Positions 1 to 64,000 of a stretch of 64,000 bases of DNA are shown one piece after another. Source of the DNA: Enterococcus crotali (GTDB taxonomy: Bacteria > Bacillota > Bacilli > Lactobacillales > Enterococcaceae); the NCBI RefSeq assembly GCF_000633635.1, contig NZ_AYPQ01000003.1, forward strand, positions 277,694 through 341,693. The letters are read 5' to 3'. The translations under genes and the position numbers were made by a program. The notes beneath the pieces were generated by a model. The model did no database searches, was not told the DNA's origin, and saw nothing but the letters and a program-made list of their open reading frames with translations. Numbering within the stretch: position 1 is the stretch's first letter; each line of letters opens with the position of its first letter.

Positions 1-3241
<3,241 letters not shown>

Positions 3242-4159
3242 TTGAAAAAAGCTATTTCGATTCACGCAGCTTATACGTAAAAGCTGACTAAGTTTCTAAC
3301 TCAGCTAAGGTGAATTGAATATTGAACGACTTCATAGTATAGTTAAGTTAGAAGGGCATTTCATAAAATGCGAAAAATTTGAGGATTTTATGTGAAAAAA
3401 TGATGAATGCTCGAAAAAATAATTACAAGTGTTCGTTATTTTTTTATTGAAATAATAACAAAGAATAACCAGTCGGAAATTCGATTTTTTTGAATAATAA
3501 TAATTTATAAAATAGAAAAATAGTATTTTTAAGAAAAGTGATTTCTTGTTTTATTAGAAATCACTTCTTTTTTTAGTGTTTAATCACAGAATAACAGATA
3601 GATATATCTCATGTAAATATTGTTTCGCTCATGTTTTGGAAGAGGAAAAGAGTGGGTTTATTTTTTTGTGAAAAGAGTAGAGAAAGGGATGGATAATAGC
3701 TTTTTTTAATTCATTGATTATGGTATATAAATCAAAAAAATAAAAGATTTTTTCCGCATATAATGATAAAAAACATGTATTTGATAAGTTGTAAATAAAT
3801 ATGTTTGAGAAATACAGATGAATGTGATTTAAGTTTCCCAAAAATGAAAATAAACCGCTAATTCAGTTTGTTTGTTTAAGCTTTATCTGATAAAATAGAA
3901 AGAGGTAGGCATGTTTTTTGAGGTCTTTTTGTGCATTGTTTTTTATCAAACAAACTAAAAGTTGAATGAGTTGCTGTTCATCTGCTGGAAAACACATTTA
4001 GAAAGTGAAGTCGATTATTTTTTAGAATAAAAAAGTTACTGCACTTGTCACTATAGTTACATATAAGACAATTCACATATTTTACTTAGTATTTAGAGTT
4101 AGAGCGCTAACAATAATCAAAAAAGAGATAGCCCGATTTTTATAGAAGGAAGTGAGCAT
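3242..4159. other. AT-rich intergenic region without a convincing gene
   Basis: About 0.9 kb between the GH1 gene and the Asp-rich operon. The only open frame over 60 codons (minus strand, 3629-3841) is AT-driven, has no ribosome binding site and resembles nothing I know. The stretch contains one clear intrinsic terminator (3536-3575) and, near 4090-4104, GTTAGAGCGCTAACA, an imperfect palindrome with a cre-like AGCGCT core about 55 bp before the next start codon. Confidence 0.6.
3536..3575 (+). terminator. Intrinsic terminator
   Basis: Perfect 11-bp stem AAGTGATTTCT / AGAAATCACTT with a 9-nt loop followed by CTTTTTTT. It lies 295 bp after the GH1 stop, so it ends either a long 3' UTR of the bgl operon or an unrecognised short transcript. 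Confidence 0.8.
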
Positions 4160-5287
4160 ATGCTAAAAATTTTTGGCAAAGGTAAAAAAAGAAAAAAATA
4201 CGAAGATTACGATGAATATGACGACGAAGATTATGATGATGAAGATTATGATGACGACGAAGACTATGATGATGATGACTATGATGACGACGAAGACTAC
4301 GACGACGATGACGAAGATTATGATGACGACGACGAAGACTACGACGATGATGATGATGAAGATTATGATGACGACGAAGACTACGACGATGATGACGACG
4401 ATGATGAATATGACGATGATGAAGAAGAAGCCCGTTCACTATTCTCACGCAAAAAGAAAAAGCCTGCTCCAGCGCCATCTAGAAAGCCAAAACCAAAGAA
4501 AAAGAGACCGCCAGTCGACGAAGTCATTGATGATGATGAGTTAGAAGAACTTCAAGAAGAAAATAATCAACTTCAAGGAGAACTTCGAGAGCTAAAAGCA
4601 GAATTGCGCAAAAATAAGCGAGAGATCACTCAACTACAAAATGAAGTAGAATCAGCACGTCAAACTAATGAATCATTAGAAAATGAATTGTCAATGGTAC
4701 AGGCTGTACCAAAAGATTATGATGCACGGATGGCTGAACTAGAACAAGTCAGAAGTAAATATAACAGCCTGTTGCGTGAAAGTAATCGTCAAATCGATGA
4801 AACTGATTTAAACCGCAAAAAAGCAGAGCGCTTTGCAAATAAGATCAGACAATACGAACAAGAGCTATTAGCTAAACAAGAAGAAATTGATAAACTTACT
4901 GAGGATCGAATTGTGATCATGGCATCAGATACACCAACAGACACAGGTGCTTATGAAGAGTTAGCGAAAGTTCGACAAGAGTTAGAACGTACAAAACGCC
5001 AACTAGCTCAAAAGACGATCGATGTCGATCAACAATTATCAAAAGAAGACATTGGTGAAGTGTTACTAGAGGCGAAAAGACAAGCAAAAGAAATTGTTAA
5101 TCAGGCGAATCAGCGTGCGCAACTTATCAATGAAGAAACGAAGAGAAAAGCTGGCGTCTTAAAACGCCTAGAACGTGCCGAACAAGAATACCAAAATTAC
5201 TATAAACGAATCAAAGATGTGAAGGAAGAATCAGAACAAGCATTCAACCAAATCATCAACTTAGTGAAAGAAGATTCAGATCAATAA
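4160..5287 (+). CDS. Asp-rich coiled-coil protein with DivIVA-like C terminus
   Basis: Unknown function, 375 aa, no signal peptide or membrane segment. Order of parts: short basic N terminus (GKGKKRKK); about 80 residues of Asp/Glu/Tyr only, built from EDYDDD-like units; a Lys/Pro-rich strip (RKKKKPAPAPSRKPKPKKK); then predicted coiled coil from about residue 120 to the end. The C-terminal VLLEAKRQAKEIVNQANQ segment resembles the membrane-adjacent coiled coil of DivIVA/GpsB-type proteins (weak similarity by eye). Start ATG has an AGAAGGAAG site. It is first in an operon with a wall glucosaminidase (18 bp gap) and another unknown protein, so a scaffold role at the division site or envelope is a reasonable guess, not a demonstrated function. 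Confidence 0.8.
   Translation: MLKIFGKGKKRKKYEDYDEYDDEDYDDEDYDDDEDYDDDDYDDDEDYDDDDEDYDDDDEDYDDDDDEDYDDDEDYDDDDDDDEYDDDEEEARSLFSRKKKKPAPAPSRKPKPKKKRPPVDEVIDDDELEELQEENNQLQGELRELKAELRKNKREITQLQNEVESARQTNESLENELSMVQAVPKDYDARMAELEQVRSKYNSLLRESNRQIDETDLNRKKAERFANKIRQYEQELLAKQEEIDKLTEDRIVIMASDTPTDTGAYEELAKVRQELERTKRQLAQKTIDVDQQLSKEDIGEVLLEAKRQAKEIVNQANQRAQLINEETKRKAGVLKRLERAEQEYQNYYKRIKDVKEESEQAFNQIINLVKEDSDQ
4199..4433 (+). repeat. Low-complexity GAY-codon tract
   Basis: In-frame run of GAT/GAC/GAA/TAT codons encoding the acidic DYDDDE repeat. Alternating GAT and GAC make near-tandem units of 12-24 nt, so length variation by slippage or recombination between strains is likely. Long open frames in the other frames here are artefacts of this composition. 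Confidence 0.9.
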
Positions 5288-5305
5288 GAGAGAGAGGACA
5301 CAGAA

Positions 5306-7126
5306 TTGAAAAAAAGAAATCTAAACAGTAAAAAATTACGATTATTAAGTGTAGGGTTACTTACTTCAAGTGCTGTCCTTTCTGTTACCGATGTTCAACC
5401 AATTGTTGCAAAAGAAATTGATAATCAAGCAACTTCAGGTTCCGAAGAACATGAAGATGTAGCAATTTTATCTTCAACTACGGAACATGAGACAACAGAA
5501 AGCACAATAGAAGGAATAGAATCTAGCACAAGTTCTTCTACCGAAGCTAACACAAGTTCTTCAATTACTGAAGAGACAACTAGTGATTCATCAAGTACAT
5601 CAGATGATACTAGTTCTACAACCGATTCAACGACAACAAGTACTACAGACACAACAAGCACAACAAGCACGACAGATACATCAACAAGTACGACAGATAC
5701 ATCGACGACTTCAACGGATACCTCTACTTCGTCGAAGCCGAAACCAAGCAAACCGAAACCAAAGCCAAAGCCAAAACCAAAACCAAGTAAGCCGGCAGCA
5801 GTCAAACCAACACCGCCGGTTCAAGGACCGATTCAAAAGCCGAGTGTACCGACTCCGCAACCAAGTAGACCAAATACTGGAACAACTGTTGGAACGACAA
5901 CTGGAAACAATACTGGTGGTAGCTCGGCAGGTGGCTCAGACCAGGTATTCCACATCAGTCCCAACTTAACGACGAAAAGCTTTGTTAAAGTCATTGGAGA
6001 AGATGCTCGTACTATTGCTGGTGAGAACAATTTATACGCATCAGTGATGATTGCTCAAGCAATTTTGGAAAGTGCTTCTGGGAATAGTGCATTAGCTTCA
6101 GCACCAAATTATAATTTATTTGGTATCAAAGGTAGCTACGAAGGCGCAAGCGCCAACTTCCTAACGAGTGAAGATAACGGCTCTGGAAGCATGTTTACGA
6201 TTCGTTCTAATTTTAGAAAGTATCCATCTTACAAAGAGTCCTTAGGTGATTATGTAAAACTTCTTAGAGGCGGCACCGATTCAAGTAGCTCTTTTTACAG
6301 TGGTACCTGGAAAACGAACACGAAAACATATAAAGAGGCAACAAAGTATTTGACTGGTCGTTATGCCACTGATACTAGCTACAACTCAAAATTAAATGGT
6401 TTGATCGATGCGTATGATTTAACGCAGTACGATACGCTAAAGGCTAATAAGAATACTAAAAAAGCTAAAAAAATAACATTGAATACGTCCTTTGATAAAT
6501 TAGAGAAAAAGGATGAGCAAAAAGATCAATCGATTGAATATCTTACACACATCGTGAAAAAAGGTGAATCACTGAAATCAATCAGCGAGTTATATAACAT
6601 TTCTACGCTGGCTATTTTGGAGAAAAATCAATTAGATCGTCGAATGTTGTTTATTGGTCAAAAGTTGAGCGTGCCAAAACAAGAAGAAAAAACGACTGTA
6701 GTGCGAAAAGAAGAAGCAGTAGACCGCTCGTTAGAGATGGTCCAAAACTTATCTACCGCATTTGCAGATAAGAAAACAACTAAAAAAGAAGCCAAGATAA
6801 CCGCAGCTAAACAGGCGGAAACAGCTAAAAAGGAAACAAAAGCGACAAAAGAGACAAGCGAATCAACAGCTAAAAAAGAAACAAAATCAACAAAAGAAAC
6901 AAGCGAGACAACCACTAAAGAAGAAACAAAAGATTACCAAGTAAGTGCAACTCGTAAGAAGACAAAGGAAACATATGAAGTGAAAAAAGGCGATACGTTA
7001 GCAAGTATTTCCAAGAAAACTGGTATTTCAGTTTGGTCGTTAAAAGAGTGGAACGATCTAGATCAATACTTCTTAACTGAAGGACAACAGCTTATTTTAG
7101 CGCCGGTTTATGAACTTCAATCGTAA
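5306..7126 (+). CDS. Secreted GH73 glucosaminidase with two LysM domains
   Basis: Peptidoglycan hydrolase of the N-acetylglucosaminidase (AtlA/FlgJ-like) class acting in the cell wall. Starts with TTG after a GAGAGAGAGG site. Signal peptide to about residue 36 (ends VAKE); Ser/Thr-rich linker 40-143; strikingly regular KPKPKP block 145-163; Pro/Gly linker; GH73 domain about 215-375 with the catalytic Glu in IAQAILESASGNS; a LysM near 423-467 (HIVKKGESLKSISELYNIS); Lys/Glu/Thr repeats with KETKETSE units; a second LysM at the C terminus (YEVKKGDTLASISKKTGIS). No sortase motif, so wall retention should be through LysM. Linkers likely span the wall. Second gene of the 4160-8386 operon. Confidence 0.9.
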   Translation: MKKRNLNSKKLRLLSVGLLTSSAVLSVTDVQPIVAKEIDNQATSGSEEHEDVAILSSTTEHETTESTIEGIESSTSSSTEANTSSSITEETTSDSSSTSDDTSSTTDSTTTSTTDTTSTTSTTDTSTSTTDTSTTSTDTSTSSKPKPSKPKPKPKPKPKPSKPAAVKPTPPVQGPIQKPSVPTPQPSRPNTGTTVGTTTGNNTGGSSAGGSDQVFHISPNLTTKSFVKVIGEDARTIAGENNLYASVMIAQAILESASGNSALASAPNYNLFGIKGSYEGASANFLTSEDNGSGSMFTIRSNFRKYPSYKESLGDYVKLLRGGTDSSSSFYSGTWKTNTKTYKEATKYLTGRYATDTSYNSKLNGLIDAYDLTQYDTLKANKNTKKAKKITLNTSFDKLEKKDEQKDQSIEYLTHIVKKGESLKSISELYNISTLAILEKNQLDRRMLFIGQKLSVPKQEEKTTVVRKEEAVDRSLEMVQNLSTAFADKKTTKKEAKITAAKQAETAKKETKATKETSESTAKKETKSTKETSETTTKEETKDYQVSATRKKTKETYEVKKGDTLASISKKTGISVWSLKEWNDLDQYFLTEGQQLILAPVYELQS

Positions 7127-7150
7127 CAAACAAGAAAGGAGAACGGTCTA

Positions 7151-8386
7151 ATGAATGATTATTTCGATGTGTTTTTTCATCAACAAGCAATCCCATTCAC
7201 TATAGGGGCCGTTCTCTATCAAAAAGATAGTACGGAAGAAATCGTTGAAGCGTGTGAGACACTCTATGAACGCTCAACAGGAGATTTCTTGACTTTTCGA
7301 GAGAATGAAGAGCTCTCTCGAAAAGTTATTTCTTCCTCTATCAAAAAACATGTTGAAATTCAATTTTTCCAAGCTCAATTGAATTGGGATGTTTTATTGG
7401 AAGAATTGAAAGAGCTGTTTCCACAATTTATTTGGACAAAAATCGTTGAAGAAGTTGATGGTGTTTTTAGTACATACTTATGTGAATTGATACCTGTTTC
7501 TTATAGCTCAGAGGAAGAGCCACTTCAATTTATTGTTTCAGCTAGCTTAGAACAGATGGGCTACCTTAAAGGGGAATCTGTCAGCAGTATCTTAGAAGCA
7601 AAGTTGCTCTCGATCTTTCAAGAAGAAGAGGAGTTGCCATTATCAGGTGAAACACTTAGCTTTCCTGTAGAAGTATCTATAGAAGAAACGGTTGAAGAAC
7701 CAAAGGTGAAAGAACGCTCATTTTTAGATGATGACGAAATAGAAGCTGATGATGAAGTTTTTGACATTGAGCCAACTGATGAACTTGACACTATGGAACT
7801 TGTTTCGCGTTCAGAGGAAAGTGAAGTTATTTTCTTAAAGGAAAGTTTAAAGCGGGAAAAAGCGTCAAAGGATCGAGTGCGGGTAGCAAAAGAAAAATTG
7901 GAGTACGAGCTGCTCGCCATAGAAAACAGTTTACTCGTTAGCGGGTTAAAGAGATTTAAGAAGCATCAAAAAACGTCGATTGATGAAGAAGACTGGTACA
8001 AACCTGTTCGGATTGATTTAATCAAATATGACGATCTTTATAAAAAAGCCAAATTTATTGAACAATCCTGGCGTTTAAATCGCCAGTTAGTGACCATCAC
8101 CGAAAAGATGACGGTAACAAAAGATCAGTGGATCTACGAGCGAGCACGCATTGAAAAAATTAAAAATAGTGTATCAGAAATGGATTTGCAGTCAATGATG
8201 GAACAATGCCATTTGATCAATGAGCGAGTTAGAATTCGCCCTGGGTTCCTATTTTTTAAACCAAGAGTTAAGCTCTATCAAATTGATTATGAACAATTAG
8301 AGAAAATCAGTGCTTTTTTTGATATTATTCAAACCGAAAATCGGCTACTAGAATCCGTGATCGAACAAAAAGAGTTTGATGCGTAA
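7151..8386 (+). CDS. Unknown acidic, partly coiled-coil protein
   Basis: 411 aa, no recognised domain, no signal peptide or membrane segment. The N-terminal 155 residues look globular (MNDYFDVFFHQQAIPF onward), residues 155-235 are very acidic and probably disordered, and 235-411 are helical and Lys/Glu-rich with coiled-coil character, ending in a helical region containing GFLFFKPRVKLYQIDYEQLEK. A good AAAGGAG site precedes the ATG, and the gene follows the glucosaminidase by 24 bp, then a terminator. As the third member of an operon with an Asp-rich coiled-coil protein and a wall hydrolase, it may be a cytoplasmic partner of the first protein (inference from acidic/basic composition and context). 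Confidence 0.75.
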   Translation: MNDYFDVFFHQQAIPFTIGAVLYQKDSTEEIVEACETLYERSTGDFLTFRENEELSRKVISSSIKKHVEIQFFQAQLNWDVLLEELKELFPQFIWTKIVEEVDGVFSTYLCELIPVSYSSEEEPLQFIVSASLEQMGYLKGESVSSILEAKLLSIFQEEEELPLSGETLSFPVEVSIEETVEEPKVKERSFLDDDEIEADDEVFDIEPTDELDTMELVSRSEESEVIFLKESLKREKASKDRVRVAKEKLEYELLAIENSLLVSGLKRFKKHQKTSIDEEDWYKPVRIDLIKYDDLYKKAKFIEQSWRLNRQLVTITEKMTVTKDQWIYERARIEKIKNSVSEMDLQSMMEQCHLINERVRIRPGFLFFKPRVKLYQIDYEQLEKISAFFDIIQTENRLLESVIEQKEFDA

Positions 8387-8409
8387 TGATCTATATGGAA
8401 AATGGGTAT

Positions 8410-8448
8410 GGAACAGAAGGAATTACTTTTGCTCCCACCGTTTATCCG
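8410..8448 (+). repeat. Intergenic hairpin element, short copy
   Basis: GGAACAGAAG and CTTTTGCTCC form a hairpin with a short loop, followed by CACCGTTTATCCG. The 3' arm plus tail (8426-8448) matches 28780-28802 at about 19 of 23 positions, so both belong to one intergenic repeat family of the GGCTGGGACAGAAG type that I know from enterococcal and listerial genomes. It sits just before the operon terminator. Confidence 0.6.
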
Positions 8449-8458
8449 AATTCCATGT

Positions 8459-8502
8459 GAGTGGGATATGACTCGAAGAGTTATGTCTCACTCCTATTTT
8501 TT
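8459..8502 (+). terminator. Terminator of the 4160-8386 operon
   Basis: Stem GAGTGGGATATGACTC / GAGTTATGTCTCACTC (one-nt offsets as G-U wobbles) with a GAA loop, followed by CTATTTTTT. A short open frame running through it (8402-8587) is not a gene. Confidence 0.8.
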
Positions 8503-8883
8503 GCATTCTATAAGGAAAGAAAATGGCTGTTTCGGTGATTTTTTATCCCTCACTCTCCCTGTATTTACTGAGAGAATTGCTGAATAACATGAGAAATCAC
8601 TTGAAAATTTTGTAACAATTCTCGTTTTTTGTAATATTACATTTGTTATTTAAATTATCTTAGGAAAATTTCAGAAAAATTCCTGATTTATTTCATACAT
8701 CGTTTTAAGTGGAAAGTCAGTGCGAACAGGTGTTTCTTAAGAGGTATTTTACAAGCTGTTACGTAATGAAAACACTCGTAACCAATTGTCACTATATCTT
8801 CACCTATGAAATATTTTTAGATGTTAAAGTATGCAAAGTCGATAAACAAACGACGAAAATATTTTTTACAAAGGAGAAACAAC
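8503..8883. promoter_or_regulatory. Long leader/upstream region of the LysM gene
   Basis: About 380 bp without a gene. It contains several TGTAA/TTACA-type elements (TGTAACAATTCTCG, TGTAATATTACA, GCTGTTACGTAA) reminiscent of WalR half-sites, which would fit control of a wall-active LysM protein, but none shows the exact direct-repeat spacing I expect, so this is only a suggestion. The coding start at 8884 has AAAGGAG. Confidence 0.35.
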
Positions 8884-9468
8884 ATGAAATCACTTAAAAC
8901 GATTTTATTAGCAACAACTTTGACTGCAGGATTTGGTATTTTTATGGGAACGACTGACGCGCACGCTGATAGCTTATATACAGTAAAATCTGGAGATACA
9001 TTATCTACTATCTCTCATCAATTCAGCGGAGACAACGGCTTGATCGATTTAATCGCAAAAGATAATAATATTTCTAATATAAATATGATCTTTGAAGGGG
9101 AACAACTAACGATCAGAACTGCTGAAGAAGCAAAGCAAGTACCAGTTCAACAGGAAACTGCTGAACAAGTAACTCCAGCACCTGAACAAGTAACACCAGT
9201 ACAAGAAGCACCAGTTGCACAAGAAACAGCTTCAGCAACAGTAGCAACTACTTCTTCTGCTAAAGAATGGATCGCTCAAAAAGAATCTAGTGGTTCATAT
9301 GGCGCGACAAATGGTAAATATATTGGTAGATATCAATTAGATGCTTCTTACCTAAATGGTGATTATTCAGAAGCGAATCAAGAACGTGTGGCAGATAGCT
9401 ATGTAGCAGGACGCTATGGTTCATGGGAAGCAGCTCAAGCTTTCTGGATGGCTAATGGCTGGTATTAA
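8884..9468 (+). CDS. Secreted LysM protein with Apf/Rpf-like C-terminal domain
   Basis: 194-aa secreted protein. Signal peptide MKSLKTILLATTLTAGF to about residue 29 (THAHADS-type cleavage), a LysM domain at about 32-80 (YTVKSGDTLSTISHQFSG), a Gln/Pro/Glu/Thr-rich linker, and a C-terminal module WIAQKESSGSYGATNGKYIGRYQL that has the lysozyme-like fold signature of aggregation-promoting-factor and resuscitation-type transglycosylases, with the conserved Glu in KESSG. I start at ATG 8884 (AAAGGAG at 8872) and not at the in-frame codon 63 nt upstream, which would bury the signal peptide. Monocistronic, with its own terminator. Related LysM-Apf proteins are major secreted antigens in enterococci. 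Confidence 0.9.
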   Translation: MKSLKTILLATTLTAGFGIFMGTTDAHADSLYTVKSGDTLSTISHQFSGDNGLIDLIAKDNNISNINMIFEGEQLTIRTAEEAKQVPVQQETAEQVTPAPEQVTPVQEAPVAQETASATVATTSSAKEWIAQKESSGSYGATNGKYIGRYQLDASYLNGDYSEANQERVADSYVAGRYGSWEAAQAFWMANGWY

Positions 9469-9511
9469 GCCAAAATAAGCGAGTAATTAACTAAGTCATA
9501 AAATAAACAGG

Positions 9512-9543
9512 GAAGCAGCCATTTGAAGGGCTGCTTCTTTTTT
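9512..9543 (+). terminator. Intrinsic terminator
   Basis: Perfect 9-bp GC-rich stem GAAGCAGCC / GGCTGCTTC with an 8-nt loop and a TTTTTT tail, just after the LysM gene. Confidence 0.9.
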
Positions 9544-9758
9544 ATACAATCAGTATGCTGATAGGCGACTTTATCTTAGATGTGAGTATAATTTAAGTAG
9601 ATGAGATACTATTTGTGAAAGGAGGAAGAACGATACCTGGCTGGCACATATATCTCAAAAAAGAACGCTTAGCATTATGGCAGAATAACAAGCAATAATT
9701 GCCAATTATGGGACAGAGCTAGGGAATCCACAATTTACGAGCAGGAGGGAAAGTCTAC

Positions 9759-10550
9759 ATGAAAAAACAAACACTACTGAACAGTATCTTTAGAGTACTT
9801 CGTTTTATTTTAATTGCGTTTATAGGATATTTAGTTTATAAGTCATTATTTTCAGAAATTCTAACAAGAAAAATCCATATATTCCTATACATCATTTTTT
9901 GGTTATTCAGTTCATATCTGGTTCTCCCCTTTATTAATAAACTAATGACCGGACGTTATTTGCCAGATTATTTTATAGCTCGTTCAAGGACAAGTGATGG
10001 CTTACTTGGGGATCCGATCAATCTTGCTTTTATTGGATCAGAGGATGAATTAGAACAACTTTTCATAAAAGCTGGCTGGACGAGAGCAGAGCCTTTATCT
10101 ATAAGATCAAGTTTGCATATGATCACTGCAAGTGTTTTTGGGAGGTCTTATCCTACAGCACCAGTTAGTTCATTATTTTTATTTAATAAGAAACAAGACT
10201 TAGCTTTTGAACGAGAGATAGAAAACAACCCTAGAAGAAGACATCACGTTCGGTTTTGGAAAACACCTGAAAAATGGTATTTGCCTGGCGGTAGAAAAGC
10301 AGATTGGTTAGGTGCTGCAACGTATGACAAAAAAGTTGGATTTTCATTTTTTACAGGTCAGATAACACATAAAATTAATTCAGACGTTGATCAGGAGCGA
10401 GACTTTGTTTTGGAGTCCCTTAAACAATCGAATCAATCGATTTCAATTGAAGTAGTCGAACACTTTACAACGAGCTATCATGGACGTAATGGTGGTGGAG
10501 ATGAAATCTTTACGGATGGTGCATTGCCATTTATCACGATAGATAAATAA
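9759..10550 (+). CDS. LssY_C-domain membrane protein
   Basis: 263 aa. Two N-terminal membrane segments (about residues 15-33 and 41-62), then a soluble domain matching the LssY C-terminal family: LAFIGSEDELEQLFIKAGWTRA, SYPTAPVSSLFLFNKKQDLAFE, NNPRRRHHVRFWKTPE, and TYDKKVGFSFFTGQITHKI. This family is found fused to or beside DedA/PAP2-type membrane proteins; its biochemical role is not established to my knowledge. Start ATG has AGGAGGG at good distance. A TATAAT-like -10 (9587-9592, weak -35) lies upstream, leaving a leader of about 160 nt. The leader contains a 33-codon open frame (reads ILFVKGGRTIPGWHIYLKK) that might be a gene remnant; I do not call it. Confidence 0.8.
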   Translation: MKKQTLLNSIFRVLRFILIAFIGYLVYKSLFSEILTRKIHIFLYIIFWLFSSYLVLPFINKLMTGRYLPDYFIARSRTSDGLLGDPINLAFIGSEDELEQLFIKAGWTRAEPLSIRSSLHMITASVFGRSYPTAPVSSLFLFNKKQDLAFEREIENNPRRRHHVRFWKTPEKWYLPGGRKADWLGAATYDKKVGFSFFTGQITHKINSDVDQERDFVLESLKQSNQSISIEVVEHFTTSYHGRNGGGDEIFTDGALPFITIDK

Positions 10551-10557
10551 AGGAAAG

Positions 10558-10598
10558 AGCGAAAGAAGAGGTGGGCAACAACTTTTCTTTCGCTTTTT
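10558..10598 (+). terminator. Terminator between convergent genes
   Basis: Perfect 10-bp stem AGCGAAAGAA / TTCTTTCGCT followed by TTTTTG, between the LssY_C gene and the convergent YczE-type gene that ends at 10606. Confidence 0.8.
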
Positions 10599-10605
10599 GT
10601 GCTGC

Positions 10606-11232
10606 CTAATTTTCTTCGTTGAGTACGTAACGCTCATAATGAGCTTTGGTGAAAGAGATGACTCCAGATAACAGCAACAGACTGATCAGCGTACCTTCCC
10701 TTACGAAAATTGGCAGATCATAGATCAGGGAGAGAAGTAAAGAAATAGTTACTGAAAACAGGTCAATGCCATATCGGAACTTCGCAAAGGTATAGCCTGT
10801 CAATTCTGATAAAGCAATACAGACACTTTCGATTGGAAAGGGCAACACGCCAAGGGAAATCACGATTCCTGTAGCAAAACCAGCTATACATGTGCCCAAA
10901 ATAAAAACAATGAATCGCAGAAAGTAATTTTCCAAGTGTAACGGTGCTAAAATGGTGTATGAAAAAAAATTGATGATACTGCCTAGACAAGCGATCGAAA
11001 GAAACATCAGTAAATATTTAAAAAATTGCTTTTTCTTTGATAGCAAAATATAAAAAATCAAAAATAGGCAATTCAATAAGAAAGTAATTGTACCTACCTT
11101 AATATCACCGATCGAAGCGATCGCAACATTTAATGAATTGAAACTACTGACGCCAATGTCTGCTTTTAAGGTCAAACTGATTCCAATACCGCTGAGTGCA
11201 TAAAAGAAAAGAGAAAATAAAATTCTAGCCAT
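10606..11232 (-). CDS. YczE/YyaS/YitT-type integral membrane protein
   Basis: 208 aa with about five hydrophobic segments. The N terminus MARILFSLFFYALSGIGISLTLKADIGVSSFNSLNVAI carries the conserved pattern of the YczE/YyaS group (small residue-rich first helix, then a motif like ADIGVSSFN). Function in this group is unknown beyond being a polytopic membrane protein. A perfect AGGAGG (read on the minus strand) precedes the start. It is transcribed divergently from the Crp/Fnr-type gene at 11368 with 135 bp between, so that regulator is the obvious candidate to control it. Confidence 0.8.
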   Translation of the reverse strand: MARILFSLFFYALSGIGISLTLKADIGVSSFNSLNVAIASIGDIKVGTITFLLNCLFLIFYILLSKKKQFFKYLLMFLSIACLGSIINFFSYTILAPLHLENYFLRFIVFILGTCIAGFATGIVISLGVLPFPIESVCIALSELTGYTFAKFRYGIDLFSVTISLLLSLIYDLPIFVREGTLISLLLLSGVISFTKAHYERYVLNEEN

Positions 11233-11367
11233 AGTAATCCTCCTAAAGTTGAAGCTTACTGAGTCTGTTAAGACAGAGTAAACTGGATAAAAACATTATT
11301 TCTTAGTAGTAATTTAACGGATAGTCAGTCATAATAATAGGAGATATCTCATATTTTAGGAGGAAAA

Positions 11368-12045
11368 ATGAAAATATACCCTATCGATCAAATAGCAGCC
11401 GTCACTGATAAATCGCGTATCGACTTGTTCGATTACTTTCCGGAGGCCTTATTGAAAGAGGCGCAGATTTTTGTTTATGAAAAAAAAGAATACATCGTCC
11501 GCTTTGATAAACCAATAGAGCATCTTTTTCTTTTAATAGAAGGTAGAGCAAAAATTTATAAAATCCATGAAAATGGTGGACGCTCTTTGATTCAATTTAT
11601 TAGCAGAGGAGATTTTATAGGAGAGCTGTCTTTATTAGAAGTTGAAGATCAGATCAAAGACGTACAAGCAATCGATCAGTGCGTGTGTGTCGCTTTACCT
11701 TACCATACAGTTAAAGAAGCCTTGTTAAATGATAATCAATTTTTGAGAATGATTGCCAAATATTTAGGAAAAAAAGTCTTATTAAGAGTCGAACATTTTT
11801 CGAATAATCAAAACTATGAACTAAAATATCGTTTAGCAACATATATGCTACAGACTGAAGTCAATAGTATCTATACGGAGAAACAAACAGAAACAGCTGA
11901 ATTTTTAGGTGTTAGCTATCGTCATTTGATTCATACGCTTAATGAGTTCCAAAAAGCAGGATTAATCATAAAACATGGAAAAAGCTACCGAGTGAATCGA
12001 GAGAAACTAAGTGAGTTAGCAATAGGTTTGATTGAATATAAATAG
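11368..12045 (+). CDS. Crp/Fnr-family regulator, YeiL-like
   Basis: 225-aa cytoplasmic transcription factor. Residues 1-120 form a cyclic-nucleotide-binding-like beta-roll (HLFLLIEGRAKIYKIHENGG, GDFIGELSLLE), and the C-terminal part a winged helix with the recognition segment TAEFLGVSYRHLIHTLNEFQKAGLI. The pattern matches YeiL-type regulators. No Cys cluster for an Fe-S centre is seen at the N terminus. Start ATG has AGGAGG. Divergent partner is the YczE-type membrane protein. Monocistronic with terminator at 12065. Confidence 0.85.
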   Translation: MKIYPIDQIAAVTDKSRIDLFDYFPEALLKEAQIFVYEKKEYIVRFDKPIEHLFLLIEGRAKIYKIHENGGRSLIQFISRGDFIGELSLLEVEDQIKDVQAIDQCVCVALPYHTVKEALLNDNQFLRMIAKYLGKKVLLRVEHFSNNQNYELKYRLATYMLQTEVNSIYTEKQTETAEFLGVSYRHLIHTLNEFQKAGLIIKHGKSYRVNREKLSELAIGLIEYK

Positions 12046-12064
12046 TAAAAACTTGAATAATGAC

Positions 12065-12123
12065 ATTAAATGAAGCGCTCTTTACAAGGGAGATGACCAC
12101 TTCGTTTAATTTCATTATTTTTT
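12065..12123 (+). terminator. Terminator after YeiL-like gene
   Basis: Stem ATTAAATGAAG / CTTCGTTTAAT (one G-U) enclosing a 24-nt region that can itself pair, followed by TTCATTATTTTTT. Confidence 0.7.
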
Positions 12124-12480
12124 CTATGAATTTTCCTATCAAAAAAAATAAATTCTTCCCTCTTTTTTAATAATAAAAAAGAGTTTTTTTCTATAATATT
12201 AATGAAAGAAATCACAATGAAAAAATCCTGTTCTAAATAAGAACAGGAAAAAAAGTGGTAGAAATGGGGAAATATAAATCACTTTTAATTTTTATGTTTT
12301 TAAAAGTCGTATGATTTTTTAGGAATATTTTAAAAAAGATAGTTTAAAGATAGAAATAAGGCGAATAATATTTTTATCATCTCTTTTTTTTATCTTTTTA
12401 CAGTATAACTTATTTTTCTATCAATAACATATCAAATTTTTCGTTAATTTCTGAATAATTTGAGAAAAACCGGTTTTTTA
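12124..12480. other. AT-rich gap upstream of the recombinase
   Basis: No gene. It holds a second hairpin CTCTTTTTTA / TAAAAAAGAG with a T7 tail (12160-12190, plus-strand terminator-like) and the 23-nt hairpin at 12226-12248 described separately. The run of Ts upstream of 12226 on the opposite strand would also make that hairpin a minus-strand terminator. Confidence 0.6.
12226..12250. repeat. Outer inverted repeat, left copy
   Basis: TCCTGTTCT-AAATA-AGAACAGGA is a perfect hairpin. Bases 12231-12250 are an exact reverse complement of 13706-13725 on the far side of the recombinase gene, giving 20-bp inverted repeats about 1.5 kb apart. Confidence 0.75.
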
Positions 12481-12502
12481 TCGCCGTCATATTCGCCGTC
12501 AA
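12481..12502 (+). repeat. 22-bp direct repeat, left copy
   Basis: TCGCCGTCATATTCGCCGTCAA, itself two TCGCCGTCA units spaced 12 bp. Repeated at 13644-13665 with one mismatch. It sits 26 bp before the start codon of the recombinase. Likely recombinase binding or recombination site. Confidence 0.85.
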
Positions 12503-12527
12503 TTATTTTTATGAAAGGAAGATTACT

Positions 12528-13628
12528 TTGGCTAGAAAAGGTGAAAACATATATAAAAGAAAAGATGGACGTTGGGAGGGGCGATACGTCAAAGGGAGAC
12601 AGCCCAATGGACGTATCCGCTATGGCTATGTTTACAGTCAATCTTATAGAGAGGCAAAAAGAAAACTGACGATCAAAAAAGCTACAATGTTTTCTGTAAA
12701 AGAGCAATCAGAACAGTTTTATGGAAGTCTAAATAACTGGTTGGATTACTGGTTAGAGACAGTTATCAGTAAAAAAGTAAAGCCTGGAACATATGATAGT
12801 TATAAAAGTAAGTTGGAGTGTCATGTTCGCCCTGTGATAGGTGATAAACATCTGAGTGATTTAACCGAGGGAGATATTTACACTTTTGTTGAAAATACGA
12901 AGAAAAAAATTTCAGCCAACTCTCTCCATTCGGTGTTTAGAGTCTTAAAAACATCTTTAAAATATGCAGAAAAGCTTCACTTTATTAGAGGTTCAGTATA
13001 TGAGAACATTGAACTTCCAAAAATAAGAAAGCCTAAAATTGTCAATATTTCACAATTTGAACATAAACGTTTGAAAACTGTTGCAAAAGAATCATCTGAT
13101 GGATTAGCCATATTGATGTCATTAGAGACTGGGATGAGAATTGGAGAAATTGCTGGTTTAAAATGGGAGGATATTGACTTTGAAAATAAGGTCATCTCAG
13201 TTAAACGTACACTTCAGAGAGTGAAAACATACGCAGAAAGCGGGTACAAGACACAAATCATTGAAGAAAAACCAAAATCAGAAAATTCAGAGCGAATAAT
13301 TCCGCTATCATCTGATCTATTCACACAATTATTAAGGAGAAAAGAATTGAGTAATAGTCCATACGTTATTTCTAAAAATCAAAGCTTTACAGAACCTCGA
13401 ACGATTCGTTACCAATTTAAGCGGTTATTACAAAAATTTAAACTAGTTGAGTGTTCTTTTCATGCGTTAAGGCATTCTTTTGCTACTCGCTGTTTGGAAA
13501 AAGGGATAAATATTGCTGTGATCAGTTCCTTGTTAGGACATGCTTCGACCAAAATGACGCTTGATATTTATACAAATTCTAATTTAACAGAAGAACGAAT
13601 TGCAGTGGAAGCCATTGCGGCTATCTAG
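12528..13628 (+). CDS. Tyrosine recombinase / phage-type integrase
   Basis: 366-aa site-specific recombinase. The N-terminal MARKGENIYKRKDGRWEGRY is the arm-site DNA-binding segment common in Gram-positive integrases; residues about 65-155 are the SAM-like core-binding domain; the catalytic domain has Arg in ETGMRIGEIAGLKW, then HALRHSFATRCL (H-x-x-R), LLGHASTKMT and the nucleophile Tyr in LDIYTNS, so the catalytic set looks complete. Start is TTG with AAAGGAAG at 12514. There is no excisionase, relaxase, capsid or other mobile-element gene beside it; instead 22-bp direct repeats lie 26 bp before and 15 bp after the gene. It may be a relic of an element, a minimal mobile cassette or a DNA-rearranging switch. 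Confidence 0.95.
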   Translation: MARKGENIYKRKDGRWEGRYVKGRQPNGRIRYGYVYSQSYREAKRKLTIKKATMFSVKEQSEQFYGSLNNWLDYWLETVISKKVKPGTYDSYKSKLECHVRPVIGDKHLSDLTEGDIYTFVENTKKKISANSLHSVFRVLKTSLKYAEKLHFIRGSVYENIELPKIRKPKIVNISQFEHKRLKTVAKESSDGLAILMSLETGMRIGEIAGLKWEDIDFENKVISVKRTLQRVKTYAESGYKTQIIEEKPKSENSERIIPLSSDLFTQLLRRKELSNSPYVISKNQSFTEPRTIRYQFKRLLQKFKLVECSFHALRHSFATRCLEKGINIAVISSLLGHASTKMTLDIYTNSNLTEERIAVEAIAAI

Positions 13629-13643
13629 CGTAAAGTAATAAAT

Positions 13644-13665
13644 TCGCCGTCACATTCGCCGTCAA
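13644..13665 (+). repeat. 22-bp direct repeat, right copy
   Basis: TCGCCGTCACATTCGCCGTCAA, identical to 12481-12502 except one base in the spacer, and in the same orientation. It begins 15 bp after the recombinase stop codon. Confidence 0.85.
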
Positions 13666-13705
13666 AGGAAATCTAAAGCGTTGATAATAAACGTTTTTTT
13701 AGGAA

Positions 13706-13730
13706 TTTCCTGTTCTTATTTAGAATGGGA
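13706..13730. repeat. Outer inverted repeat, right copy
   Basis: TTTCCTGTTCTTATTTAGAA (13706-13725) is the exact reverse complement of 12231-12250. The following bases make an imperfect hairpin (TCCTGTTCT / AGAATGGGA). Confidence 0.75.
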
Positions 13731-13898
13731 GTCTCAGATAAGAAGTATAAAAAGTGGCAATCAAAACCTATTTTACTATAAAACAGAATAAAATAATAAT
13801 TTTGAGGTGAAGAGATTGTTCGTTTTTATTTAAAAGTGAACACGCTACAAGCTTAAAGAGATTAGTAAAAAATATCTTCAAGAAGAAGGAGAGAACAA

Positions 13899-14594
13899 AT
13901 GTTTAACATAGGGTTAGTCAATGCGCTTGAAAATTATCAGTCAGAGTACATAGTTGCGTTAAAAGAGAAAAAGTGTCTGATTCATCAAATTAATCTAAAT
14001 GAGATGGCTGAACAAATTCCTAACATGGATGCTGTGATTATCGTCGAACATACGTTAGAAGATATTGGACTGACATGCGAATTAATTATTAAAGTAAGAA
14101 GCTTAACGAATCGTTTTATTTTGGTTTTATCTAATGAGCCAACAAAAGTAAATCGAATCGTTCATCTTCAACTTGGAGTAGACTGCACATTTGATCGTCG
14201 AACAGAACCAGATGAGTTTTGTTTATTTGTGATGAATACACTTGAAAGAAGATCAGATAATAAGAATCAGGAGGTTGCAATTCTTCAACCAACTAAGGAA
14301 TCGCCACCTGCAATCCAATTAGTTCCCAATAATTTCTCTGTGAACATCGAAGGCAAAGGGGAAGTGGGATTGACTAAGTTGGAATTCAAAGCGCTGGAAT
14401 CATTGATTCAGAGAAAAGGTGAAGCAATCACCTATGAAGAACTGTATAAAAAAGTTTGGGGAGAAGAAAAGGGCGACAAAAAATATCGCGTAGCCAATCT
14501 GGTTTTTCATTTGAGAAAAAAACTGGAAGACGATTCCTTTAAGCCAACATATATCCGAACTGTTCGCTCTAGGGGATATATGTTGTCTAGTTGA
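13899..14594 (+). CDS. Orphan OmpR-type regulator with degenerate receiver
   Basis: 231 aa. The C-terminal about 95 residues are a clear OmpR/PhoB winged helix (LTKLEFKALESLIQRKGEAITYEELYKKVWGEE ... IRTVRSRGYML). The N-terminal 115 residues have the alternating pattern of a receiver, but the acidic pocket and phospho-Asp are missing (the strand that should end in Asp reads AVIIVEH), so it is probably not controlled by phosphorylation. No histidine kinase is adjacent. Good AAGGAGAG site. It lies 158 bp upstream of the WxL operon and is paralogous to the regulator at 29032 on the operon's other side; regulation of the WxL operon is the natural guess. Confidence 0.85.
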   Translation: MFNIGLVNALENYQSEYIVALKEKKCLIHQINLNEMAEQIPNMDAVIIVEHTLEDIGLTCELIIKVRSLTNRFILVLSNEPTKVNRIVHLQLGVDCTFDRRTEPDEFCLFVMNTLERRSDNKNQEVAILQPTKESPPAIQLVPNNFSVNIEGKGEVGLTKLEFKALESLIQRKGEAITYEELYKKVWGEEKGDKKYRVANLVFHLRKKLEDDSFKPTYIRTVRSRGYMLSS

Positions 14595-14671
14595 TCGATG
14601 TTGCGGAAGTAATTATATGGTGCGAACTTAGTCTGGTTTCTATTTTTTTACTCAGGACTGAAAAATTCTGC

Positions 14672-14713
14672 TTGAGTTCAAAAATTGAAATAATATAGTG
14701 TGATCCGACACAC
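14672..14713 (+). promoter_or_regulatory. Candidate WxL operon promoter with overlapping inverted repeat
   Basis: TTGAGT (14672-14677), 16-bp spacer, TATAGT (14694-14699). The inverted repeat GTGTG-ATCCGA-CACAC (14698-14713) overlaps the end of the -10 and the expected transcription start, where a repressor would act. Confidence 0.5.
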
Positions 14714-14751
14714 AAAAAAATCATACAAATAGAGAGGAGTTGAGAAAGATA

Positions 14752-17700
14752 ATGAAGATCGGAAAAAAATCGATAGTAGTTGTTTTGTTGGTTTCTTTGT
14801 TTAGTATTTTAGGATTTCTGGTATTTAGTAATCAAACCAAGATACAAGCTTCTGAGAACAATAAAGGCCAATATACTCTTGAGAAAATTTCTGAATCAAC
14901 AGATCAAATAGAATTTCTTTTGAAAGTTAAAAATCCACAAAAAGAAGAAATTGTATTGTCTTTAGATGGAAATGAAACAGGTCTTTTATCTGAAGAGGCA
15001 CTCATAGAAAATCTTCCTTCAAAGCAATTAAATGAGCTAGAAGTTAAAGAGCATGATCAGATGAATAAGGTAACTATTCAATTTAAAGAAGCCACAGGAG
15101 AATATGAATTTCCAATGATTTTTAATGCAAGAACAACTGGAAAAGACATCTCTGATACGCTTAAAGTAGTTCATAAAAATGCTGTAGTTGCAAAGGCTAG
15201 CTTTGACTTGAAGTATCCAGAAGAAGCAGTTGAGTCTAAAAAAAATAATACTGAAACTGCCTCCACAGTTGCTTATAGTGCAAGAAATTTAGTAACCGTT
15301 GAGGACTGGGATTCATTTGTTAGTGCTTTGCAAAATCCTACAGTAAGTTCGATTCAATTGACTAAAAATATCTCTCGCGGAAGCTCATCAGTTAATCCTG
15401 GTACAGTGAGTAGAAGTGTAACAATTGATGGGGCTAACGGAGTGGATAATTTCAGTTTAGATTTTGGTGCTAATTCGGCTGCTAATTTTAGAATCAATTT
15501 AGGAGCAGTTGGGATAGCTTCTGAAATCAGATTTAACAATGTGAATCTAAAAGGTTCTGGTACTGCCGTTTCTTCAAATGATGCGATAGTATATGCGTCA
15601 GCTGCTGATAGTGCAAATTGGACTGCGGCTTTTAACAATATTTCATTAAGTGAAGGTCATACCAAACGTATTGCCTATTTGCCAAACGGCGCTATTTTGA
15701 TGGACGGAGGCAATATTCATCTGACTCATAATGGTATAGGTTCTGGTGGTGCTGGCGGAACAAGTATGAATAATAACTGGCATAAATTATTTGAAGCAAA
15801 AAATATCACCATTACCAATGGGACAAAAATTAGCGGGACCTTCTCAGATATGTTTATGGGCTCTCAAGTAAATGATGCAACGATTCTTGTTAATCAAGGT
15901 TCAACTTTAGACTTGAATAATAGCAGAACTACCATGATCGCTATCGATGGAGACCGTGCCACGATGAAATTTGACGGTGAAGGAACAAAAGCAACCCTTT
16001 ATAGTTCGCAAACTGGGACAGATCGATTTGGAGGCATCCTTTGTATCCAAGGTGTGAATTCTTTAATAGAAGTAACGAATTCAGCCCACTTTTATCTAGA
16101 TTCACAATCGCATCCAGCTACTATTCTACAAGGAAACGGCAGTATTTTTAATATCAAAAATAAAGCTGTACTGAATGCAAAAATAAGAAATGATGCAACA
16201 GGAAATGGTTTTGGTGCAGTTATGCGTTTTAGAACATCAAGTGATATGCAGTTTAATATTGAAAATAATTCAGAATTTTCAATTATTAAGGAAGCAAGTT
16301 CAAGTTCTGAAACATTACGATTGTCTGGCGGTAACAATGCTGTAAAGGTTACTGGCGGATCAAAGTTCAAAATAATTGGAAATGGTAACCAAGAAGCAAT
16401 CAACTATACAGGTACTGGAAATTCATTTAAATTAGAGGATAAAAATTCTAAAGTAGAAATTATTTCTACTTTAGGTAGAGGATTCAGTTCGGGAAACCAG
16501 ACAATTATTGCTGGTGATCCAGGAACAGAATTTACAATCGATGGCTATGGTACTGGTGGTACATTTAGTTTTGGAACAAATTCGATTTTGGAATTTCACA
16601 ATATGTTGTACTACGACTTTAGAAATAATAGCGGTAGTGTAGTATTTAATGGCAGTGGCGATTTAAAAAATGTTTATTCTGATGTCAGTGTTTGGAAGCA
16701 AGGAAATGCTGCTCAACTAGAAGGGAATCCTTATAGTGCATGGACGCTTATTGATATGGGACTTTATGACACTGGTTTTAGATATGATTATCATAGTTCA
16801 CGTGCTGCAAGATATCGAACGTTCCAAATGAGCCAAATAAATTTACCTGGTACTTTTACAACGGATGATTCAGTTCATGCCGTATTAGGAAGCACTGCAA
16901 ATAATATGCGGACAATGGCACGTATTAGTGGAAATAACGCTAATCCAGTTGTTGATGAATTGCGAACGCCAACGAATGCTGATAAGTATGCATTTGGTCA
17001 TGTGACTATTCCGGAAGGTGTTGAAGGCTCTCGCTCTGCATGGACAGATGAGGTGACTGTGGTTTTAAAAGTTACCAAAGCGAATACTGGTGAAACCTAT
17101 GAAATAAATGGAAAAACAGTGGGTGCTGATGAGCAATCACAAGGGTTGAATGTTTATGGAGAAGGTGCTCGTCCAGGGTTATTCCAAGCAGAAAATAAGC
17201 GTACTGCAAATGGAGCGACTGAGTTTTTTGAAACAGGTGACAAAGTTGAAGTGCTCAGAGCTTGGCGTGGAGGCAAAGATGGAGACTTAAATCCAGATCC
17301 TAACACGGTCCATTTAGGGAAACCCGGTGACGAAGTTCCAGGTGATTTAAAAGGCTGGGCAGACTCGGTCGCTACAATTGATGTTACTCCACCCACTCAA
17401 GCAGTAGTGACAACAGACTTGAGTAATGCCACAAAACAATTATCAGGTACGAGTGATGAGAATGGCGCAAAAGTCTTCTTTAAAGTAAATGGTGCATGGT
17501 TAAAAGGAACAGATGGTCAAACGATATCTACGATTGTAAATGCTGGAAAATGGGAAATTGATTTGCCGGAATATTTAACAAAAACAGATAAAGTTGATGT
17601 CTATCTAAAAGATACGACGTTGATCAGTCCATTACCATCTTATACGTTACCTGATACGTATACCCAAGAACCAGATGGGGTATTCGGAAATATAAATACG

Positions 17701-18717
17701 GAAGTAGATAGTTACAGCACTTATGCAGGCTACCATGATGCAATAAAAGCTGGAACTAAAGATGATCGCTTTAATCAAGCCAAACGTTTAATCGTTAAAG
17801 ATGTCATTCCAGACCAATCAACATTAGTCAAATCAGTCGAATCAAGTGGTGGTTCCGATAAAACGGCCATTGGCGACACATTGACCTATACCTTGAAAGC
17901 TGAGAATCCTAAAGCAGGATCTGAAGCTTGGAAAAATGTTGAATTGGTCGACGTTCTTGCAGAAGGACTTGATTTTGATCCAGCCGATCATGGGATCACA
18001 ATCAATGGTAAGTCGATCGGTGAAGATCAAAGTAAGTTTAGCTATGTTGAAGCAACACGAACATTGAAAATTTATGTTGGTGATTTAGCGGCTAATACAA
18101 ATGCAACAGCAACCTTCAAGGTGAAGCTTGGGCAAAGTGCTGTTGTCGGTAGCGACGTTAAAAATAGAGCGAAAGCTAACGGTGATTCACCGCAAGAAAA
18201 ACCATTCGTTCAAGGGCCAATCAATCCAGACTCAGCTCATGCCATTCTGACCGTAAATTCTAATGAGGTCGGGTTACCAGGAGGAAAAGCCGAGGGTGTT
18301 CTTTCATTCATTTCTGCTCCCAAAATGATTGACTTTGGGCTAAAAGAATCAGGCAGTTATGGTAATTTTTCTGCAGATGATCCAGAGTACGATCAATCTC
18401 TTGTTGTTAGTGATAGCCGAGAAGTCTTAACTGATTGGAAGCTATCAGCCAAGGTAACGAAAGTTATGGAATCAACAGCCGACCATTCTTATAAATTACC
18501 AGAAGCGCTTGTCTATAAAGAGGGTTCCCGTGATAATGTGCTGAAGTTGGAAGAACCATACGACATTATCAAAAAGGCCAGAGGCAGCCAAAATGTTAGT
18601 GAAGAAGAATGGGTCAAAAAAGGAAATGGATTCAAAATGGTTCTAGAAGCAAACCAATACAGAAAACTTGGTGAATACACTGCAACTGTCAAATTTACCT
18701 TAAGTGAAACCCAATAA
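14752..18717 (+). CDS. Large WxL surface protein with beta-helix region
   Basis: About 1321 aa secreted wall protein. Signal peptide with a strong hydrophobic core (VVVLLVSLFSILGFLVF). Residues about 190-650 show repeated short Asn/Gly-rich strands typical of a right-handed beta-helix; about 1010-1150 is a DUF11/isopeptide-type domain (GDTLTYTLKAENPKAGSEAWKNVELVDVLAEGL cut into two phrases here); the C-terminal about 150 residues are a WxL domain (FISAPKMIDFG, then the first motif DWKLSAKV near 1227). The distal motif reads KFTL, with Phe replacing Trp. No LPxTG. ATG 14752 is preferred to the TTG at 14740, which abuts the AGGAG. First gene of the WxL operon, 12 bp before the small YPSTG protein. 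Binding to peptidoglycan via the WxL domain is family knowledge; ligand unknown. Confidence 0.85.
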   Translation: MKIGKKSIVVVLLVSLFSILGFLVFSNQTKIQASENNKGQYTLEKISESTDQIEFLLKVKNPQKEEIVLSLDGNETGLLSEEALIENLPSKQLNELEVKEHDQMNKVTIQFKEATGEYEFPMIFNARTTGKDISDTLKVVHKNAVVAKASFDLKYPEEAVESKKNNTETASTVAYSARNLVTVEDWDSFVSALQNPTVSSIQLTKNISRGSSSVNPGTVSRSVTIDGANGVDNFSLDFGANSAANFRINLGAVGIASEIRFNNVNLKGSGTAVSSNDAIVYASAADSANWTAAFNNISLSEGHTKRIAYLPNGAILMDGGNIHLTHNGIGSGGAGGTSMNNNWHKLFEAKNITITNGTKISGTFSDMFMGSQVNDATILVNQGSTLDLNNSRTTMIAIDGDRATMKFDGEGTKATLYSSQTGTDRFGGILCIQGVNSLIEVTNSAHFYLDSQSHPATILQGNGSIFNIKNKAVLNAKIRNDATGNGFGAVMRFRTSSDMQFNIENNSEFSIIKEASSSSETLRLSGGNNAVKVTGGSKFKIIGNGNQEAINYTGTGNSFKLEDKNSKVEIISTLGRGFSSGNQTIIAGDPGTEFTIDGYGTGGTFSFGTNSILEFHNMLYYDFRNNSGSVVFNGSGDLKNVYSDVSVWKQGNAAQLEGNPYSAWTLIDMGLYDTGFRYDYHSSRAARYRTFQMSQINLPGTFTTDDSVHAVLGSTANNMRTMARISGNNANPVVDELRTPTNADKYAFGHVTIPEGVEGSRSAWTDEVTVVLKVTKANTGETYEINGKTVGADEQSQGLNVYGEGARPGLFQAENKRTANGATEFFETGDKVEVLRAWRGGKDGDLNPDPNTVHLGKPGDEVPGDLKGWADSVATIDVTPPTQAVVTTDLSNATKQLSGTSDENGAKVFFKVNGAWLKGTDGQTISTIVNAGKWEIDLPEYLTKTDKVDVYLKDTTLISPLPSYTLPDTYTQEPDGVFGNINTEVDSYSTYAGYHDAIKAGTKDDRFNQAKRLIVKDVIPDQSTLVKSVESSGGSDKTAIGDTLTYTLKAENPKAGSEAWKNVELVDVLAEGLDFDPADHGITINGKSIGEDQSKFSYVEATRTLKIYVGDLAANTNATATFKVKLGQSAVVGSDVKNRAKANGDSPQEKPFVQGPINPDSAHAILTVNSNEVGLPGGKAEGVLSFISAPKMIDFGLKESGSYGNFSADDPEYDQSLVVSDSREVLTDWKLSAKVTKVMESTADHSYKLPEALVYKEGSRDNVLKLEEPYDIIKKARGSQNVSEEEWVKKGNGFKMVLEANQYRKLGEYTATVKFTLSETQ

Positions 18718-18729
18718 TGGAGGGATAAA

Positions 18730-19086
18730 ATGAGAACAAAAAAAGTAACATATCTGCTTATCTTCTTCATTGCTTGGTTTACGCTATTCATTTCGCCAGC
18801 TCAAATGGTCAATGCACAAGGGGATGAAAACGGCGGTGGTGCTGTTCAAACGAATGGAGAAATTGGTTTCTACGAAGAAGATGGTTCAACTGAACCACCG
18901 ACATCAACTAGTTCAACACAACCAGTTGATAAGGAAATGCCGACTAAACCTAAAGGCAGATATCCTTCAACCGGTGAGCTAGTAAAAACAAGTTTATCCA
19001 TTAGTGGCGCTGTTGTGGTTGTAATTGTTTTAGGCTATTTTCTTTTGAAACGGAAAAAGGAAAAGCAAGAAGGAAAGGGGCATTAA
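18730..19086 (+). CDS. Small sortase-anchored WxL-locus protein (YPSTG)
   Basis: 118 aa. Signal peptide to about residue 31 (VNAQG), a short Glu/Thr/Ser/Pro linker, then GRYPSTGE, a hydrophobic helix (SISGAVVVVIVLGYFLL) and a KRKKEKQ tail. This is a cell-wall sorting signal in which the usual Leu is Tyr. Such mini LPxTG-like proteins recur in WxL gene clusters; the role is unknown. It lies 12 bp after the large WxL gene and 3 bp before the next, so translation is probably coupled. No sortase gene is present in this window, so the housekeeping sortase would have to act on it. Confidence 0.85.
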   Translation: MRTKKVTYLLIFFIAWFTLFISPAQMVNAQGDENGGGAVQTNGEIGFYEEDGSTEPPTSTSSTQPVDKEMPTKPKGRYPSTGELVKTSLSISGAVVVVIVLGYFLLKRKKEKQEGKGH

Positions 19087-19089
19087 GCA

Positions 19090-19899
19090 ATGAAAAGAAC
19101 AATGACATTGTCTTTACTTGCCGTGATTCTTCTAGGAGTGGGACCTTTTATTACAGGGAATCAGACTGTATCCGCGCAAGAAAGTTTAGATGGCACAGGT
19201 TCGATCAAGTTTACTGGGGACTATGATAATGTTGGAATCAGAGATCCGGAAAACCCGGATAAAACTGTCGATGCAGGAGAAAGTCCAAGTTCATCAGGAA
19301 AGCTACGTATTGATTTTGTTCCACAATTCAATTTTACTGGACGGAATAAAATATCTGCTAAAGATATGAATTATTCAGTGAATGCTCAATTATTTCATGA
19401 CGAAACTGAAGCTCGTGGAAACTTCATACAAGTTTCAGATTATCGTGGCGGAGCAATGGGGTGGACTCTTCGGTTAAAGCAAGAGACACAATTTCAAAAT
19501 ACTAAAACACCAAACAATCAGTTGAATGGTGCTGTGTTGTCTTTAGACAAATCATGGACGAATTCTACAGTAGATAAAGCATATGCCCCAGTTGTTTCAG
19601 GTGATATTATTCGCTTGGAAAATATTGGAGAAACATATAATTTAGCAGAAGCAAAACAAGGCACAGGAGCAGGCACGTGGTCTATTTCATTCGGAGCGTC
19701 ATCTGATAATCCCCTTGGAAGAGAAAACAGCTTGAAACCCAAAGTCGATCCAGACGGAAAGCCGATGCTTGATGCAAGCTTTGAAAATAAGCAAATGCAA
19801 GAAAATAGTGCAATAACGTTGTCGATACCCGGAACAACGAAAAAAGATCCGGTACCTTACACTACGGTGCTAACTTGGACATTAGCCGAGTTACCATAA
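19090..19899 (+). CDS. WxL-domain surface protein
   Basis: 269 aa, secreted. Signal peptide to about residue 30 (QTVSAQE). Begins with the typical mature sequence DGTGSIKFTGDYDN and DPENPDKTVDAG. Both WxL motifs are intact: GWTLRLKQ in the middle and LTWTLAELP at the end, so this is the most canonical WxL protein of the operon. Family members attach non-covalently to peptidoglycan and form complexes with DUF916/DUF3324 and small LPxTG-type partners encoded in the same loci, which are both present here. Confidence 0.92.
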   Translation: MKRTMTLSLLAVILLGVGPFITGNQTVSAQESLDGTGSIKFTGDYDNVGIRDPENPDKTVDAGESPSSSGKLRIDFVPQFNFTGRNKISAKDMNYSVNAQLFHDETEARGNFIQVSDYRGGAMGWTLRLKQETQFQNTKTPNNQLNGAVLSLDKSWTNSTVDKAYAPVVSGDIIRLENIGETYNLAEAKQGTGAGTWSISFGASSDNPLGRENSLKPKVDPDGKPMLDASFENKQMQENSAITLSIPGTTKKDPVPYTTVLTWTLAELP

Positions 19900-19931
19900 A
19901 TAAAAACACACAATATTAGGAGGAAATACAA

Positions 19932-20714
19932 ATGAAATTAACACACAAATTATGCGGAGCAGCTTTATTAGCAGCAACAGGAGTGGCTTTAGCATTGCCA
20001 AACACAACAAAAGCAAACGATCTTGAAGGATCTGGACACATTGAGTTCACATATAACTCAGATGAAAATCCAGTCATCACTGATCCAGGTAATTCAACTG
20101 GTACAACAATCACAACAGGTATTACTACAACAAACCCTGGACCTATGGGAATTATCGGTATCAGCCCATTAGAGTTTGAGTCACATGATATTTTAACAAG
20201 CCAAACACAACGTGACTACAATGCTTCACTTATTACTGCAAACCCAGATAGTACAGAAGCTGATAAAGCAACTAACACTGAGAAATTCGACATGCAAAAT
20301 GCTGTATGGTTCCAAGATTTACGTGCGACTGAGAAACGTCCATACCAAGTAAGTGCTAAAATCACTGAAAACTTCAAAGAAAAAACAAGCGGTACTTATT
20401 TGAAAGGTGCTAACATTACGTACAAAAACATCAATGTAACATCAACTGCAGACCCAAGCTTAAAACCAGCTGAAAAAGCAGGAACATTGAAACTTACAGC
20501 AGGCGATGCTGCAACAGCAGGAGATTCAGTAATTTTTGTTGACAACAAAGACGCAGCAGAAGGCGTTGGTTACGGTAAATTCGAACTTAACTTTGGTTTA
20601 CACTCTGATGACACTGCAAAAGATGCTGTTGTATTAAACATTCCAGCTACTACTGCAATCGGTGAAGGAGATTATTCTGCAAAAATCACTTGGACAATGG
20701 CTGACGTAATTTAA
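19932..20714 (+). CDS. WxL-like surface protein with altered motifs
   Basis: 260 aa, secreted; signal peptide ends near NTTKANDLEG. The body has the WxL-family pattern (GHIEFTYNSDENPVITDP, GPMGIIGISPLEFESHDI, ... ), but the first WxL motif is replaced by PYQVSAKI and the last reads TWTMADVI (Met for Leu). Codon use is noticeably more optimal than in the neighbours (many CCA, GCA, AAC, GGT), suggesting high expression. It is followed by a hairpin before the DUF916 gene. A strong AGGAGG precedes the ATG. It may be the main structural WxL component (inference from codon use). Confidence 0.85.
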   Translation: MKLTHKLCGAALLAATGVALALPNTTKANDLEGSGHIEFTYNSDENPVITDPGNSTGTTITTGITTTNPGPMGIIGISPLEFESHDILTSQTQRDYNASLITANPDSTEADKATNTEKFDMQNAVWFQDLRATEKRPYQVSAKITENFKEKTSGTYLKGANITYKNINVTSTADPSLKPAEKAGTLKLTAGDAATAGDSVIFVDNKDAAEGVGYGKFELNFGLHSDDTAKDAVVLNIPATTAIGEGDYSAKITWTMADVI

Positions 20715-20764
20715 GTCGTACCCATTGATCCGTTTTAAAGAAAAAAATAAGTACTGAGTGAGGC

Positions 20765-20795
20765 TCGCCGGCTCAATGAGTCGGCGAATTTCATT
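20765..20795 (+). terminator. Intra-operon hairpin, probable partial terminator
   Basis: Stem TCGCCGGCTC / GAGTCGGCGA (one G-U) with an AAT loop, then ATTTCATTTCAT. The tail is weak, so read-through into the DUF916 gene 25 bp further is expected; it would reduce downstream expression or stabilise upstream mRNA. Confidence 0.6.
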
Positions 20796-20819
20796 TCATA
20801 GAAAGGTTAGAGAACTGTA

Positions 20820-21902
20820 ATGAAAAAAAGAGCATTTATATTTTTACTCTCACTTATATACATAGCTAGTTTTGTTTTACCAACGCAACTGGCATACGCC
20901 GATGATTCTAAGAAAAAAGAGGAACAAAAAAATCCGCTAGGCTTTAGCTATAAAGTAATTAAACCAGACAATCAACAAAATCCACAAGTTGGTTATTATG
21001 ATCTACGAATGACACCTGGGCAAAAACAAACGGTTCAAATTGATTTGACAAATGATGGAGATCAAGAAGTAGAGGTAGAGGTTTCAATTAATGGTGCTAA
21101 GACGAATGGAAATGGTGTTATTGAATATGGCCCAAGCTCGATCGATAATGATAAATCATTGAAATATGATTTTAAAGAGGTTGTTAAAGGAGAAGAATCT
21201 GTAAAAATCCCGCCTAAAACAACTGTTCCATTGAAATTAGCTATTACAATGCCTGAAAGTAGTTACGATGGTATGATTTCTGGTGGTATTGAAATGAAGC
21301 GTCATATCAGCAAAGAAGAGCAAGCAAAACAAAAAGGGGTCGTAAATGAGTATGCGTTTTTAGTGGGGATGGTACTGACAGAAACAGATACAACTGTACA
21401 ACCTGAATTGGAATTGAACAAAGTATATGCTGGATTAAGTAATTATCGCAATAGTATTTTTGTCAATCTTTCAAATATAGAAGCAGCGATTTTAGATGAT
21501 TTGACATTGGATGTTCAAATTATGTCAAAAGAATCTGATAGCGTTATTTATGACACTAAAAAAGCCGGTATGCGTTTTGCACCAAATAGCATGATGGACT
21601 TTCCAATTTCAATGAATGGGGAAAAAATGGTGCCAGGTAAGTATCGAGCACATGTTCTTGCAACATCCAAAGATAGAAAATGGGAATGGACCGAAGAATT
21701 CACAATTACGGATGAAGATGCAGATAAATACAACAAGCAAGATGTTAATTTGGTTCAAGAACAAGGAATTAACTGGAAGCTAATTGTACCAATTGTAGCA
21801 GGTGTCTTTATTTTAGGCTTGATCATATTCTTTGTAGTTAGAACCCTTAATAAAAAAAGAGCCACTAAGAAAAAGAAGGCTAAAAAAAGCAAACGTAGAT
21901 AA
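20820..21902 (+). CDS. WxL-interacting protein, DUF916/DUF3324
   Basis: 360 aa membrane-anchored surface protein. Signal peptide (ends AYADDS), DUF916 part about 40-160 (FSYKVIKPDNQQNPQVGYYDLRM, DGMISGGIEM), DUF3324 part about 165-300, a transmembrane helix (LIVPIVAGVFILGLIIFFVV) and a very basic cytoplasmic tail (KKKKAKKSKRR). These proteins bind WxL proteins and peptidoglycan and are a hallmark of WxL clusters. ATG start after a GAAAGG site. Confidence 0.93.
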   Translation: MKKRAFIFLLSLIYIASFVLPTQLAYADDSKKKEEQKNPLGFSYKVIKPDNQQNPQVGYYDLRMTPGQKQTVQIDLTNDGDQEVEVEVSINGAKTNGNGVIEYGPSSIDNDKSLKYDFKEVVKGEESVKIPPKTTVPLKLAITMPESSYDGMISGGIEMKRHISKEEQAKQKGVVNEYAFLVGMVLTETDTTVQPELELNKVYAGLSNYRNSIFVNLSNIEAAILDDLTLDVQIMSKESDSVIYDTKKAGMRFAPNSMMDFPISMNGEKMVPGKYRAHVLATSKDRKWEWTEEFTITDEDADKYNKQDVNLVQEQGINWKLIVPIVAGVFILGLIIFFVVRTLNKKRATKKKKAKKSKRR

Positions 21903-21930
21903 AAAAACTTAAAAGGAGAGAGAGCCGAAT

Positions 21931-22596
21931 ATGAGTATGTTGGATTGGTCCTTTGTAACATTACTATCTAGTGCCCTACTCTTTTTCCTATTTGCACTAT
22001 TCTCTGTTGTTCTCTCAATAATGACTAGACGAAAGTTACGTCCATTGAAAAGGAGACCACCTAAAAATAAGCGCAAACGGAAACAATTTATGATGAAACG
22101 TCGTAAATTTGAAAAACAAGTAAAACGACAGCAGAATACAGGGATTTTCCTTATTGTTTTAATGTTGCTGTCAACTGGCGGCGCCGTCTACACTCGAAAC
22201 TATCAAATGAATAATCTAAATGCGAATGATTCAGAGTCTATCGTTCAAAGTTATTATTTATTAGATGAAGTTGAGCTTCAATTAAACAATATCAAAAACG
22301 ATAAAAATCCACAAAAATCGATTAAAAATCTAAGGGAACTTTCGCTCTCTCTATCTAGTTATGGTGCAAGAAGAGCATACCAAGGCTTAACTGAGGAAGG
22401 GCAAATGTTGTTGAATCGGCATTTTGTTTTGTTGAAAGAACTTGGAACAAACTTGAGTAGTCAAACTGTAGACACATTAGGAAACAAAGACACGATGGCA
22501 GGCTATCAAAAGGATGTAAACAAAGTGAAGGATAGTCAAAAGAAAGTATTCAAACGATTTAAAGTCAATGAAGCTGCTTTGAAGACCAAAAAGTAG
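21931..22596 (+). CDS. WxL-locus membrane protein of unknown function
   Basis: 221 aa. First membrane segment about residues 10-33, then an extremely basic 35-residue loop (RPLKRRPPKNKRKRKQ and onward), a second membrane segment about 70-88, and a 130-residue hydrophilic C-terminal part rich in Leu heptads. By the positive-inside rule the basic loop is cytoplasmic and the C terminus outside. I do not recognise a named domain. AAAGGAGAG site. Its place between the DUF916 protein and two signal peptidases suggests a role in assembly or export of the WxL complex. Confidence 0.8.
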   Translation: MSMLDWSFVTLLSSALLFFLFALFSVVLSIMTRRKLRPLKRRPPKNKRKRKQFMMKRRKFEKQVKRQQNTGIFLIVLMLLSTGGAVYTRNYQMNNLNANDSESIVQSYYLLDEVELQLNNIKNDKNPQKSIKNLRELSLSLSSYGARRAYQGLTEEGQMLLNRHFVLLKELGTNLSSQTVDTLGNKDTMAGYQKDVNKVKDSQKKVFKRFKVNEAALKTKK

Positions 22597-22618
22597 CAGC
22601 TAGGTTGAGGTGAATCAA

Positions 22619-23380
22619 ATGGAACAAGACAACAAAAAGAAAAAACAACGCCCAGTAACTAAAACGACGAAATCAACGTCGAAAAAAAAGACGAATCAGC
22701 TCTCCAAAAAACAAAACAAGGATAGCTCACGAGAAAGAACGAAATCTTCAATAAAAGTAAAATCACAGAAAAAACGTAAGCTGCAGAAGGTCAAAAGAAA
22801 GAAATTAACAAAAAAGCAACGTATTGCTTTAAAGAAACAACAACATAAGAAGTTGATTTTGGAAGTGATCATTACAATTTTACTCACGTTGACCTTAACG
22901 TCAATAATTGCGTATTTTACGTTCTCTATTCCTAAAGTTGAAGGATATTCCATGACGCCGACAGTGAATGATAAGGACCGTTTGTTTGTGAATAAATGGG
23001 GACAAGTCAAGCGGTTCAATTTAATTTACTTCAAAGAGCCTAAACATCAGGAAGTAATGATTCGGCGTGTCATTGCTTTACCTGGTGAAGACTTTTTTTA
23101 TAAAGAAGGTAAATTATATATAGATGGAGAAGAAATAGTAGAACGTTTTATGTCTCAAACAACAGAAGCTAACGGGGAAAAACAGACCAATCGTACACCT
23201 GATTTTTCGTTACGAGAGATAGTACAAGCAAAACGTGTACCCAAAGGTAAGTATGTTGTTTTGGGGGATAATCGAAGCTATTCAACGGACAGTCGCTATT
23301 TTGGTCTGGTCGATGAAAAAGATATTATCGGTGTGGTAACAATGAGAGTATTCCCAATTCATGAAATGACTCATTTTTAG
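22619..23380 (+). CDS. Signal peptidase I homologue lacking the catalytic lysine
   Basis: About 253 aa. Very Lys/Arg-rich cytoplasmic N terminus (about 80 residues), one membrane helix (LEVIITILLTLTLTSIIAYF), then the SPase I domain. Box B GYSMTPT carries Ser (near residue 111). Box D reads VMIRRVIALPGED: the position of the general-base Lys (present as IKRVIGMPGD in the next gene) is Arg (codon CGG, near residue 149). Box E GDNRSYSTDSRYFG is intact. It may therefore be inactive or altered and act as a chaperone or partner, as proposed for pilus-locus SipA-type proteins. ATG 22619 is preferred to the GTG at 22610, which overlaps the Shine-Dalgarno. Confidence 0.9.
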   Translation: MEQDNKKKKQRPVTKTTKSTSKKKTNQLSKKQNKDSSRERTKSSIKVKSQKKRKLQKVKRKKLTKKQRIALKKQQHKKLILEVIITILLTLTLTSIIAYFTFSIPKVEGYSMTPTVNDKDRLFVNKWGQVKRFNLIYFKEPKHQEVMIRRVIALPGEDFFYKEGKLYIDGEEIVERFMSQTTEANGEKQTNRTPDFSLREIVQAKRVPKGKYVVLGDNRSYSTDSRYFGLVDEKDIIGVVTMRVFPIHEMTHF

Positions 23381-23403
23381 TCTAGAAATAACGAGGTAAA
23401 AAG

Positions 23404-24111
23404 ATGAAACCGTCAAACTCAGAGCAGATAGTACATAGAAAAAGTCCTACTGGTCATGCAAAGAAAAGACCTCCTCATAAAAAAAAGAAAACATTCAGCT
23501 ACATAAAAAGACAACGGATACTTGAAAGAAAAAAAAGAAAAAAAGAAAGTTGGGCTGGGAAAGTACGTCGTTATTTTTCGAACTTGATTTTTCTTCTTTT
23601 TTTCATGGCTTGTTGTCTGTTTTTATTTCATATGGCCACACATCAAGTATCAGGTCATTCTATGGCGCCGACTTTTGCGAATAAGGACCGCGTTTTGGTC
23701 GCTAAAGGCGTGCACCCGTCTAGATATGAGATTATCACTTTTGAACCTAAAACGGCGAAAGGAGACTCTTATATCAAGCGGGTCATAGGCATGCCAGGAG
23801 ATGTTATCTGGGTGGAAGAAAACACGTTATATATCAATCATCAAGCAGAAAACAATCCGAAGAATCTCTATGGACAAAACTTAGCGGCTAAAGAACTACC
23901 GGATGGAACGATTCGAGTGAATGTTACAACAAATGTTGCGAGGGCATTATCAGTCTATTATAAGATACCTGAAAATGCTTATTTTGTTTTAGGCGACAAT
24001 CGAAATCATTCTGAAGATAGTCGGATTTTTGGTTTGGTTGATCAAGATCAGATCGAAGGTATCGTTGTTTATCGGTATTATCCATTCAATAAGATGGGCG
24101 TTGTTCGATAA
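23404..24111 (+). CDS. Signal peptidase I, catalytic residues intact
   Basis: 235 aa. Basic N-terminal region of about 55 residues, one membrane helix (LIFLLFFMACCLFLFHMA), box B SGHSMAPT with the nucleophile Ser near residue 86, and SYIKRVIGMPGD with Lys near 125; box E GDNRNHSEDSRIFG. Should cleave secretory signal peptides on the outer face of the membrane. Immediately follows the Lys-less paralogue (23 bp gap). A WxL operon with its own signal peptidase pair suggests that WxL precursors or the small YPSTG protein need dedicated processing (inference). Confidence 0.93.
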   Translation: MKPSNSEQIVHRKSPTGHAKKRPPHKKKKTFSYIKRQRILERKKRKKESWAGKVRRYFSNLIFLLFFMACCLFLFHMATHQVSGHSMAPTFANKDRVLVAKGVHPSRYEIITFEPKTAKGDSYIKRVIGMPGDVIWVEENTLYINHQAENNPKNLYGQNLAAKELPDGTIRVNVTTNVARALSVYYKIPENAYFVLGDNRNHSEDSRIFGLVDQDQIEGIVVYRYYPFNKMGVVR

Positions 24112-24145
24112 AAGGTTGGGAACTGTAAAGAAAGTGAGAGCAAGA

Positions 24146-26749
24146 ATGAGAAAACAGAGAATAAAAGAGTTTCTAAAACAAAATAGTTTGGCAATGTTGC
24201 TGAGCTTTAGTCTACCTGTTGTATTAATGGCATTGATCTATTATTTTAAAGATATTTATCCAGGCAGTAAATTGACAGTCTTAGCGAGTGATTCCTTTAC
24301 ACAGTATGCGAATTTTCATGCCAGTTTTAATAACGTTTTACATGGCAAACAAAATATTTTCTATACTTGGTCTGGCTCATTAGGATTAAATTACTGGGCG
24401 TTGATGGCATATTATTTAAATGGTTTATTTACACCCCTTGTGTTCTTTTTTGATAATGGAAATATGGCAGATGCCTTGTATTATTTAACGCTACTTAAGT
24501 TTGGCGCAAGTGGTTTGGCTTTTTGGGTATTTGCGCACAACACATTCAAAATCAATCGCTGGTTAGTTGTTGGTTTAAGTGTCTCTTATGCACTGATGTC
24601 TTATAGCGTAGGCTACTCAGAAGTTATTATGTGGTTGGATACATTTATGTATTTACCGTTGATTATTTTAGGAATCCATCGGTTGATGGATGATAAAAAG
24701 CCAGCACTGTTGTTTATCAGTTATCTATTGCTATTTTTATCTAATTTTTACATGGCTTTTATGGTAGGTGTTTTTTCTTTTCTCTACTTTTTTGCTAGAG
24801 CGATCAGTCAGTGGACTGTTTATAAAAAGAGCATCCTTCCTTATTTGATAACCTCACTACTTGCTGGTGGTGCATCAATGATCACCATCTTGCCGACTAT
24901 TTTTGATCTAAGTAATAATGGAGAAAGTCTATCGGCAATAACCACATTTTTAACACCTGATACTGGCCCTTGGGATTTTGTGGCAAAAAGTTTAGTAGGT
25001 GTTTATGATACGTCAAAATTTGAAAGTATGCCGTTTATCTATATTGGCTTATTTGCGCTGATTTTCTGTATGTTTTATTTTATCAGCAACAAGATTGCAC
25101 TTAAAAATAAGTTGCTTTTTGGAAGCTTATTTATCTTATTGATCGCCAGTGTCTATATTTTACCGCTTAATCTAGCGTGGCATGGTCTGCATTCACCAAA
25201 TATGTTGCTTTTTAGGTTTAGCTTTTTATTTTCATTTTTAGTGATTTTATTAGCAGGTTATGGCTTAGAAGTATTTGAAAAGAGCGACTTCAATCGGCTG
25301 TTAAATGGTGTATTGGGGATCACAGGTCTGATCATTGTCTTTTTAATTGTATCGAATAAGAAAAGATATGGCGTGATCACGACAATGTCTTTAGTTGTAA
25401 CGATCGGGTTACTGGCAGCATATGTTTTACTCTTATATTTTTATGTGTATCAGCCAAAATGGAAAAAGTGGCTTCCTGTGTTAATACTCTTGTTAATGAG
25501 TGGAGAGGCTTTTGTAAACGCACAAGCATTAGTCAAAGGAATTAAACAGGATTGGAACTACCCTTCGCGTGAATTGATCGCTAAACCCTATCCTCATATC
25601 AAAGCACTGTCAGATCAAGCCTTTGAAGAAAACGACACATTTTTTAGAATGGAAAATTTAAATCCGATTTCTTTAGATGATAGTTTTAATTTTGGGTACC
25701 ATGGTATTGGGATGTTTTCATCTATTCGTAATAGACACTCTTCACAATACATGAATGCGTTAGGATTTCGTTCTCTAGGGAGTAACCTTCAAGTTCATTA
25801 TGAAAATAACACGTTGTTGATGGATGCGTTGATTGGGATGAAATATATCATTGCTAAAGGAAACTTAAACAAGTTTGGCTATGAAAAAATGGCTCAATCG
25901 GGTGACTATAGCCTGTATAAAAACGCTTATGCGCTGCCTTTAGGAATTATGACCGACAAAGGCATTTATGAAAAAGAAGCGGTTCGAAATCAAACAGAGC
26001 TTTTCAATTATTTATCTGGATCAGAAGGTGAATTATTTAGTTTTGGGGAAGCTACCATGGTAGACTCAAAAAATGTCATTGTTACAGAAGAAGAAAATAC
26101 AGTCAGCTTTGGTGAAGAAGAGCCAAATAAAATAAAATCCGTTACGTGGCTAATTACAGTTCCAGAGCACTCACAAGGCTATTTAAGTCTAGTGCCAACA
26201 GATTTAGGAGCAGCAATAGATACCAAGGTACATGTGACAGTGGATGGTGTAACACGTAGAACTGATTTACGCGATGATGGTCAATATCACTCCATCGGCT
26301 ATTATGATAAAACCAAAACAATAAAAGTTACGACGAGTTTTACAGGTGGGAAGCAGAGAACTACATTATTCAAGCCAGATGTAGTCTTTTTAAACACACA
26401 GGAATTTGAAAAGTCAGTGAAAAAGATCCAAGAAAAAAGTGTAGACTTTAAAACGAATGGCCGTAAAGCACAAGCACGAACCTCTTTTGAGGAAGATCAG
26501 GTGTTATTAACAACAATTCCGTATGATAAAGGTTGGAAAGCTTATATCGATGGAAAACAGGTCAAGATTCCAACATTTAAAGATGCCTTTTTAGCAATTC
26601 CAGTACCTGCTGGGACACATGAAATTAAATTTGTTTTCTTACCACAAGGTTTTGTGATCGGAGCCATTTTATTCATTCTGTGTATATTACTATTTATTGG
26701 CTATAGCTACTGGTTAAAAAAACAATTAAAGGTAAAAAGCGAGACATAA
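24146..26749 (+). CDS. YfhO-family polytopic membrane protein
   Basis: About 867 aa. Roughly 12-13 membrane helices over the first 500 residues, a large extracytoplasmic part, and a last helix near the C terminus (GFVIGAILFILCILLFIGYSYW) with a basic tail. Matches the YfhO family: SDSFTQYANFHASFNN near the start, FSFLFSFLVILLAGYGL, and IPYDKGWKAYIDGKQV near the end. YfhO proteins are GT-C-type glycosyltransferase candidates implicated in decorating lipoteichoic or wall teichoic polymers in other Firmicutes (family knowledge). Start ATG 24146 chosen by the protein's natural N terminus; the upstream in-frame extension overlaps the signal peptidase gene. In this operon it could glycosylate surface components (inference). 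Confidence 0.88.
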   Translation: MRKQRIKEFLKQNSLAMLLSFSLPVVLMALIYYFKDIYPGSKLTVLASDSFTQYANFHASFNNVLHGKQNIFYTWSGSLGLNYWALMAYYLNGLFTPLVFFFDNGNMADALYYLTLLKFGASGLAFWVFAHNTFKINRWLVVGLSVSYALMSYSVGYSEVIMWLDTFMYLPLIILGIHRLMDDKKPALLFISYLLLFLSNFYMAFMVGVFSFLYFFARAISQWTVYKKSILPYLITSLLAGGASMITILPTIFDLSNNGESLSAITTFLTPDTGPWDFVAKSLVGVYDTSKFESMPFIYIGLFALIFCMFYFISNKIALKNKLLFGSLFILLIASVYILPLNLAWHGLHSPNMLLFRFSFLFSFLVILLAGYGLEVFEKSDFNRLLNGVLGITGLIIVFLIVSNKKRYGVITTMSLVVTIGLLAAYVLLLYFYVYQPKWKKWLPVLILLLMSGEAFVNAQALVKGIKQDWNYPSRELIAKPYPHIKALSDQAFEENDTFFRMENLNPISLDDSFNFGYHGIGMFSSIRNRHSSQYMNALGFRSLGSNLQVHYENNTLLMDALIGMKYIIAKGNLNKFGYEKMAQSGDYSLYKNAYALPLGIMTDKGIYEKEAVRNQTELFNYLSGSEGELFSFGEATMVDSKNVIVTEEENTVSFGEEEPNKIKSVTWLITVPEHSQGYLSLVPTDLGAAIDTKVHVTVDGVTRRTDLRDDGQYHSIGYYDKTKTIKVTTSFTGGKQRTTLFKPDVVFLNTQEFEKSVKKIQEKSVDFKTNGRKAQARTSFEEDQVLLTTIPYDKGWKAYIDGKQVKIPTFKDAFLAIPVPAGTHEIKFVFLPQGFVIGAILFILCILLFIGYSYWLKKQLKVKSET

Positions 26750-26780
26750 AAATAACGCAAAGAAATAAAGGAGAATCAAC

Positions 26781-27733
26781 ATGAAGCAATTAAAAGGAAT
26801 CATTTTCTGTACACTACTGTTTTTTTGACTGGTTGTGCTCAGCAAGCGTTGTCTGGAGAAGAAGCATATTTTTCAAAAGAAGGTGTAGAATATTCCTTTA
26901 ATCTGCCGGATGGTTGGAAAGGGCAAGAGGATTATCAAGAAGAATATAATGAAGCAGCAGTTTTTGGTGCAGAAGATACAACCAGTAATTCTTATATGTT
27001 TATTCGGGTACGTGATAGAGCTGATTTAAAACAACAGGCATTAGAGCAAAGGGCAAAAAAATTAGTAAAAGAATCTTTTGGTGTTGACCATGTCACAGCA
27101 GAAAATGTCGGGGGAGATGACCCAGTAGCATTGCGTTTCTCTTTTAAATATGTATTTAAGCAAAAACCAGTCTGGGTCTCAGCTTATTATGTTCTTCAAA
27201 AACAGCATATAGTCGAGTATATTTTTTACACGCCGCAAGACAATCAAGAAAATAAAAGGACAAAAGTCTTTGATCAATCAGTAGCAACGTTAGCATTAGA
27301 AAGTGCTACAAAAAAATCAACGACGTCAGAACAAGCTTCAGAGAAAAAAAACAAAATTGAGAATGATTCGTATGTTTTTGATTTAACTAGCTACAAAGTC
27401 ATTTCTGAAAATAATCAGCAAAATCTTTTGATTGTTCGTTATGTTTTTAAAAATAAAACGGACGTCAAGACAGCTGCAAATTTATGGGAGACCTTAGTAA
27501 CCGCTGAACAGGATGGGAAAACATTAAATAGTAGCCCCATAACAGAACATACACAAGCGGCAGATTTGTCCTATTTATTAGAAAATGGCAGGCAGTTGAT
27601 CGGCAAGAATGATTCGATAGAAAGTGCAGTAGTTTATCAGTTGGCGGGGCACTCATTGACAGATATTACTTTTTCATTTGATAAGGAACAATTTGAAGGG
27701 AATACCGAGATTATTATGCCCATAAAAAAATAA
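26781..27733 (+). pseudogene. DUF5067 lipoprotein gene with a poly-T frameshift in the signal peptide
   Basis: A well-placed ATG at 26781 (AAGGAG upstream) encodes MKQLKGIIFCTLLFF and then a stop at TTTTTTTGA. One base later in another frame the sequence continues LTGCAQQALSGEE, a perfect lipobox, and stays open to 27733. With eight instead of seven Ts (26820-26826) the signal peptide and lipoprotein would be continuous, about 317 aa. The rest has an N-terminal part (FSLPDGW-like, as in PsbP-type lipoproteins) and a C-terminal DUF5067 domain (SYVFDLTSYKVISENNQQN, NLLIVRYVFKNKTDVKT). It could be a dead gene, a slippage-controlled phase-variable gene, a case of polymerase slippage, or a homopolymer sequencing error. 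Confidence 0.8.
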
Positions 27734-27751
27734 GTAGAAAGCAGGTTTATT

Positions 27752-28501
27752 ATGAAACAAGCAAAGATTGTATTAATGTTGTTGCCATTATTGTTTTTAA
27801 CAGCCTGTAATGGAACCTCAGAAAAACAGCCAGAGTCCACTGCCAATCATAAACTGGATAAAAGTGAGCAAAAATTTGCTTGGTGGGGAGACCGTAAGAC
27901 ACCTTTTGGCGATTTTGAATATGTGAACATTTCAGAAAAAGAAGCGCATGAACTTATGGAAAACAAATTTAAATTGACCATTCCTGAAACGGTCAATTCA
28001 GCTAAAAAATTAATTACAGAAGATTTGGTATTCGAAGAAAGCGAAAAAGAATCTGACTCCTATAGTTTGTTTACTTCTGAGAACATGTTGGAGTTTTCCT
28101 GCTTTGTAAAATATAAAAATAAAGCTGGAAAGTACTTGTCCTATGGAGAAATAAAATTGACGTATAACTATATTCCGATACAAAAAAAAGTCAAACTAGC
28201 TAGTGAGAAATTAGTCATTTACAACGCTCCAGATGATGGGATTTTCCATGGGCAAAATGTAATGAGCACCTTAAGAAATATGAGTAGCTGGTTAGATCTA
28301 ACAGATCAAGACAAATTAGTGAAGAAGTTTGAGGAAGAAACAAAAGCAAAGGAATCGCTAGGAAATCAAGAAATAATCCTCTATCGAAATTTGGATGAAG
28401 CGAAGGAAAAGCGCCTCTTTGGAAAAAGTTTTGGTGTAAAGTATGGAGCAAATGGAACGATAGCGGAAATTTACGCTGTAGCTAGAGATTATCGTATTTA
28501 G
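27752..28501 (+). CDS. Lipoprotein of unknown function, last WxL-operon gene
   Basis: 249 aa. Lipobox LTAC after the signal sequence MKQAKIVLMLLPLLF. Mature part is hydrophilic (KFAWWGDRKTPFGDFEY, EKEAHELMENKF) with no domain I recognise. AAGCAGG site, 18 bp after the previous lipoprotein gene. Probably the end of the WxL transcription unit; a weak hairpin (GCTTT/AAAGC, near 28538-28554) and the repeat element at 28622 follow. Role in the operon unknown. Confidence 0.8.
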   Translation: MKQAKIVLMLLPLLFLTACNGTSEKQPESTANHKLDKSEQKFAWWGDRKTPFGDFEYVNISEKEAHELMENKFKLTIPETVNSAKKLITEDLVFEESEKESDSYSLFTSENMLEFSCFVKYKNKAGKYLSYGEIKLTYNYIPIQKKVKLASEKLVIYNAPDDGIFHGQNVMSTLRNMSSWLDLTDQDKLVKKFEEETKAKESLGNQEIILYRNLDEAKEKRLFGKSFGVKYGANGTIAEIYAVARDYRI

Positions 28502-29031
28502 AAATAGAGTAGATATATATGAAAGGATAGAAGTCTTGCTTTTTCAAGAAAGCCTCTTCCATCATTAGTCATTTCTATTCTAAAATATGGAGTAAACAGA
28601 TTTTTTGTATTTTATGGTTATAAGAAGAGGCTGGGTCAGAAGTGTTTAACCTCGAGAAATAAGAAAGGATTTACGAAAGTTGTCAAGAATCACAGTGATT
28701 TTATGAACTGCTGCTGATTGGCACCTCCTTGGTGTTCTTCCAATTTTTGTGAATGTCAACTTATTTCCAAAGGGGTTGCTTCTGATCCTACCGTTTATTC
28801 GGGCTATTTTTTTTGCAGAAAATAAAATAAAATTAATCTGAAATGAAAGCGTATTAAACTAGAGTGAGATGCTTTTTTCTCAAAAAAACATTAAATTTAC
28901 ACTCGAATTTAATAATAAAAAAGTGATGTATTCCCTTATACTTGTTGTTAGAAAGGAAAAAAAATTAAATATTCTGAAAAATAGAGTGATAGATGAGGAA
29001 TAATCAAAAAAATATAAATGAGGGAATGAAA
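28502..29031. other. Intergenic region between WxL operon and second regulator
   Basis: About 530 bp without a gene. It contains the repeat element at 28622-28812, a cre-like AATGAAAGCGTATTAAA near 28843-28859, and an AT-rich promoter region for the regulator gene. Confidence 0.6.
28622..28812 (+). repeat. Long intergenic hairpin element (GGCTGGG..CAGAAG type)
   Basis: Nested inverted repeats: GGGTCAGAAG (28633-28642) with CTTCTGATCC (28780-28789), and GAAATAAG (28656-28663) with CTTATTTC (28761-28768); an inner hairpin has ATTGG..CACC-TCCTT-GGTG..CCAAT. It ends in ACCGTTTATTCGGGCTATTTTTTTT. Its opening GAAGAGGCTGGG and the 3' arm with tail resemble a recurrent enterococcal intergenic sequence; the 3' part is shared with 8426-8448. 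May also terminate the WxL operon. Confidence 0.65.
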
Positions 29032-29742
29032 ATGTTTAACATAGCAATTGTAAACAATGATGGTAATAGTAATTCTGCATACATAAAAGCTTTAGAAGAA
29101 AAAAAGTGTGTGATACATCAGATGGATTTTGACGAGCTTGCGAAAGAACTCTCTGGAATCCATGCTGTACTTATCACTGAATCAGGAGTTGAAAACATCG
29201 GTCAAACATACGAATGGATCATTAAAACCAGAAGTTTATCCAATTGTTTCATTTGGGTTTTATCCAGAGAAGCAACAAAAATAAATCGGATCATTCATCT
29301 TCAACTTGGCGCAGATGGGACACTTGATAGTGAGATCGATCTAGAGGAATTTTCACTTTATATTATGAAGACTCTTGAAAGAAGAGCAGTTGGACAAAAT
29401 CAACTAGAGAGCACTAGCTCTGCGAGACGATTGAACGAAGAGGATGGACCTTTTGACATTCGCTTGATTTCTGGTAATTCTTCCGTAAAAATTGATGGAA
29501 AAAATGAAATAGCTTTAACCGATCTAGAGTTTAGCACGTTAGAATTATTGATTGAGCGAAAAGGTCAGGCTGTTACGTATGAAGAATTGTATGAAAATAT
29601 TTGGGGAGAAGAAGAGGGAGATAAAAAATATCGTGTTGCCAATTTAGTTTTTCATTTAAGAAAAAAACTAAATGATGATTCCTTCAAGTCAAAATATATT
29701 CGAACAGTACGTTCGAGGGGGTATATGTTACCTAGGTACTAA
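29032..29742 (+). CDS. Second orphan OmpR-type regulator with degenerate receiver
   Basis: 236 aa, paralogue of the regulator at 13899: the N termini (MFNIAIVNND against MFNIGLVNAL) and winged helices (KKYRVANLVFHLRKKL, YIRTVRSRGYML) align along their whole length. The receiver-like half again lacks the phosphorylation Asp (strand AVLITES). Start ATG 29032 is chosen by alignment to the paralogue and by the GAGGGA site six bases upstream; in-frame ATGs at 28993 and 29026 are less likely. Located between the WxL operon and the chitinase gene, with no kinase nearby. It could regulate either neighbour. Confidence 0.85.
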   Translation: MFNIAIVNNDGNSNSAYIKALEEKKCVIHQMDFDELAKELSGIHAVLITESGVENIGQTYEWIIKTRSLSNCFIWVLSREATKINRIIHLQLGADGTLDSEIDLEEFSLYIMKTLERRAVGQNQLESTSSARRLNEEDGPFDIRLISGNSSVKIDGKNEIALTDLEFSTLELLIERKGQAVTYEELYENIWGEEEGDKKYRVANLVFHLRKKLNDDSFKSKYIRTVRSRGYMLPRY

Positions 29743-29870
29743 TCTGATTGATGTTTGTTTATTAGCGTAGGGTGTGGAGTGAGGCTGAATACTTGCTTAT
29801 CACACCCTTTTTTTGGTTTTTCGTTGAATATATTTCTATTAATAAAAATATATCATTTAAAAATGTATAT

Positions 29871-29884
29871 CGTTAGCGCTTTCA
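29871..29884. promoter_or_regulatory. Candidate cre site upstream of chitinase
   Basis: CGTTAGCGCTTTCA matches the strong CcpA site TGAAAGCGCTTTCA at 11 of 14 positions, including the whole AGCGCTTTCA half. It lies 135 bp before the chosen start codon of the chitinase and fits catabolite repression of chitin use. Confidence 0.6.
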
Positions 29885-30005
29885 AACTAAATGTTATATT
29901 CTTATGATGAGAATCAATCATACAGTAGGAGGGGATACTCAAAATCAAAAATTTAAGCATTATCGGTCATTACTGCACAACAAAAACTTAAACGAGGTGG
30001 AAAAT

Positions 30006-32291
30006 TTGAAAAAAGTGTTTAGAAAAAATGTCAACGTTCTATCCGCACTAGTACTTATTGTTTCAAGTTTGGTTTTGTCTGTATCTGTGTTAGTACCGAA
30101 TAAGACTGTAGACGCTGCAGAACCTACTCAGTATCGGAATGTTATGTACTACGGTGATTGGTCGATTTGGGGCGGGGAAGATAACTTTTATCCCAAAGAT
30201 ATTCCAGCCGATCAGCTGACTCATTTAAATTATGCTTTTTTAGATTTTGATAGTAGTGGTAACTTGAAATTTACAGACAAAGACGCAGCAGTTGGTGCAC
30301 CAGTTGGACAAGAAGGCGTTCAATGGAATAGTGCCAGTGCAGGTGTTCTAAACGCAGTCCAAGATATTCGTGCTAAAAATCCTAACTTAAAAATCGGCAT
30401 TTCTATCGGTGGCTGGTCTAAATCAGGCGACTTCTCTGATGTTGCAGCAGATCCAACCATTAGAGCTAATTTTGTTAGCAATATTGCCAAGTTCATTAAA
30501 TATACCAACATGGATTTTGTCGATCTTGATTGGGAATATCCTGCATCTGTTCGTGAACCAGATAAAGTAGATAACACGAATGATGAAGGAACACCTCATG
30601 CAAAACCCGCCGATAAACAAAATTTCATTACATTATTACAAGATATTCGTACAGCTATTGATAAACAAGGCAAAGATTTAGGAAAAAGCTACGAATTGTC
30701 TGTCGCGTTACCTGCTTCGCAAAATACCTTGAAAAATGGTGTGGATGTTGCGCAATTATTTAAAGTGATCGATTTTGCAAATGTGATGACGTATGATATG
30801 AATGGTGCTTGGACTCCAAACAGCGCTCATCACAGTGCACTTTATGGCAATCCAGCTGATCCTAATTATGCGAGCGGCTTTTCTGTCGATCAAACAGTGA
30901 AGTATTTACAAACAAATGGGGCACCGTCCAATAAAATTGTGATTGGTGCCGCCTTCTATACACGTGGCTGGAATAAAGTAGCGGCGGGAACAGATGCAGC
31001 GCATCCTGGTTTATTCCAAGCGGCTGAAAAAAATAACAAAGATGCAGACTTATCACCAACATATGGTGCTAATAATAAAAATCCGTTGAAATCAGGTGAT
31101 GGTGGCCGTGCAGGTGGTGTTTGGCCGTATCGTAATATTGCGGATTTGAAAGTGAAATCACCAGATTTAAATGAATATTGGGATGATGTAGCAAAAGCTC
31201 CTTACATGTATAATCAAAAAACAGGTGAGTTTTATACCTATGATAATCCGCGCTCGATCAGTTATAAAGCTGAGTATGTAAAAAATAATCAATTAGGCGG
31301 CGTGATTTCATGGATGCAATCACAAGACAAAGCAACAGATACAACGAAGCGTGACGAATTGACTAAAGCAATCAAAACAGGTTTATTCGGTTCAGCTAAT
31401 TTACCAGCAAATAAAACAATTTATGCTGATTTAAATGTTAAAGCAACGATCACACCTTACAACGAGAATGGTACGGGCTATGAAATCACAGTTAAGAATA
31501 ATGAAACGTCGGGAGAAACAGGTGATGTATTAAAAGCTGTGGAAGCAGCTTTTGAAACAGTCAAACTACCTAAGCTATATATCCCAGTCAATGCAGCGGA
31601 AACGTTAACGGCTGGTGATTATAAAGCAGGAACAGTTACGGTGGAAAATGGCAATGTTGTAGTCGACCTATCTTCTGTTTACGATGCCCAACAAATCCCA
31701 CAAGGTTCAAGCTATACATTCAGACTAAAATCAAGTGCAACAACTGTTGATGTAAATCGTATCAGTACTATTTCATTAACACAGCGCATCGCTAAAAATG
31801 GTGCTGAACTTAGCAAACAAACGATTTATGGTGGAGGAGCAGTTAATCCAGACCCAACAGATACAACCCCTCCGACAACGCCAGAAAATCTAGTTGCTGG
31901 AACAATTACTGAAAATAGTGCGGCATTAAGTTGGTCGGCTTCTACAGATAATGTAAAACTCGCTGGTTATAAGATTTACCGTGAGGGTGTATTGGTTGGC
32001 ACAGTTGCAGAAACAACCTATACAGATACAAATTTAGCTGCTAATACAACCTATAATTACACAGTAAAGGCGTATGACGCTGCGGGAAATCTTTCAGCAG
32101 ATAGCAATGCAGTTTCAGTAAAAACAAAAGAAAGCACTACACCTCCCGTAACCAACGCGTGGGATGCAGCGAAAGCGTATAATGGCGGAGATGTTGTGAC
32201 CTATCAAGGTAAAACGTACAAAGCAAAATGGTGGACGCAAGGAAACGTACCTGGAACGGAACAATGGGGACCATGGGAACTAGTTGGATAA
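30006..32291 (+). CDS. Secreted GH18 chitinase with FnIII and CBM5/12
   Basis: About 762 aa. Hydrolyses chitin outside the cell. I use the TTG at 30006 because GAGGTGG lies just upstream and gives a proper signal peptide (MKKVFRKNVNVLSALVLIV... to VDAAEP); the in-frame ATG at 29904 would add 34 residues before it. The GH18 domain spans about 40-460 with the catalytic DFVDLDWEYP (acid Glu near residue 177) and SIGGWSKSGDF. After a spacer of unknown fold (about 470-610), there is an FnIII domain (about 618-710, PPTTPENLVAGTITENSAAL) and a C-terminal chitin-binding CBM5/12 (WDAAKAYNGGDVVTYQGK, WWTQGNVPG). Monocistronic with a strong terminator and an upstream cre-like site. Confidence 0.93.
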   Translation: MKKVFRKNVNVLSALVLIVSSLVLSVSVLVPNKTVDAAEPTQYRNVMYYGDWSIWGGEDNFYPKDIPADQLTHLNYAFLDFDSSGNLKFTDKDAAVGAPVGQEGVQWNSASAGVLNAVQDIRAKNPNLKIGISIGGWSKSGDFSDVAADPTIRANFVSNIAKFIKYTNMDFVDLDWEYPASVREPDKVDNTNDEGTPHAKPADKQNFITLLQDIRTAIDKQGKDLGKSYELSVALPASQNTLKNGVDVAQLFKVIDFANVMTYDMNGAWTPNSAHHSALYGNPADPNYASGFSVDQTVKYLQTNGAPSNKIVIGAAFYTRGWNKVAAGTDAAHPGLFQAAEKNNKDADLSPTYGANNKNPLKSGDGGRAGGVWPYRNIADLKVKSPDLNEYWDDVAKAPYMYNQKTGEFYTYDNPRSISYKAEYVKNNQLGGVISWMQSQDKATDTTKRDELTKAIKTGLFGSANLPANKTIYADLNVKATITPYNENGTGYEITVKNNETSGETGDVLKAVEAAFETVKLPKLYIPVNAAETLTAGDYKAGTVTVENGNVVVDLSSVYDAQQIPQGSSYTFRLKSSATTVDVNRISTISLTQRIAKNGAELSKQTIYGGGAVNPDPTDTTPPTTPENLVAGTITENSAALSWSASTDNVKLAGYKIYREGVLVGTVAETTYTDTNLAANTTYNYTVKAYDAAGNLSADSNAVSVKTKESTTPPVTNAWDAAKAYNGGDVVTYQGKTYKAKWWTQGNVPGTEQWGPWELVG

Positions 32292-32298
32292 GAGTAAA

Positions 32299-32345
32299 AG
32301 CAGGAGGAGCTGACGTTGAATGTTAGCTCCTCCTGCTCTTTTTAG
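32299..32345 (+). terminator. Strong terminator between convergent genes
   Basis: Perfect 13-bp stem AGCAGGAGGAGCT / AGCTCCTCCTGCT with a 13-nt loop and CTTTTT. It overlaps the stop codon of the minus-strand gene at 32342, which it may also serve. Confidence 0.92.
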
Positions 32346-32944
32346 TTTGGCGGTGTATCTAAATAATCATGAATGACATCTGCATATTTTTCAACGATCA
32401 TTTGCCCTTTATCCATCAAAATATAAATACCAGGATCGACCATATTAACGATATAATCGGTGGTGAATTCCTTTTTCAATAATTTGATTGCTTCTTCTTT
32501 AGTATTACATTTATTTAGTCCATTGTCTTCAAAGACTTCATTCAATTGACTTAAAGACCAGTAATCAATAACGGAGGCATCGTTTAAAATATCCAAATAA
32601 TCAGCAAACAATAACTCGTTCGTACTTGCTACAGGATCGATCCCAAGCTCCATTTCAAAGAATTCTGGAAAAATGGCCGTAGTCGAATCTTTTTCATTGA
32701 CCCAATCAAGTAAAATGACTTCTCCTGGCAGTAACCCATCTGCGTTACGGATCATGCTTTCTTTTGGAACGAGTTTGGCGGTACCGTTGGCAATTGATTT
32801 CAGCCATTCATCTACATTGCGGTCCTCAGACATTACTGGAAATTCAGGATAGGTTTCGTAAATAGCCACGATTTTTGCAACTTCTTCATTTAAATCAACA
32901 ACATCCTTTGGTTCTTCTTGTTTAAAAAAATCAAATAATCCCAT
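32342..32944 (-). CDS. Unknown cytoplasmic protein, SAP-like segment
   Basis: 200 aa, start MGLFDFFKQEEP chosen because AAAGGAG lies six bases upstream on the minus strand; an in-frame extension of 10 residues is unlikely. No signal or membrane segment. Around residues 140-170, LSQLNEVFEDNGLNKCNTKE resembles the helix-turn-helix SAP motif that ends many small Firmicute proteins of unknown function. It follows the RpiR regulator on the same strand with a 44-bp gap and may be cotranscribed. Confidence 0.7.
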   Translation of the reverse strand: MGLFDFFKQEEPKDVVDLNEEVAKIVAIYETYPEFPVMSEDRNVDEWLKSIANGTAKLVPKESMIRNADGLLPGEVILLDWVNEKDSTTAIFPEFFEMELGIDPVASTNELLFADYLDILNDASVIDYWSLSQLNEVFEDNGLNKCNTKEEAIKLLKKEFTTDYIVNMVDPGIYILMDKGQMIVEKYADVIHDYLDTPPN

Positions 32945-32988
32945 ATCTAACTCCTTTTGTTTACGATACTTCATGTATCTAAACGAAT

Positions 32989-33780
32989 TTATTGATATAA
33001 ACTTGTATAGCGCCGTACGAAATAATCCAGAAAGAACGTTAAAGGATAATTACCGATACGAACATAATTTGTCGTTGTTACATTCACTGATAGATCAAAT
33101 TGGTTGGTCAATGTATTTTGTGTATGCTGTGTTAGAAGAATCGATTTTGCTGGACTATCACTGATTTTTCTCATTAATTCACTACTTCGATTGAGTAATG
33201 AGCCATAAGATGAAATGACGATCACGATCGATTTTTCACTCAGTTCTTCAACGAATGCTTGCTGTGTTTCTTCTGTTTCCCCTACGAAAACTAACTTTTG
33301 GCTTAGGAGAAAAGAAGTTTGTAGATCTTTTGCTAGTTCAAGTGTCGCACTGTAACCAATTAAAATGACTTCATCGGCTTGGTGGATATCAGCTAATATA
33401 TGATCGACTTGCTCAATATCGATTGTTTCTAAGACATCATTTACCGCTGTGATAATTTCAGATCCATAAGAGGCAAGGTAACTTTTGGGATCATCTTTAA
33501 GCTCTGTTAGCTCTTGTTCTTTCATCCGTAAACCACTATGCTTTTTCATCGTTCCTAAAACAATCAAGGATTCTCTTAAAGAAGCAAAACTAGAAATGCC
33601 GAAATGACGACAAAAACGTGTAAGAGTTGCAGGGGAAACAAAACAGCGTTCTGCAATTTCAGTAATCGTTAGTGTTCGGATTTCGTTTAAATGATTAAAG
33701 AGATAAATGATGATTCGTGAGTAAGTCGCATCTCGTTTATTTGTGTTTAAATAATGGAGAAAATCAAATAGATCAAGCAT
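32989..33780 (-). CDS. MurR/RpiR-family transcriptional regulator
   Basis: 263 aa. N-terminal HTH (TITEIAERCFVSPATLTRFCRHFGISSF) and C-terminal SIS sugar-phosphate-binding domain (VILIGYSATLELAKDL, IVIVISSYGSLLNRSSELM). Such proteins sense phosphosugars. ATG at 33780 follows AAAGGAG; the TTG one codon earlier is less likely. Divergent from the 6-phospho-beta-glucosidase gene at 33944, which it probably controls. A CATTTTC/GAAAATG inverted repeat in the shared promoter region is the candidate operator. Confidence 0.92.
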   Translation of the reverse strand: MLDLFDFLHYLNTNKRDATYSRIIIYLFNHLNEIRTLTITEIAERCFVSPATLTRFCRHFGISSFASLRESLIVLGTMKKHSGLRMKEQELTELKDDPKSYLASYGSEIITAVNDVLETIDIEQVDHILADIHQADEVILIGYSATLELAKDLQTSFLLSQKLVFVGETEETQQAFVEELSEKSIVIVISSYGSLLNRSSELMRKISDSPAKSILLTQHTQNTLTNQFDLSVNVTTTNYVRIGNYPLTFFLDYFVRRYTSLYQ

Positions 33781-33803
33781 CAAAAAACTCCTTTGTAAAA
33801 ATT

Positions 33804-33825
33804 CATTTTCGCAAATATGAAAATG
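33804..33825. promoter_or_regulatory. Candidate RpiR operator
   Basis: Perfect inverted repeat CATTTTC-GCAAATAT-GAAAATG in the 163-bp region between the divergent rpiR-type and GH1 genes. Confidence 0.5.
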
Positions 33826-33916
33826 GAGAGCAATAATGAAAATAGCCCTTAAAACATAAAAATGACTTTCCTACTTCTCATGTTAAGATAAGGATGTTAC
33901 ACCAATTATACACTAA

Positions 33917-35392
<1,476 letters not shown>

Positions 35393-35417
35393 CCAATGAA
35401 TCCTGATTGTAATTCTA

Positions 35418-35432
35418 ATGAAAGCGTTGCAT
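35418..35432. promoter_or_regulatory. Candidate cre site upstream of licT operon
   Basis: ATGAAAGCGTTGCAT, close to the CcpA consensus WTGNAANCGNWNNCW (one mismatch at the last C). Located about 70 bp upstream of the RAT element. Confidence 0.5.
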
Positions 35433-35500
35433 ATTAAGACAAAATGCATTATACTGAAAACAAGAAAAAAAACGTTAATGACGATGCAGTCATTTTATAG

Positions 35501-35530
35501 AGTATGTTACTGAATCATGCAGGCAGAACT
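35501..35530 (+). promoter_or_regulatory. Ribonucleic antiterminator (RAT) for LicT
   Basis: AGTATGTTACTGAATCATGC followed by AGGCAGAACT matches the B. subtilis LicT/SacY RAT pattern (GGATTGTTACTGC...GCAGGCAAAACC). It overlaps the base of the terminator that starts at 35528, so binding of the antiterminator protein would prevent terminator folding. Confidence 0.88.
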
Positions 35531-35577
35531 CAAATTACCTAGGAATGTCCTTTCCTGGGTAGTTTGAGTTTTTTTTC
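35528..35577 (+). terminator. Conditional leader terminator of licT operon
   Basis: Stem ACTCAAATTACCTAGGA / TTCCTGGGTAGTTTGAGT followed by TTTTTTTT, in the leader ahead of the GTG start at 35596 and overlapping the RAT. Confidence 0.9.
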
Positions 35578-35595
35578 TGGAAAGGAGTAAATCAA

Positions 35596-36444
35596 GTGAA
35601 AGTAAGTCAAATTTTAAACAACAATGTAGCAATCGTAAGTCGAGGAGATAATGAGGTCATTGTTTATGCGAAAGGATTGGCCTTTAGAAAAAAAGTCGGA
35701 CAGGTAATCTATGAAAATGAAATCGAAAAGACCTATGTTCTAGATTCAAATGATATGCTGGAGCATTTTAGTTATTTGTTGTCTCATTCTGATGCCAATC
35801 ATATTACGTTAGTCAATCAAATCATTGCTTACGGAGAAGAAAAGTTGGGTGAAAAATCAAATGATTATCTCAGTTTGACATTACTGGATCATATTGAATT
35901 TGCATTGAAACGTGCAGCCAAAGGACAATTTATTCGCAGCCCATTGACTTGGGAAGTAAAGAAATTTTATCCACAGCATTTTGACATTGGCATGTATGCA
36001 TTGGATTTGATCAATGAACAATTTCAACTGACATTTCCAGAAGATGAAGCTGTTTCGATTGCGTTACACTTTGTCAATCTGCAGGAGGATAAGAATAATC
36101 TAGACGAAACGATCCGCTCGATGGAAAGTTTAAGAGATATCTTATCGATCATTCAGTACCATTTTCAACTCAAGTTAGACGAAGGCTCTATGAATTATAT
36201 GAGGCTGATGACCCATCTGCAATATTTTATTCAACGAATCATGACTAAAAATAGTTATGAAGACAGTGACATGATTTTGAATGAGCAAATCAAGTTGATG
36301 TATAACGATTCGTTTGAATGCGTGCAAAAAATCAGAGTCTATATCAAGCAAAAGTATACCTGTGATCTAACGATCGACGAAGAAACCTATCTTATGCTCC
36401 ATATCCATCGAGTGACGAATCGGAGTCAAAAAGAGAGGGAATAA
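35596..36444 (+). CDS. licT: BglG/LicT-family transcriptional antiterminator
   Basis: 282 aa. The first 55 residues are the RNA-binding CAT domain (KVSQILNNNVAIVSRGDNEVIVYAKGLAFRKK), followed by PRD1 and PRD2, each with conserved His (for example LLDHIEFALKRA, HFVNLQ, MTHLQYFIQRIM, MLHIHRV) phosphorylated by the PTS. GTG start with AAAGGAG. The RAT and terminator directly upstream make this an autoregulated operon with the EIIBCA gene 4 bp downstream. When substrate is transported, dephosphorylated LicT should bind RAT and allow read-through. Confidence 0.94.
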   Translation: MKVSQILNNNVAIVSRGDNEVIVYAKGLAFRKKVGQVIYENEIEKTYVLDSNDMLEHFSYLLSHSDANHITLVNQIIAYGEEKLGEKSNDYLSLTLLDHIEFALKRAAKGQFIRSPLTWEVKKFYPQHFDIGMYALDLINEQFQLTFPEDEAVSIALHFVNLQEDKNNLDETIRSMESLRDILSIIQYHFQLKLDEGSMNYMRLMTHLQYFIQRIMTKNSYEDSDMILNEQIKLMYNDSFECVQKIRVYIKQKYTCDLTIDEETYLMLHIHRVTNRSQKERE

Positions 36445-36448
36445 AAAA

Positions 36449-38308
36449 ATGAACTATCAATCATTTAACGAAGAAATCATTCGCTTAGTAGGCGGAAAAG
36501 ACAATATCCAAGCCGTTGTTCACTGTATGACGCGCTTACGATTTACCCTGAAAGATCGCTCAAAAGCGAATACAGAAGAACTGAAAGCTTTAGATGGTGT
36601 AATCGATGTTGTATCTAATAATGTAGCGTATCAAGTTATTATTGGCACCCATGTTAGTGAAGTTCATACTGAATTGATCAGTATGTTAGGGCTTGCTCCT
36701 AGTTCAAATGAGGAGACCGAAGTAAAAGAGAAAAAAAATCCACTAAAAGCTGCGATGGATCTACTTTCTGAAACGATGACACCCGTGATCGAACCAATTA
36801 TTGCTTCTGGACTGTTAGCTGGATTTTTATCCTTATTTTCAATCACGGGACTGATTTCAGCAGATAGCCCAACCTATCAATTATTGGATTCGATTCGTTC
36901 AGCTGTATTTTTCTTTTTACCGATTTTTATCGCAATGTCTTGTGCCAAACGCTTGAAAGCAAGTCCATATTTGGCTGTAGCACTTGCTGCAACATTGGTT
37001 TCAAGTTCGATCAATGATGTAGCAGGTTTAAGTATTTTTGGGATTCAATTGCCGCAAATGGTCTATGCGAATTCATTTATTCCAATTATTTTAGCCGTTT
37101 GGTTTATGGGGCAATTAACGGTTTTATTAAAGAAATATGTTCCTAAATTTTTACAGTATTTTTTAAATCCATTATTGATCATGGTGATTTGTTTGCCAGT
37201 GACGTTATTGATTTTTGGTCCGATCGGTATTTGGATCGGTGACGGTATCGGTTGGTTCTTTGAAGTACTGCATAATACCTTTGGCAGTTGGATCGTGGTG
37301 ATGTTGTATGCAGCGTTTCAGCCATTCTTGATCATGTTAGGTGCGGGGAATTTCATGATGCCGCTAGCATTGAACTTTGTGAATAAAATGGGGTATGATC
37401 CGATTTTCTTAGCAGCCGCAACGATTTCTGATTTAGCCGTATCTGGTGCAATGTTAGGGTACTTTTTAAGAGCGAAAGATTCTAAACAAAAACAATTATT
37501 TGGAACGGTCAGCTTTAGTGCATTAATGGGTGTAACAGAACCGGCGATTTATGGTGCGTTTATTAAGTATAGGAGACCTTTTATCGCAGTGATGATCGGC
37601 GGTGGCCTTGGTGGTTTATTTGCTGGGTTGATGAATGTTAAGACCTATTCGATTGTTTGGGGCTTGATGGGATTACCTTCTTATGCGGATAATCAAGATT
37701 TTTCTAACTTAGTTTTTATGATCATTAGTGTTGTCATTGGGTTTGTTGCAGCGGCAATTTCAGCCTATATTTTAGGCATCCCGCAAGAGGAAAAAGAATC
37801 CGTGCTTAAGGAAGAGCAAAAAGAGACTGTTGGAGAGAAAAATATTGAATTGAAAAAGGTTCCATTAGCATCTGTTGTTGAAGGAAAAGTCGTTTCCTTA
37901 GCTGAAATCAATGACCAAGCATTTTCAACAGGCGCATTAGGCAAAGGCTTGGGAATTATACCAACAGAGGATAACATTGTTGCACCGGTTTCAGGAGAAA
38001 TTTCAGCCGTTTTTCCGACAAAGCATGCAATCGGCATTAAAACAGACCAAGGAATTGAAGTACTGATCCATATCGGAATAGATACAGTGGAACTTGATGG
38101 TAAGCATTTTGATACGATCGTCGAACAAGGGGATACAGTGAAGCAAGGTCAATTACTGTCTACCGTTGATTTTGCAGGGATTCAAAAGGCTGGTTATGAT
38201 CCGACGGTGATTGTGGTCGTAACAAACACAATGGATTATTTAGATGTGATCCCAGCGGTAAAAGAGGAGTTAGTTGCTCAGGATGAGTGTTTAACAGTTA
38301 TTTTATAG
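36449..38308 (+). CDS. PTS beta-glucoside EIIBCA permease
   Basis: 619 aa. EIIB with phospho-Cys26 in VVHCMTRLRF; EIIC membrane domain about 105-460 (motif GVTEPAIYGAFIKY); EIIA at the C terminus with GTHAIGI-like PTKHAIGIKTDQG and LIHIGIDTVEL carrying the phospho-His. It starts 4 bp after licT and precedes a GH1 gene by 99 bp, completing a classical bgl operon. It is a paralogue of the truncated gene at the window start. Confidence 0.96.
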   Translation: MNYQSFNEEIIRLVGGKDNIQAVVHCMTRLRFTLKDRSKANTEELKALDGVIDVVSNNVAYQVIIGTHVSEVHTELISMLGLAPSSNEETEVKEKKNPLKAAMDLLSETMTPVIEPIIASGLLAGFLSLFSITGLISADSPTYQLLDSIRSAVFFFLPIFIAMSCAKRLKASPYLAVALAATLVSSSINDVAGLSIFGIQLPQMVYANSFIPIILAVWFMGQLTVLLKKYVPKFLQYFLNPLLIMVICLPVTLLIFGPIGIWIGDGIGWFFEVLHNTFGSWIVVMLYAAFQPFLIMLGAGNFMMPLALNFVNKMGYDPIFLAAATISDLAVSGAMLGYFLRAKDSKQKQLFGTVSFSALMGVTEPAIYGAFIKYRRPFIAVMIGGGLGGLFAGLMNVKTYSIVWGLMGLPSYADNQDFSNLVFMIISVVIGFVAAAISAYILGIPQEEKESVLKEEQKETVGEKNIELKKVPLASVVEGKVVSLAEINDQAFSTGALGKGLGIIPTEDNIVAPVSGEISAVFPTKHAIGIKTDQGIEVLIHIGIDTVELDGKHFDTIVEQGDTVKQGQLLSTVDFAGIQKAGYDPTVIVVVTNTMDYLDVIPAVKEELVAQDECLTVIL

Positions 38309-38389
38309 ATAAGCTGTTAAGAAGAGTAAGGGTTTTTTACAGATTTCTTTCTAGTATAATGAGAATCAAGCAGAGATTGTTACTAATAA

Positions 38390-39835
<1,446 letters not shown>

Positions 39836-39848
39836 CCATTTAAACATC

Positions 39849-39895
39849 GAGCCCAAGTCAAAACTGATTTTAAGTTTTGGTCTTGGGCTCTTTCT
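39849..39895 (+). terminator. Terminator of the licT operon
   Basis: Stem GAGCCCAAG..AAAACT / AGTTTT..CTTGGGCTC with a T-rich tail. Confidence 0.88.
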
Positions 39896-40048
39896 AATTT
39901 TTGCTAACAGATGTGTACCAAAATCTGTCTCAAGTTGAAATTTCTGTTATATAAAATATCATTTTTCCTCATAATATAAAGCTTTTTTGAGCAAATATGT
40001 GTAATATTATAAGTAAGAATGCTAGACTAGACCTATTGTTGGAATTAT

Positions 40049-40098
40049 CAGAAATTTTATGGATTTTCTATTGAAAGCACTTTTATAGAAAATTTCTG
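40049..40098. promoter_or_regulatory. Palindromic operator candidates upstream of lplA operon
   Basis: TAGAAAATTTCTG at 40086-40098 differs by one base from the perfect palindrome CAGAAAATTTCTG at 46760-46772 before the Ers-like gene. A second degenerate copy, CAGAAATTTTATG, lies at 40049-40061, and TTGAAATTTCTG at about 39936-39946. The site at 40086 is 22 bp before the start codon, suited to repression. Confidence 0.5.
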
Positions 40099-40120
40099 TA
40101 ATAAAGAAAAGAGGAAGAAA

Positions 40121-41134
40121 ATGTATTATGTGATGATGCCTTCTCTTGATATTCGCCGAAATTTAGCCACAGAGCAATATTTGCTGAATGAGCGAACATT
40201 TGATGAACCACTTGTTTTATTTTATATTCAAAAACCTTGTGTCATTATCGGGCGCAACCAAAACGTACGTGCAGAAGTAGATCTGAAGTACGCAAAAGAG
40301 CATCAAGTTACGATTACCAGAAGGTTATCCGGTGGTGGTGCAGTCTATGATGATTTAGGGAATGTAAGCTTTAGTTTCGTTGTAAATGCCGATCATGCTG
40401 CTTTTGGTAATTTTAAACGGTTTACCCAACCAATCATAGATGCCTTGCATGAAATGGGCGCAACAGATGCTAAGGTCAGCGGGCGCAATGATTTAATGAT
40501 CGATGGGAAAAAATTCTCCGGAAATGCCATGTATACGAAAAATAAAAAGATGTATTCTCATGGCACCTTGATGCTGGATGTTGATTTAGAAGAAGTCAGT
40601 CGTGTTTTGACTGTTTCTGAAAAAAAATTAGCGTCCAAAGGAACGAAATCTGTCAGAAGCCGAGTAACCAATCTTAAGCCTTATTTAGCAAAAGAATATC
40701 AAAACATCACAACAGAGGAATTTCGAGATCGATTGCTACTGCATTTATTTAATGCTGAGACAATGGAATCTATCAAAGCACAAGAATATGTGTTGACTCA
40801 AGCTGATGAACAAGCAATCGATCAATTGGTGACAGATATTTATGCAAACGATGCTTGGGTATTTGGTGAAGAGCCTAAATATACGATCAAAAAAGAAGAA
40901 AAGTTCAAAGGTGGCTTAATAGAAGCCAATATTTCTGTGGAAAAGGACCGAATCACAGCAATCACGATTTATGGTGATTACTTTAGTCAAAAGGATACGC
41001 AAGAAATAGCTGATTTATTGATCGGTTGTAAGTACGAACAAGAAGCCATCAAGCAAGTATTAGCACCGATCACTATCAATGATTATTTTGCCAATGTTTC
41101 TAAAGATGAATTTGTTCAGTTACTGGTCGACTAA
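40121..41134 (+). CDS. lplA: Lipoate-protein ligase A
   Basis: 337 aa, the usual length with catalytic and C-terminal accessory domain. Activates free lipoate (or octanoate) with ATP and attaches it to lysines of 2-oxoacid dehydrogenase E2 or GcvH proteins. Motifs: [21 protein letters not shown] (lipoyl-AMP site, shown here in full at 20 residues plus one; key GGGAV), the [19 protein letters not shown] block, and [13 protein letters not shown]. First gene of an operon with an ABC importer 15 bp downstream, so import and attachment of the same cofactor are likely linked (inference). Confidence 0.93.
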
Positions 41135-41149
41135 GTTGGAGGATATAAA

Positions 41150-41881
41150 ATGATTACGTTTGAACAGGTTTCAAAAAGTTACAGTCATAATGGCGTAGCC
41201 GTCACAGCATTAGATCATGTTGATCTGAACATCAAAGAGCATGAGATATTTGGCGTGATCGGTGAAAGTGGCTCGGGTAAATCAACCTTATTGCGTATGA
41301 TCAATACCTTAGAGCTGCCCAGCCAAGGAAAAATCAAAATCGCTGGAACAGATTTATTAGAACTGAGTGATACACAAAAACGGCAAAGCCGAAAAAATAT
41401 CGGCATGATTTTTCAGCAATTTAATTTGCTCTACAATCAAACCGTGAATGAAAATATCGGACTGCCATTACGTTTGAATAAAGCCTACGATCAACAGAAA
41501 GTCCAAGAAGTGTTGGAATTTGTTCGCCTTTCAGATAAAGGAAACCATTACCCAAGACAGTTGAGTGGTGGGGAAAAACAGCGAGTAGGGATTGCTCGAG
41601 CATTGATTACAAAGCCGGAAATCCTACTTTGTGATGAACCGACTTCTGCATTGGATGGACAAAATGCCTATGATGTTTTGGCATTGTTGCGGAGAATCAA
41701 CCAGACTTTTGGGACAACGATGGTCATCGTCAGCCATGAGCTAAACTTGATCAAACAATTATGTAATCGGACGGCAATATTAGAAAATGGCAAAGTTATC
41801 GAAACACTAGAAATTCCAAAAGCACAACAACAGCCACAGTTTAGTTCTTATTATGAACGAGTTCGGGAGAGTTTGGGATGA
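41150..41881 (+). CDS. MetN-like ABC transporter ATPase without NIL domain
   Basis: 243 aa. Walker A GESGSGKST, Q-loop, signature LSGGEKQRVGIARAL, Walker B ILLCDEPTSALD, H-loop VSHE: a complete ATPase of the MetN (methionine-type) group. Canonical MetN is about 340 aa and ends in a methionine-sensing NIL/ACT domain; that part is absent here. Overlaps the permease start by 4 bp (ATGA). Together with lplA the missing NIL domain argues for a substrate other than methionine. Confidence 0.9.
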   Translation: MITFEQVSKSYSHNGVAVTALDHVDLNIKEHEIFGVIGESGSGKSTLLRMINTLELPSQGKIKIAGTDLLELSDTQKRQSRKNIGMIFQQFNLLYNQTVNENIGLPLRLNKAYDQQKVQEVLEFVRLSDKGNHYPRQLSGGEKQRVGIARALITKPEILLCDEPTSALDGQNAYDVLALLRRINQTFGTTMVIVSHELNLIKQLCNRTAILENGKVIETLEIPKAQQQPQFSSYYERVRESLG

Positions 41882-42540
41882 TGACAGAATATATCGAGAA
41901 AATGAGCTATTATCTTCCAGAATTAAGCAAGGCTTTGTCAGAAAGTGGTATCATGATTTTGATTTCGATCATCGCAGCCATTACCATTGGTTTACCACTA
42001 GGAACCTTTGTCTATTTAACTAAAAAATTACCAACAAAAACCAATCATTGGCTCGGTCTTTTGTTAAATGGCTATATCAATATTGTGCGTTCATTTCCAT
42101 TTTTATTGTTTGTGGTAGCGTTGATTCCCTTTACTCGCTTAGTATTAGGGACGGCATTTGGGACCTATGCTGCTTCATTACCATTAAGTTTTGTTGCGGT
42201 TGCGCTATATGCTCGGCTTGTAGAACAAGTATTGTTAGAGATTCCAAATGATATTTTAGAACTCGCCCAGTCTTTGGGTAGTACGAAGTTTCAACTAATT
42301 AGTCGTTTTTTGTATGTTGAAGCACGATCGGGGTTGGTCCTTTCACTGACCTCAGTGATTATTAGTATGGTTTCTTATTCCACGGTGATGGGCGTGATCG
42401 GTGGCGGTGGTATTGGTGATTTTGCCTTGCGCTATGGGTATCAAAGGTATGAATATGCGGTCATGTACACAGCCATTGTACTTATGATCATTTTTGTCAG
42501 TTTTATTCAAATCAGCGGCAGCTGGTTAGCAAAAAAATAA
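41878..42540 (+). CDS. MetI-like ABC permease
   Basis: 220 aa with five to six membrane helices and the EAA-type loop ELAQSLGSTKFQLISRFLYVEA, as in MetI. Couples to the upstream ATPase, with which it overlaps by 4 bp. Start is the first of two tandem ATGs. Confidence 0.92.
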   Translation: MMTEYIEKMSYYLPELSKALSESGIMILISIIAAITIGLPLGTFVYLTKKLPTKTNHWLGLLLNGYINIVRSFPFLLFVVALIPFTRLVLGTAFGTYAASLPLSFVAVALYARLVEQVLLEIPNDILELAQSLGSTKFQLISRFLYVEARSGLVLSLTSVIISMVSYSTVMGVIGGGGIGDFALRYGYQRYEYAVMYTAIVLMIIFVSFIQISGSWLAKK

Positions 42541-42568
42541 ATAAAAAATAATAGATAGGAGCAAGAAG

Positions 42569-43390
42569 ATGAAAAAGAGAGTAATGATTAGTTTGTTAGC
42601 AGTTGCAGGTTTAGTAATGGTAGGTTGTGGGGGACAGAAAAAAGCAGCAGATTCAGAAAAAAAAGAAGATAAAGTGATCAAAGTTGCTTCACATATTCCC
42701 TCGACTGTAGAAGTGGTTGAATTGGCTGGTAAAAATATTGAAGATGGTTATAAGGTTGAATTGGTTCAAGTCAATGACAATATTCAATACAATGAGCTGT
42801 TAAATGCTAAGGAAATCGATGCAAACTTTGCACAGCACGAACCGTTTATGCAAAAATTTAACGAAGAAAAAGACGGTAATTTAGTAATTGTACAAAAAAT
42901 ATACAACGCAAAAGTCGGCTTTTATTCTAAAGAATACAAAGATATCAACGATCTGCCAGAAGGCGCTAAAATTGCACTGCCAAGTGATGTCTCAAATGAA
43001 GGACGCGCATTAGCAATTTTAGATGACGCTGGTTTGATCAAATTAAAAGACGGTGTTGGCTTTAACGGCACAATCAAAGATATTGTAGACAATCCGAAAA
43101 AGTTTGAATGGGTATCTGTCGATTTATTAAACCTAGCAGAAGCATATAATGAAAAAGATATAGCAATGGTTTATAATTACCCAACGTATATTGCAAAAAT
43201 TGGTTTAACGCCAAAAGATGCGATCTTATTAGAAAAGAAAGTCGATGATCGTTTTGCAATTAGTCTGGTTGCTAGAGAAGATAACAAAGATTCAGATAAA
43301 ATCAAAGCATTGAAAAAAGCCATGACCAGTGATAAAGTACGAGAATTACTGGAAACGAAATATAGTGAAACATTAACACCAGCATTTTAA
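42569..43390 (+). CDS. MetQ/NlpA-type substrate-binding lipoprotein
   Basis: 273 aa. Lipobox VGCG after a short signal peptide; NlpA-family body (VIKVASHIPSTVEVVELAGK, NAKEIDANFAQHEPFMQKFN, IALPSDVSNEGRALAILDDAGLI). Binds the ligand outside the membrane for the MetNI-like transporter. Typical MetQ members bind methionine; the ligand here is uncertain because the operon starts with lplA and there is no S-box, T-box or other methionine leader in front of it. Followed by a strong terminator. Confidence 0.93.
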   Translation: MKKRVMISLLAVAGLVMVGCGGQKKAADSEKKEDKVIKVASHIPSTVEVVELAGKNIEDGYKVELVQVNDNIQYNELLNAKEIDANFAQHEPFMQKFNEEKDGNLVIVQKIYNAKVGFYSKEYKDINDLPEGAKIALPSDVSNEGRALAILDDAGLIKLKDGVGFNGTIKDIVDNPKKFEWVSVDLLNLAEAYNEKDIAMVYNYPTYIAKIGLTPKDAILLEKKVDDRFAISLVAREDNKDSDKIKALKKAMTSDKVRELLETKYSETLTPAF

Positions 43391-43400
43391 AGTACAATAA

Positions 43401-43453
43401 AGAGTGTACGGCTCTTCCATCATTTGACGGATAAGAGCCTGACACTCTTTTTT
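43401..43453 (+). terminator. Terminator of lplA-ABC operon
   Basis: Stem AGAGTGT..GGCTCTT / AAGAGCC..ACACTCT followed by T8. Confidence 0.92.
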
Positions 43454-43490
43454 TTGAGCTAGAACTGTGATCTAAAAATTCACGAACTGA

Positions 43491-44987
43491 CTATAGCTGT
43501 TTATAGAAGACATGTTTATACATCTGAGTACTAACATAGCTGATCAAGGATGCCCATTCGCTTTCATTTAAAGGGTTATCGAAATAAAAGAAATTCTCAT
43601 TGGGGTATCCTTTTTCATAACAGTCAGAAATCATGATATCCGATTGGTCAATAGTTTCAACAAAAGCAATCGATTCAGAGCTGAAGAAACTTGAAAGACT
43701 TCTTTCTATTTCTGCTGTAGTAATATGATTTTTTGAATATTGAATAAAAATCTTTAGCTGCTTAGGCTTTTTAGCGTAGTCTATAATGAAATAAAATATA
43801 TAGACCATGTAGGTGAGCGCACTCTTTGATTCTAATTCGCCAAGGTAAGGTGTTTCGGCAAACAATTGCTTCGCAAGTTCTGAAAGTTCGATTTCCATTT
43901 GTGGAAAGTCAGCAAAATCAGTACCTAATTCAGAGAGATTCTGGTCATGTTCAAACAAGTCGGTATTATCAATGGATAAGTATGTAACAAAAGTCAACAT
44001 AAGTAGGAGTGAGTGATAAGAAAAAAGGTAATCCTCACGTATTGGCTCAATAGCATAAGTTGCATAAAGTCTATCCAAAATAAACGTACAACTCTTAGAA
44101 ATCGGCAAATCGGATTGAATAAAAGCTTTCGCTATGTCTAGCTTCTGAGCTTTTGTATCACTATTGTAGATGTAAAACCGACATAAAAAGCCAAAGTAGC
44201 TTTCTTCTTGAACAAGAGCTGCTTCAGAAATCTGCATATCAACTGAAAATGTTATTGGATGAATGGTATTCATTAACCGAACAACTTCTAAAAAATCAGC
44301 ATCAAGAGTTACTAGTTTATTCCTATAAAAAATTCTCCATGTAAAGATAGTTTGATAATAGTTTAAACGGACTTGTTGGGATTCGGAAATATTGTCGATA
44401 TGGATGTCTTTCTCTTGAAGATAGCTTAAAGATTCCCTGAACGGCCAAACAATTCCCTTAAAAACAGCCCAATGATAATAAAAAAGAAATAATCGAATAT
44501 TTTTCTCTAAACCCTGAAAATTAGAATGTGATTTTTCACCTGTAAAAATGAGTTTTACATTGAAATAACTTAGGGCTTTATTAATCTCATTTAAACTTTT
44601 ATACGTTTGAGCAACACTTAAATTGATTTTTTGAGAAAGTGCCTCCACGCTGTTGAAATAGTCCCATAACACAGAATTAAAAATCAAATACTCATGAGAC
44701 TGCTGTATATAATGGAGTCTTAGCTTATCAATAACAAAATTTATATTTATCCAGTCATCTATCAAAATAGTGAAAAAAATATTATTTTTACTTAGATGAA
44801 CCTCGTTAGAAGAAAAAACTTCTGCTAAATCATTGTTAAGTGCTTTAAGTTTTGGGTAAATTAGATTTAACGATATTTCAGACTTCTCTGAGAGTGGATT
44901 GACAGAAATCCCATTTTTACTGAATAAAATAAGCTTGAATAGTTCAAATTTCTGCTGATCACTTTTCTTCATAAAAAAACGTTTCAT
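43491..44987 (-). CDS. Mga-family helix-turn-helix regulator
   Basis: 498 aa. Mga-type architecture: N-terminal winged HTH (SEISLNLIYPKLKALNNDLAEVF) and a second HTH region (SLSQKINLSVAQTYKSLNEINKAL-like segment near 130-150), followed by PRD-like helical regions and a C-terminal EIIB-like part. Start at 44987 (MKRFFMKKSDQQ) because AAAGGAGG lies 10 bases upstream; the longer in-frame ATG would overlap that site. Low-GC and Leu/Asn-rich compared with neighbours. Regulators of this family control surface or sugar genes in streptococci and enterococci. Target not evident here. Confidence 0.85.
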   Translation of the reverse strand: MKRFFMKKSDQQKFELFKLILFSKNGISVNPLSEKSEISLNLIYPKLKALNNDLAEVFSSNEVHLSKNNIFFTILIDDWININFVIDKLRLHYIQQSHEYLIFNSVLWDYFNSVEALSQKINLSVAQTYKSLNEINKALSYFNVKLIFTGEKSHSNFQGLEKNIRLFLFYYHWAVFKGIVWPFRESLSYLQEKDIHIDNISESQQVRLNYYQTIFTWRIFYRNKLVTLDADFLEVVRLMNTIHPITFSVDMQISEAALVQEESYFGFLCRFYIYNSDTKAQKLDIAKAFIQSDLPISKSCTFILDRLYATYAIEPIREDYLFSYHSLLLMLTFVTYLSIDNTDLFEHDQNLSELGTDFADFPQMEIELSELAKQLFAETPYLGELESKSALTYMVYIFYFIIDYAKKPKQLKIFIQYSKNHITTAEIERSLSSFFSSESIAFVETIDQSDIMISDCYEKGYPNENFFYFDNPLNESEWASLISYVSTQMYKHVFYKQL

Positions 44988-45093
44988 AGTTTTATAACCT
45001 CCTTTGTGAATCATAATATTTATTTTTAAATAATCAATAAAAAGATACGATAATTAAATGAGAAAAATAAAAAATGGGAAAACAATGAAAAAA

Positions 45094-45120
45094 AGAAGCT
45101 CAGTCTCCTAAGCTTCTTTT
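45094..45120. terminator. Bidirectional terminator
   Basis: Stem AGAAGCT / AGCTTCT with a 10-nt loop and A- and T-runs on both sides. Ends the minus-strand operon of the MFS and small coiled-coil genes. Confidence 0.75.
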
Positions 45121-45129
45121 CTCATCGAT

Positions 45130-45315
45130 TTAACCCATGATATTATTATTTTCTGTCGCTGCTTCAATTGCTTGTGCATAGTAGCTCATATTCATTTGAT
45201 ACTTGTCAATTGAAGTGAGGTCCTTTTCTATATGGCCTAAACGAGCGTTTAATTCTTCCATTTTAGCTAAGGTTTGTTGCAATACATCAAGCATGCGTTC
45301 ATCTGTATTCATCAT
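45130..45315 (-). CDS. Small coiled-coil protein, unknown
   Basis: 61 aa (MMNTDERMLDVLQQTLAKME onward), one predicted coiled coil with LxxxLxxI spacing, no membrane segment. Start at 45315 after AAAGGAG on the minus strand. It follows the MFS gene on the same strand (13 bp gap), so it is probably the last gene of that operon. Function unknown. Confidence 0.65.
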   Translation of the reverse strand: MMNTDERMLDVLQQTLAKMEELNARLGHIEKDLTSIDKYQMNMSYYAQAIEAATENNNIMG

Positions 45316-45328
45316 ATATTGTCTCCTT

Positions 45329-46537
45329 TTATTGTTCATTCAATTTATTTTCATAAGAAGGTGCTTTTGACTGGTAAAATAGGGCGTAAAGGATCATACA
45401 AACCACCGGAATCAGACCCGCAACGAAGTACATCTCTTGGAAAGAAAGAAAACTTCTTAGTTCTCCTAAGACGTAGGGACCAACACCCAGGCCAAGATCT
45501 AGTCCAATGAAGTAAGTGGATAACGCAATGCCTATTCGATGACTATTGGGACTGACTTTTAAACAAACAGCTTGACCATTAGACATAAAAGTACCATACC
45601 CTAAACCAATCAATCCACCTGAAACAAACAACATCCAACTACTAGTTGTTACACTCAATAACAGCAATCCTCCAGTTAGAAAAAGAAAACTGGGATACAT
45701 CACTGCATTTTCACCGCGAGCATCAAAGATTCTTCCAGACATCGGACGAGTTGCTGTGATCACCAATGCGTAGACTACAAAGAAAAACGAGCTAGCACCG
45801 ACTAAATCGATCACTTTGGCGTAAGAGGAAAGAAATGAAAGGACACTTGAGTAGGAAAGCCCCATCAAAAAAGCAATAAAAGAAATAAATAGTACTTTTT
45901 TTTCAATAAAACTATCAATGGTCCAACGAGATAAACTAGCTTTGTGTTCTGGACTTAATTGAATATTTTTTACAGGGAAGATAAAACAAGCAATTGTAGT
46001 CAATAAAATCAATATAATTGAAAATAGAATAATAAAATAAAAACTCATAGTATTGAGTAAAACCATCCCAATAAATGGACCGATCGCAGCCGCTAAACTG
46101 GTGCTTAAGCCATAATAATTGATCCCTTCCCCATGTTTTGATTTGGGGATATAAGCAGTTACGATCGCATTGGTGACAGTTGATACGGTTCCATACCCAA
46201 AGCCATTGAGCAAGCGAACAAGATAAAGAATCCCAATACTTGGAATATAAAGATAAGCAATGGTTGTAATGAGGTAAAATAAAGCACCATATCGTAAAAC
46301 CGCTTTTCTACCAAGCAGTTCCAACATTTTTCCCATAAATAGACGAGCAAATAAGGTGCCTATAATATAAATTCCTGAGGCAAGACCTGCTTGACCTAAT
46401 GAGGCATGAAGTGTATCTTGGGCAATCACTGCAATGATCACCATCAATAAGTAATAAACGAGATAGACCACAAAATTGATCAACGTAATGCTGATAAAGC
46501 CTTTATTGAATAACTTTTCTTCTGAATGTTCCGTCAT
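45329..46537 (-). CDS. MFS transporter
   Basis: 402 aa, about 12 membrane helices; MFS signature in loop 2-3 (LFARLFMGKMLELLGRKAVLR) and again in the second half (ATRPMSGRIFDARGENAVMYP). Probably a drug/metabolite exporter; substrate unknown. AAGGAA upstream. It is divergent from the Ers-like regulator. In E. faecalis the PrfA-like regulator Ers controls an MFS gene, so this arrangement is suggestive. A perfect 15-bp palindrome (46609-46623) lies in its promoter region. Confidence 0.9.
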   Translation of the reverse strand: MTEHSEEKLFNKGFISITLINFVVYLVYYLLMVIIAVIAQDTLHASLGQAGLASGIYIIGTLFARLFMGKMLELLGRKAVLRYGALFYLITTIAYLYIPSIGILYLVRLLNGFGYGTVSTVTNAIVTAYIPKSKHGEGINYYGLSTSLAAAIGPFIGMVLLNTMSFYFIILFSIILILLTTIACFIFPVKNIQLSPEHKASLSRWTIDSFIEKKVLFISFIAFLMGLSYSSVLSFLSSYAKVIDLVGASSFFFVVYALVITATRPMSGRIFDARGENAVMYPSFLFLTGGLLLLSVTTSSWMLFVSGGLIGLGYGTFMSNGQAVCLKVSPNSHRIGIALSTYFIGLDLGLGVGPYVLGELRSFLSFQEMYFVAGLIPVVCMILYALFYQSKAPSYENKLNEQ

Positions 46538-46608
46538 TGTTGAATGTTCCTTCTTTCTTATTATGATAAGCTAAAATTGCAAATTACAATTCTTTTCTGA
46601 AAGCTAGT

Positions 46609-46623
46609 GTATAGATACTATAC
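46609..46623. promoter_or_regulatory. Palindrome in MFS promoter region
   Basis: GTATAG-ATA-CTATAC, perfect 6-3-6 inverted repeat 72 bp upstream of the MFS start codon. It may be a repressor site or part of the MFS promoter. Confidence 0.45.
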
Positions 46624-46683
46624 GAAAAAAATCATAAAAAAAAATGCGGATTTGTTTTAAAAAAAAGATATTAACAAAAAAAC

Positions 46684-46731
46684 GCAACAAAAGTCATATA
46701 CATTTGTTGTTGCTTTTCGATGTGTTATCAT
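46684..46731 (+). promoter_or_regulatory. Promoter of Ers-like gene with Ers-box-like site
   Basis: TTGTTG (46704-46709), 16-bp spacer, TATCAT (46726-46731). TACATTTGTTG at 46699-46709 matches the E. faecalis Ers box as I remember it (AACATTTGTTG) at 10 of 11 positions and overlaps the -35. An inverted partial copy, GCAACAAAAGT, lies at 46684-46694. This suggests autoregulation. Confidence 0.55.
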
Positions 46732-46759
46732 CTTAAATAAGAATAGATTTTATTTTTTA

Positions 46760-46772
46760 CAGAAAATTTCTG
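46760..46772. promoter_or_regulatory. Palindromic operator CAGAAAATTTCTG
   Basis: Perfect 6-1-6 palindrome in the leader, 22 bp before the start codon of the Ers-like gene. A near-identical site lies at the same distance (22 bp) before lplA. Confidence 0.6.
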
Positions 46773-46794
46773 AAAAATGATAAGGAGTTACTAA

Positions 46795-47451
46795 ATGGAT
46801 AGCCATGTATTGCAAGAATACTTAGACGATCATTCGTTTCCTGTTGTCGTTAAGAAAAAAAGAACGTACCTTACATATGAAGGGTTGCAAGATCGGTATG
46901 CCTATATTTTAAAAAGCGGTATCATCAAAACTAGCGTCATCTCGCCAGATGGACGAGAATTCAATTTGAGATATATTAATAGTTTGGAAATCGTATCGTT
47001 GTTGAGAGATGAATATTCCCAGTTTATCGATGCACCGTTTAATATTCGGATCGAATCAGAGCAAGCAGAATTGTATCAAATTGATCGCGTTCAGTTTTGG
47101 AAGGATATCAATCAAAGCAAAGAACTACAGATGTATGTGAAAGATTATTACCGGGTTCGTTTGATGTATTCGATGAAGAAGATGCAGCAAATGTTGATGA
47201 ATGGCAAATTTGGGGCGGTGTGTACGCAGATTTATGAGTTGTATGATACGTTTGGTACGCAGATTGAAGACGGATTATTGATTGATTTTGTCGTGACAAA
47301 TGAAGAAATCGCTCATTTTTGTGGAATCACTTCTGCTAGTAGTGTCAATCGAATGATGCAGCAGCTGAAAGATTTAGGTGCGATTAAGATTCAGGATAGG
47401 AAGATCGTGATTACGGATTTGGAAATTTTGAAGGATAACATAATTTTGTAG
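46795..47451 (+). CDS. ers: Crp/Fnr-family regulator, PrfA/Ers-like
   Basis: 218 aa. N-terminal beta-roll (TYEGLQDRYAYILKSGIIKTS, ISPDGREFNLRYINSLEIVSLL) and a C-terminal winged helix (VTNEEIAHFCGITSASSVNRM, then MQQLKDLGAIKIQDRKIVI). Overall pattern and length match the PrfA-like group to which E. faecalis Ers belongs; the symbol is given on that resemblance, the divergent MFS gene and the Ers-box-like promoter site. Strong AAGGAG. Likely global regulator of stress or metabolism; the shared palindrome suggests it or another factor also controls the lplA operon. Confidence 0.75.
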   Translation: MDSHVLQEYLDDHSFPVVVKKKRTYLTYEGLQDRYAYILKSGIIKTSVISPDGREFNLRYINSLEIVSLLRDEYSQFIDAPFNIRIESEQAELYQIDRVQFWKDINQSKELQMYVKDYYRVRLMYSMKKMQQMLMNGKFGAVCTQIYELYDTFGTQIEDGLLIDFVVTNEEIAHFCGITSASSVNRMMQQLKDLGAIKIQDRKIVITDLEILKDNIIL

Positions 47452-47551
47452 AGGGATGTATCTAAGATCTAATTGTGATGCGATGATCTACGTGAGCGAA
47501 TTGTATTATCACCAATTACACCTTATAATGATGAGATAAAAAGCAAGAAAG

Positions 47552-47592
47552 AAGGAATCGATGAGCATTTAGCAGTGGATTCCTTTTTTTAA
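47552..47592 (+). terminator. Terminator after Ers-like gene
   Basis: Perfect stem AAGGAATC / GATTCCTT with an 18-nt loop and T-tract. Confidence 0.8.
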
Positions 47593-47622
47593 TCCATATA
47601 GATGTAGTGAAAAGGAGAAATT

Positions 47623-48558
47623 ATGAAAATCGATCGCTTACTCAGCCTGGTAAATTTGTTAACAGAAAATGACCGTATGACAGCTAAATGTTTGGCGGAA
47701 CGGCTAGAAGTGTCTAAACGAACCATTTATCGTGACCTTGAAACATTGAATTTGGCTGGAATTCCGATTATTGCTTATTCAGGTATTCATGGTGGTTACG
47801 GTATTGTCGAGGGATATAAAGTGAGTAAACATGTTTTCTCAAAAGAGGATATTTCAACGATTATGACCGGACTTTCGGCAATTCAAAGTATTTCACCGTC
47901 TTCTGAAATAAGCCCATTGTTGGCAAAAATTGCCCCGAATTCTGACTTACAGCAGCCTCAAAGTGATTTGCTGATCGATCTATCCTCATGGTATGAACCC
48001 AGCAAAGGGAGAAATAAACTAAACGATTTACGACAAGCGATAGCGATGCAGAGAATTGTTATTATTCGCTATCATTCCAAAAAAGGATATTCTGAACGGA
48101 AAATAGAGCCATATAAGCTTATTTTTAAAACATCGCATTGGTATTTATATGGTTTTTGCTTAAAAAGGCAAGGGTTTCGCCTGTTTAAGTTGACTAGGAT
48201 TCAAACCTACGATTTGTTAGATAAGTCATTTGAACCTAGACCTCTGGAGGGTGTAGAGTTAACTATGGTGTCTGAAAATGATTATTTGGAAGCAATCACA
48301 TCGCCAGAAATTCAGCAAATCGTCTTAACTTATAAGCAAGAAGATAAATTATACTTGATCGATAAATTAGGCGCAGAATTTTTTGAAGAAAATGAGCAAG
48401 AAGTAGCTGGTACAATCGTCTTTCCATTGTTGGATCAAAAAAAATCAGTCGACTTTATTTTACGTTTACAAGATAAGGTACGAGTGATCGAACCTCCTAT
48501 GATCGTTGAAGCGGTCAAAGCGAAAATTGAACAAATGTCTTTTCTTTATAAAAGCTGA
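47623..48558 (+). CDS. HTH/WYL-domain transcriptional regulator (YafY type)
   Basis: 311 aa. DeoR-like HTH at the N terminus (MTAKCLAERLEVSKRTIYRDL), a WYL domain (SERKIEPYKLIFKTSHWYLYGFC) and a WCX C-terminal part. WYL proteins bind small ligands or nucleic acids and often control nearby genes. AAAGGAG start. The DJ-1/PfpI gene follows after 90 bp containing a perfect TGACAA-TCAG-TTGTCA inverted repeat. Confidence 0.92.
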   Translation: MKIDRLLSLVNLLTENDRMTAKCLAERLEVSKRTIYRDLETLNLAGIPIIAYSGIHGGYGIVEGYKVSKHVFSKEDISTIMTGLSAIQSISPSSEISPLLAKIAPNSDLQQPQSDLLIDLSSWYEPSKGRNKLNDLRQAIAMQRIVIIRYHSKKGYSERKIEPYKLIFKTSHWYLYGFCLKRQGFRLFKLTRIQTYDLLDKSFEPRPLEGVELTMVSENDYLEAITSPEIQQIVLTYKQEDKLYLIDKLGAEFFEENEQEVAGTIVFPLLDQKKSVDFILRLQDKVRVIEPPMIVEAVKAKIEQMSFLYKS

Positions 48559-48571
48559 CAATCAGTTGTCA
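48556..48571. promoter_or_regulatory. Inverted repeat between WYL and DJ-1 genes
   Basis: TGACAA-TCAG-TTGTCA, perfect 6-4-6 repeat overlapping the WYL stop codon; candidate operator for the downstream gene. Confidence 0.4.
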
Positions 48572-48648
48572 CACGTCTGTTGTATGATGAATTTCAAGTG
48601 ATATATGAGTTCTCAGTCTAGAACTTAAAATAATAGGAGGAATAAAAC

Positions 48649-49263
48649 ATGACTGAAGTGCTTTTTGTATTATTAGAAGACTATGCAGATTGGGAAGCGG
48701 CATCGATTGCCGCTGAGTTGAATCAGCTAGAAGGATTCACGGTTAAAACAGTTTCAAATGAAAAACGAGCGATTCATTCAATGGGTGGTTTTTCTACATT
48801 GCCAGATTATACCTTTGCTGAAGCATGTCAAAAAGACTTTGGGGCGCTGATTTTAATTGGCGGAAAGTCTTGGCGCTCGGATAAAGCAAAAGAAGTTGAT
48901 GCTTTAGTAGAAAAAGCGGAACAACAAGGCGCTGTAATTGCAGCGATTTGTGATGCGACTGTTTATCTGGGAAGTATTGGTTTACTAAATGATCACAAAC
49001 ATACGAGCAACCAATTACAAGACTTACAAGATTATGCTGGCGCGAACTATACGGGTGCAAACCAGTATGTAGAAGTCCAAGCAATAAGAGTAGATAACTT
49101 GATTACAGCCAATGGGACTGGGCATTTAGAGTTTGCAAAAGAAATTTTGCTGGCACTTCAAGCAAAGCCTGAGAAAGAAATAGAACAATGGTATAACTTT
49201 TACAAGTTAGGTTATTATGAAGCGATAAAGCAAGAGCTGAGAAGTGTTGGGGATGCTGGTTAA
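48649..49263 (+). CDS. DJ-1/PfpI-family protein
   Basis: 204 aa. Class I glutamine-amidotransferase-like fold: LFVLLEDYADWEAASIAAEL at the start, nucleophile-elbow Cys in IAAICDATVYLGSIGLL, GTGHLEFAKEIL near the end. Likely a stress-related deglycase/protease-like or regulatory protein; activity cannot be assigned from sequence. AGGAGG upstream. Probably under the preceding WYL regulator. Confidence 0.9.
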   Translation: MTEVLFVLLEDYADWEAASIAAELNQLEGFTVKTVSNEKRAIHSMGGFSTLPDYTFAEACQKDFGALILIGGKSWRSDKAKEVDALVEKAEQQGAVIAAICDATVYLGSIGLLNDHKHTSNQLQDLQDYAGANYTGANQYVEVQAIRVDNLITANGTGHLEFAKEILLALQAKPEKEIEQWYNFYKLGYYEAIKQELRSVGDAG

Positions 49264-49284
49264 AAGTAGGTTGGGGCTTGTTTC

Positions 49285-49569
49285 ATGGCTGATTACTTGT
49301 TGCATTACTCTGAGTATAATAAGGAAAATCCTCATCTATCTGAAGCCACTTATTTAGGGTATCTGTTTTTTGAAGGATCGTTACAAGAACGTAAGGGGAC
49401 ATTTGTTTTAGAAGAACGTGGTACTTTCGAACAGGGACTTCCGCAAAATGAGTTAGTAATAAAAGAGAAAACGGGAACGAAAGAACTTTCAGGGATTCAA
49501 GGAACTGGCAAGTATTTTTTAGATGGCGCTACTTTGGTGATTGAGATTGATTATGTGATTGAGAAGTGA
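49285..49569 (+). pseudogene. DUF3224-type protein, N-terminally truncated
   Basis: 94 aa. LFFEGSLQERKGTFVLEERGTFEQG and GTKELSGIQGTGKYFLDGATL match the DUF3224 beta-barrel family, whose members are usually about 120-130 aa and begin roughly 35 residues earlier. The missing N-terminal strands are not found in any frame upstream, where the DJ-1 gene ends 21 bp before. The Shine-Dalgarno (TTGGGG) is poor. Either a remnant or a short variant. Confidence 0.6.
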
Positions 49570-49619
49570 AAAACTGGATATAAACAATCTGAAATGAAAG
49601 GGCGGTAAAATTGAGAGTT

Positions 49620-49660
49620 GTGTACAAATGTGTTACAATCGTTGTAACACATTTGTACAC
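49620..49660. promoter_or_regulatory. Perfect 41-bp palindromic operator of the RelBE-type pair
   Basis: Two exact 19-nt arms, GTGTACAAATGTGTTACAA and TTGTAACACATTTGTACAC, around TCG. It ends 16 bp before the antitoxin start codon and must cover the promoter, as expected for autoregulation by the antitoxin/toxin complex. Confidence 0.92.
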
Positions 49661-49676
49661 AAAAGGAGGGAACGAA

Positions 49677-49898
49677 ATGAGCACAGTGACATTCAGACTA
49701 TCTGAGGATGAAAAAGAGTTCATGCAAAAAATGGCTGAGTTTAATGGGCTATCCTTATCTGAACTTGCTAGGACTAAAATTTTGGAAAGTTTAGAAGATC
49801 AAATTGATTTGGACACCTACAATAAATTAATGAAAGAGCATCGAATAAAAGATGAAAGTATTTCTCACGCTGAAATGATGAAGGAACTTGGTTTATGA
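49677..49898 (+). CDS. RelB/DinJ-like RHH antitoxin
   Basis: 73 aa. MSTVTFRLSEDEKEFMQKMAEFNGLSLSELART is a ribbon-helix-helix DNA-binding segment; the C-terminal part (YNKLMKEHRIKDESISH) would wrap the toxin. ATG 49677 with AAAGGAGGG is chosen rather than the TTG at 49611, which would place coding sequence across the operator. Overlaps the toxin start by 4 bp (ATGA). Confidence 0.92.
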   Translation: MSTVTFRLSEDEKEFMQKMAEFNGLSLSELARTKILESLEDQIDLDTYNKLMKEHRIKDESISHAEMMKELGL

Positions 49899-50170
49899 AA
49901 GAAAAAAAGTATGTTGTTCGGTATGAAAAGGAAGCACAAAAAGTATTAAAAAAGATGGATCGGTTTCAAGCAAAATTAATTCTTTCGTGGATTGATAAAT
50001 ATCTGGAAGGGATTGAAAATCCCAGAATAATAGGAAAAGGCTTGGTTGGCGATAAAAGTGGTCAATGGCGCTATCGAATTGGAGACTATCGTATTATTGC
50101 GGATATAGATGATGAGACGATAACAATTCTTGTTGTAACGAATGGACATAGGAAAGACGTACATAATTAG
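49895..50170 (+). CDS. RelE/ParE-superfamily toxin
   Basis: 91 aa. YVVRYEKEAQKVLKKMDRFQ, GKGLVGDKSGQWRYRIGDYRIIADI and TILVVTNGHRKDVHN form a complete RelE-fold protein, with the Arg-rich and C-terminal HRK residues used in mRNA cleavage by RelE members. Intact and translationally coupled to the antitoxin. Confidence 0.93.
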   Translation: MKEKKYVVRYEKEAQKVLKKMDRFQAKLILSWIDKYLEGIENPRIIGKGLVGDKSGQWRYRIGDYRIIADIDDETITILVVTNGHRKDVHN

Positions 50171-50219
50171 TAGAAAAGGCTTAGAAGATGGTAAGGAACT
50201 TCTAAGTCTTTCGTTTGTT

Positions 50220-50555
50220 TTAAAAAGGAAAATTGAAGTTTAGTAGAAAATGTTGAGCAATGTTTAAAAAGTCCTTTGCTTTTAAATGACCGATTACTTG
50301 AACATTCCGTCCACCTTTTTCGGTAAAATCTAGTGAGTAAACTTGCTTTGTATTGACCTTGCTTTCTTTCTCAAAAGCCTCACTGCAAAGTAAGGATGCT
50401 TTGACTTAGTTGAGGTGATGGGGCAGACAATAATCAGGGTTGAAGAAAGGTTGTATTCATCACGACTCATGACTAAAGCAGGTCGTCTTTTTTTGATTTC
50501 GCTTACCTATTTCAGGTTCAAAATCGATTGTGACAATGTCTCTTTGTTTAATCAT
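50220..50555 (-). pseudogene. mazF/pemK toxin, disrupted by two frameshifts
   Basis: Read on the minus strand from ATG at 50555: MIKQRDIVTIDFEPEIGK, then a one-base insertion leads to a premature TGA. The next frame carries EIKKRRPALVMSRDEYNLSS and TLIIVCPITSTKSKHPYF, and after another shift a third frame gives VNTKQVYSLDFTEKGGRN and VIGHLKAKDFLNIAQHF to a stop at 50220. Together these are a full-length MazF (about 112 aa), so the toxin is inactivated. It overlaps its antitoxin gene by 8 bp as in normal mazEF pairs. Confidence 0.88.
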
Positions 50556-50724
50556 CCAGCTCAGTTCCTATAGGTGTAAAATCAGTTGCTAAATGATCAT
50601 CACTGTCTGTAAACTCACCTGGTTTAGCATTAGCAAAGTAATCATTAACTTTTGGGATGAGAGAAATAATGCCTTCACTGTCTTTGTAGGAAAAGAACGC
50701 CTGACCTTCTTTTACAGTATCCAT
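50548..50724 (-). CDS. MazE/PemI-like antitoxin, short
   Basis: 58 aa (MDTVKEGQAFFSYKDSEG, IISLIPKVNDYFANAKPGEF, ending PIGTELDD). The sequence matches the C-terminal two thirds of enterococcal/streptococcal MazE-type antitoxins (VKEGQEF...IPK...); the AbrB-like N-terminal strand is missing, so it may be truncated. An AAGGAAGGGGG site precedes the ATG. Its toxin gene downstream is broken, so there is no selective need for the antitoxin. Confidence 0.65.
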   Translation of the reverse strand: MDTVKEGQAFFSYKDSEGIISLIPKVNDYFANAKPGEFTDSDDHLATDFTPIGTELDD

Positions 50725-50844
50725 AAGATGCCCCCTTCCTTTATTCTATCTTGCAAAACTTTTCTACGGCAGTAACGTATGCGTTTTTCAATTTATCCCT
50801 TACAATACCAAAATACGCAAAAAATATTCCTTTTTATTTTTTGA

Positions 50845-51117
50845 TTAGATCTTTTGATTTTGTATGATACTCGCTAATTGTTTTTGTGATTCAGTTATCA
50901 AAAACGCATATTCTTTATGAAAGGTTTCAAATAATTTTGCACTAGCATAGTATTGTTTGACTACTTGCTTTTTATTGATTGGCGTAGTTGGATTGGTAAA
51001 ATACTTTTCCAAAACTTCTAGTGGTTCTTTCCAAGATTCTAAACGCTCGAGTGAATCTCGAAGGTTTAGAATCTCTTGATAAGGGACAGTTTTGATGCAG
51101 ATGACGGAATTTTTCAT
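50845..51117 (-). CDS. Hypothetical protein
   Basis: 90 aa, helical, hydrophilic (MKNSVICIKTVPYQEILNLRD, KYFTNPTTPINKKQVVKQYY). AAGGAG at good distance on the minus strand supports translation. No recognised domain, signal or membrane segment. It is isolated between the decayed mazEF and the RNA region. Confidence 0.6.
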   Translation of the reverse strand: MKNSVICIKTVPYQEILNLRDSLERLESWKEPLEVLEKYFTNPTTPINKKQVVKQYYASAKLFETFHKEYAFLITESQKQLASIIQNQKI

Positions 51118-51257
51118 GGGAATGCTCCTTTTCTTTTTAGTATGTAGAGCTAAAGAAAAATGTTAAAGTTGTCCGTCTCTATCGCTGAATAATGGCCAGT
51201 CCAGATAAAATTTCAAAAGTGTCTAGAAATTCTTACAAGAATTAGGTACAATAAAGA

Positions 51258-51370
51258 AGCTGGTACTACGGTACTGGTAAATGGGCAACTTGGATAGAGA
51301 GGTGCTACTTTCTATTCAGGGCTTCATTGAACGGTTGGCGCCGAACGATGAAGTGCCTATTTTTCTTTTC
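51258..51370 (+). ncRNA. Structured RNA candidate 1
   Basis: Hairpin GATAGA..AG-GTGCTA-CT..TCTATT (51293-51316), then a longer hairpin GGGCTTCAT / ATGAAGTGCC (51319-51357) whose inner stem CGG/CCG presents the loop TTGGCG, followed by TATTTTTC. The loops GTGCTA and TTGGCG recur in the second copy with different stem bases. A TACAAT -10-like box is at 51247-51252. I do not recognise the RNA family. Confidence 0.5.
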
Positions 51371-51391
51371 TCAAAATTTGTAGGATAGAAA

Positions 51392-51427
51392 TAAAAAAAG
51401 ACGATCCACAGATGACCTGTAATCGTC
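51392..51427 (-). terminator. Minus-strand terminator
   Basis: Read on the minus strand: AGACGAT / ATCGTCT stem (inner CAG/CTG pairing) followed by T7. It implies a minus-strand transcript crossing RNA candidate 2, although no convincing protein gene is on that strand. Confidence 0.6.
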
Positions 51428-51499
51428 TACAAATAGGTAAGATAAAGAAACTATAGAATATGTCGCCACTGTAATGAGTGTACAACAAAAAATAGATTT

Positions 51500-51605
51500 A
51501 TCCTTACACTATTGGCAAAGTTGTTTGACAGGTGCTACTGTTTGAACAAGGCTTCCGGTTTGGTTGGCGCCAGACCACGAAGAGCCAATTTATTTATTTT
51601 TAATG
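51500..51605 (+). ncRNA. Structured RNA candidate 2
   Basis: Same layout as candidate 1: TTGTT..CAG-GTGCTA-CTG..AACAA (51519-51547), then GGCTTC / GAAGAGCC enclosing GGTTTGG-TTGGCG-CCAGACC (51549-51585), followed by a T-rich tail. The inner stem is longer than in copy 1 and pairs with different bases, which looks like compensatory change around conserved loops. Confidence 0.5.
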
Positions 51606-52155
51606 TTAGTTATTTCTATCCTGTGCGTTTTATTATACATAAAGAGTGGCTGGTTCACAATGGATTTTTTTGTGATAAGGCATTAAATAACACGAAAATC
51701 ATGCTCCTTATATATAAGGAAAAATAACAAAAATTTTTTTGAAATGAAGTATTATTTCTACTGATAATAGATCATGATAAATGATCAAATTAGTCTGAAA
51801 AATAGGACAAATTTGACAAATCCAGAATTGTTTCTGAAGAAACGATAGTGAAAAATAAACCTTTTGCAAAGCTAAAAGTGGTCGCTTTCTCTTTTATGAT
51901 GGTTATGCAAATCGTACGAAATAAGGATCGTCTTTGTTGTCTAGCTCTTTCTAGAGCTGGATTATGTAAAATCACTCAGAAATATAACCAAACAAAATAT
52001 CCAGCCCCACCCCAAGCTAGCGACAGCCTATATTACACAATAAAACTATCCAACTTACAATATCCTTCATCCTATAAAAATGAAGATTTTTTCATCATGA
52101 TTTGCTTGACCAAGCTAAAAATAGTGGGTACGCTATGTAAAAAGGCGGTGGAACA
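51606..52155. other. Gap without a supported gene
   Basis: AT-rich. An open frame of 103 codons (51848-52159) has no Shine-Dalgarno and an implausible protein (Cys/Pro/Tyr-rich, no homologue pattern). A hairpin AGCTCT-TTCT-AGAGCT lies near 51942-51957. The promoter of the two-component operon should be here. Confidence 0.5.
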
Positions 52156-52863
52156 ATGAATAAAGTAGTCATTTTGCTAGTGGAAGACGAAGCGAGTCTT
52201 GCTAATTTTATTTCGGAAGAACTTAAGTTTGAAGGGTATGAAGTGCTTTATGCCCCGGATGGTGAGCTGGCGTTGGAACTATATAAACAACATCAAGAAG
52301 CGATTACGCTACTCTTGTTAGATTGGATGTTGCCAAAATATGATGGCATCACAGTAGCAAGAAGGATTCGCCGTAATAGCCAAGTTCCGATCATCATGAT
52401 GACTGCTAGAGATCAGTTGGCTGATAAAGTTAGCGGTCTGGATGCGGGTACAGATGATTACATCACGAAGCCATTTGAAATAGAAGAATTGTTAGCAAGA
52501 ATCAGAGTCATCCTAAGACGAACGGAGCAACAAGAAAAGCTCCAACAGCAATTGGTTTATCAGTATAATGACTTATCATTAGATTTGACCAAACGAACCG
52601 TTGAACGGTTTGAAGAGTTGATTCAATTGACTCAAAAGGAATTTGAATTATTAGCAGAACTAATCAAACAGCCAGAGGTCGTTTTAACACGAGATGAACT
52701 ACTCAATGCAGTTTGGGGATATGATTATTTTGGTCAGACTAATGTTGTGGATGTTTATATACGTTCGTTGAGAAACAAGATCGATCACAATCCAAATCAG
52801 CGTTTGATTCAAACTGTTCGTGGAGTAGGATATGTATTGAGGTCAAATGATGGCGGAAACTAA
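52156..52863 (+). CDS. OmpR-family response regulator
   Basis: 235 aa. Receiver with acidic pair VEDEAS, phospho-Asp in LLLDWMLP (near residue 54), Thr in MMTARD and Lys in ITKPFEIEELL; C-terminal winged helix (LTQKEFELLAELIKQPEVVL, VDVYIRSLRNKID, QTVRGVGYVL). Overlaps the kinase gene by 17 bp. Unlike the two WxL-locus regulators it has all phosphorylation residues. Confidence 0.95.
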   Translation: MNKVVILLVEDEASLANFISEELKFEGYEVLYAPDGELALELYKQHQEAITLLLLDWMLPKYDGITVARRIRRNSQVPIIMMTARDQLADKVSGLDAGTDDYITKPFEIEELLARIRVILRRTEQQEKLQQQLVYQYNDLSLDLTKRTVERFEELIQLTQKEFELLAELIKQPEVVLTRDELLNAVWGYDYFGQTNVVDVYIRSLRNKIDHNPNQRLIQTVRGVGYVLRSNDGGN

Positions 52864-54226
52864 GAGGACCTTCAGTGAACGTAAAAATACGACTCAATTT
52901 CAACTGACGATTCGCTTTATTGGTTTACTTGTTTCTGCGGTATTGCTTTTAAGTCTAGCAATTATGGGAATCACGATTGCGGAATTATATGAATCAACGA
53001 AAGAACAGACAGTATTAGTAGAAGAATCATTAAAAGGCGGTCAGCAAAAAACACTAGATGGTTGGGAAAATACTTTAGCTGGATCGGTTGCTAAAGATAA
53101 TTCTCCGTATTTGATTCGCGTTGGATTAGGGAGCGGCGAGGTGCTTTTTTCATCGGATGATGCAGCAGAACTATATGATGAATTTTCTACTTTGAAGCAG
53201 TTCATCTTGTTGGATCGTGTTTTATGGACAAGTGAGCTGGAGCCTTATTACTATACAAGCTTTCAAACAGGAAAGACGAAGGTGACTATTTTAGTTGATA
53301 TGGAAGATCAATTTGAAGTGATTGGTCGAATTTTTTCGTTTACCATTTTTCTAACTTTTATTGTGATCATCATTGGCTCATTGGTTACGTATCGTTTTTC
53401 AAGGAAAATCAGTGGGGCATTAGTTTACATGAATCAGGAAATCAGTCAGTTGGAAAGCTCGTCTGCTGAACAACAATTAACGGTTCCAAAAACGCCGCTG
53501 GAAGTTCAAAATATAGCGAAATCATTTAATTTGTTGCTGATGAAACAAAGAGCATCGTTAAAAAGAGAGCAGCAATTTGTAACCGATGCGTCACATGAAC
53601 TACGGACACCGCTAGCGGCTATTCGTGGGCATGTCAATCTGATCAAACGCCGTGGCAAAACACACCCTCAAGTAATCCCAACTTCACTAGAATATATCGA
53701 CAAAGAATCAAAACGAATGGAAATACTAGTGGAGCAACTATTGACTTTAGGACGCCTGGAAAAGCAATTAGAAACAGAAACCATCGATTTATCAATGTTA
53801 ATAAATCAAACCATCAACGAGTTAAAAGTTGTAATGCCGCAACGTTTGACTGTTCAAATTGAAGAAAAAATAGTGATCAAGGGGCGGTCAGAACATTTTT
53901 ATCAAATAACTAGAAACTTGCTTGAGAACGCTATGAAGTACACAGATGATACAGGAACAATCAGCATTAAGCTTTTTTCTAAGGAGCAGGGGATTTATTT
54001 ATTGATAGAGGATTCAGGGATCGGTATTTCAAACGAAGAAAAGAGTAAAGTATTTGAACGATTTTATCGAGTGGATCGCTCTCGTTCTAGTGAAATTCCA
54101 GGTACAGGAATTGGTTTAGCGATTGTTAAAGAGTTAGTTGAGCTGTATCAAGGGAACATCATGGTAAGCGATGTAACGCCTAAAGGAACTCGATTTACAC
54201 TGATTTTCCCAATGGTCAATCCATAA
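52847..54226 (+). CDS. Sensor histidine kinase
   Basis: 459 aa. Two membrane helices (about residues 24-46 and 163-184) flank an extracytoplasmic sensor region of about 115 aa without a known domain; then HAMP-like linker, HisKA (QQFVTDASHELRTPLAAIRG, phospho-His in SHELRTP), HATPase with N box NLLENAMKYTDD, DSGIGISNEEK, ERFYRVDRSRS and GTGIGLAIVKELV. Partner of the response regulator; the PepSY lipoprotein downstream may be the target or an accessory of the signal. Confidence 0.95.
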   Translation: MMAETKRTFSERKNTTQFQLTIRFIGLLVSAVLLLSLAIMGITIAELYESTKEQTVLVEESLKGGQQKTLDGWENTLAGSVAKDNSPYLIRVGLGSGEVLFSSDDAAELYDEFSTLKQFILLDRVLWTSELEPYYYTSFQTGKTKVTILVDMEDQFEVIGRIFSFTIFLTFIVIIIGSLVTYRFSRKISGALVYMNQEISQLESSSAEQQLTVPKTPLEVQNIAKSFNLLLMKQRASLKREQQFVTDASHELRTPLAAIRGHVNLIKRRGKTHPQVIPTSLEYIDKESKRMEILVEQLLTLGRLEKQLETETIDLSMLINQTINELKVVMPQRLTVQIEEKIVIKGRSEHFYQITRNLLENAMKYTDDTGTISIKLFSKEQGIYLLIEDSGIGISNEEKSKVFERFYRVDRSRSSEIPGTGIGLAIVKELVELYQGNIMVSDVTPKGTRFTLIFPMVNP

Positions 54227-54333
54227 AAAATGAAGATTTCTTCATTTAACTTTCACATAGGTTTATTTATTTCTGTTAACCATGTTGTTAAGATAAGAGT
54301 GTAAAGCAGAGGAAAATAGGAAGGATGAACAAT

Positions 54334-54954
54334 ATGAAGAAAAAAATGATTATAGGAACGCTATGTTTAGGATTTATTTTGGCAGGTTGTACAAGCAATA
54401 ACAAATCACTGGAAACCAACGACCAAAGTCAGGTCAGCAGTGAAACGCTCAATCAGTCAACGACCAACGAGTCCAGCAAGAAAACAAATGAGAAGGCTAA
54501 ACTGTCCGAGATAAAGGTGACTGTTGAAGAGGCCATCAAAGAATATGAAAAAGCATACCCAAATACAACGATCACCTCACTTGATTTAGACACTTCTTTT
54601 GGCTCTTATTATTATGAGATCGAAGGAGTCGATGATAGTAAAGAATATAAAGTGAAAATCAACGCAGCAACGGCAAAAACAACAAAAGAACGGGAAGAAA
54701 CATTAGATCGTGAAGACCAAAATGGTGTGGAAAAAGAAAAGAGCGCATTAAACTTAAAAGAATTACAGTCATTGGAAGAAGTTTCAAAAATAGCGCAAGA
54801 AAGTGCTGGGCAAGGTGAAGCTGTCGAGTGGTCCTTAGATCAAGAACTGTCTATCACTTATTGGGAGGTCAAAGTACGTTCTGAAAATGCTGAGGTATCC
54901 ATCAAAATCAATGCTCAAACAGGTGAGGTAGTTGAAAAAGAAATCGAAGATTAA
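54334..54954 (+). CDS. PepSY-domain lipoprotein
   Basis: 206 aa. Lipobox ILAGC; Ser/Thr/Asn-rich linker; two PepSY domains (TVEEAIKEYEKAYPNTTITS, YYYEIEGVDDSKEYKVKIN; SLEEVSKIAQESAGQGEAVE, YWEVKVRSENAEVSIKINA). PepSY domains are thought to inhibit or modulate secreted peptidases. ATG 54334 has AGGAAGG at 9 bases; the ATG at 54325 abuts that site. The gap after the kinase holds a TTAACTTTCACATAGG / GTTAACCATGTTGTTAAG region with repeated TTAA elements that may be the regulator's binding site. Confidence 0.88.
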   Translation: MKKKMIIGTLCLGFILAGCTSNNKSLETNDQSQVSSETLNQSTTNESSKKTNEKAKLSEIKVTVEEAIKEYEKAYPNTTITSLDLDTSFGSYYYEIEGVDDSKEYKVKINAATAKTTKEREETLDREDQNGVEKEKSALNLKELQSLEEVSKIAQESAGQGEAVEWSLDQELSITYWEVKVRSENAEVSIKINAQTGEVVEKEIED

Positions 54955-55166
54955 ATGATTGATAGTAATTAGAAATGGGCAATTTAAATAAGTTTAAAAA
55001 TAGTATTTTTAGTTGTTATTCAGATTTCTATTTCTAAAAAGCTTGTCAGTTGAATAAAAATTGTTATAAAATATCGTGAAAGTCAGACCATATCATTCGT
55101 CTTATTCCAAGAATTTCTATACAATATAAGTAGAAATTAAGTAAAGTGTTAATGGAGGGAATAACG
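54955..55166. other. Intergenic, no gene seen
   Basis: About 210 bp, AT-rich; should carry the promoter of the HdeD-like gene. A TATAAG lies near 55124. No terminator recognised after the PepSY gene. Confidence 0.4.
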
Positions 55167-55702
55167 ATGAATAATGTTATGGAACAATTAAGGAAATATG
55201 CGCTTTTGCGAGGAATTGTTTATATTATTTTTGGTGTATTGATTTTGATCAATCCAAGAAGTGTTTTTCAATTAGCGGTCTATTTTATATCGGCTTATAT
55301 TGCATTATGGGCGTATTGAATTTGTACGATGGTTTTCGGGTCAAAAAAGCAACCGGCACGTACGGAATGAGTTTTCTAGGTGGGATCGTTTTATTAGTGA
55401 TTGCAGGAATTGTACTAGTTTTTGCGAAAGGAATTGTTAGTATTTTACCAATTTTCCTTGGGCTAGTAATCGTGATTGTTGGCGTCACTCGAGTAATTCA
55501 ATCAGTTAATTTACGGACGTATGTCAACGTTAGCTGGTTGCCGATGCTGATTTATAGCGTGATTTTGATCATTGCTGGACTGGTTTTGACATTTAATCCA
55601 TTTAGTAGTTTACTAGTACTTTTCCAACTATTTGGTGGTATTCTGATTTTTATGGGAATTGGTGAAGTGGTTTCGTTTTTCCAATTACGTAATATTGACT
55701 AA
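55167..55702 (+). pseudogene. HdeD/DUF308 membrane protein gene with one frameshift
   Basis: ATG at 55167 with TGGAGGG encodes MNNVMEQLRKYALLRGIVYI, then INPRSVFQLAVYFISAYIAL, and stops at 55319. The overlapping frame from 55307 (MGVLNLYDGFRVKKATGTYG onward, 131 aa) continues the same six-helix HdeD/DUF308 protein. A single missing base near 55304-55306 (before ATGGGC) explains the break; the restored product would be about 178 aa. Either a recent inactivation or a sequencing error. Confidence 0.8.
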
Positions 55703-55705
55703 AAA

Positions 55706-55730
55706 AAGAGCTGATTTCAGCTCTTTTTTG
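55706..55730. terminator. Bidirectional terminator
   Basis: AAAAAGAGCTGA-TT-TCAGCTCTTTTTT: perfect stem with A-run and T-run, between the convergent HdeD-type and small lipoprotein genes. Confidence 0.9.
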
Positions 55731-55735
55731 TTGTC

Positions 55736-56101
55736 CTATTTTAATGCTTCTAATTCAGCTTCTGAATCCTTTAATTGAGCTTTAAGATCTTCAAGTCCTT
55801 GTTTGCCTAATGTTACACCTTCATCATAGCTTGCTTGCATATCTTCCATGGTATTTTCTGTTGCCATTTTTTCAGCTTGTTTTTGGAGCTTTTCCATTGA
55901 AGCAACAGACTCTTTTAAAATGGAAACTTCCTGAACTAATTCCTGTTTTCTCTTTGCATCTTCTTCGCGTTTTTTAGACTCTTTTTCAAATTGAGCTTCT
56001 GTTTTTGTACTTTCAGAAGTTTTTTTACTTTCACTTGAATTGCCGCATCCTGCTACAGTCAGCATGGATAAAGCAAGGACTGCTACTAGTGTTTTTTTCA
56101 T
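55736..56101 (-). CDS. Small coiled-coil lipoprotein
   Basis: 121 aa. Lipobox VAGC after MKKTLVAVLALSMLT; the remainder is a Lys/Glu-rich coiled coil (KKREEDAKRKQELVQEVSIL, LEDLKAQLKDSEAELEALK). No domain recognised. AAGGAG upstream on the minus strand. Function unknown. Confidence 0.8.
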   Translation of the reverse strand: MKKTLVAVLALSMLTVAGCGNSSESKKTSESTKTEAQFEKESKKREEDAKRKQELVQEVSILKESVASMEKLQKQAEKMATENTMEDMQASYDEGVTLGKQGLEDLKAQLKDSEAELEALK

Positions 56102-56268
56102 TTTATGCTCCTTTTCCCAACAAAAATCATTTATTTAATCAGTCTTAACCCTATCATAAAAATGAGTTTCACTCAATATGAAAAATAAGTAAAAAAGCCT
56201 TCTCATTTTCTTGACCTAAAAAATAGCTTATAATTTAATCGTCAAATCAAAGTGAAAGAGGGTTGGTT

Positions 56269-57095
56269 ATGAAACATGAAATGATCTCACCAAATAAAGA
56301 TTATCCGTTCAAACTGTTTTCCTTTACATCAAGAAATCCAGATCGACTGATTTCTACCCATTGGCATGAAAGTGCAGAGTTATTATATTGTCTAAAAGGA
56401 AACTTAGAAGTTCGTTTTCCACAGGTGACCTATTTACTGGAACCAGGGGATACCTTATTTATCAACTCAAATATTATTCACTCTTCTAGAAGTCCGTTAC
56501 CAAACGAAGTGTTTGTCATGCAGTTTCCTTTAAAGTTTTTACAGGAAATGACGCAAGATCAGTATAACGATCAGTTTTATTCAATTTAATTCCTTTGAAG
56601 AACAAAGATGAACGAATTCAAACGTTATTGAATCAAATTTTTAGAGAGTATCAAGTCAATGATTTATCAACCAATCTGCTTGTTAAAAGTTGGACATTGG
56701 CGCTTTTATCACTATTGACAAAAGATTATAGTATTCCTTTAACAACTAAAAAGACAATCAAAAGCTTGAAACATCTAGAGCGTTTGAAGCAAGTGAATGA
56801 ATATGTGCAAAAAAATTACAATCAATCATTAAAATTAGAGCAAGTAGCTGAAGTGTTTAACTATGATCCAGCTTATTTCTCACGTTTTTTCAAAAAATAT
56901 ATGGGCATTCCTTTTTCTGAATATGTGAATACAGTACGATTGGAGAAAGCCTATTATCAATTGAGAGATACAGATATGACCGTTTTAGATATCGCGATGG
57001 CCAATGGTTTTTTCTCGGTGAAATCCTTCTACAATGTGTTTAAAAAGAATTACACCTTGTCTCCACAACAATATCGGCAAAAATATTTTAAATAA
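56269..57095 (+). pseudogene. AraC-family regulator split by a 5-bp duplication
   Basis: 5' part (to stop at 56589) is the cupin sensor domain (FTSRNPDRLISTHWHESAEL, EPGDTLFINSNIIHSS). The 3' part (from about 56590 to 57095) is the helical linker plus the AraC HTH (LEQVAEVFNYDPAYFSRFFK, VLDIAMANGFFSVKSFYNVF). The junction reads TCA ATT TAATT CCT TTG; removing the five bases TAATT (a tandem copy of the preceding AATT/ATT) restores ...FYSIPLKNKDERIQ. ATG 56269 follows AGAGGGTTGG. It would have controlled the PTS/GH3 operon downstream. Confidence 0.85.
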
Positions 57096-57157
57096 AAAAG
57101 TCATTATTTTTCCGATTTGAAGACGAAAATAGCACAGAAAAAAGGGCGAATACTCAG

Positions 57158-57185
57158 TATACTGAACTCAAGTAAAGCGCTTACT
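57158..57185 (+). promoter_or_regulatory. Promoter -10 with cre-like site, PTS-GH3 operon
   Basis: TATACT at 57158-57163 (no good -35), followed by GTAAAGCGCTTACT (57172-57185), a symmetrical cre-like element with AAGCGCTT core placed over the expected start, where CcpA would block transcription. Confidence 0.6.
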
Positions 57186-57207
57186 GGATATTGAGAGGGG
57201 AATAAAC

Positions 57208-58476
57208 ATGAAGAAAAAGTTAATTGGTCTTTTTGATAAGGTGAGTCCATTTTTTGATAAGATGGGAAATAATCCTTATCTTCAAGCTATTTCTGGTGCC
57301 ATGATGTCAACGTTAGGTCCAGTATTTATCGGTTCGATCGCGGTATTATTAGTTGTTTTTATGAATATGTCTAAAACATTACAAGAATTCACACAGGTGA
57401 TTTCACTCCTAGGAAAAGTCAACACGTTTACTATTGGTTCTTTGGCATTATATATTTCAGTTTTAATGGCGATCAATTTAGTTCGTAAATTAGATGAAAA
57501 AGAAGACTATGTTGCTGCTGGAATTATTTCATTAATGAGTTTTCTTTTGATCACACCGCTTGATAAAACGGCGGATGATATTGCAGCATTACCAACCACA
57601 TGGTTAAGTGCCCAAGGTGTCTTCTCAGCAATGATCGTAGGACTAGTCGTGGGACGTTTGTTTATCGCAATCAAGCGTAAAGGCTGGACGATCAAAATGC
57701 CGGAAGGTGTGCCGCCAATGGTGACACGGATGTTTGAATCGCTGATTCCTACAGTATTGATTGGGATTTTATTTATTTTAGTTGATTTTGGCTTTAGTTT
57801 AACAGCGTTTGGTAATATGCATCAGTTTGTTTATACGATCATCCAAGAACCGTTGAAAGGAATCGGCGGCTCGATCGGTGCAATGATTATTCTAAGTTTG
57901 ATCCAACAAATTCTTTGGTTTTTCGGAATTCATGGGACAAACGTGATCTTGCCGTTAGTTACCCCTTTATGGATGGCAATGGATGTTGAAAATATGAATG
58001 CGGTAACAGCTGGTCAAGTACCACCGAATATCGTTGGGTTAGCATTTTTCAATATTATTACATTTGGAGGGATGGCACTAGGCTTAGTGCTATTGATGCT
58101 GCGGGCTAAAAGTAAGCAATATCGAGAAGTCGGGAAGATCTCGATTGTACCAGCATTATTTGGAATCACAGAACCTGTGATTTTTGGGACACCTTTAGTA
58201 TTGAATTTTGATTTAGCGATTCCGTTTATTTTCAATAATAGTATTGGCTTGATTTTAGCCTATGTATTAACGAAAATCGGGCTAGTGTCAAAATTTGTCG
58301 GAGTGCAAGCGATTTTTGGGTTGCCAGTCGGATTTCATGCAGCTGTTCAAGGAAGTATTTCTGTGATCATTTTACAATTAGTGATCCAATTGGTATTATC
58401 ACCACTTCTTTGGTACCCATGGTTCAAACGTCTTGATAAAAAAACATACCTGAAAGAACAAAGTGAAGAGGTGTAA
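57208..58476 (+). CDS. PTS EIIC, cellobiose/lichenan (CelB) family
   Basis: 422 aa, about ten membrane segments. Family motifs: PYLQAISGAMMSTLGPVFIGS near the start, WFFGIHGTNVILP (the substrate/phospho-loop region), FGITEPVIFGTPLVLN. Only the IIC subunit is encoded here; the IIA and IIB partners must come from elsewhere. GAGAGGGG site. Translationally adjacent to the GH3 gene (2-bp gap). Confidence 0.93.
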   Translation: MKKKLIGLFDKVSPFFDKMGNNPYLQAISGAMMSTLGPVFIGSIAVLLVVFMNMSKTLQEFTQVISLLGKVNTFTIGSLALYISVLMAINLVRKLDEKEDYVAAGIISLMSFLLITPLDKTADDIAALPTTWLSAQGVFSAMIVGLVVGRLFIAIKRKGWTIKMPEGVPPMVTRMFESLIPTVLIGILFILVDFGFSLTAFGNMHQFVYTIIQEPLKGIGGSIGAMIILSLIQQILWFFGIHGTNVILPLVTPLWMAMDVENMNAVTAGQVPPNIVGLAFFNIITFGGMALGLVLLMLRAKSKQYREVGKISIVPALFGITEPVIFGTPLVLNFDLAIPFIFNNSIGLILAYVLTKIGLVSKFVGVQAIFGLPVGFHAAVQGSISVIILQLVIQLVLSPLLWYPWFKRLDKKTYLKEQSEEV

Positions 58477-58478
58477 AA

Positions 58479-60695
58479 ATGGAAGAGAGACAATTAAAAG
58501 AATTACTCGACTCATTGACGTGGGAAGAAAAAATCGGACAGCTAGTTCAGTTATCTGGTGATTTTTTCCATGCGGATGAGCTGGCTGTAGGTCCGCAAAA
58601 AAAATTAGGGATTGATCAGAAAATCGTGGATCAGGTTGGTTCTGTACTGAATGTCACTGGAGCGGATAAAACGAGAGAAATTCAAGATCGTTATTTAAAG
58701 AAAAGTCGGCATAAGATTCCGTTATTATTTATGGCCGATATTATCTATGGCTATCGTACAATTTTTCCAATTCCGTTAGGCTTAGGTGCGACTTGGAATC
58801 CAGAACTGATCGAACTGGCTTATCAACAGACTGCAGAAGAATCTAAAGCTGCCGGAGCACATGTGACGTTTGCTCCGATGGTCGATCTAGTCCGTGATGC
58901 ACGTTGGGGTAGAAGTTTGGAGTCAACCGGGGAAGATCCAGTGTTGAATTCAGCCTTTGCCAGAGCAATGGTGACAGGCTTACAGAAAGATTTGATCAAT
59001 GGCGGTGGTATTGCATCTTGTGTGAAACATTTTGCGGCGTATGGCGCAGCTGAAGGTGGTCGTGAGTATAACACAGTTGATATGTCAGAACGCAGATTAC
59101 GTCAAGATTATCTACCTTCGTACAAAGCTGCGGTGGATGCAGGCTGTCAATTAGTGATGACATCCTTTAATACCTATGATGGGATGCCGGTGACAGGAAA
59201 TAAATTTCTACTTGAAGATATTTTGCGGAAAGAATGGGGCTTTGATGGTGTGATCATTTCTGATTATGCTGCAATTCAAGAATTGATCGCTCATGGTGTA
59301 GCTGCTGATGATCGGCAAGCAGCTAAATTGGCTATCGAAGCCACAACAGACATCGACATGAAAACGCCGTGTTACGCAAAAGAATTGGAGCCATTGATCG
59401 AAGCGGGCGAAATCAGTGCTGACTTAGTGGATCGTTCTGTTTACCGTGTATTAAAATTGAAAAATGATCTTGGTTTATTCGAAGATCCTTATCGCGGCGC
59501 TAGTTCGAAAAAGGAAGCAGAAGTCTTTTTGACAGAAGAAAAACGTCAATTGGCGAAAAAGGTTTCAGCTGAATCAATGGTACTACTGCAAAATGAACGA
59601 GATGTTTTGCCGTTGACTCCAAACCAAGAGAAAGTATTACTGGTAGGACCATATGGTGATAATCAAGAATTGATCGGTTTGTGGGCGGTTCATGGAAAAC
59701 GTGAAGATGTTGTGACAATCAAAAAAGGTTTTGAAAGCTATCTTGATTCAGAGCACTTATTGTATACACAAGGCTGTGACATGCTTGAAGACTATGCCTT
59801 TTTAGGTGAATTTGGTGCAACGAAGGATCAAATCGAACAAATTGGTTTAAATGAACAAGCAAAAGAACAAGAACTTACTCAGGCACTGGAATTAGCCAAA
59901 CAAGCGGACACGATCGTGTTTGCGTTAGGTGAACATACAATGCAAAGTGGTGAAGCGGGTAGCCGGACTGAGATTACATTGCCGCGTATTCAGCAAGACT
60001 TTCTACAAGAATTAACAATGTTGAATAAAAAAACAGTGCTGATCGTTATCAGTGGTAGACCACTTGTTTTAACAAAGGAAGTCGAACAAGTGGATGCAAT
60101 CGTCCAAGCTTGGTTCCCTGGCACGGAAGGGGGCAATGCTTTAGCGGATATTATTTTTGGTCAAACCAATCCAACCGGCCGTTTAAGTATGAGTTTTCCT
60201 TATTCGGTTGGACAGCTACCGATTTACTACAGTGAGTTTAAGACCGGTCGTCCACTAACTAGTACAACTCACAAAGGTCGCTTTGTTTCTAAATATTTAG
60301 ATAGTCCAAATGATCCATTATTCTCATTTGGTTACGGATTATCTTACAGTCAAGTGGATTATTTTGGGTTGAAAGTAAGTAGTGAAAAAATGGAAGAAAC
60401 ACTTGAAGTATCGATCAAAGTAAAAAATAAATCAGAGCGTGCAACAGTCGAGACCGTTCAATTGTATATCCAAGACGTGACAGGATCTGTAGTTCGTCCT
60501 GTAAAAGAGTTGAAAGCATTCAAGAAAGTTGCGCTTGACGCTGGTGAAGAAAAAGAAGTTGTTTTTACTTTGACGAGAGCAGATTTGAAATTTTATACCA
60601 AAGAGATGGTATTTAAAGAAGAAGTAGGAGCATTCATTGTGTTTGTCGGAGCTAATGTGAAAGAGACGCAGGAATTAACGTTTGAATTAGTGTAA
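58479..60695 (+). CDS. GH3 beta-glucosidase (BglX-like)
   Basis: 738 aa. GH3 N-terminal barrel with KHFAAYGAAEGGREYN, nucleophile Asp in GVIISDYAA, the alpha/beta sandwich (VLLVGPYGDNQELIGLWAVHG, SGRPLVLTKEVEQVDAIVQA, WFPGTEGGNALADIIFG) and a C-terminal FnIII-like domain. No signal peptide, so cytoplasmic. It follows the EIIC gene by 2 bp. As a hydrolase of unphosphorylated glucosides is odd behind a PTS, it may act on partly phosphorylated oligosaccharides or on sugars entering by another route. Confidence 0.93.
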   Translation: MEERQLKELLDSLTWEEKIGQLVQLSGDFFHADELAVGPQKKLGIDQKIVDQVGSVLNVTGADKTREIQDRYLKKSRHKIPLLFMADIIYGYRTIFPIPLGLGATWNPELIELAYQQTAEESKAAGAHVTFAPMVDLVRDARWGRSLESTGEDPVLNSAFARAMVTGLQKDLINGGGIASCVKHFAAYGAAEGGREYNTVDMSERRLRQDYLPSYKAAVDAGCQLVMTSFNTYDGMPVTGNKFLLEDILRKEWGFDGVIISDYAAIQELIAHGVAADDRQAAKLAIEATTDIDMKTPCYAKELEPLIEAGEISADLVDRSVYRVLKLKNDLGLFEDPYRGASSKKEAEVFLTEEKRQLAKKVSAESMVLLQNERDVLPLTPNQEKVLLVGPYGDNQELIGLWAVHGKREDVVTIKKGFESYLDSEHLLYTQGCDMLEDYAFLGEFGATKDQIEQIGLNEQAKEQELTQALELAKQADTIVFALGEHTMQSGEAGSRTEITLPRIQQDFLQELTMLNKKTVLIVISGRPLVLTKEVEQVDAIVQAWFPGTEGGNALADIIFGQTNPTGRLSMSFPYSVGQLPIYYSEFKTGRPLTSTTHKGRFVSKYLDSPNDPLFSFGYGLSYSQVDYFGLKVSSEKMEETLEVSIKVKNKSERATVETVQLYIQDVTGSVVRPVKELKAFKKVALDAGEEKEVVFTLTRADLKFYTKEMVFKEEVGAFIVFVGANVKETQELTFELV

Positions 60696-60710
60696 GGGTA
60701 AGTATAAGAA

Positions 60711-60748
60711 ACGCATTGTCTGATTTGATCAGACCTGCGTTTTTTTTG
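60711..60748 (+). terminator. Terminator of PTS-GH3 operon
   Basis: Stem ACGCA..GTCTGA / TCAGAC..TGCGT with TTTGA-type loop and T8. Confidence 0.9.
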
Positions 60749-60810
60749 TTTTTAAAAGTGAAAAGAGACTTGCAAAAAAAATAGTGAAATGGTACTCTTA
60801 ATTTCTAATT

Positions 60811-60829
60811 GAGAATGATTTTCATTTTC
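60811..60829. promoter_or_regulatory. Candidate Fur box
   Basis: GAGAATGATTTTCATTTTC matches the 19-bp Fur consensus GATAATGATAATCATTATC at 15 positions. It lies 70 bp before the nitroreductase start and would place the four-gene operon under iron control. Confidence 0.8.
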
Positions 60830-60898
60830 AGTTAGAAAATTGAATTATAAGTTACGAATGTAGTTAGCATAAATTGATTAAAGAATAGGAGAATCAAG

Positions 60899-61522
60899 AT
60901 GGAAAAGAGTTCAATCGAGCAACTCATTAAAGACCGTAGAACGATTCGCACGTTAACGGATCGAGTGATTCCTTTAGAAACGCTACATGCGCTATTAGAA
61001 AGTGCTAGTTATGCACCTTATCATTCTAAAGAAGAGCCATGGGAAGTCGTAATTGTTCGTGAGTCGCAAGAGCGACAAGTATTTGTGAAAGAAATCATGA
61101 GCAGTTATGATCGGTTAGATACTTGGGCACGCTATGATCAAGAAAATCTCGAAAAGGCTAAGAAGAGAACACAGGATTATTTTTTAGATGTTCCCGTGAC
61201 ATTAATTGTAACTGCACCTATTTGTGAAAGTGAAAAATCGAACTTGGAAGCGATCGGCGCGGTATCAGCATTTATTCAAAATTTTCAATTAGCAGCTTGG
61301 ACTAGGCAAATCGGCGTTACGTGGCGTACGATTCCTGTGATTTTCGACGAAGTATTCAAGGAAAATGTAGGTGTGGCAATTGATCGACAAATTATTGGCT
61401 TACTTGACATCACGATAATTGATGAAAAGCTAAAGATACCTACAAGTCGCAGAAAACCTGTGGCACAATGGACCAAGAGTTTGAATGAGCAAGTGTCAGG
61501 AATGAGTGAAAGAAACAAGTAG
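60899..61522 (+). CDS. Nitroreductase-family flavoprotein
   Basis: 207 aa. IEQLIKDRRTIRTLTDRVIP is the N-terminal FMN-binding motif (RRTIR), with SYAPYHSKEEPWEVVIV and GAVSAFIQNFQLAAW; NAD(P)H-dependent, FMN cofactor. AGGAG start. Placed first in a Fur-box operon with siderophore-type ABC genes, it may act as a ferric-siderophore reductase (inference) rather than in nitro-compound detoxification. Confidence 0.9.
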   Translation: MEKSSIEQLIKDRRTIRTLTDRVIPLETLHALLESASYAPYHSKEEPWEVVIVRESQERQVFVKEIMSSYDRLDTWARYDQENLEKAKKRTQDYFLDVPVTLIVTAPICESEKSNLEAIGAVSAFIQNFQLAAWTRQIGVTWRTIPVIFDEVFKENVGVAIDRQIIGLLDITIIDEKLKIPTSRRKPVAQWTKSLNEQVSGMSERNK

Positions 61523-61556
61523 TTCTGATTTTCAGGTACACAGGAGGCGTATTTTT

Positions 61557-62648
61557 TTGCAGGCAATCAAGACAAATGAGATAAAGATCAAAGCGAAAAC
61601 ACAGCAGTACTATCCATTGATCCTTATATTTTTAGTAGCACTTATTTTTTTATCGATCGTCTATTCATTGATCAATGGGCAGGCGAATATTTCTATTGAA
61701 GATATCGTACAGATTCTTTTAACGAAAGTTTCTGGCGGTAGATTAGGGTCGTTGGATGGGATAACCAGTAACTCTGCAGTGAATATTATTTGGTTTGTGC
61801 GGACACCAAGAGTGATCTTAGCTGTGTTTGTTGGGATGGGCTTAGCGATTACAGGTGCTGTGATGCAAGCAGTCGTTCAAAATCCTTTGGCAGACCCTTA
61901 TATTTTAGGCATCTCTTCGGGCGCTTCACTGGGCGCAACATTTGCGATTCTTGTAGGCTTTGGAACCGGAAGTATTTTCTCTCAGTTTGGTTTGGCATTT
62001 GGTGCCTTTGTCGGAGCCATGGCTGCAGCATTTGGTGTACTTGTTTTATCAGGGATCGGTGGACGAATGACATCTGTTAAATTGGTTTTGTCTGGTTCAG
62101 TGATTGGGGCATTATGTAGTTCGGTTTCAAGTTTTATTGTTTATTTGGCAAATAATGCTGAAGGGATGAAGACAGTAACCTTTTGGGCAATGGGCAGCTT
62201 AGCTTCTGCAAGTTGGAACAAATTAGGTGTTTTATCAGTTGTAGTTGTGTTGATTACTAGCTTCTTTTTGTTTCAGCATCGGATTTTGAATGTGATGTTG
62301 TTAGGAGATGAAGCAGCGATTACTTTAGGCGTTCCGTTGGCAAAATATCGTCAGTTATATTTACTATTAGCGGCTCTTTTGACGGGAGTAATTGTAGCTT
62401 ATTCGGGGATGATCGGCTTTGTCGGCTTGATCATTCCTCACATCGTGCGTGGTCTGATCGGCTCTGATCATAAACGATTATTACCGATCGTGGCATTATC
62501 CGGAGCATTATTTATGATTTGGGCAGATGTGCTTTCTCGAATCATGATTCCAAACGTTGAGCTGCCGATCGGGATCATCACCTCAGTAATCGGTGCACCG
62601 CTGTTCATCTACATCATTGTCAAAAAAGGCTACAATTTCGGAGGCTAG
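61557..62648 (+). CDS. FecCD-family iron/siderophore ABC permease
   Basis: About 363 aa, nine to ten membrane helices. FecCD signatures: RTPRVILAVFVGMGLAITGA, MQAVVQNPLADPYILGISSG, FWAMGSLASASWNKLGV, GMIGFVGLIIPHIVRGLIGS. I choose TTG 61557 because AGGAGG (61542-61547) is well placed; the upstream GTG at 61506 overlaps the nitroreductase end and lacks a site. Forms a homodimeric permease for ferric siderophore, heme or cobalamin; the Fur box favours iron. Confidence 0.93.
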   Translation: MQAIKTNEIKIKAKTQQYYPLILIFLVALIFLSIVYSLINGQANISIEDIVQILLTKVSGGRLGSLDGITSNSAVNIIWFVRTPRVILAVFVGMGLAITGAVMQAVVQNPLADPYILGISSGASLGATFAILVGFGTGSIFSQFGLAFGAFVGAMAAAFGVLVLSGIGGRMTSVKLVLSGSVIGALCSSVSSFIVYLANNAEGMKTVTFWAMGSLASASWNKLGVLSVVVVLITSFFLFQHRILNVMLLGDEAAITLGVPLAKYRQLYLLLAALLTGVIVAYSGMIGFVGLIIPHIVRGLIGSDHKRLLPIVALSGALFMIWADVLSRIMIPNVELPIGIITSVIGAPLFIYIIVKKGYNFGG

Positions 62649-62650
62649 CA

Positions 62651-63415
62651 ATGGAACTAAATGTAAACGACTTAGAAATCACGATCGGACAAGAGGCGAT
62701 CGTTAAAAGTATTTCTTTTCAAACGCAAAAAAAGCAATTTGTTGGGATCATTGGCGCAAACGGCTGTGGTAAATCAACGATGCTTAAAGGAATCTACAAA
62801 GGAATCAAACCAAAAGCTGGACGTGTCTTTTTAGATGAGTTGGACCTTTTAGCAGTTTCTGAAAAGAAAGTGGCGCAAAAATTAGGAGTGGTCAATCAAT
62901 TCAATGAATTAAACTTTGATTTGAGTGTTTTTCAAATGGTCCTACTAGGAAGAACACCGCATAAAAAATTGTTAGAGTCCGACACTCAAGCAGACATCGA
63001 TATTGTTATGGATGCTTTAGTTAAAACCAACTTGGTCAATTACGCAGAGCGAAGTTTTTTATCTTTATCTGGTGGTGAAAAACAGCGAGTCATTTTAGCA
63101 CGAACGATCGCTCAACAACCTAGTTACATGATTTTAGATGAACCGACCAATCATTTGGATATTCGCTATCAATTGGAAATATTGAGCTGTGTGAAAAATC
63201 TAGAAATCGGTGTTTTGGCGGCGCTCCATGATTTGGAATTAGCAGCACATTATTGTGATTATATTTATGCGATGAAAGCAGGAAAAATCATCGCAGAAGG
63301 TAAACCAGAAGAATTGTTTACAGAACGATTGATTGAAGAGATTTATGGTGTTCATTGTACGATTTATAAAAATCCGGTGACGAATCGTTTAGGCTTCGCC
63401 TATTCTTTAGATTAG
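62651..63415 (+). CDS. FepC/FecE-type ABC ATPase
   Basis: 254 aa. Walker A GANGCGKST, signature LSGGEKQRVILARTI, Walker B MILDEPTNHLD, H-loop LHDLELA. Energises the FecCD permease, whose gene ends 2 bp upstream. Confidence 0.95.
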   Translation: MELNVNDLEITIGQEAIVKSISFQTQKKQFVGIIGANGCGKSTMLKGIYKGIKPKAGRVFLDELDLLAVSEKKVAQKLGVVNQFNELNFDLSVFQMVLLGRTPHKKLLESDTQADIDIVMDALVKTNLVNYAERSFLSLSGGEKQRVILARTIAQQPSYMILDEPTNHLDIRYQLEILSCVKNLEIGVLAALHDLELAAHYCDYIYAMKAGKIIAEGKPEELFTERLIEEIYGVHCTIYKNPVTNRLGFAYSLD

Positions 63416-63452
63416 TTACTGGATTTAAAATACATGAAGAGGATGCGTGAAA

Positions 63453-64000
63453 ATGAAAAAAGCATTTATTGTTAGTTTATTAAGTTTGGCTATTATCACG
63501 GGCTGCGGCCAAAAAGAACAAAAGGCAACTGAGAAGAATCAAAGTGAAGGTTATCCTGTGACTGTGCAAAACTTTACAAAGGCAGAAGGGGCAGAAAGCT
63601 GGCAAAAGAAAGAGCAAACGTTTGATAAAGCACCTGAAAAGGTGTTAGCCAATACACAACCAGCAGCAGAATTACTACTGCATTTAGGATTAAAAGATAA
63701 AATCGTTGGTGTAGGGGCTGTGTTTGGTGAACCAGATAAATCGGTTGAAAAAGAATTTAATGAATTGAACCACTTATCCACTGATTATATCGGCAAAGAA
63801 ATGGCTCTAAGTGTTGATCCAGATTTGGTTTATGGACGTGGCGGCTTGTTTGATAACCAAGATTGGGGTGTGGGAACGGTCGATACACTAAATGATATGG
63901 GCATCAAAACCTTTGTTTTAAACTCTTCTGTCACAGGAGGCACGTTTGAATCAGTTTACGATGATATCGATAATTTAGGAAAAGTATTCAACGTAAGTGA
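63453..64000 (+). CDS. Siderophore-binding lipoprotein, 3' end outside window
   Basis: Starts MKKAFIVSLLSLAIITGCGQ with lipobox ITGC; FepB/BtuF-like body (KAPEKVLANTQPAAELLLHL, LKDKIVGVGAVFGEPD, ALSVDPDLVYGRGGLFD, DTLNDMGIKTFVLNSS). No stop codon before the window ends (at least 182 residues). It completes the iron ABC system as the substrate-binding protein, 37 bp after the ATPase gene. Confidence 0.92.
   Translation, partial: MKKAFIVSLLSLAIITGCGQKEQKATEKNQSEGYPVTVQNFTKAEGAESWQKKEQTFDKAPEKVLANTQPAAELLLHLGLKDKIVGVGAVFGEPDKSVEKEFNELNHLSTDYIGKEMALSVDPDLVYGRGGLFDNQDWGVGTVDTLNDMGIKTFVLNSSVTGGTFESVYDDIDNLGKVFNVS

Follow-up and report, generated by a model that had tools for sequence, protein, structure and literature searches.

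Genes and repeats at the window locus

The window (the whole 64,000-nucleotide stretch of Enterococcus crotali DNA analysed, positions 277,694 to 341,693 of contig NZ_AYPQ01000003.1) contains a tyrosine recombinase gene that is flanked by two sets of repeats and lies upstream of a regulator gene and a surface-protein locus (Table 1). The genes flanking this cassette encode Crp-type and Trans_reg_C regulators, with no mobile-element genes among them. The integrase gene is the sole gene between the two core sites; conjugation, excisionase and cargo genes are absent from this interval. An earlier note on this DNA had pointed to the lack of other mobile-element genes, and our annotation agrees. 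The first protein of the surface locus (14740-18717) is large and has a pectate-lyase-like adhesive domain (Pfam, run on this protein only). We take the rest of the locus to encode WxL-type surface proteins, a DUF916-like protein and signal peptidases, names assigned from the sequence. Another protein homologous to the WxL-locus regulator (59% identity) is encoded at 29032-29730 (+) of the window (G000:C3:306725-307423) with no integrase match nearby. The genome contains 31 homologues of this regulator, and the cassette is found at only some of them.

Table 1. Features of the window locus (window coordinates)
Feature	Coordinates	Strand	Basis
Left (far) core site, TCCTGTTCT-AAATA-AGAACAGGA	12226..12248	.	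repeats, hairpin, orthologue alignment
Proposed invertible segment, exact 20-bp inverted repeats included	12231..13725	.	repeat search, family comparison
Left core to left arms, outward-promoter region of the family	12251..12479	-	family scan
Left pair of arm-type sites, TTCGCCGTCA twice, the first with one mismatch	12480..12501	+	
Tyrosine recombinase (integrase), 366 aa, TTG start	12528..13628	+	open frame, Pfam, fold
Right pair of arm-type sites, TTCGCCGTCA twice, oriented as the left pair	13643..13664	+	
Right core site, on the regulator side, TCCTGTTCT-TATTT-AGAATGGGA, with a centre inverse to that of the left site	13708..13730	.	
Trans_reg_C (winged-helix) regulator heading the WxL locus, proposed direct target	13899..14594	+	
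Surface-protein locus downstream	14740..24111	+	open reading frames

We found that the 366-residue protein belongs to the tyrosine recombinase family. It matched Phage_integrase (PF00589, E 2.2e-28) and contains a SAM-like domain. Residues R204, K250, H312, R315, H338 and Y348, which we take to have catalytic roles, are invariant in 35 aligned integrase sequences. The N-terminus is predicted to form a three-stranded sheet plus a helix, followed by core-binding and catalytic domains; this sheet-plus-helix presumably corresponds to an arm-binding domain. By fold, the best match among solved structures was Tn1549 Int (6en2_A; E 1.7e-16, 21% identity, TMq 0.65). By sequence (phmmer), an archaeal Xer-like protein (4a8e) ranked first and Tn1549 Int next, and the N-terminal 71 residues, searched separately, matched no solved structure. 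Placement in the Tn916 family therefore rests on the fold.

The integrase gene appears to be under purifying selection. Its dN/dS against six orthologues was 0.07-0.12, a rough estimate because dS was saturated (above 1.3) in five of the six comparisons. The earlier note had offered a relic of a larger element as the plain alternative; these values, and the recurrence of the architecture across the genus, argue against a relic.

Both sets of repeats described in that note are present. The 22-bp direct repeats on either side of the gene, TCGCCGTCATATTCGCCGTCAA at 12481-12502 and TCGCCGTCACATTCGCCGTCAA at 13644-13665, are identical at 21 of 22 positions. Each consists of a tandem 10-bp unit, TTCGCCGTCA (starting at 12480 and 12492, and at 13643 and 13655), with one mismatch in the unit that starts at 12480. 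The pair CGCCGTCA-N2-5-CGCCGTCA occurs at five places in the 3.9-Mb genome. Two of these are the direct repeats of the window, and the other three are no more than 60 bp from paralogous integrases. The minus strand of the window also has TTCGTCGTCA in four copies at 4219-4378, which differ from the arm unit at a single position and are spaced 33-84 bp apart; this is possibly a repetitive coding stretch unrelated to the arms.

The inverted repeats (12231-12250 and 13706-13725) are exact over 20 bp and extend to 25 nt at 92% identity. Dinucleotide shuffles of window positions 12000-14000 gave exact inverted pairs of at most 17 bp, and none (0/500) reached 20 bp. Compared with the same shuffles, the direct repeats were not significant (longest exact run 12, shuffles up to 15) because the single mismatch splits the 22-mer; we regard them as real because they recur in the integrase family. 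The core GTTCTAAATAAGAACAGGAA, allowing up to two mismatches, was found genome-wide only at the two inverted-repeat sites of the window. A search for the repeats elsewhere in the genome, as the note had proposed, found the paired direct-repeat unit only beside paralogous integrases and the core nowhere else. The left core forms a hairpin whose perfect stem of 9 bp carries a 5-nt loop (-12.6 kcal/mol, z -5.1), followed on the minus strand by six T residues (12220-12225), an arrangement that is terminator-like for leftward transcription. The right core has no T-tract.

Core and arm sites across the integrase family

The integrase is a member of a multicopy family and not the lone recombinase of the earlier note. 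There were 17 integrase matches in the window genome, 11 of them full length (43-100% identity), and 6-13 copies in each of 22 genomes of the genus. A co-directional homologue of the window regulator lies directly downstream of 8/11 full-length integrases in the window genome, and 7/11 have an inverted repeat score of at least 16; an eighth locus (L005) has a 14-bp exact inverted pair. The best 80 of 551 matches included relatives in E. caccae, E. quebecensis, E. termitis, E. moraviensis, E. plantarum, E. ureasiticus, E. raffinosus and E. avium. The family was found in 0/6 genomes of the genus of genome G026, at 8 places in 2 genomes of the genus of G022, and in 3/29 genomes of the family of G056, from which loci L234-L236 were left out of the locus analysis. 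A set of 180 loci was obtained by removing loci with identical 700-nt integrase stretches, and a set of 111 by also removing loci more than 85% identical (from 121 to 111). Since the loci are related, counts from these sets are not independent.

We found that most loci are flanked by inverted repeats. Repeats with a score of at least 20 flanked the integrase at 133/180 distinct loci compared to 5/537 mismatched flank pairs, with true searches extending up to 900 bp upstream, control flanks of 700 bp, and some control pairs being orthologues that share sites. When equal 600-bp flanks were used, the same threshold was reached in 72/100 loci (a set in which five named loci were counted twice) and in 1/295 mismatched pairings. 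No inverted repeat with a score of at least 18 was found in 38/180 loci. In the set of 158 loci, 29 had no repeat scoring at least 16, and a wider search (1.1-5 kb on each side) found none of at least 19 for 26 of those 29. The cassettes had a median length of 1556 bp (range 1435-2258; 142 loci).

The core sites share the dyad TTTCTTGTT-centre-AACAAGAAA, with a centre that varies between loci. The central 7 bp were identical between the two copies in 119/119 loci, all with a repeat score of at least 18 (as in the 142-locus counts), a preselection that favours identity overall, and with the dyad centre placed a few bases off in L001, L048, L049 and L050. Outside this centre, mismatches between the two copies amounted to 1-16% at most arm positions and to about half beyond the site (119 loci). 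Comparison of the window locus with its orthologues showed a change of the centre from AAATA to AAGTA in both copies together. Centres that are alike within a locus and unlike between loci need continuing recombination, or selection for it. Inversion in which strands are exchanged over a short overlap requires identical centres of this kind, and they are unexpected of unrelated terminators or transposon ends. Inverted recombination sites, as in an invertible switch, flank the segment in the window and at most loci of the family.

The direct repeats are also a family feature. On the integrase strand, the segment contained the motif CCGTCA on the far-core side of the gene in 140/142 loci, on the side of the near (regulator-facing) core in 132/142, and on both sides in 130/142. 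It was reversed in one locus on the far-core side and three on the near-core side (shuffles, about two each). With this distribution, the direct repeats resemble sites for arm-type binding and not for excision. Arm-like repeats, the predicted N-terminal domain and the fold of Tn1549 Int would together fit an arm-and-core integrase. The earlier note had suggested that recombination at the direct repeats would excise the recombinase gene. We rejected this as the main mechanism: across the family, the repeats consist of short arm-like units in tandem, and 130/142 loci have them to the left and right of the gene in one orientation.

Orientation, candidate promoters and proposed target genes

The integrase almost always pointed toward the adjacent regulator. 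In the set of 158 loci, it was directed toward the regulator in 92 loci with repeats and away from it in one. In the set of 180 loci, the numbers were 102 and one, and another 48 loci had repeats and no adjacent regulator. In the sole exception, L142 (also L024), an orthologue 73% identical to the window integrase is inverted between its repeats. For the outer flanks of L142, the cognate flank outscored the opposite flank in 6/6 orthologues on both sides. Single flank scores were mostly inside the shuffle range (mean 45, maximum 65) and went beyond it only against L153 and L048, on the regulator side. A second inverted pair is from the Streptococcaceae: the integrase is directed away in L111 (a MAG) and toward in L114 (Lactococcus chungangensis), and the two loci have integrases that are 71% identical and adjacent pilin-type genes that are 65% identical. 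The L114 integrase gene (L114:6001-7092) has one in-frame stop codon, although the cores at this locus are intact and differ very little from each other.

Both orientations were therefore found between species for two orthologous pairs (the window locus and L142; L111 and L114). No within-species inversion was found among the E. raffinosus plasmids compared, where two loci (on four and two plasmids) each had one orientation. The earlier note had named a single configuration in all reads and strains as part of what would speak against its proposal. Most of the data fit that description (102 versus 1); the two inverted orthologous pairs do not, and one of them, with L142, came from the comparison with related genomes that the note had called for.

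We found that promoter-like sequences in the cassettes are directed outward, away from the integrase. A match to TTGAC[AT]-16..18-nAnnnT was found facing outward in 62/142 loci and inward in 4/142, compared to 8.7 in shuffles. In the 111-locus set, there were 47 outward and two inward (shuffles, 6.7). The far core with its T-tract scored as a terminator in 32/142 loci compared to 7/142 for the near core, the near cores being the sole comparison, with no shuffle control. A terminator followed the integrase gene in 29/142 loci compared to 1.2 in shuffles. By strict definitions, outward promoter, far-core terminator and post-integrase terminator occurred together in only 2/111 loci, and most loci were without one or another of the three. 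In the common orientation, the promoter aims off target, often into a terminator, and inversion would aim it at the target.

The open reading frame beyond the near core was co-directional with the integrase in 138/142 loci, opposite in two and absent in two. Among the proposed targets in the family are Trans_reg_C regulators, WxL proteins, LPXTG pilins and collagen-binding-type adhesins. The E. raffinosus target would be a regulator with secA2/secY2/asp1 behind it. WxL genes also lie downstream of an integrase in E. gilvus, at a locus where no repeat was found.

Of the parts of the cassette, the window copy has the two cores, the two arm pairs, an open integrase frame and the terminator-like far core. 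No terminator was found behind its integrase gene, and the best outward promoter in a consensus scan scored 9, compared to 9.1 in shuffles. Its orthologues L048-L050 have a TTGACA-type outward promoter match. The window switch may be weak, may have an unrecognisable promoter, or may be partly decayed.

A proposed promoter switch and its alternatives

Our results make it likely that the 1.5-kb cassette is a self-encoded invertible promoter switch for the downstream regulator or adhesin, and that it is usually OFF. The window segment is probably a self-encoded invertible cassette of this kind, and it likely controls the WxL locus by way of the regulator that follows it, the assembled orientation being the OFF state. 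In the proposed mechanism, the integrase would bind the inverted cores for catalysis and would also bind the tandem arm sites (Table 1). Recombination between the cores would flip the segment containing the integrase's own gene. As the segment is now oriented, a promoter just inside the far core, directed away from the integrase, would not face the regulator. In this OFF state, transcripts from the promoter would end at the far core, with its hairpin and T-tract acting as a terminator. After inversion (ON), the promoter would face the regulator or, elsewhere, an adhesin, pilin or accessory-Sec locus. We infer that the integrase catalyses the flip, that the flip is reversible, that ON and OFF follow orientation, and that the window copy is still working. 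The earlier note had proposed a switch acting on the WxL locus or a self-mobilising cassette. Private core sequences at each locus, identical 7-bp centres and the two inverted orthologous pairs support the switch, with the inverted repeats behaving like a pair of cores for inversion, and do not support the mobile cassette.

The 102:1 skew in orientation, the lack of orientation differences among the compared E. raffinosus plasmids and the degenerate promoter of the window copy might indicate that the cassette is fixed. It would then be a formerly invertible cassette that at most loci now inverts seldom or not at all, and whose sites and gene are kept for another reason, for example because the integrase or its DNA serves as a regulator, or the integrase as a trans-acting recombinase. 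We consider this unlikely: the 7-bp centres are identical within 119/119 loci though they vary between loci, two orthologous pairs are inverted, and the integrase appears to be under purifying selection, with catalytic residues invariant in 35 aligned members. The left hairpin with its T-tract scores as a terminator, and the hairpins could also be ordinary transcription terminators around an acquired gene, their match being incidental. This would be very surprising, as the centre is kept in inverted form in 119/119 loci and the loops of unrelated terminators are not reverse complements of each other. In addition, the right core has no T-tract, and near cores score as terminators in just 7/142 loci.

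The cassette could instead be a minimal mobile element, either self-excising (Tn916-like) or transposing (IS-like, with terminal inverted repeats). Tn916-type elements have inverted-repeat ends with dyad core sites, which the cassette resembles. The integrase fold is closest to that of Tn1549 Int, there are many copies per genome, and heteroduplex-tolerant excision would be compatible with the sequence. Nonetheless, we think a mobile element improbable. Each locus has its own repeat sequence, and 138/142 insertions precede a co-directional regulator or surface gene in a fixed orientation; random insertion gives neither a fixed orientation nor a co-directional target. Mobility genes and direct att sites, which characterize integrative conjugative elements and transposons, were looked for and not found, and the core centres are inverted; we place the cassette outside the mobile-element class because it lacks these genes and sites.

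A self-inverting promoter switch has parallels in known systems. In the Hin-type flagellar switch of Salmonella, an outward promoter in the invertible segment drives a neighbouring surface-structure gene. By analogy, the cassette would work like a Hin-type switch but with an integron/ICE-style tyrosine integrase: like the Hin segment, it encodes its own recombinase, and it would use an outward promoter to drive surface genes. The hin gene is inside the invertible segment (PMC5903667), and its product is a serine recombinase whose enhancer is bound by Fis (PMC3798978). In contrast, the cassette uses a tyrosine integrase with arm sites and occurs in many copies with private cores. In fim-type and C. 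difficile RecV-type switches, a tyrosine recombinase flips a promoter before surface genes (PMC5903667). The fim and RecV recombinases are encoded outside the flipped DNA and one RecV serves several switches, whereas each ~1.5-kb cassette encodes its own integrase, one per switch. PsrA of the pneumococcal cod locus is, like the cassette integrase, a tyrosine recombinase of a lactic acid bacterium, and it inverts DNA between short inverted repeats (PMC7096588). PsrA shuffles hsdS coding sequences, whereas the cassette would place a promoter before surface loci. The integrase resembles those of Tn916/Tn1549-family ICEs in its fold and its predicted N-terminal sheet-plus-helix. Unlike these ICEs, the cassette is without conjugation, excisionase and cargo genes, and its cores are inverted with identical centres.

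We found no published description of these cassettes in the open-licence literature, a weak absence given that scope. Published surveys found inversions to be few in Bacilli, with one signature among Bacilli samples (PMC5903667) and, in Bacillus-like Firmicutes, a per-genome median of 0 (PMC11892184). On balance, we lean toward a broader notion: that ICE-type arm-and-core integrases were domesticated in enterococci as independent, self-inverting, default-OFF switches, several per genome and with private cores, that gate WxL, LPXTG-pilus and accessory-Sec loci, the far core doubling as a silencing terminator. If so, enterococci would hold a large class of switches hidden by lab-grown, OFF-locked genomes, and one genome might combine many surface states. 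The possible silence of WxL and pilus loci in culture, and the route from mobile-element integrase to regulatory invertase, would become testable; any set of long reads shows how a cassette is oriented.

Some copies of the integrase differ from the common arrangement. One paralogue in the window genome (L012/L013, G000:C1:115287-116362) matched as two adjoining pieces, residues 2-108 and 107-360, and is a broken copy; it lies upstream of another regulator homologue at C1:116927. Integrases that are 47-49% identical and have neither flanking inverted repeats nor a regulator were found at L006, L058-L060, L063, L065, L081, L088 and others. These are possibly one orthologous set of orphan integrases that might act in trans. 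Between the E. raffinosus megaplasmid loci L130 and L132, identity is 78% in the cassette, 98.7% in the DNA on its left and 88.7% in the DNA on its right. The cassette therefore seems to have been replaced, or to be diverging faster than its left flank.
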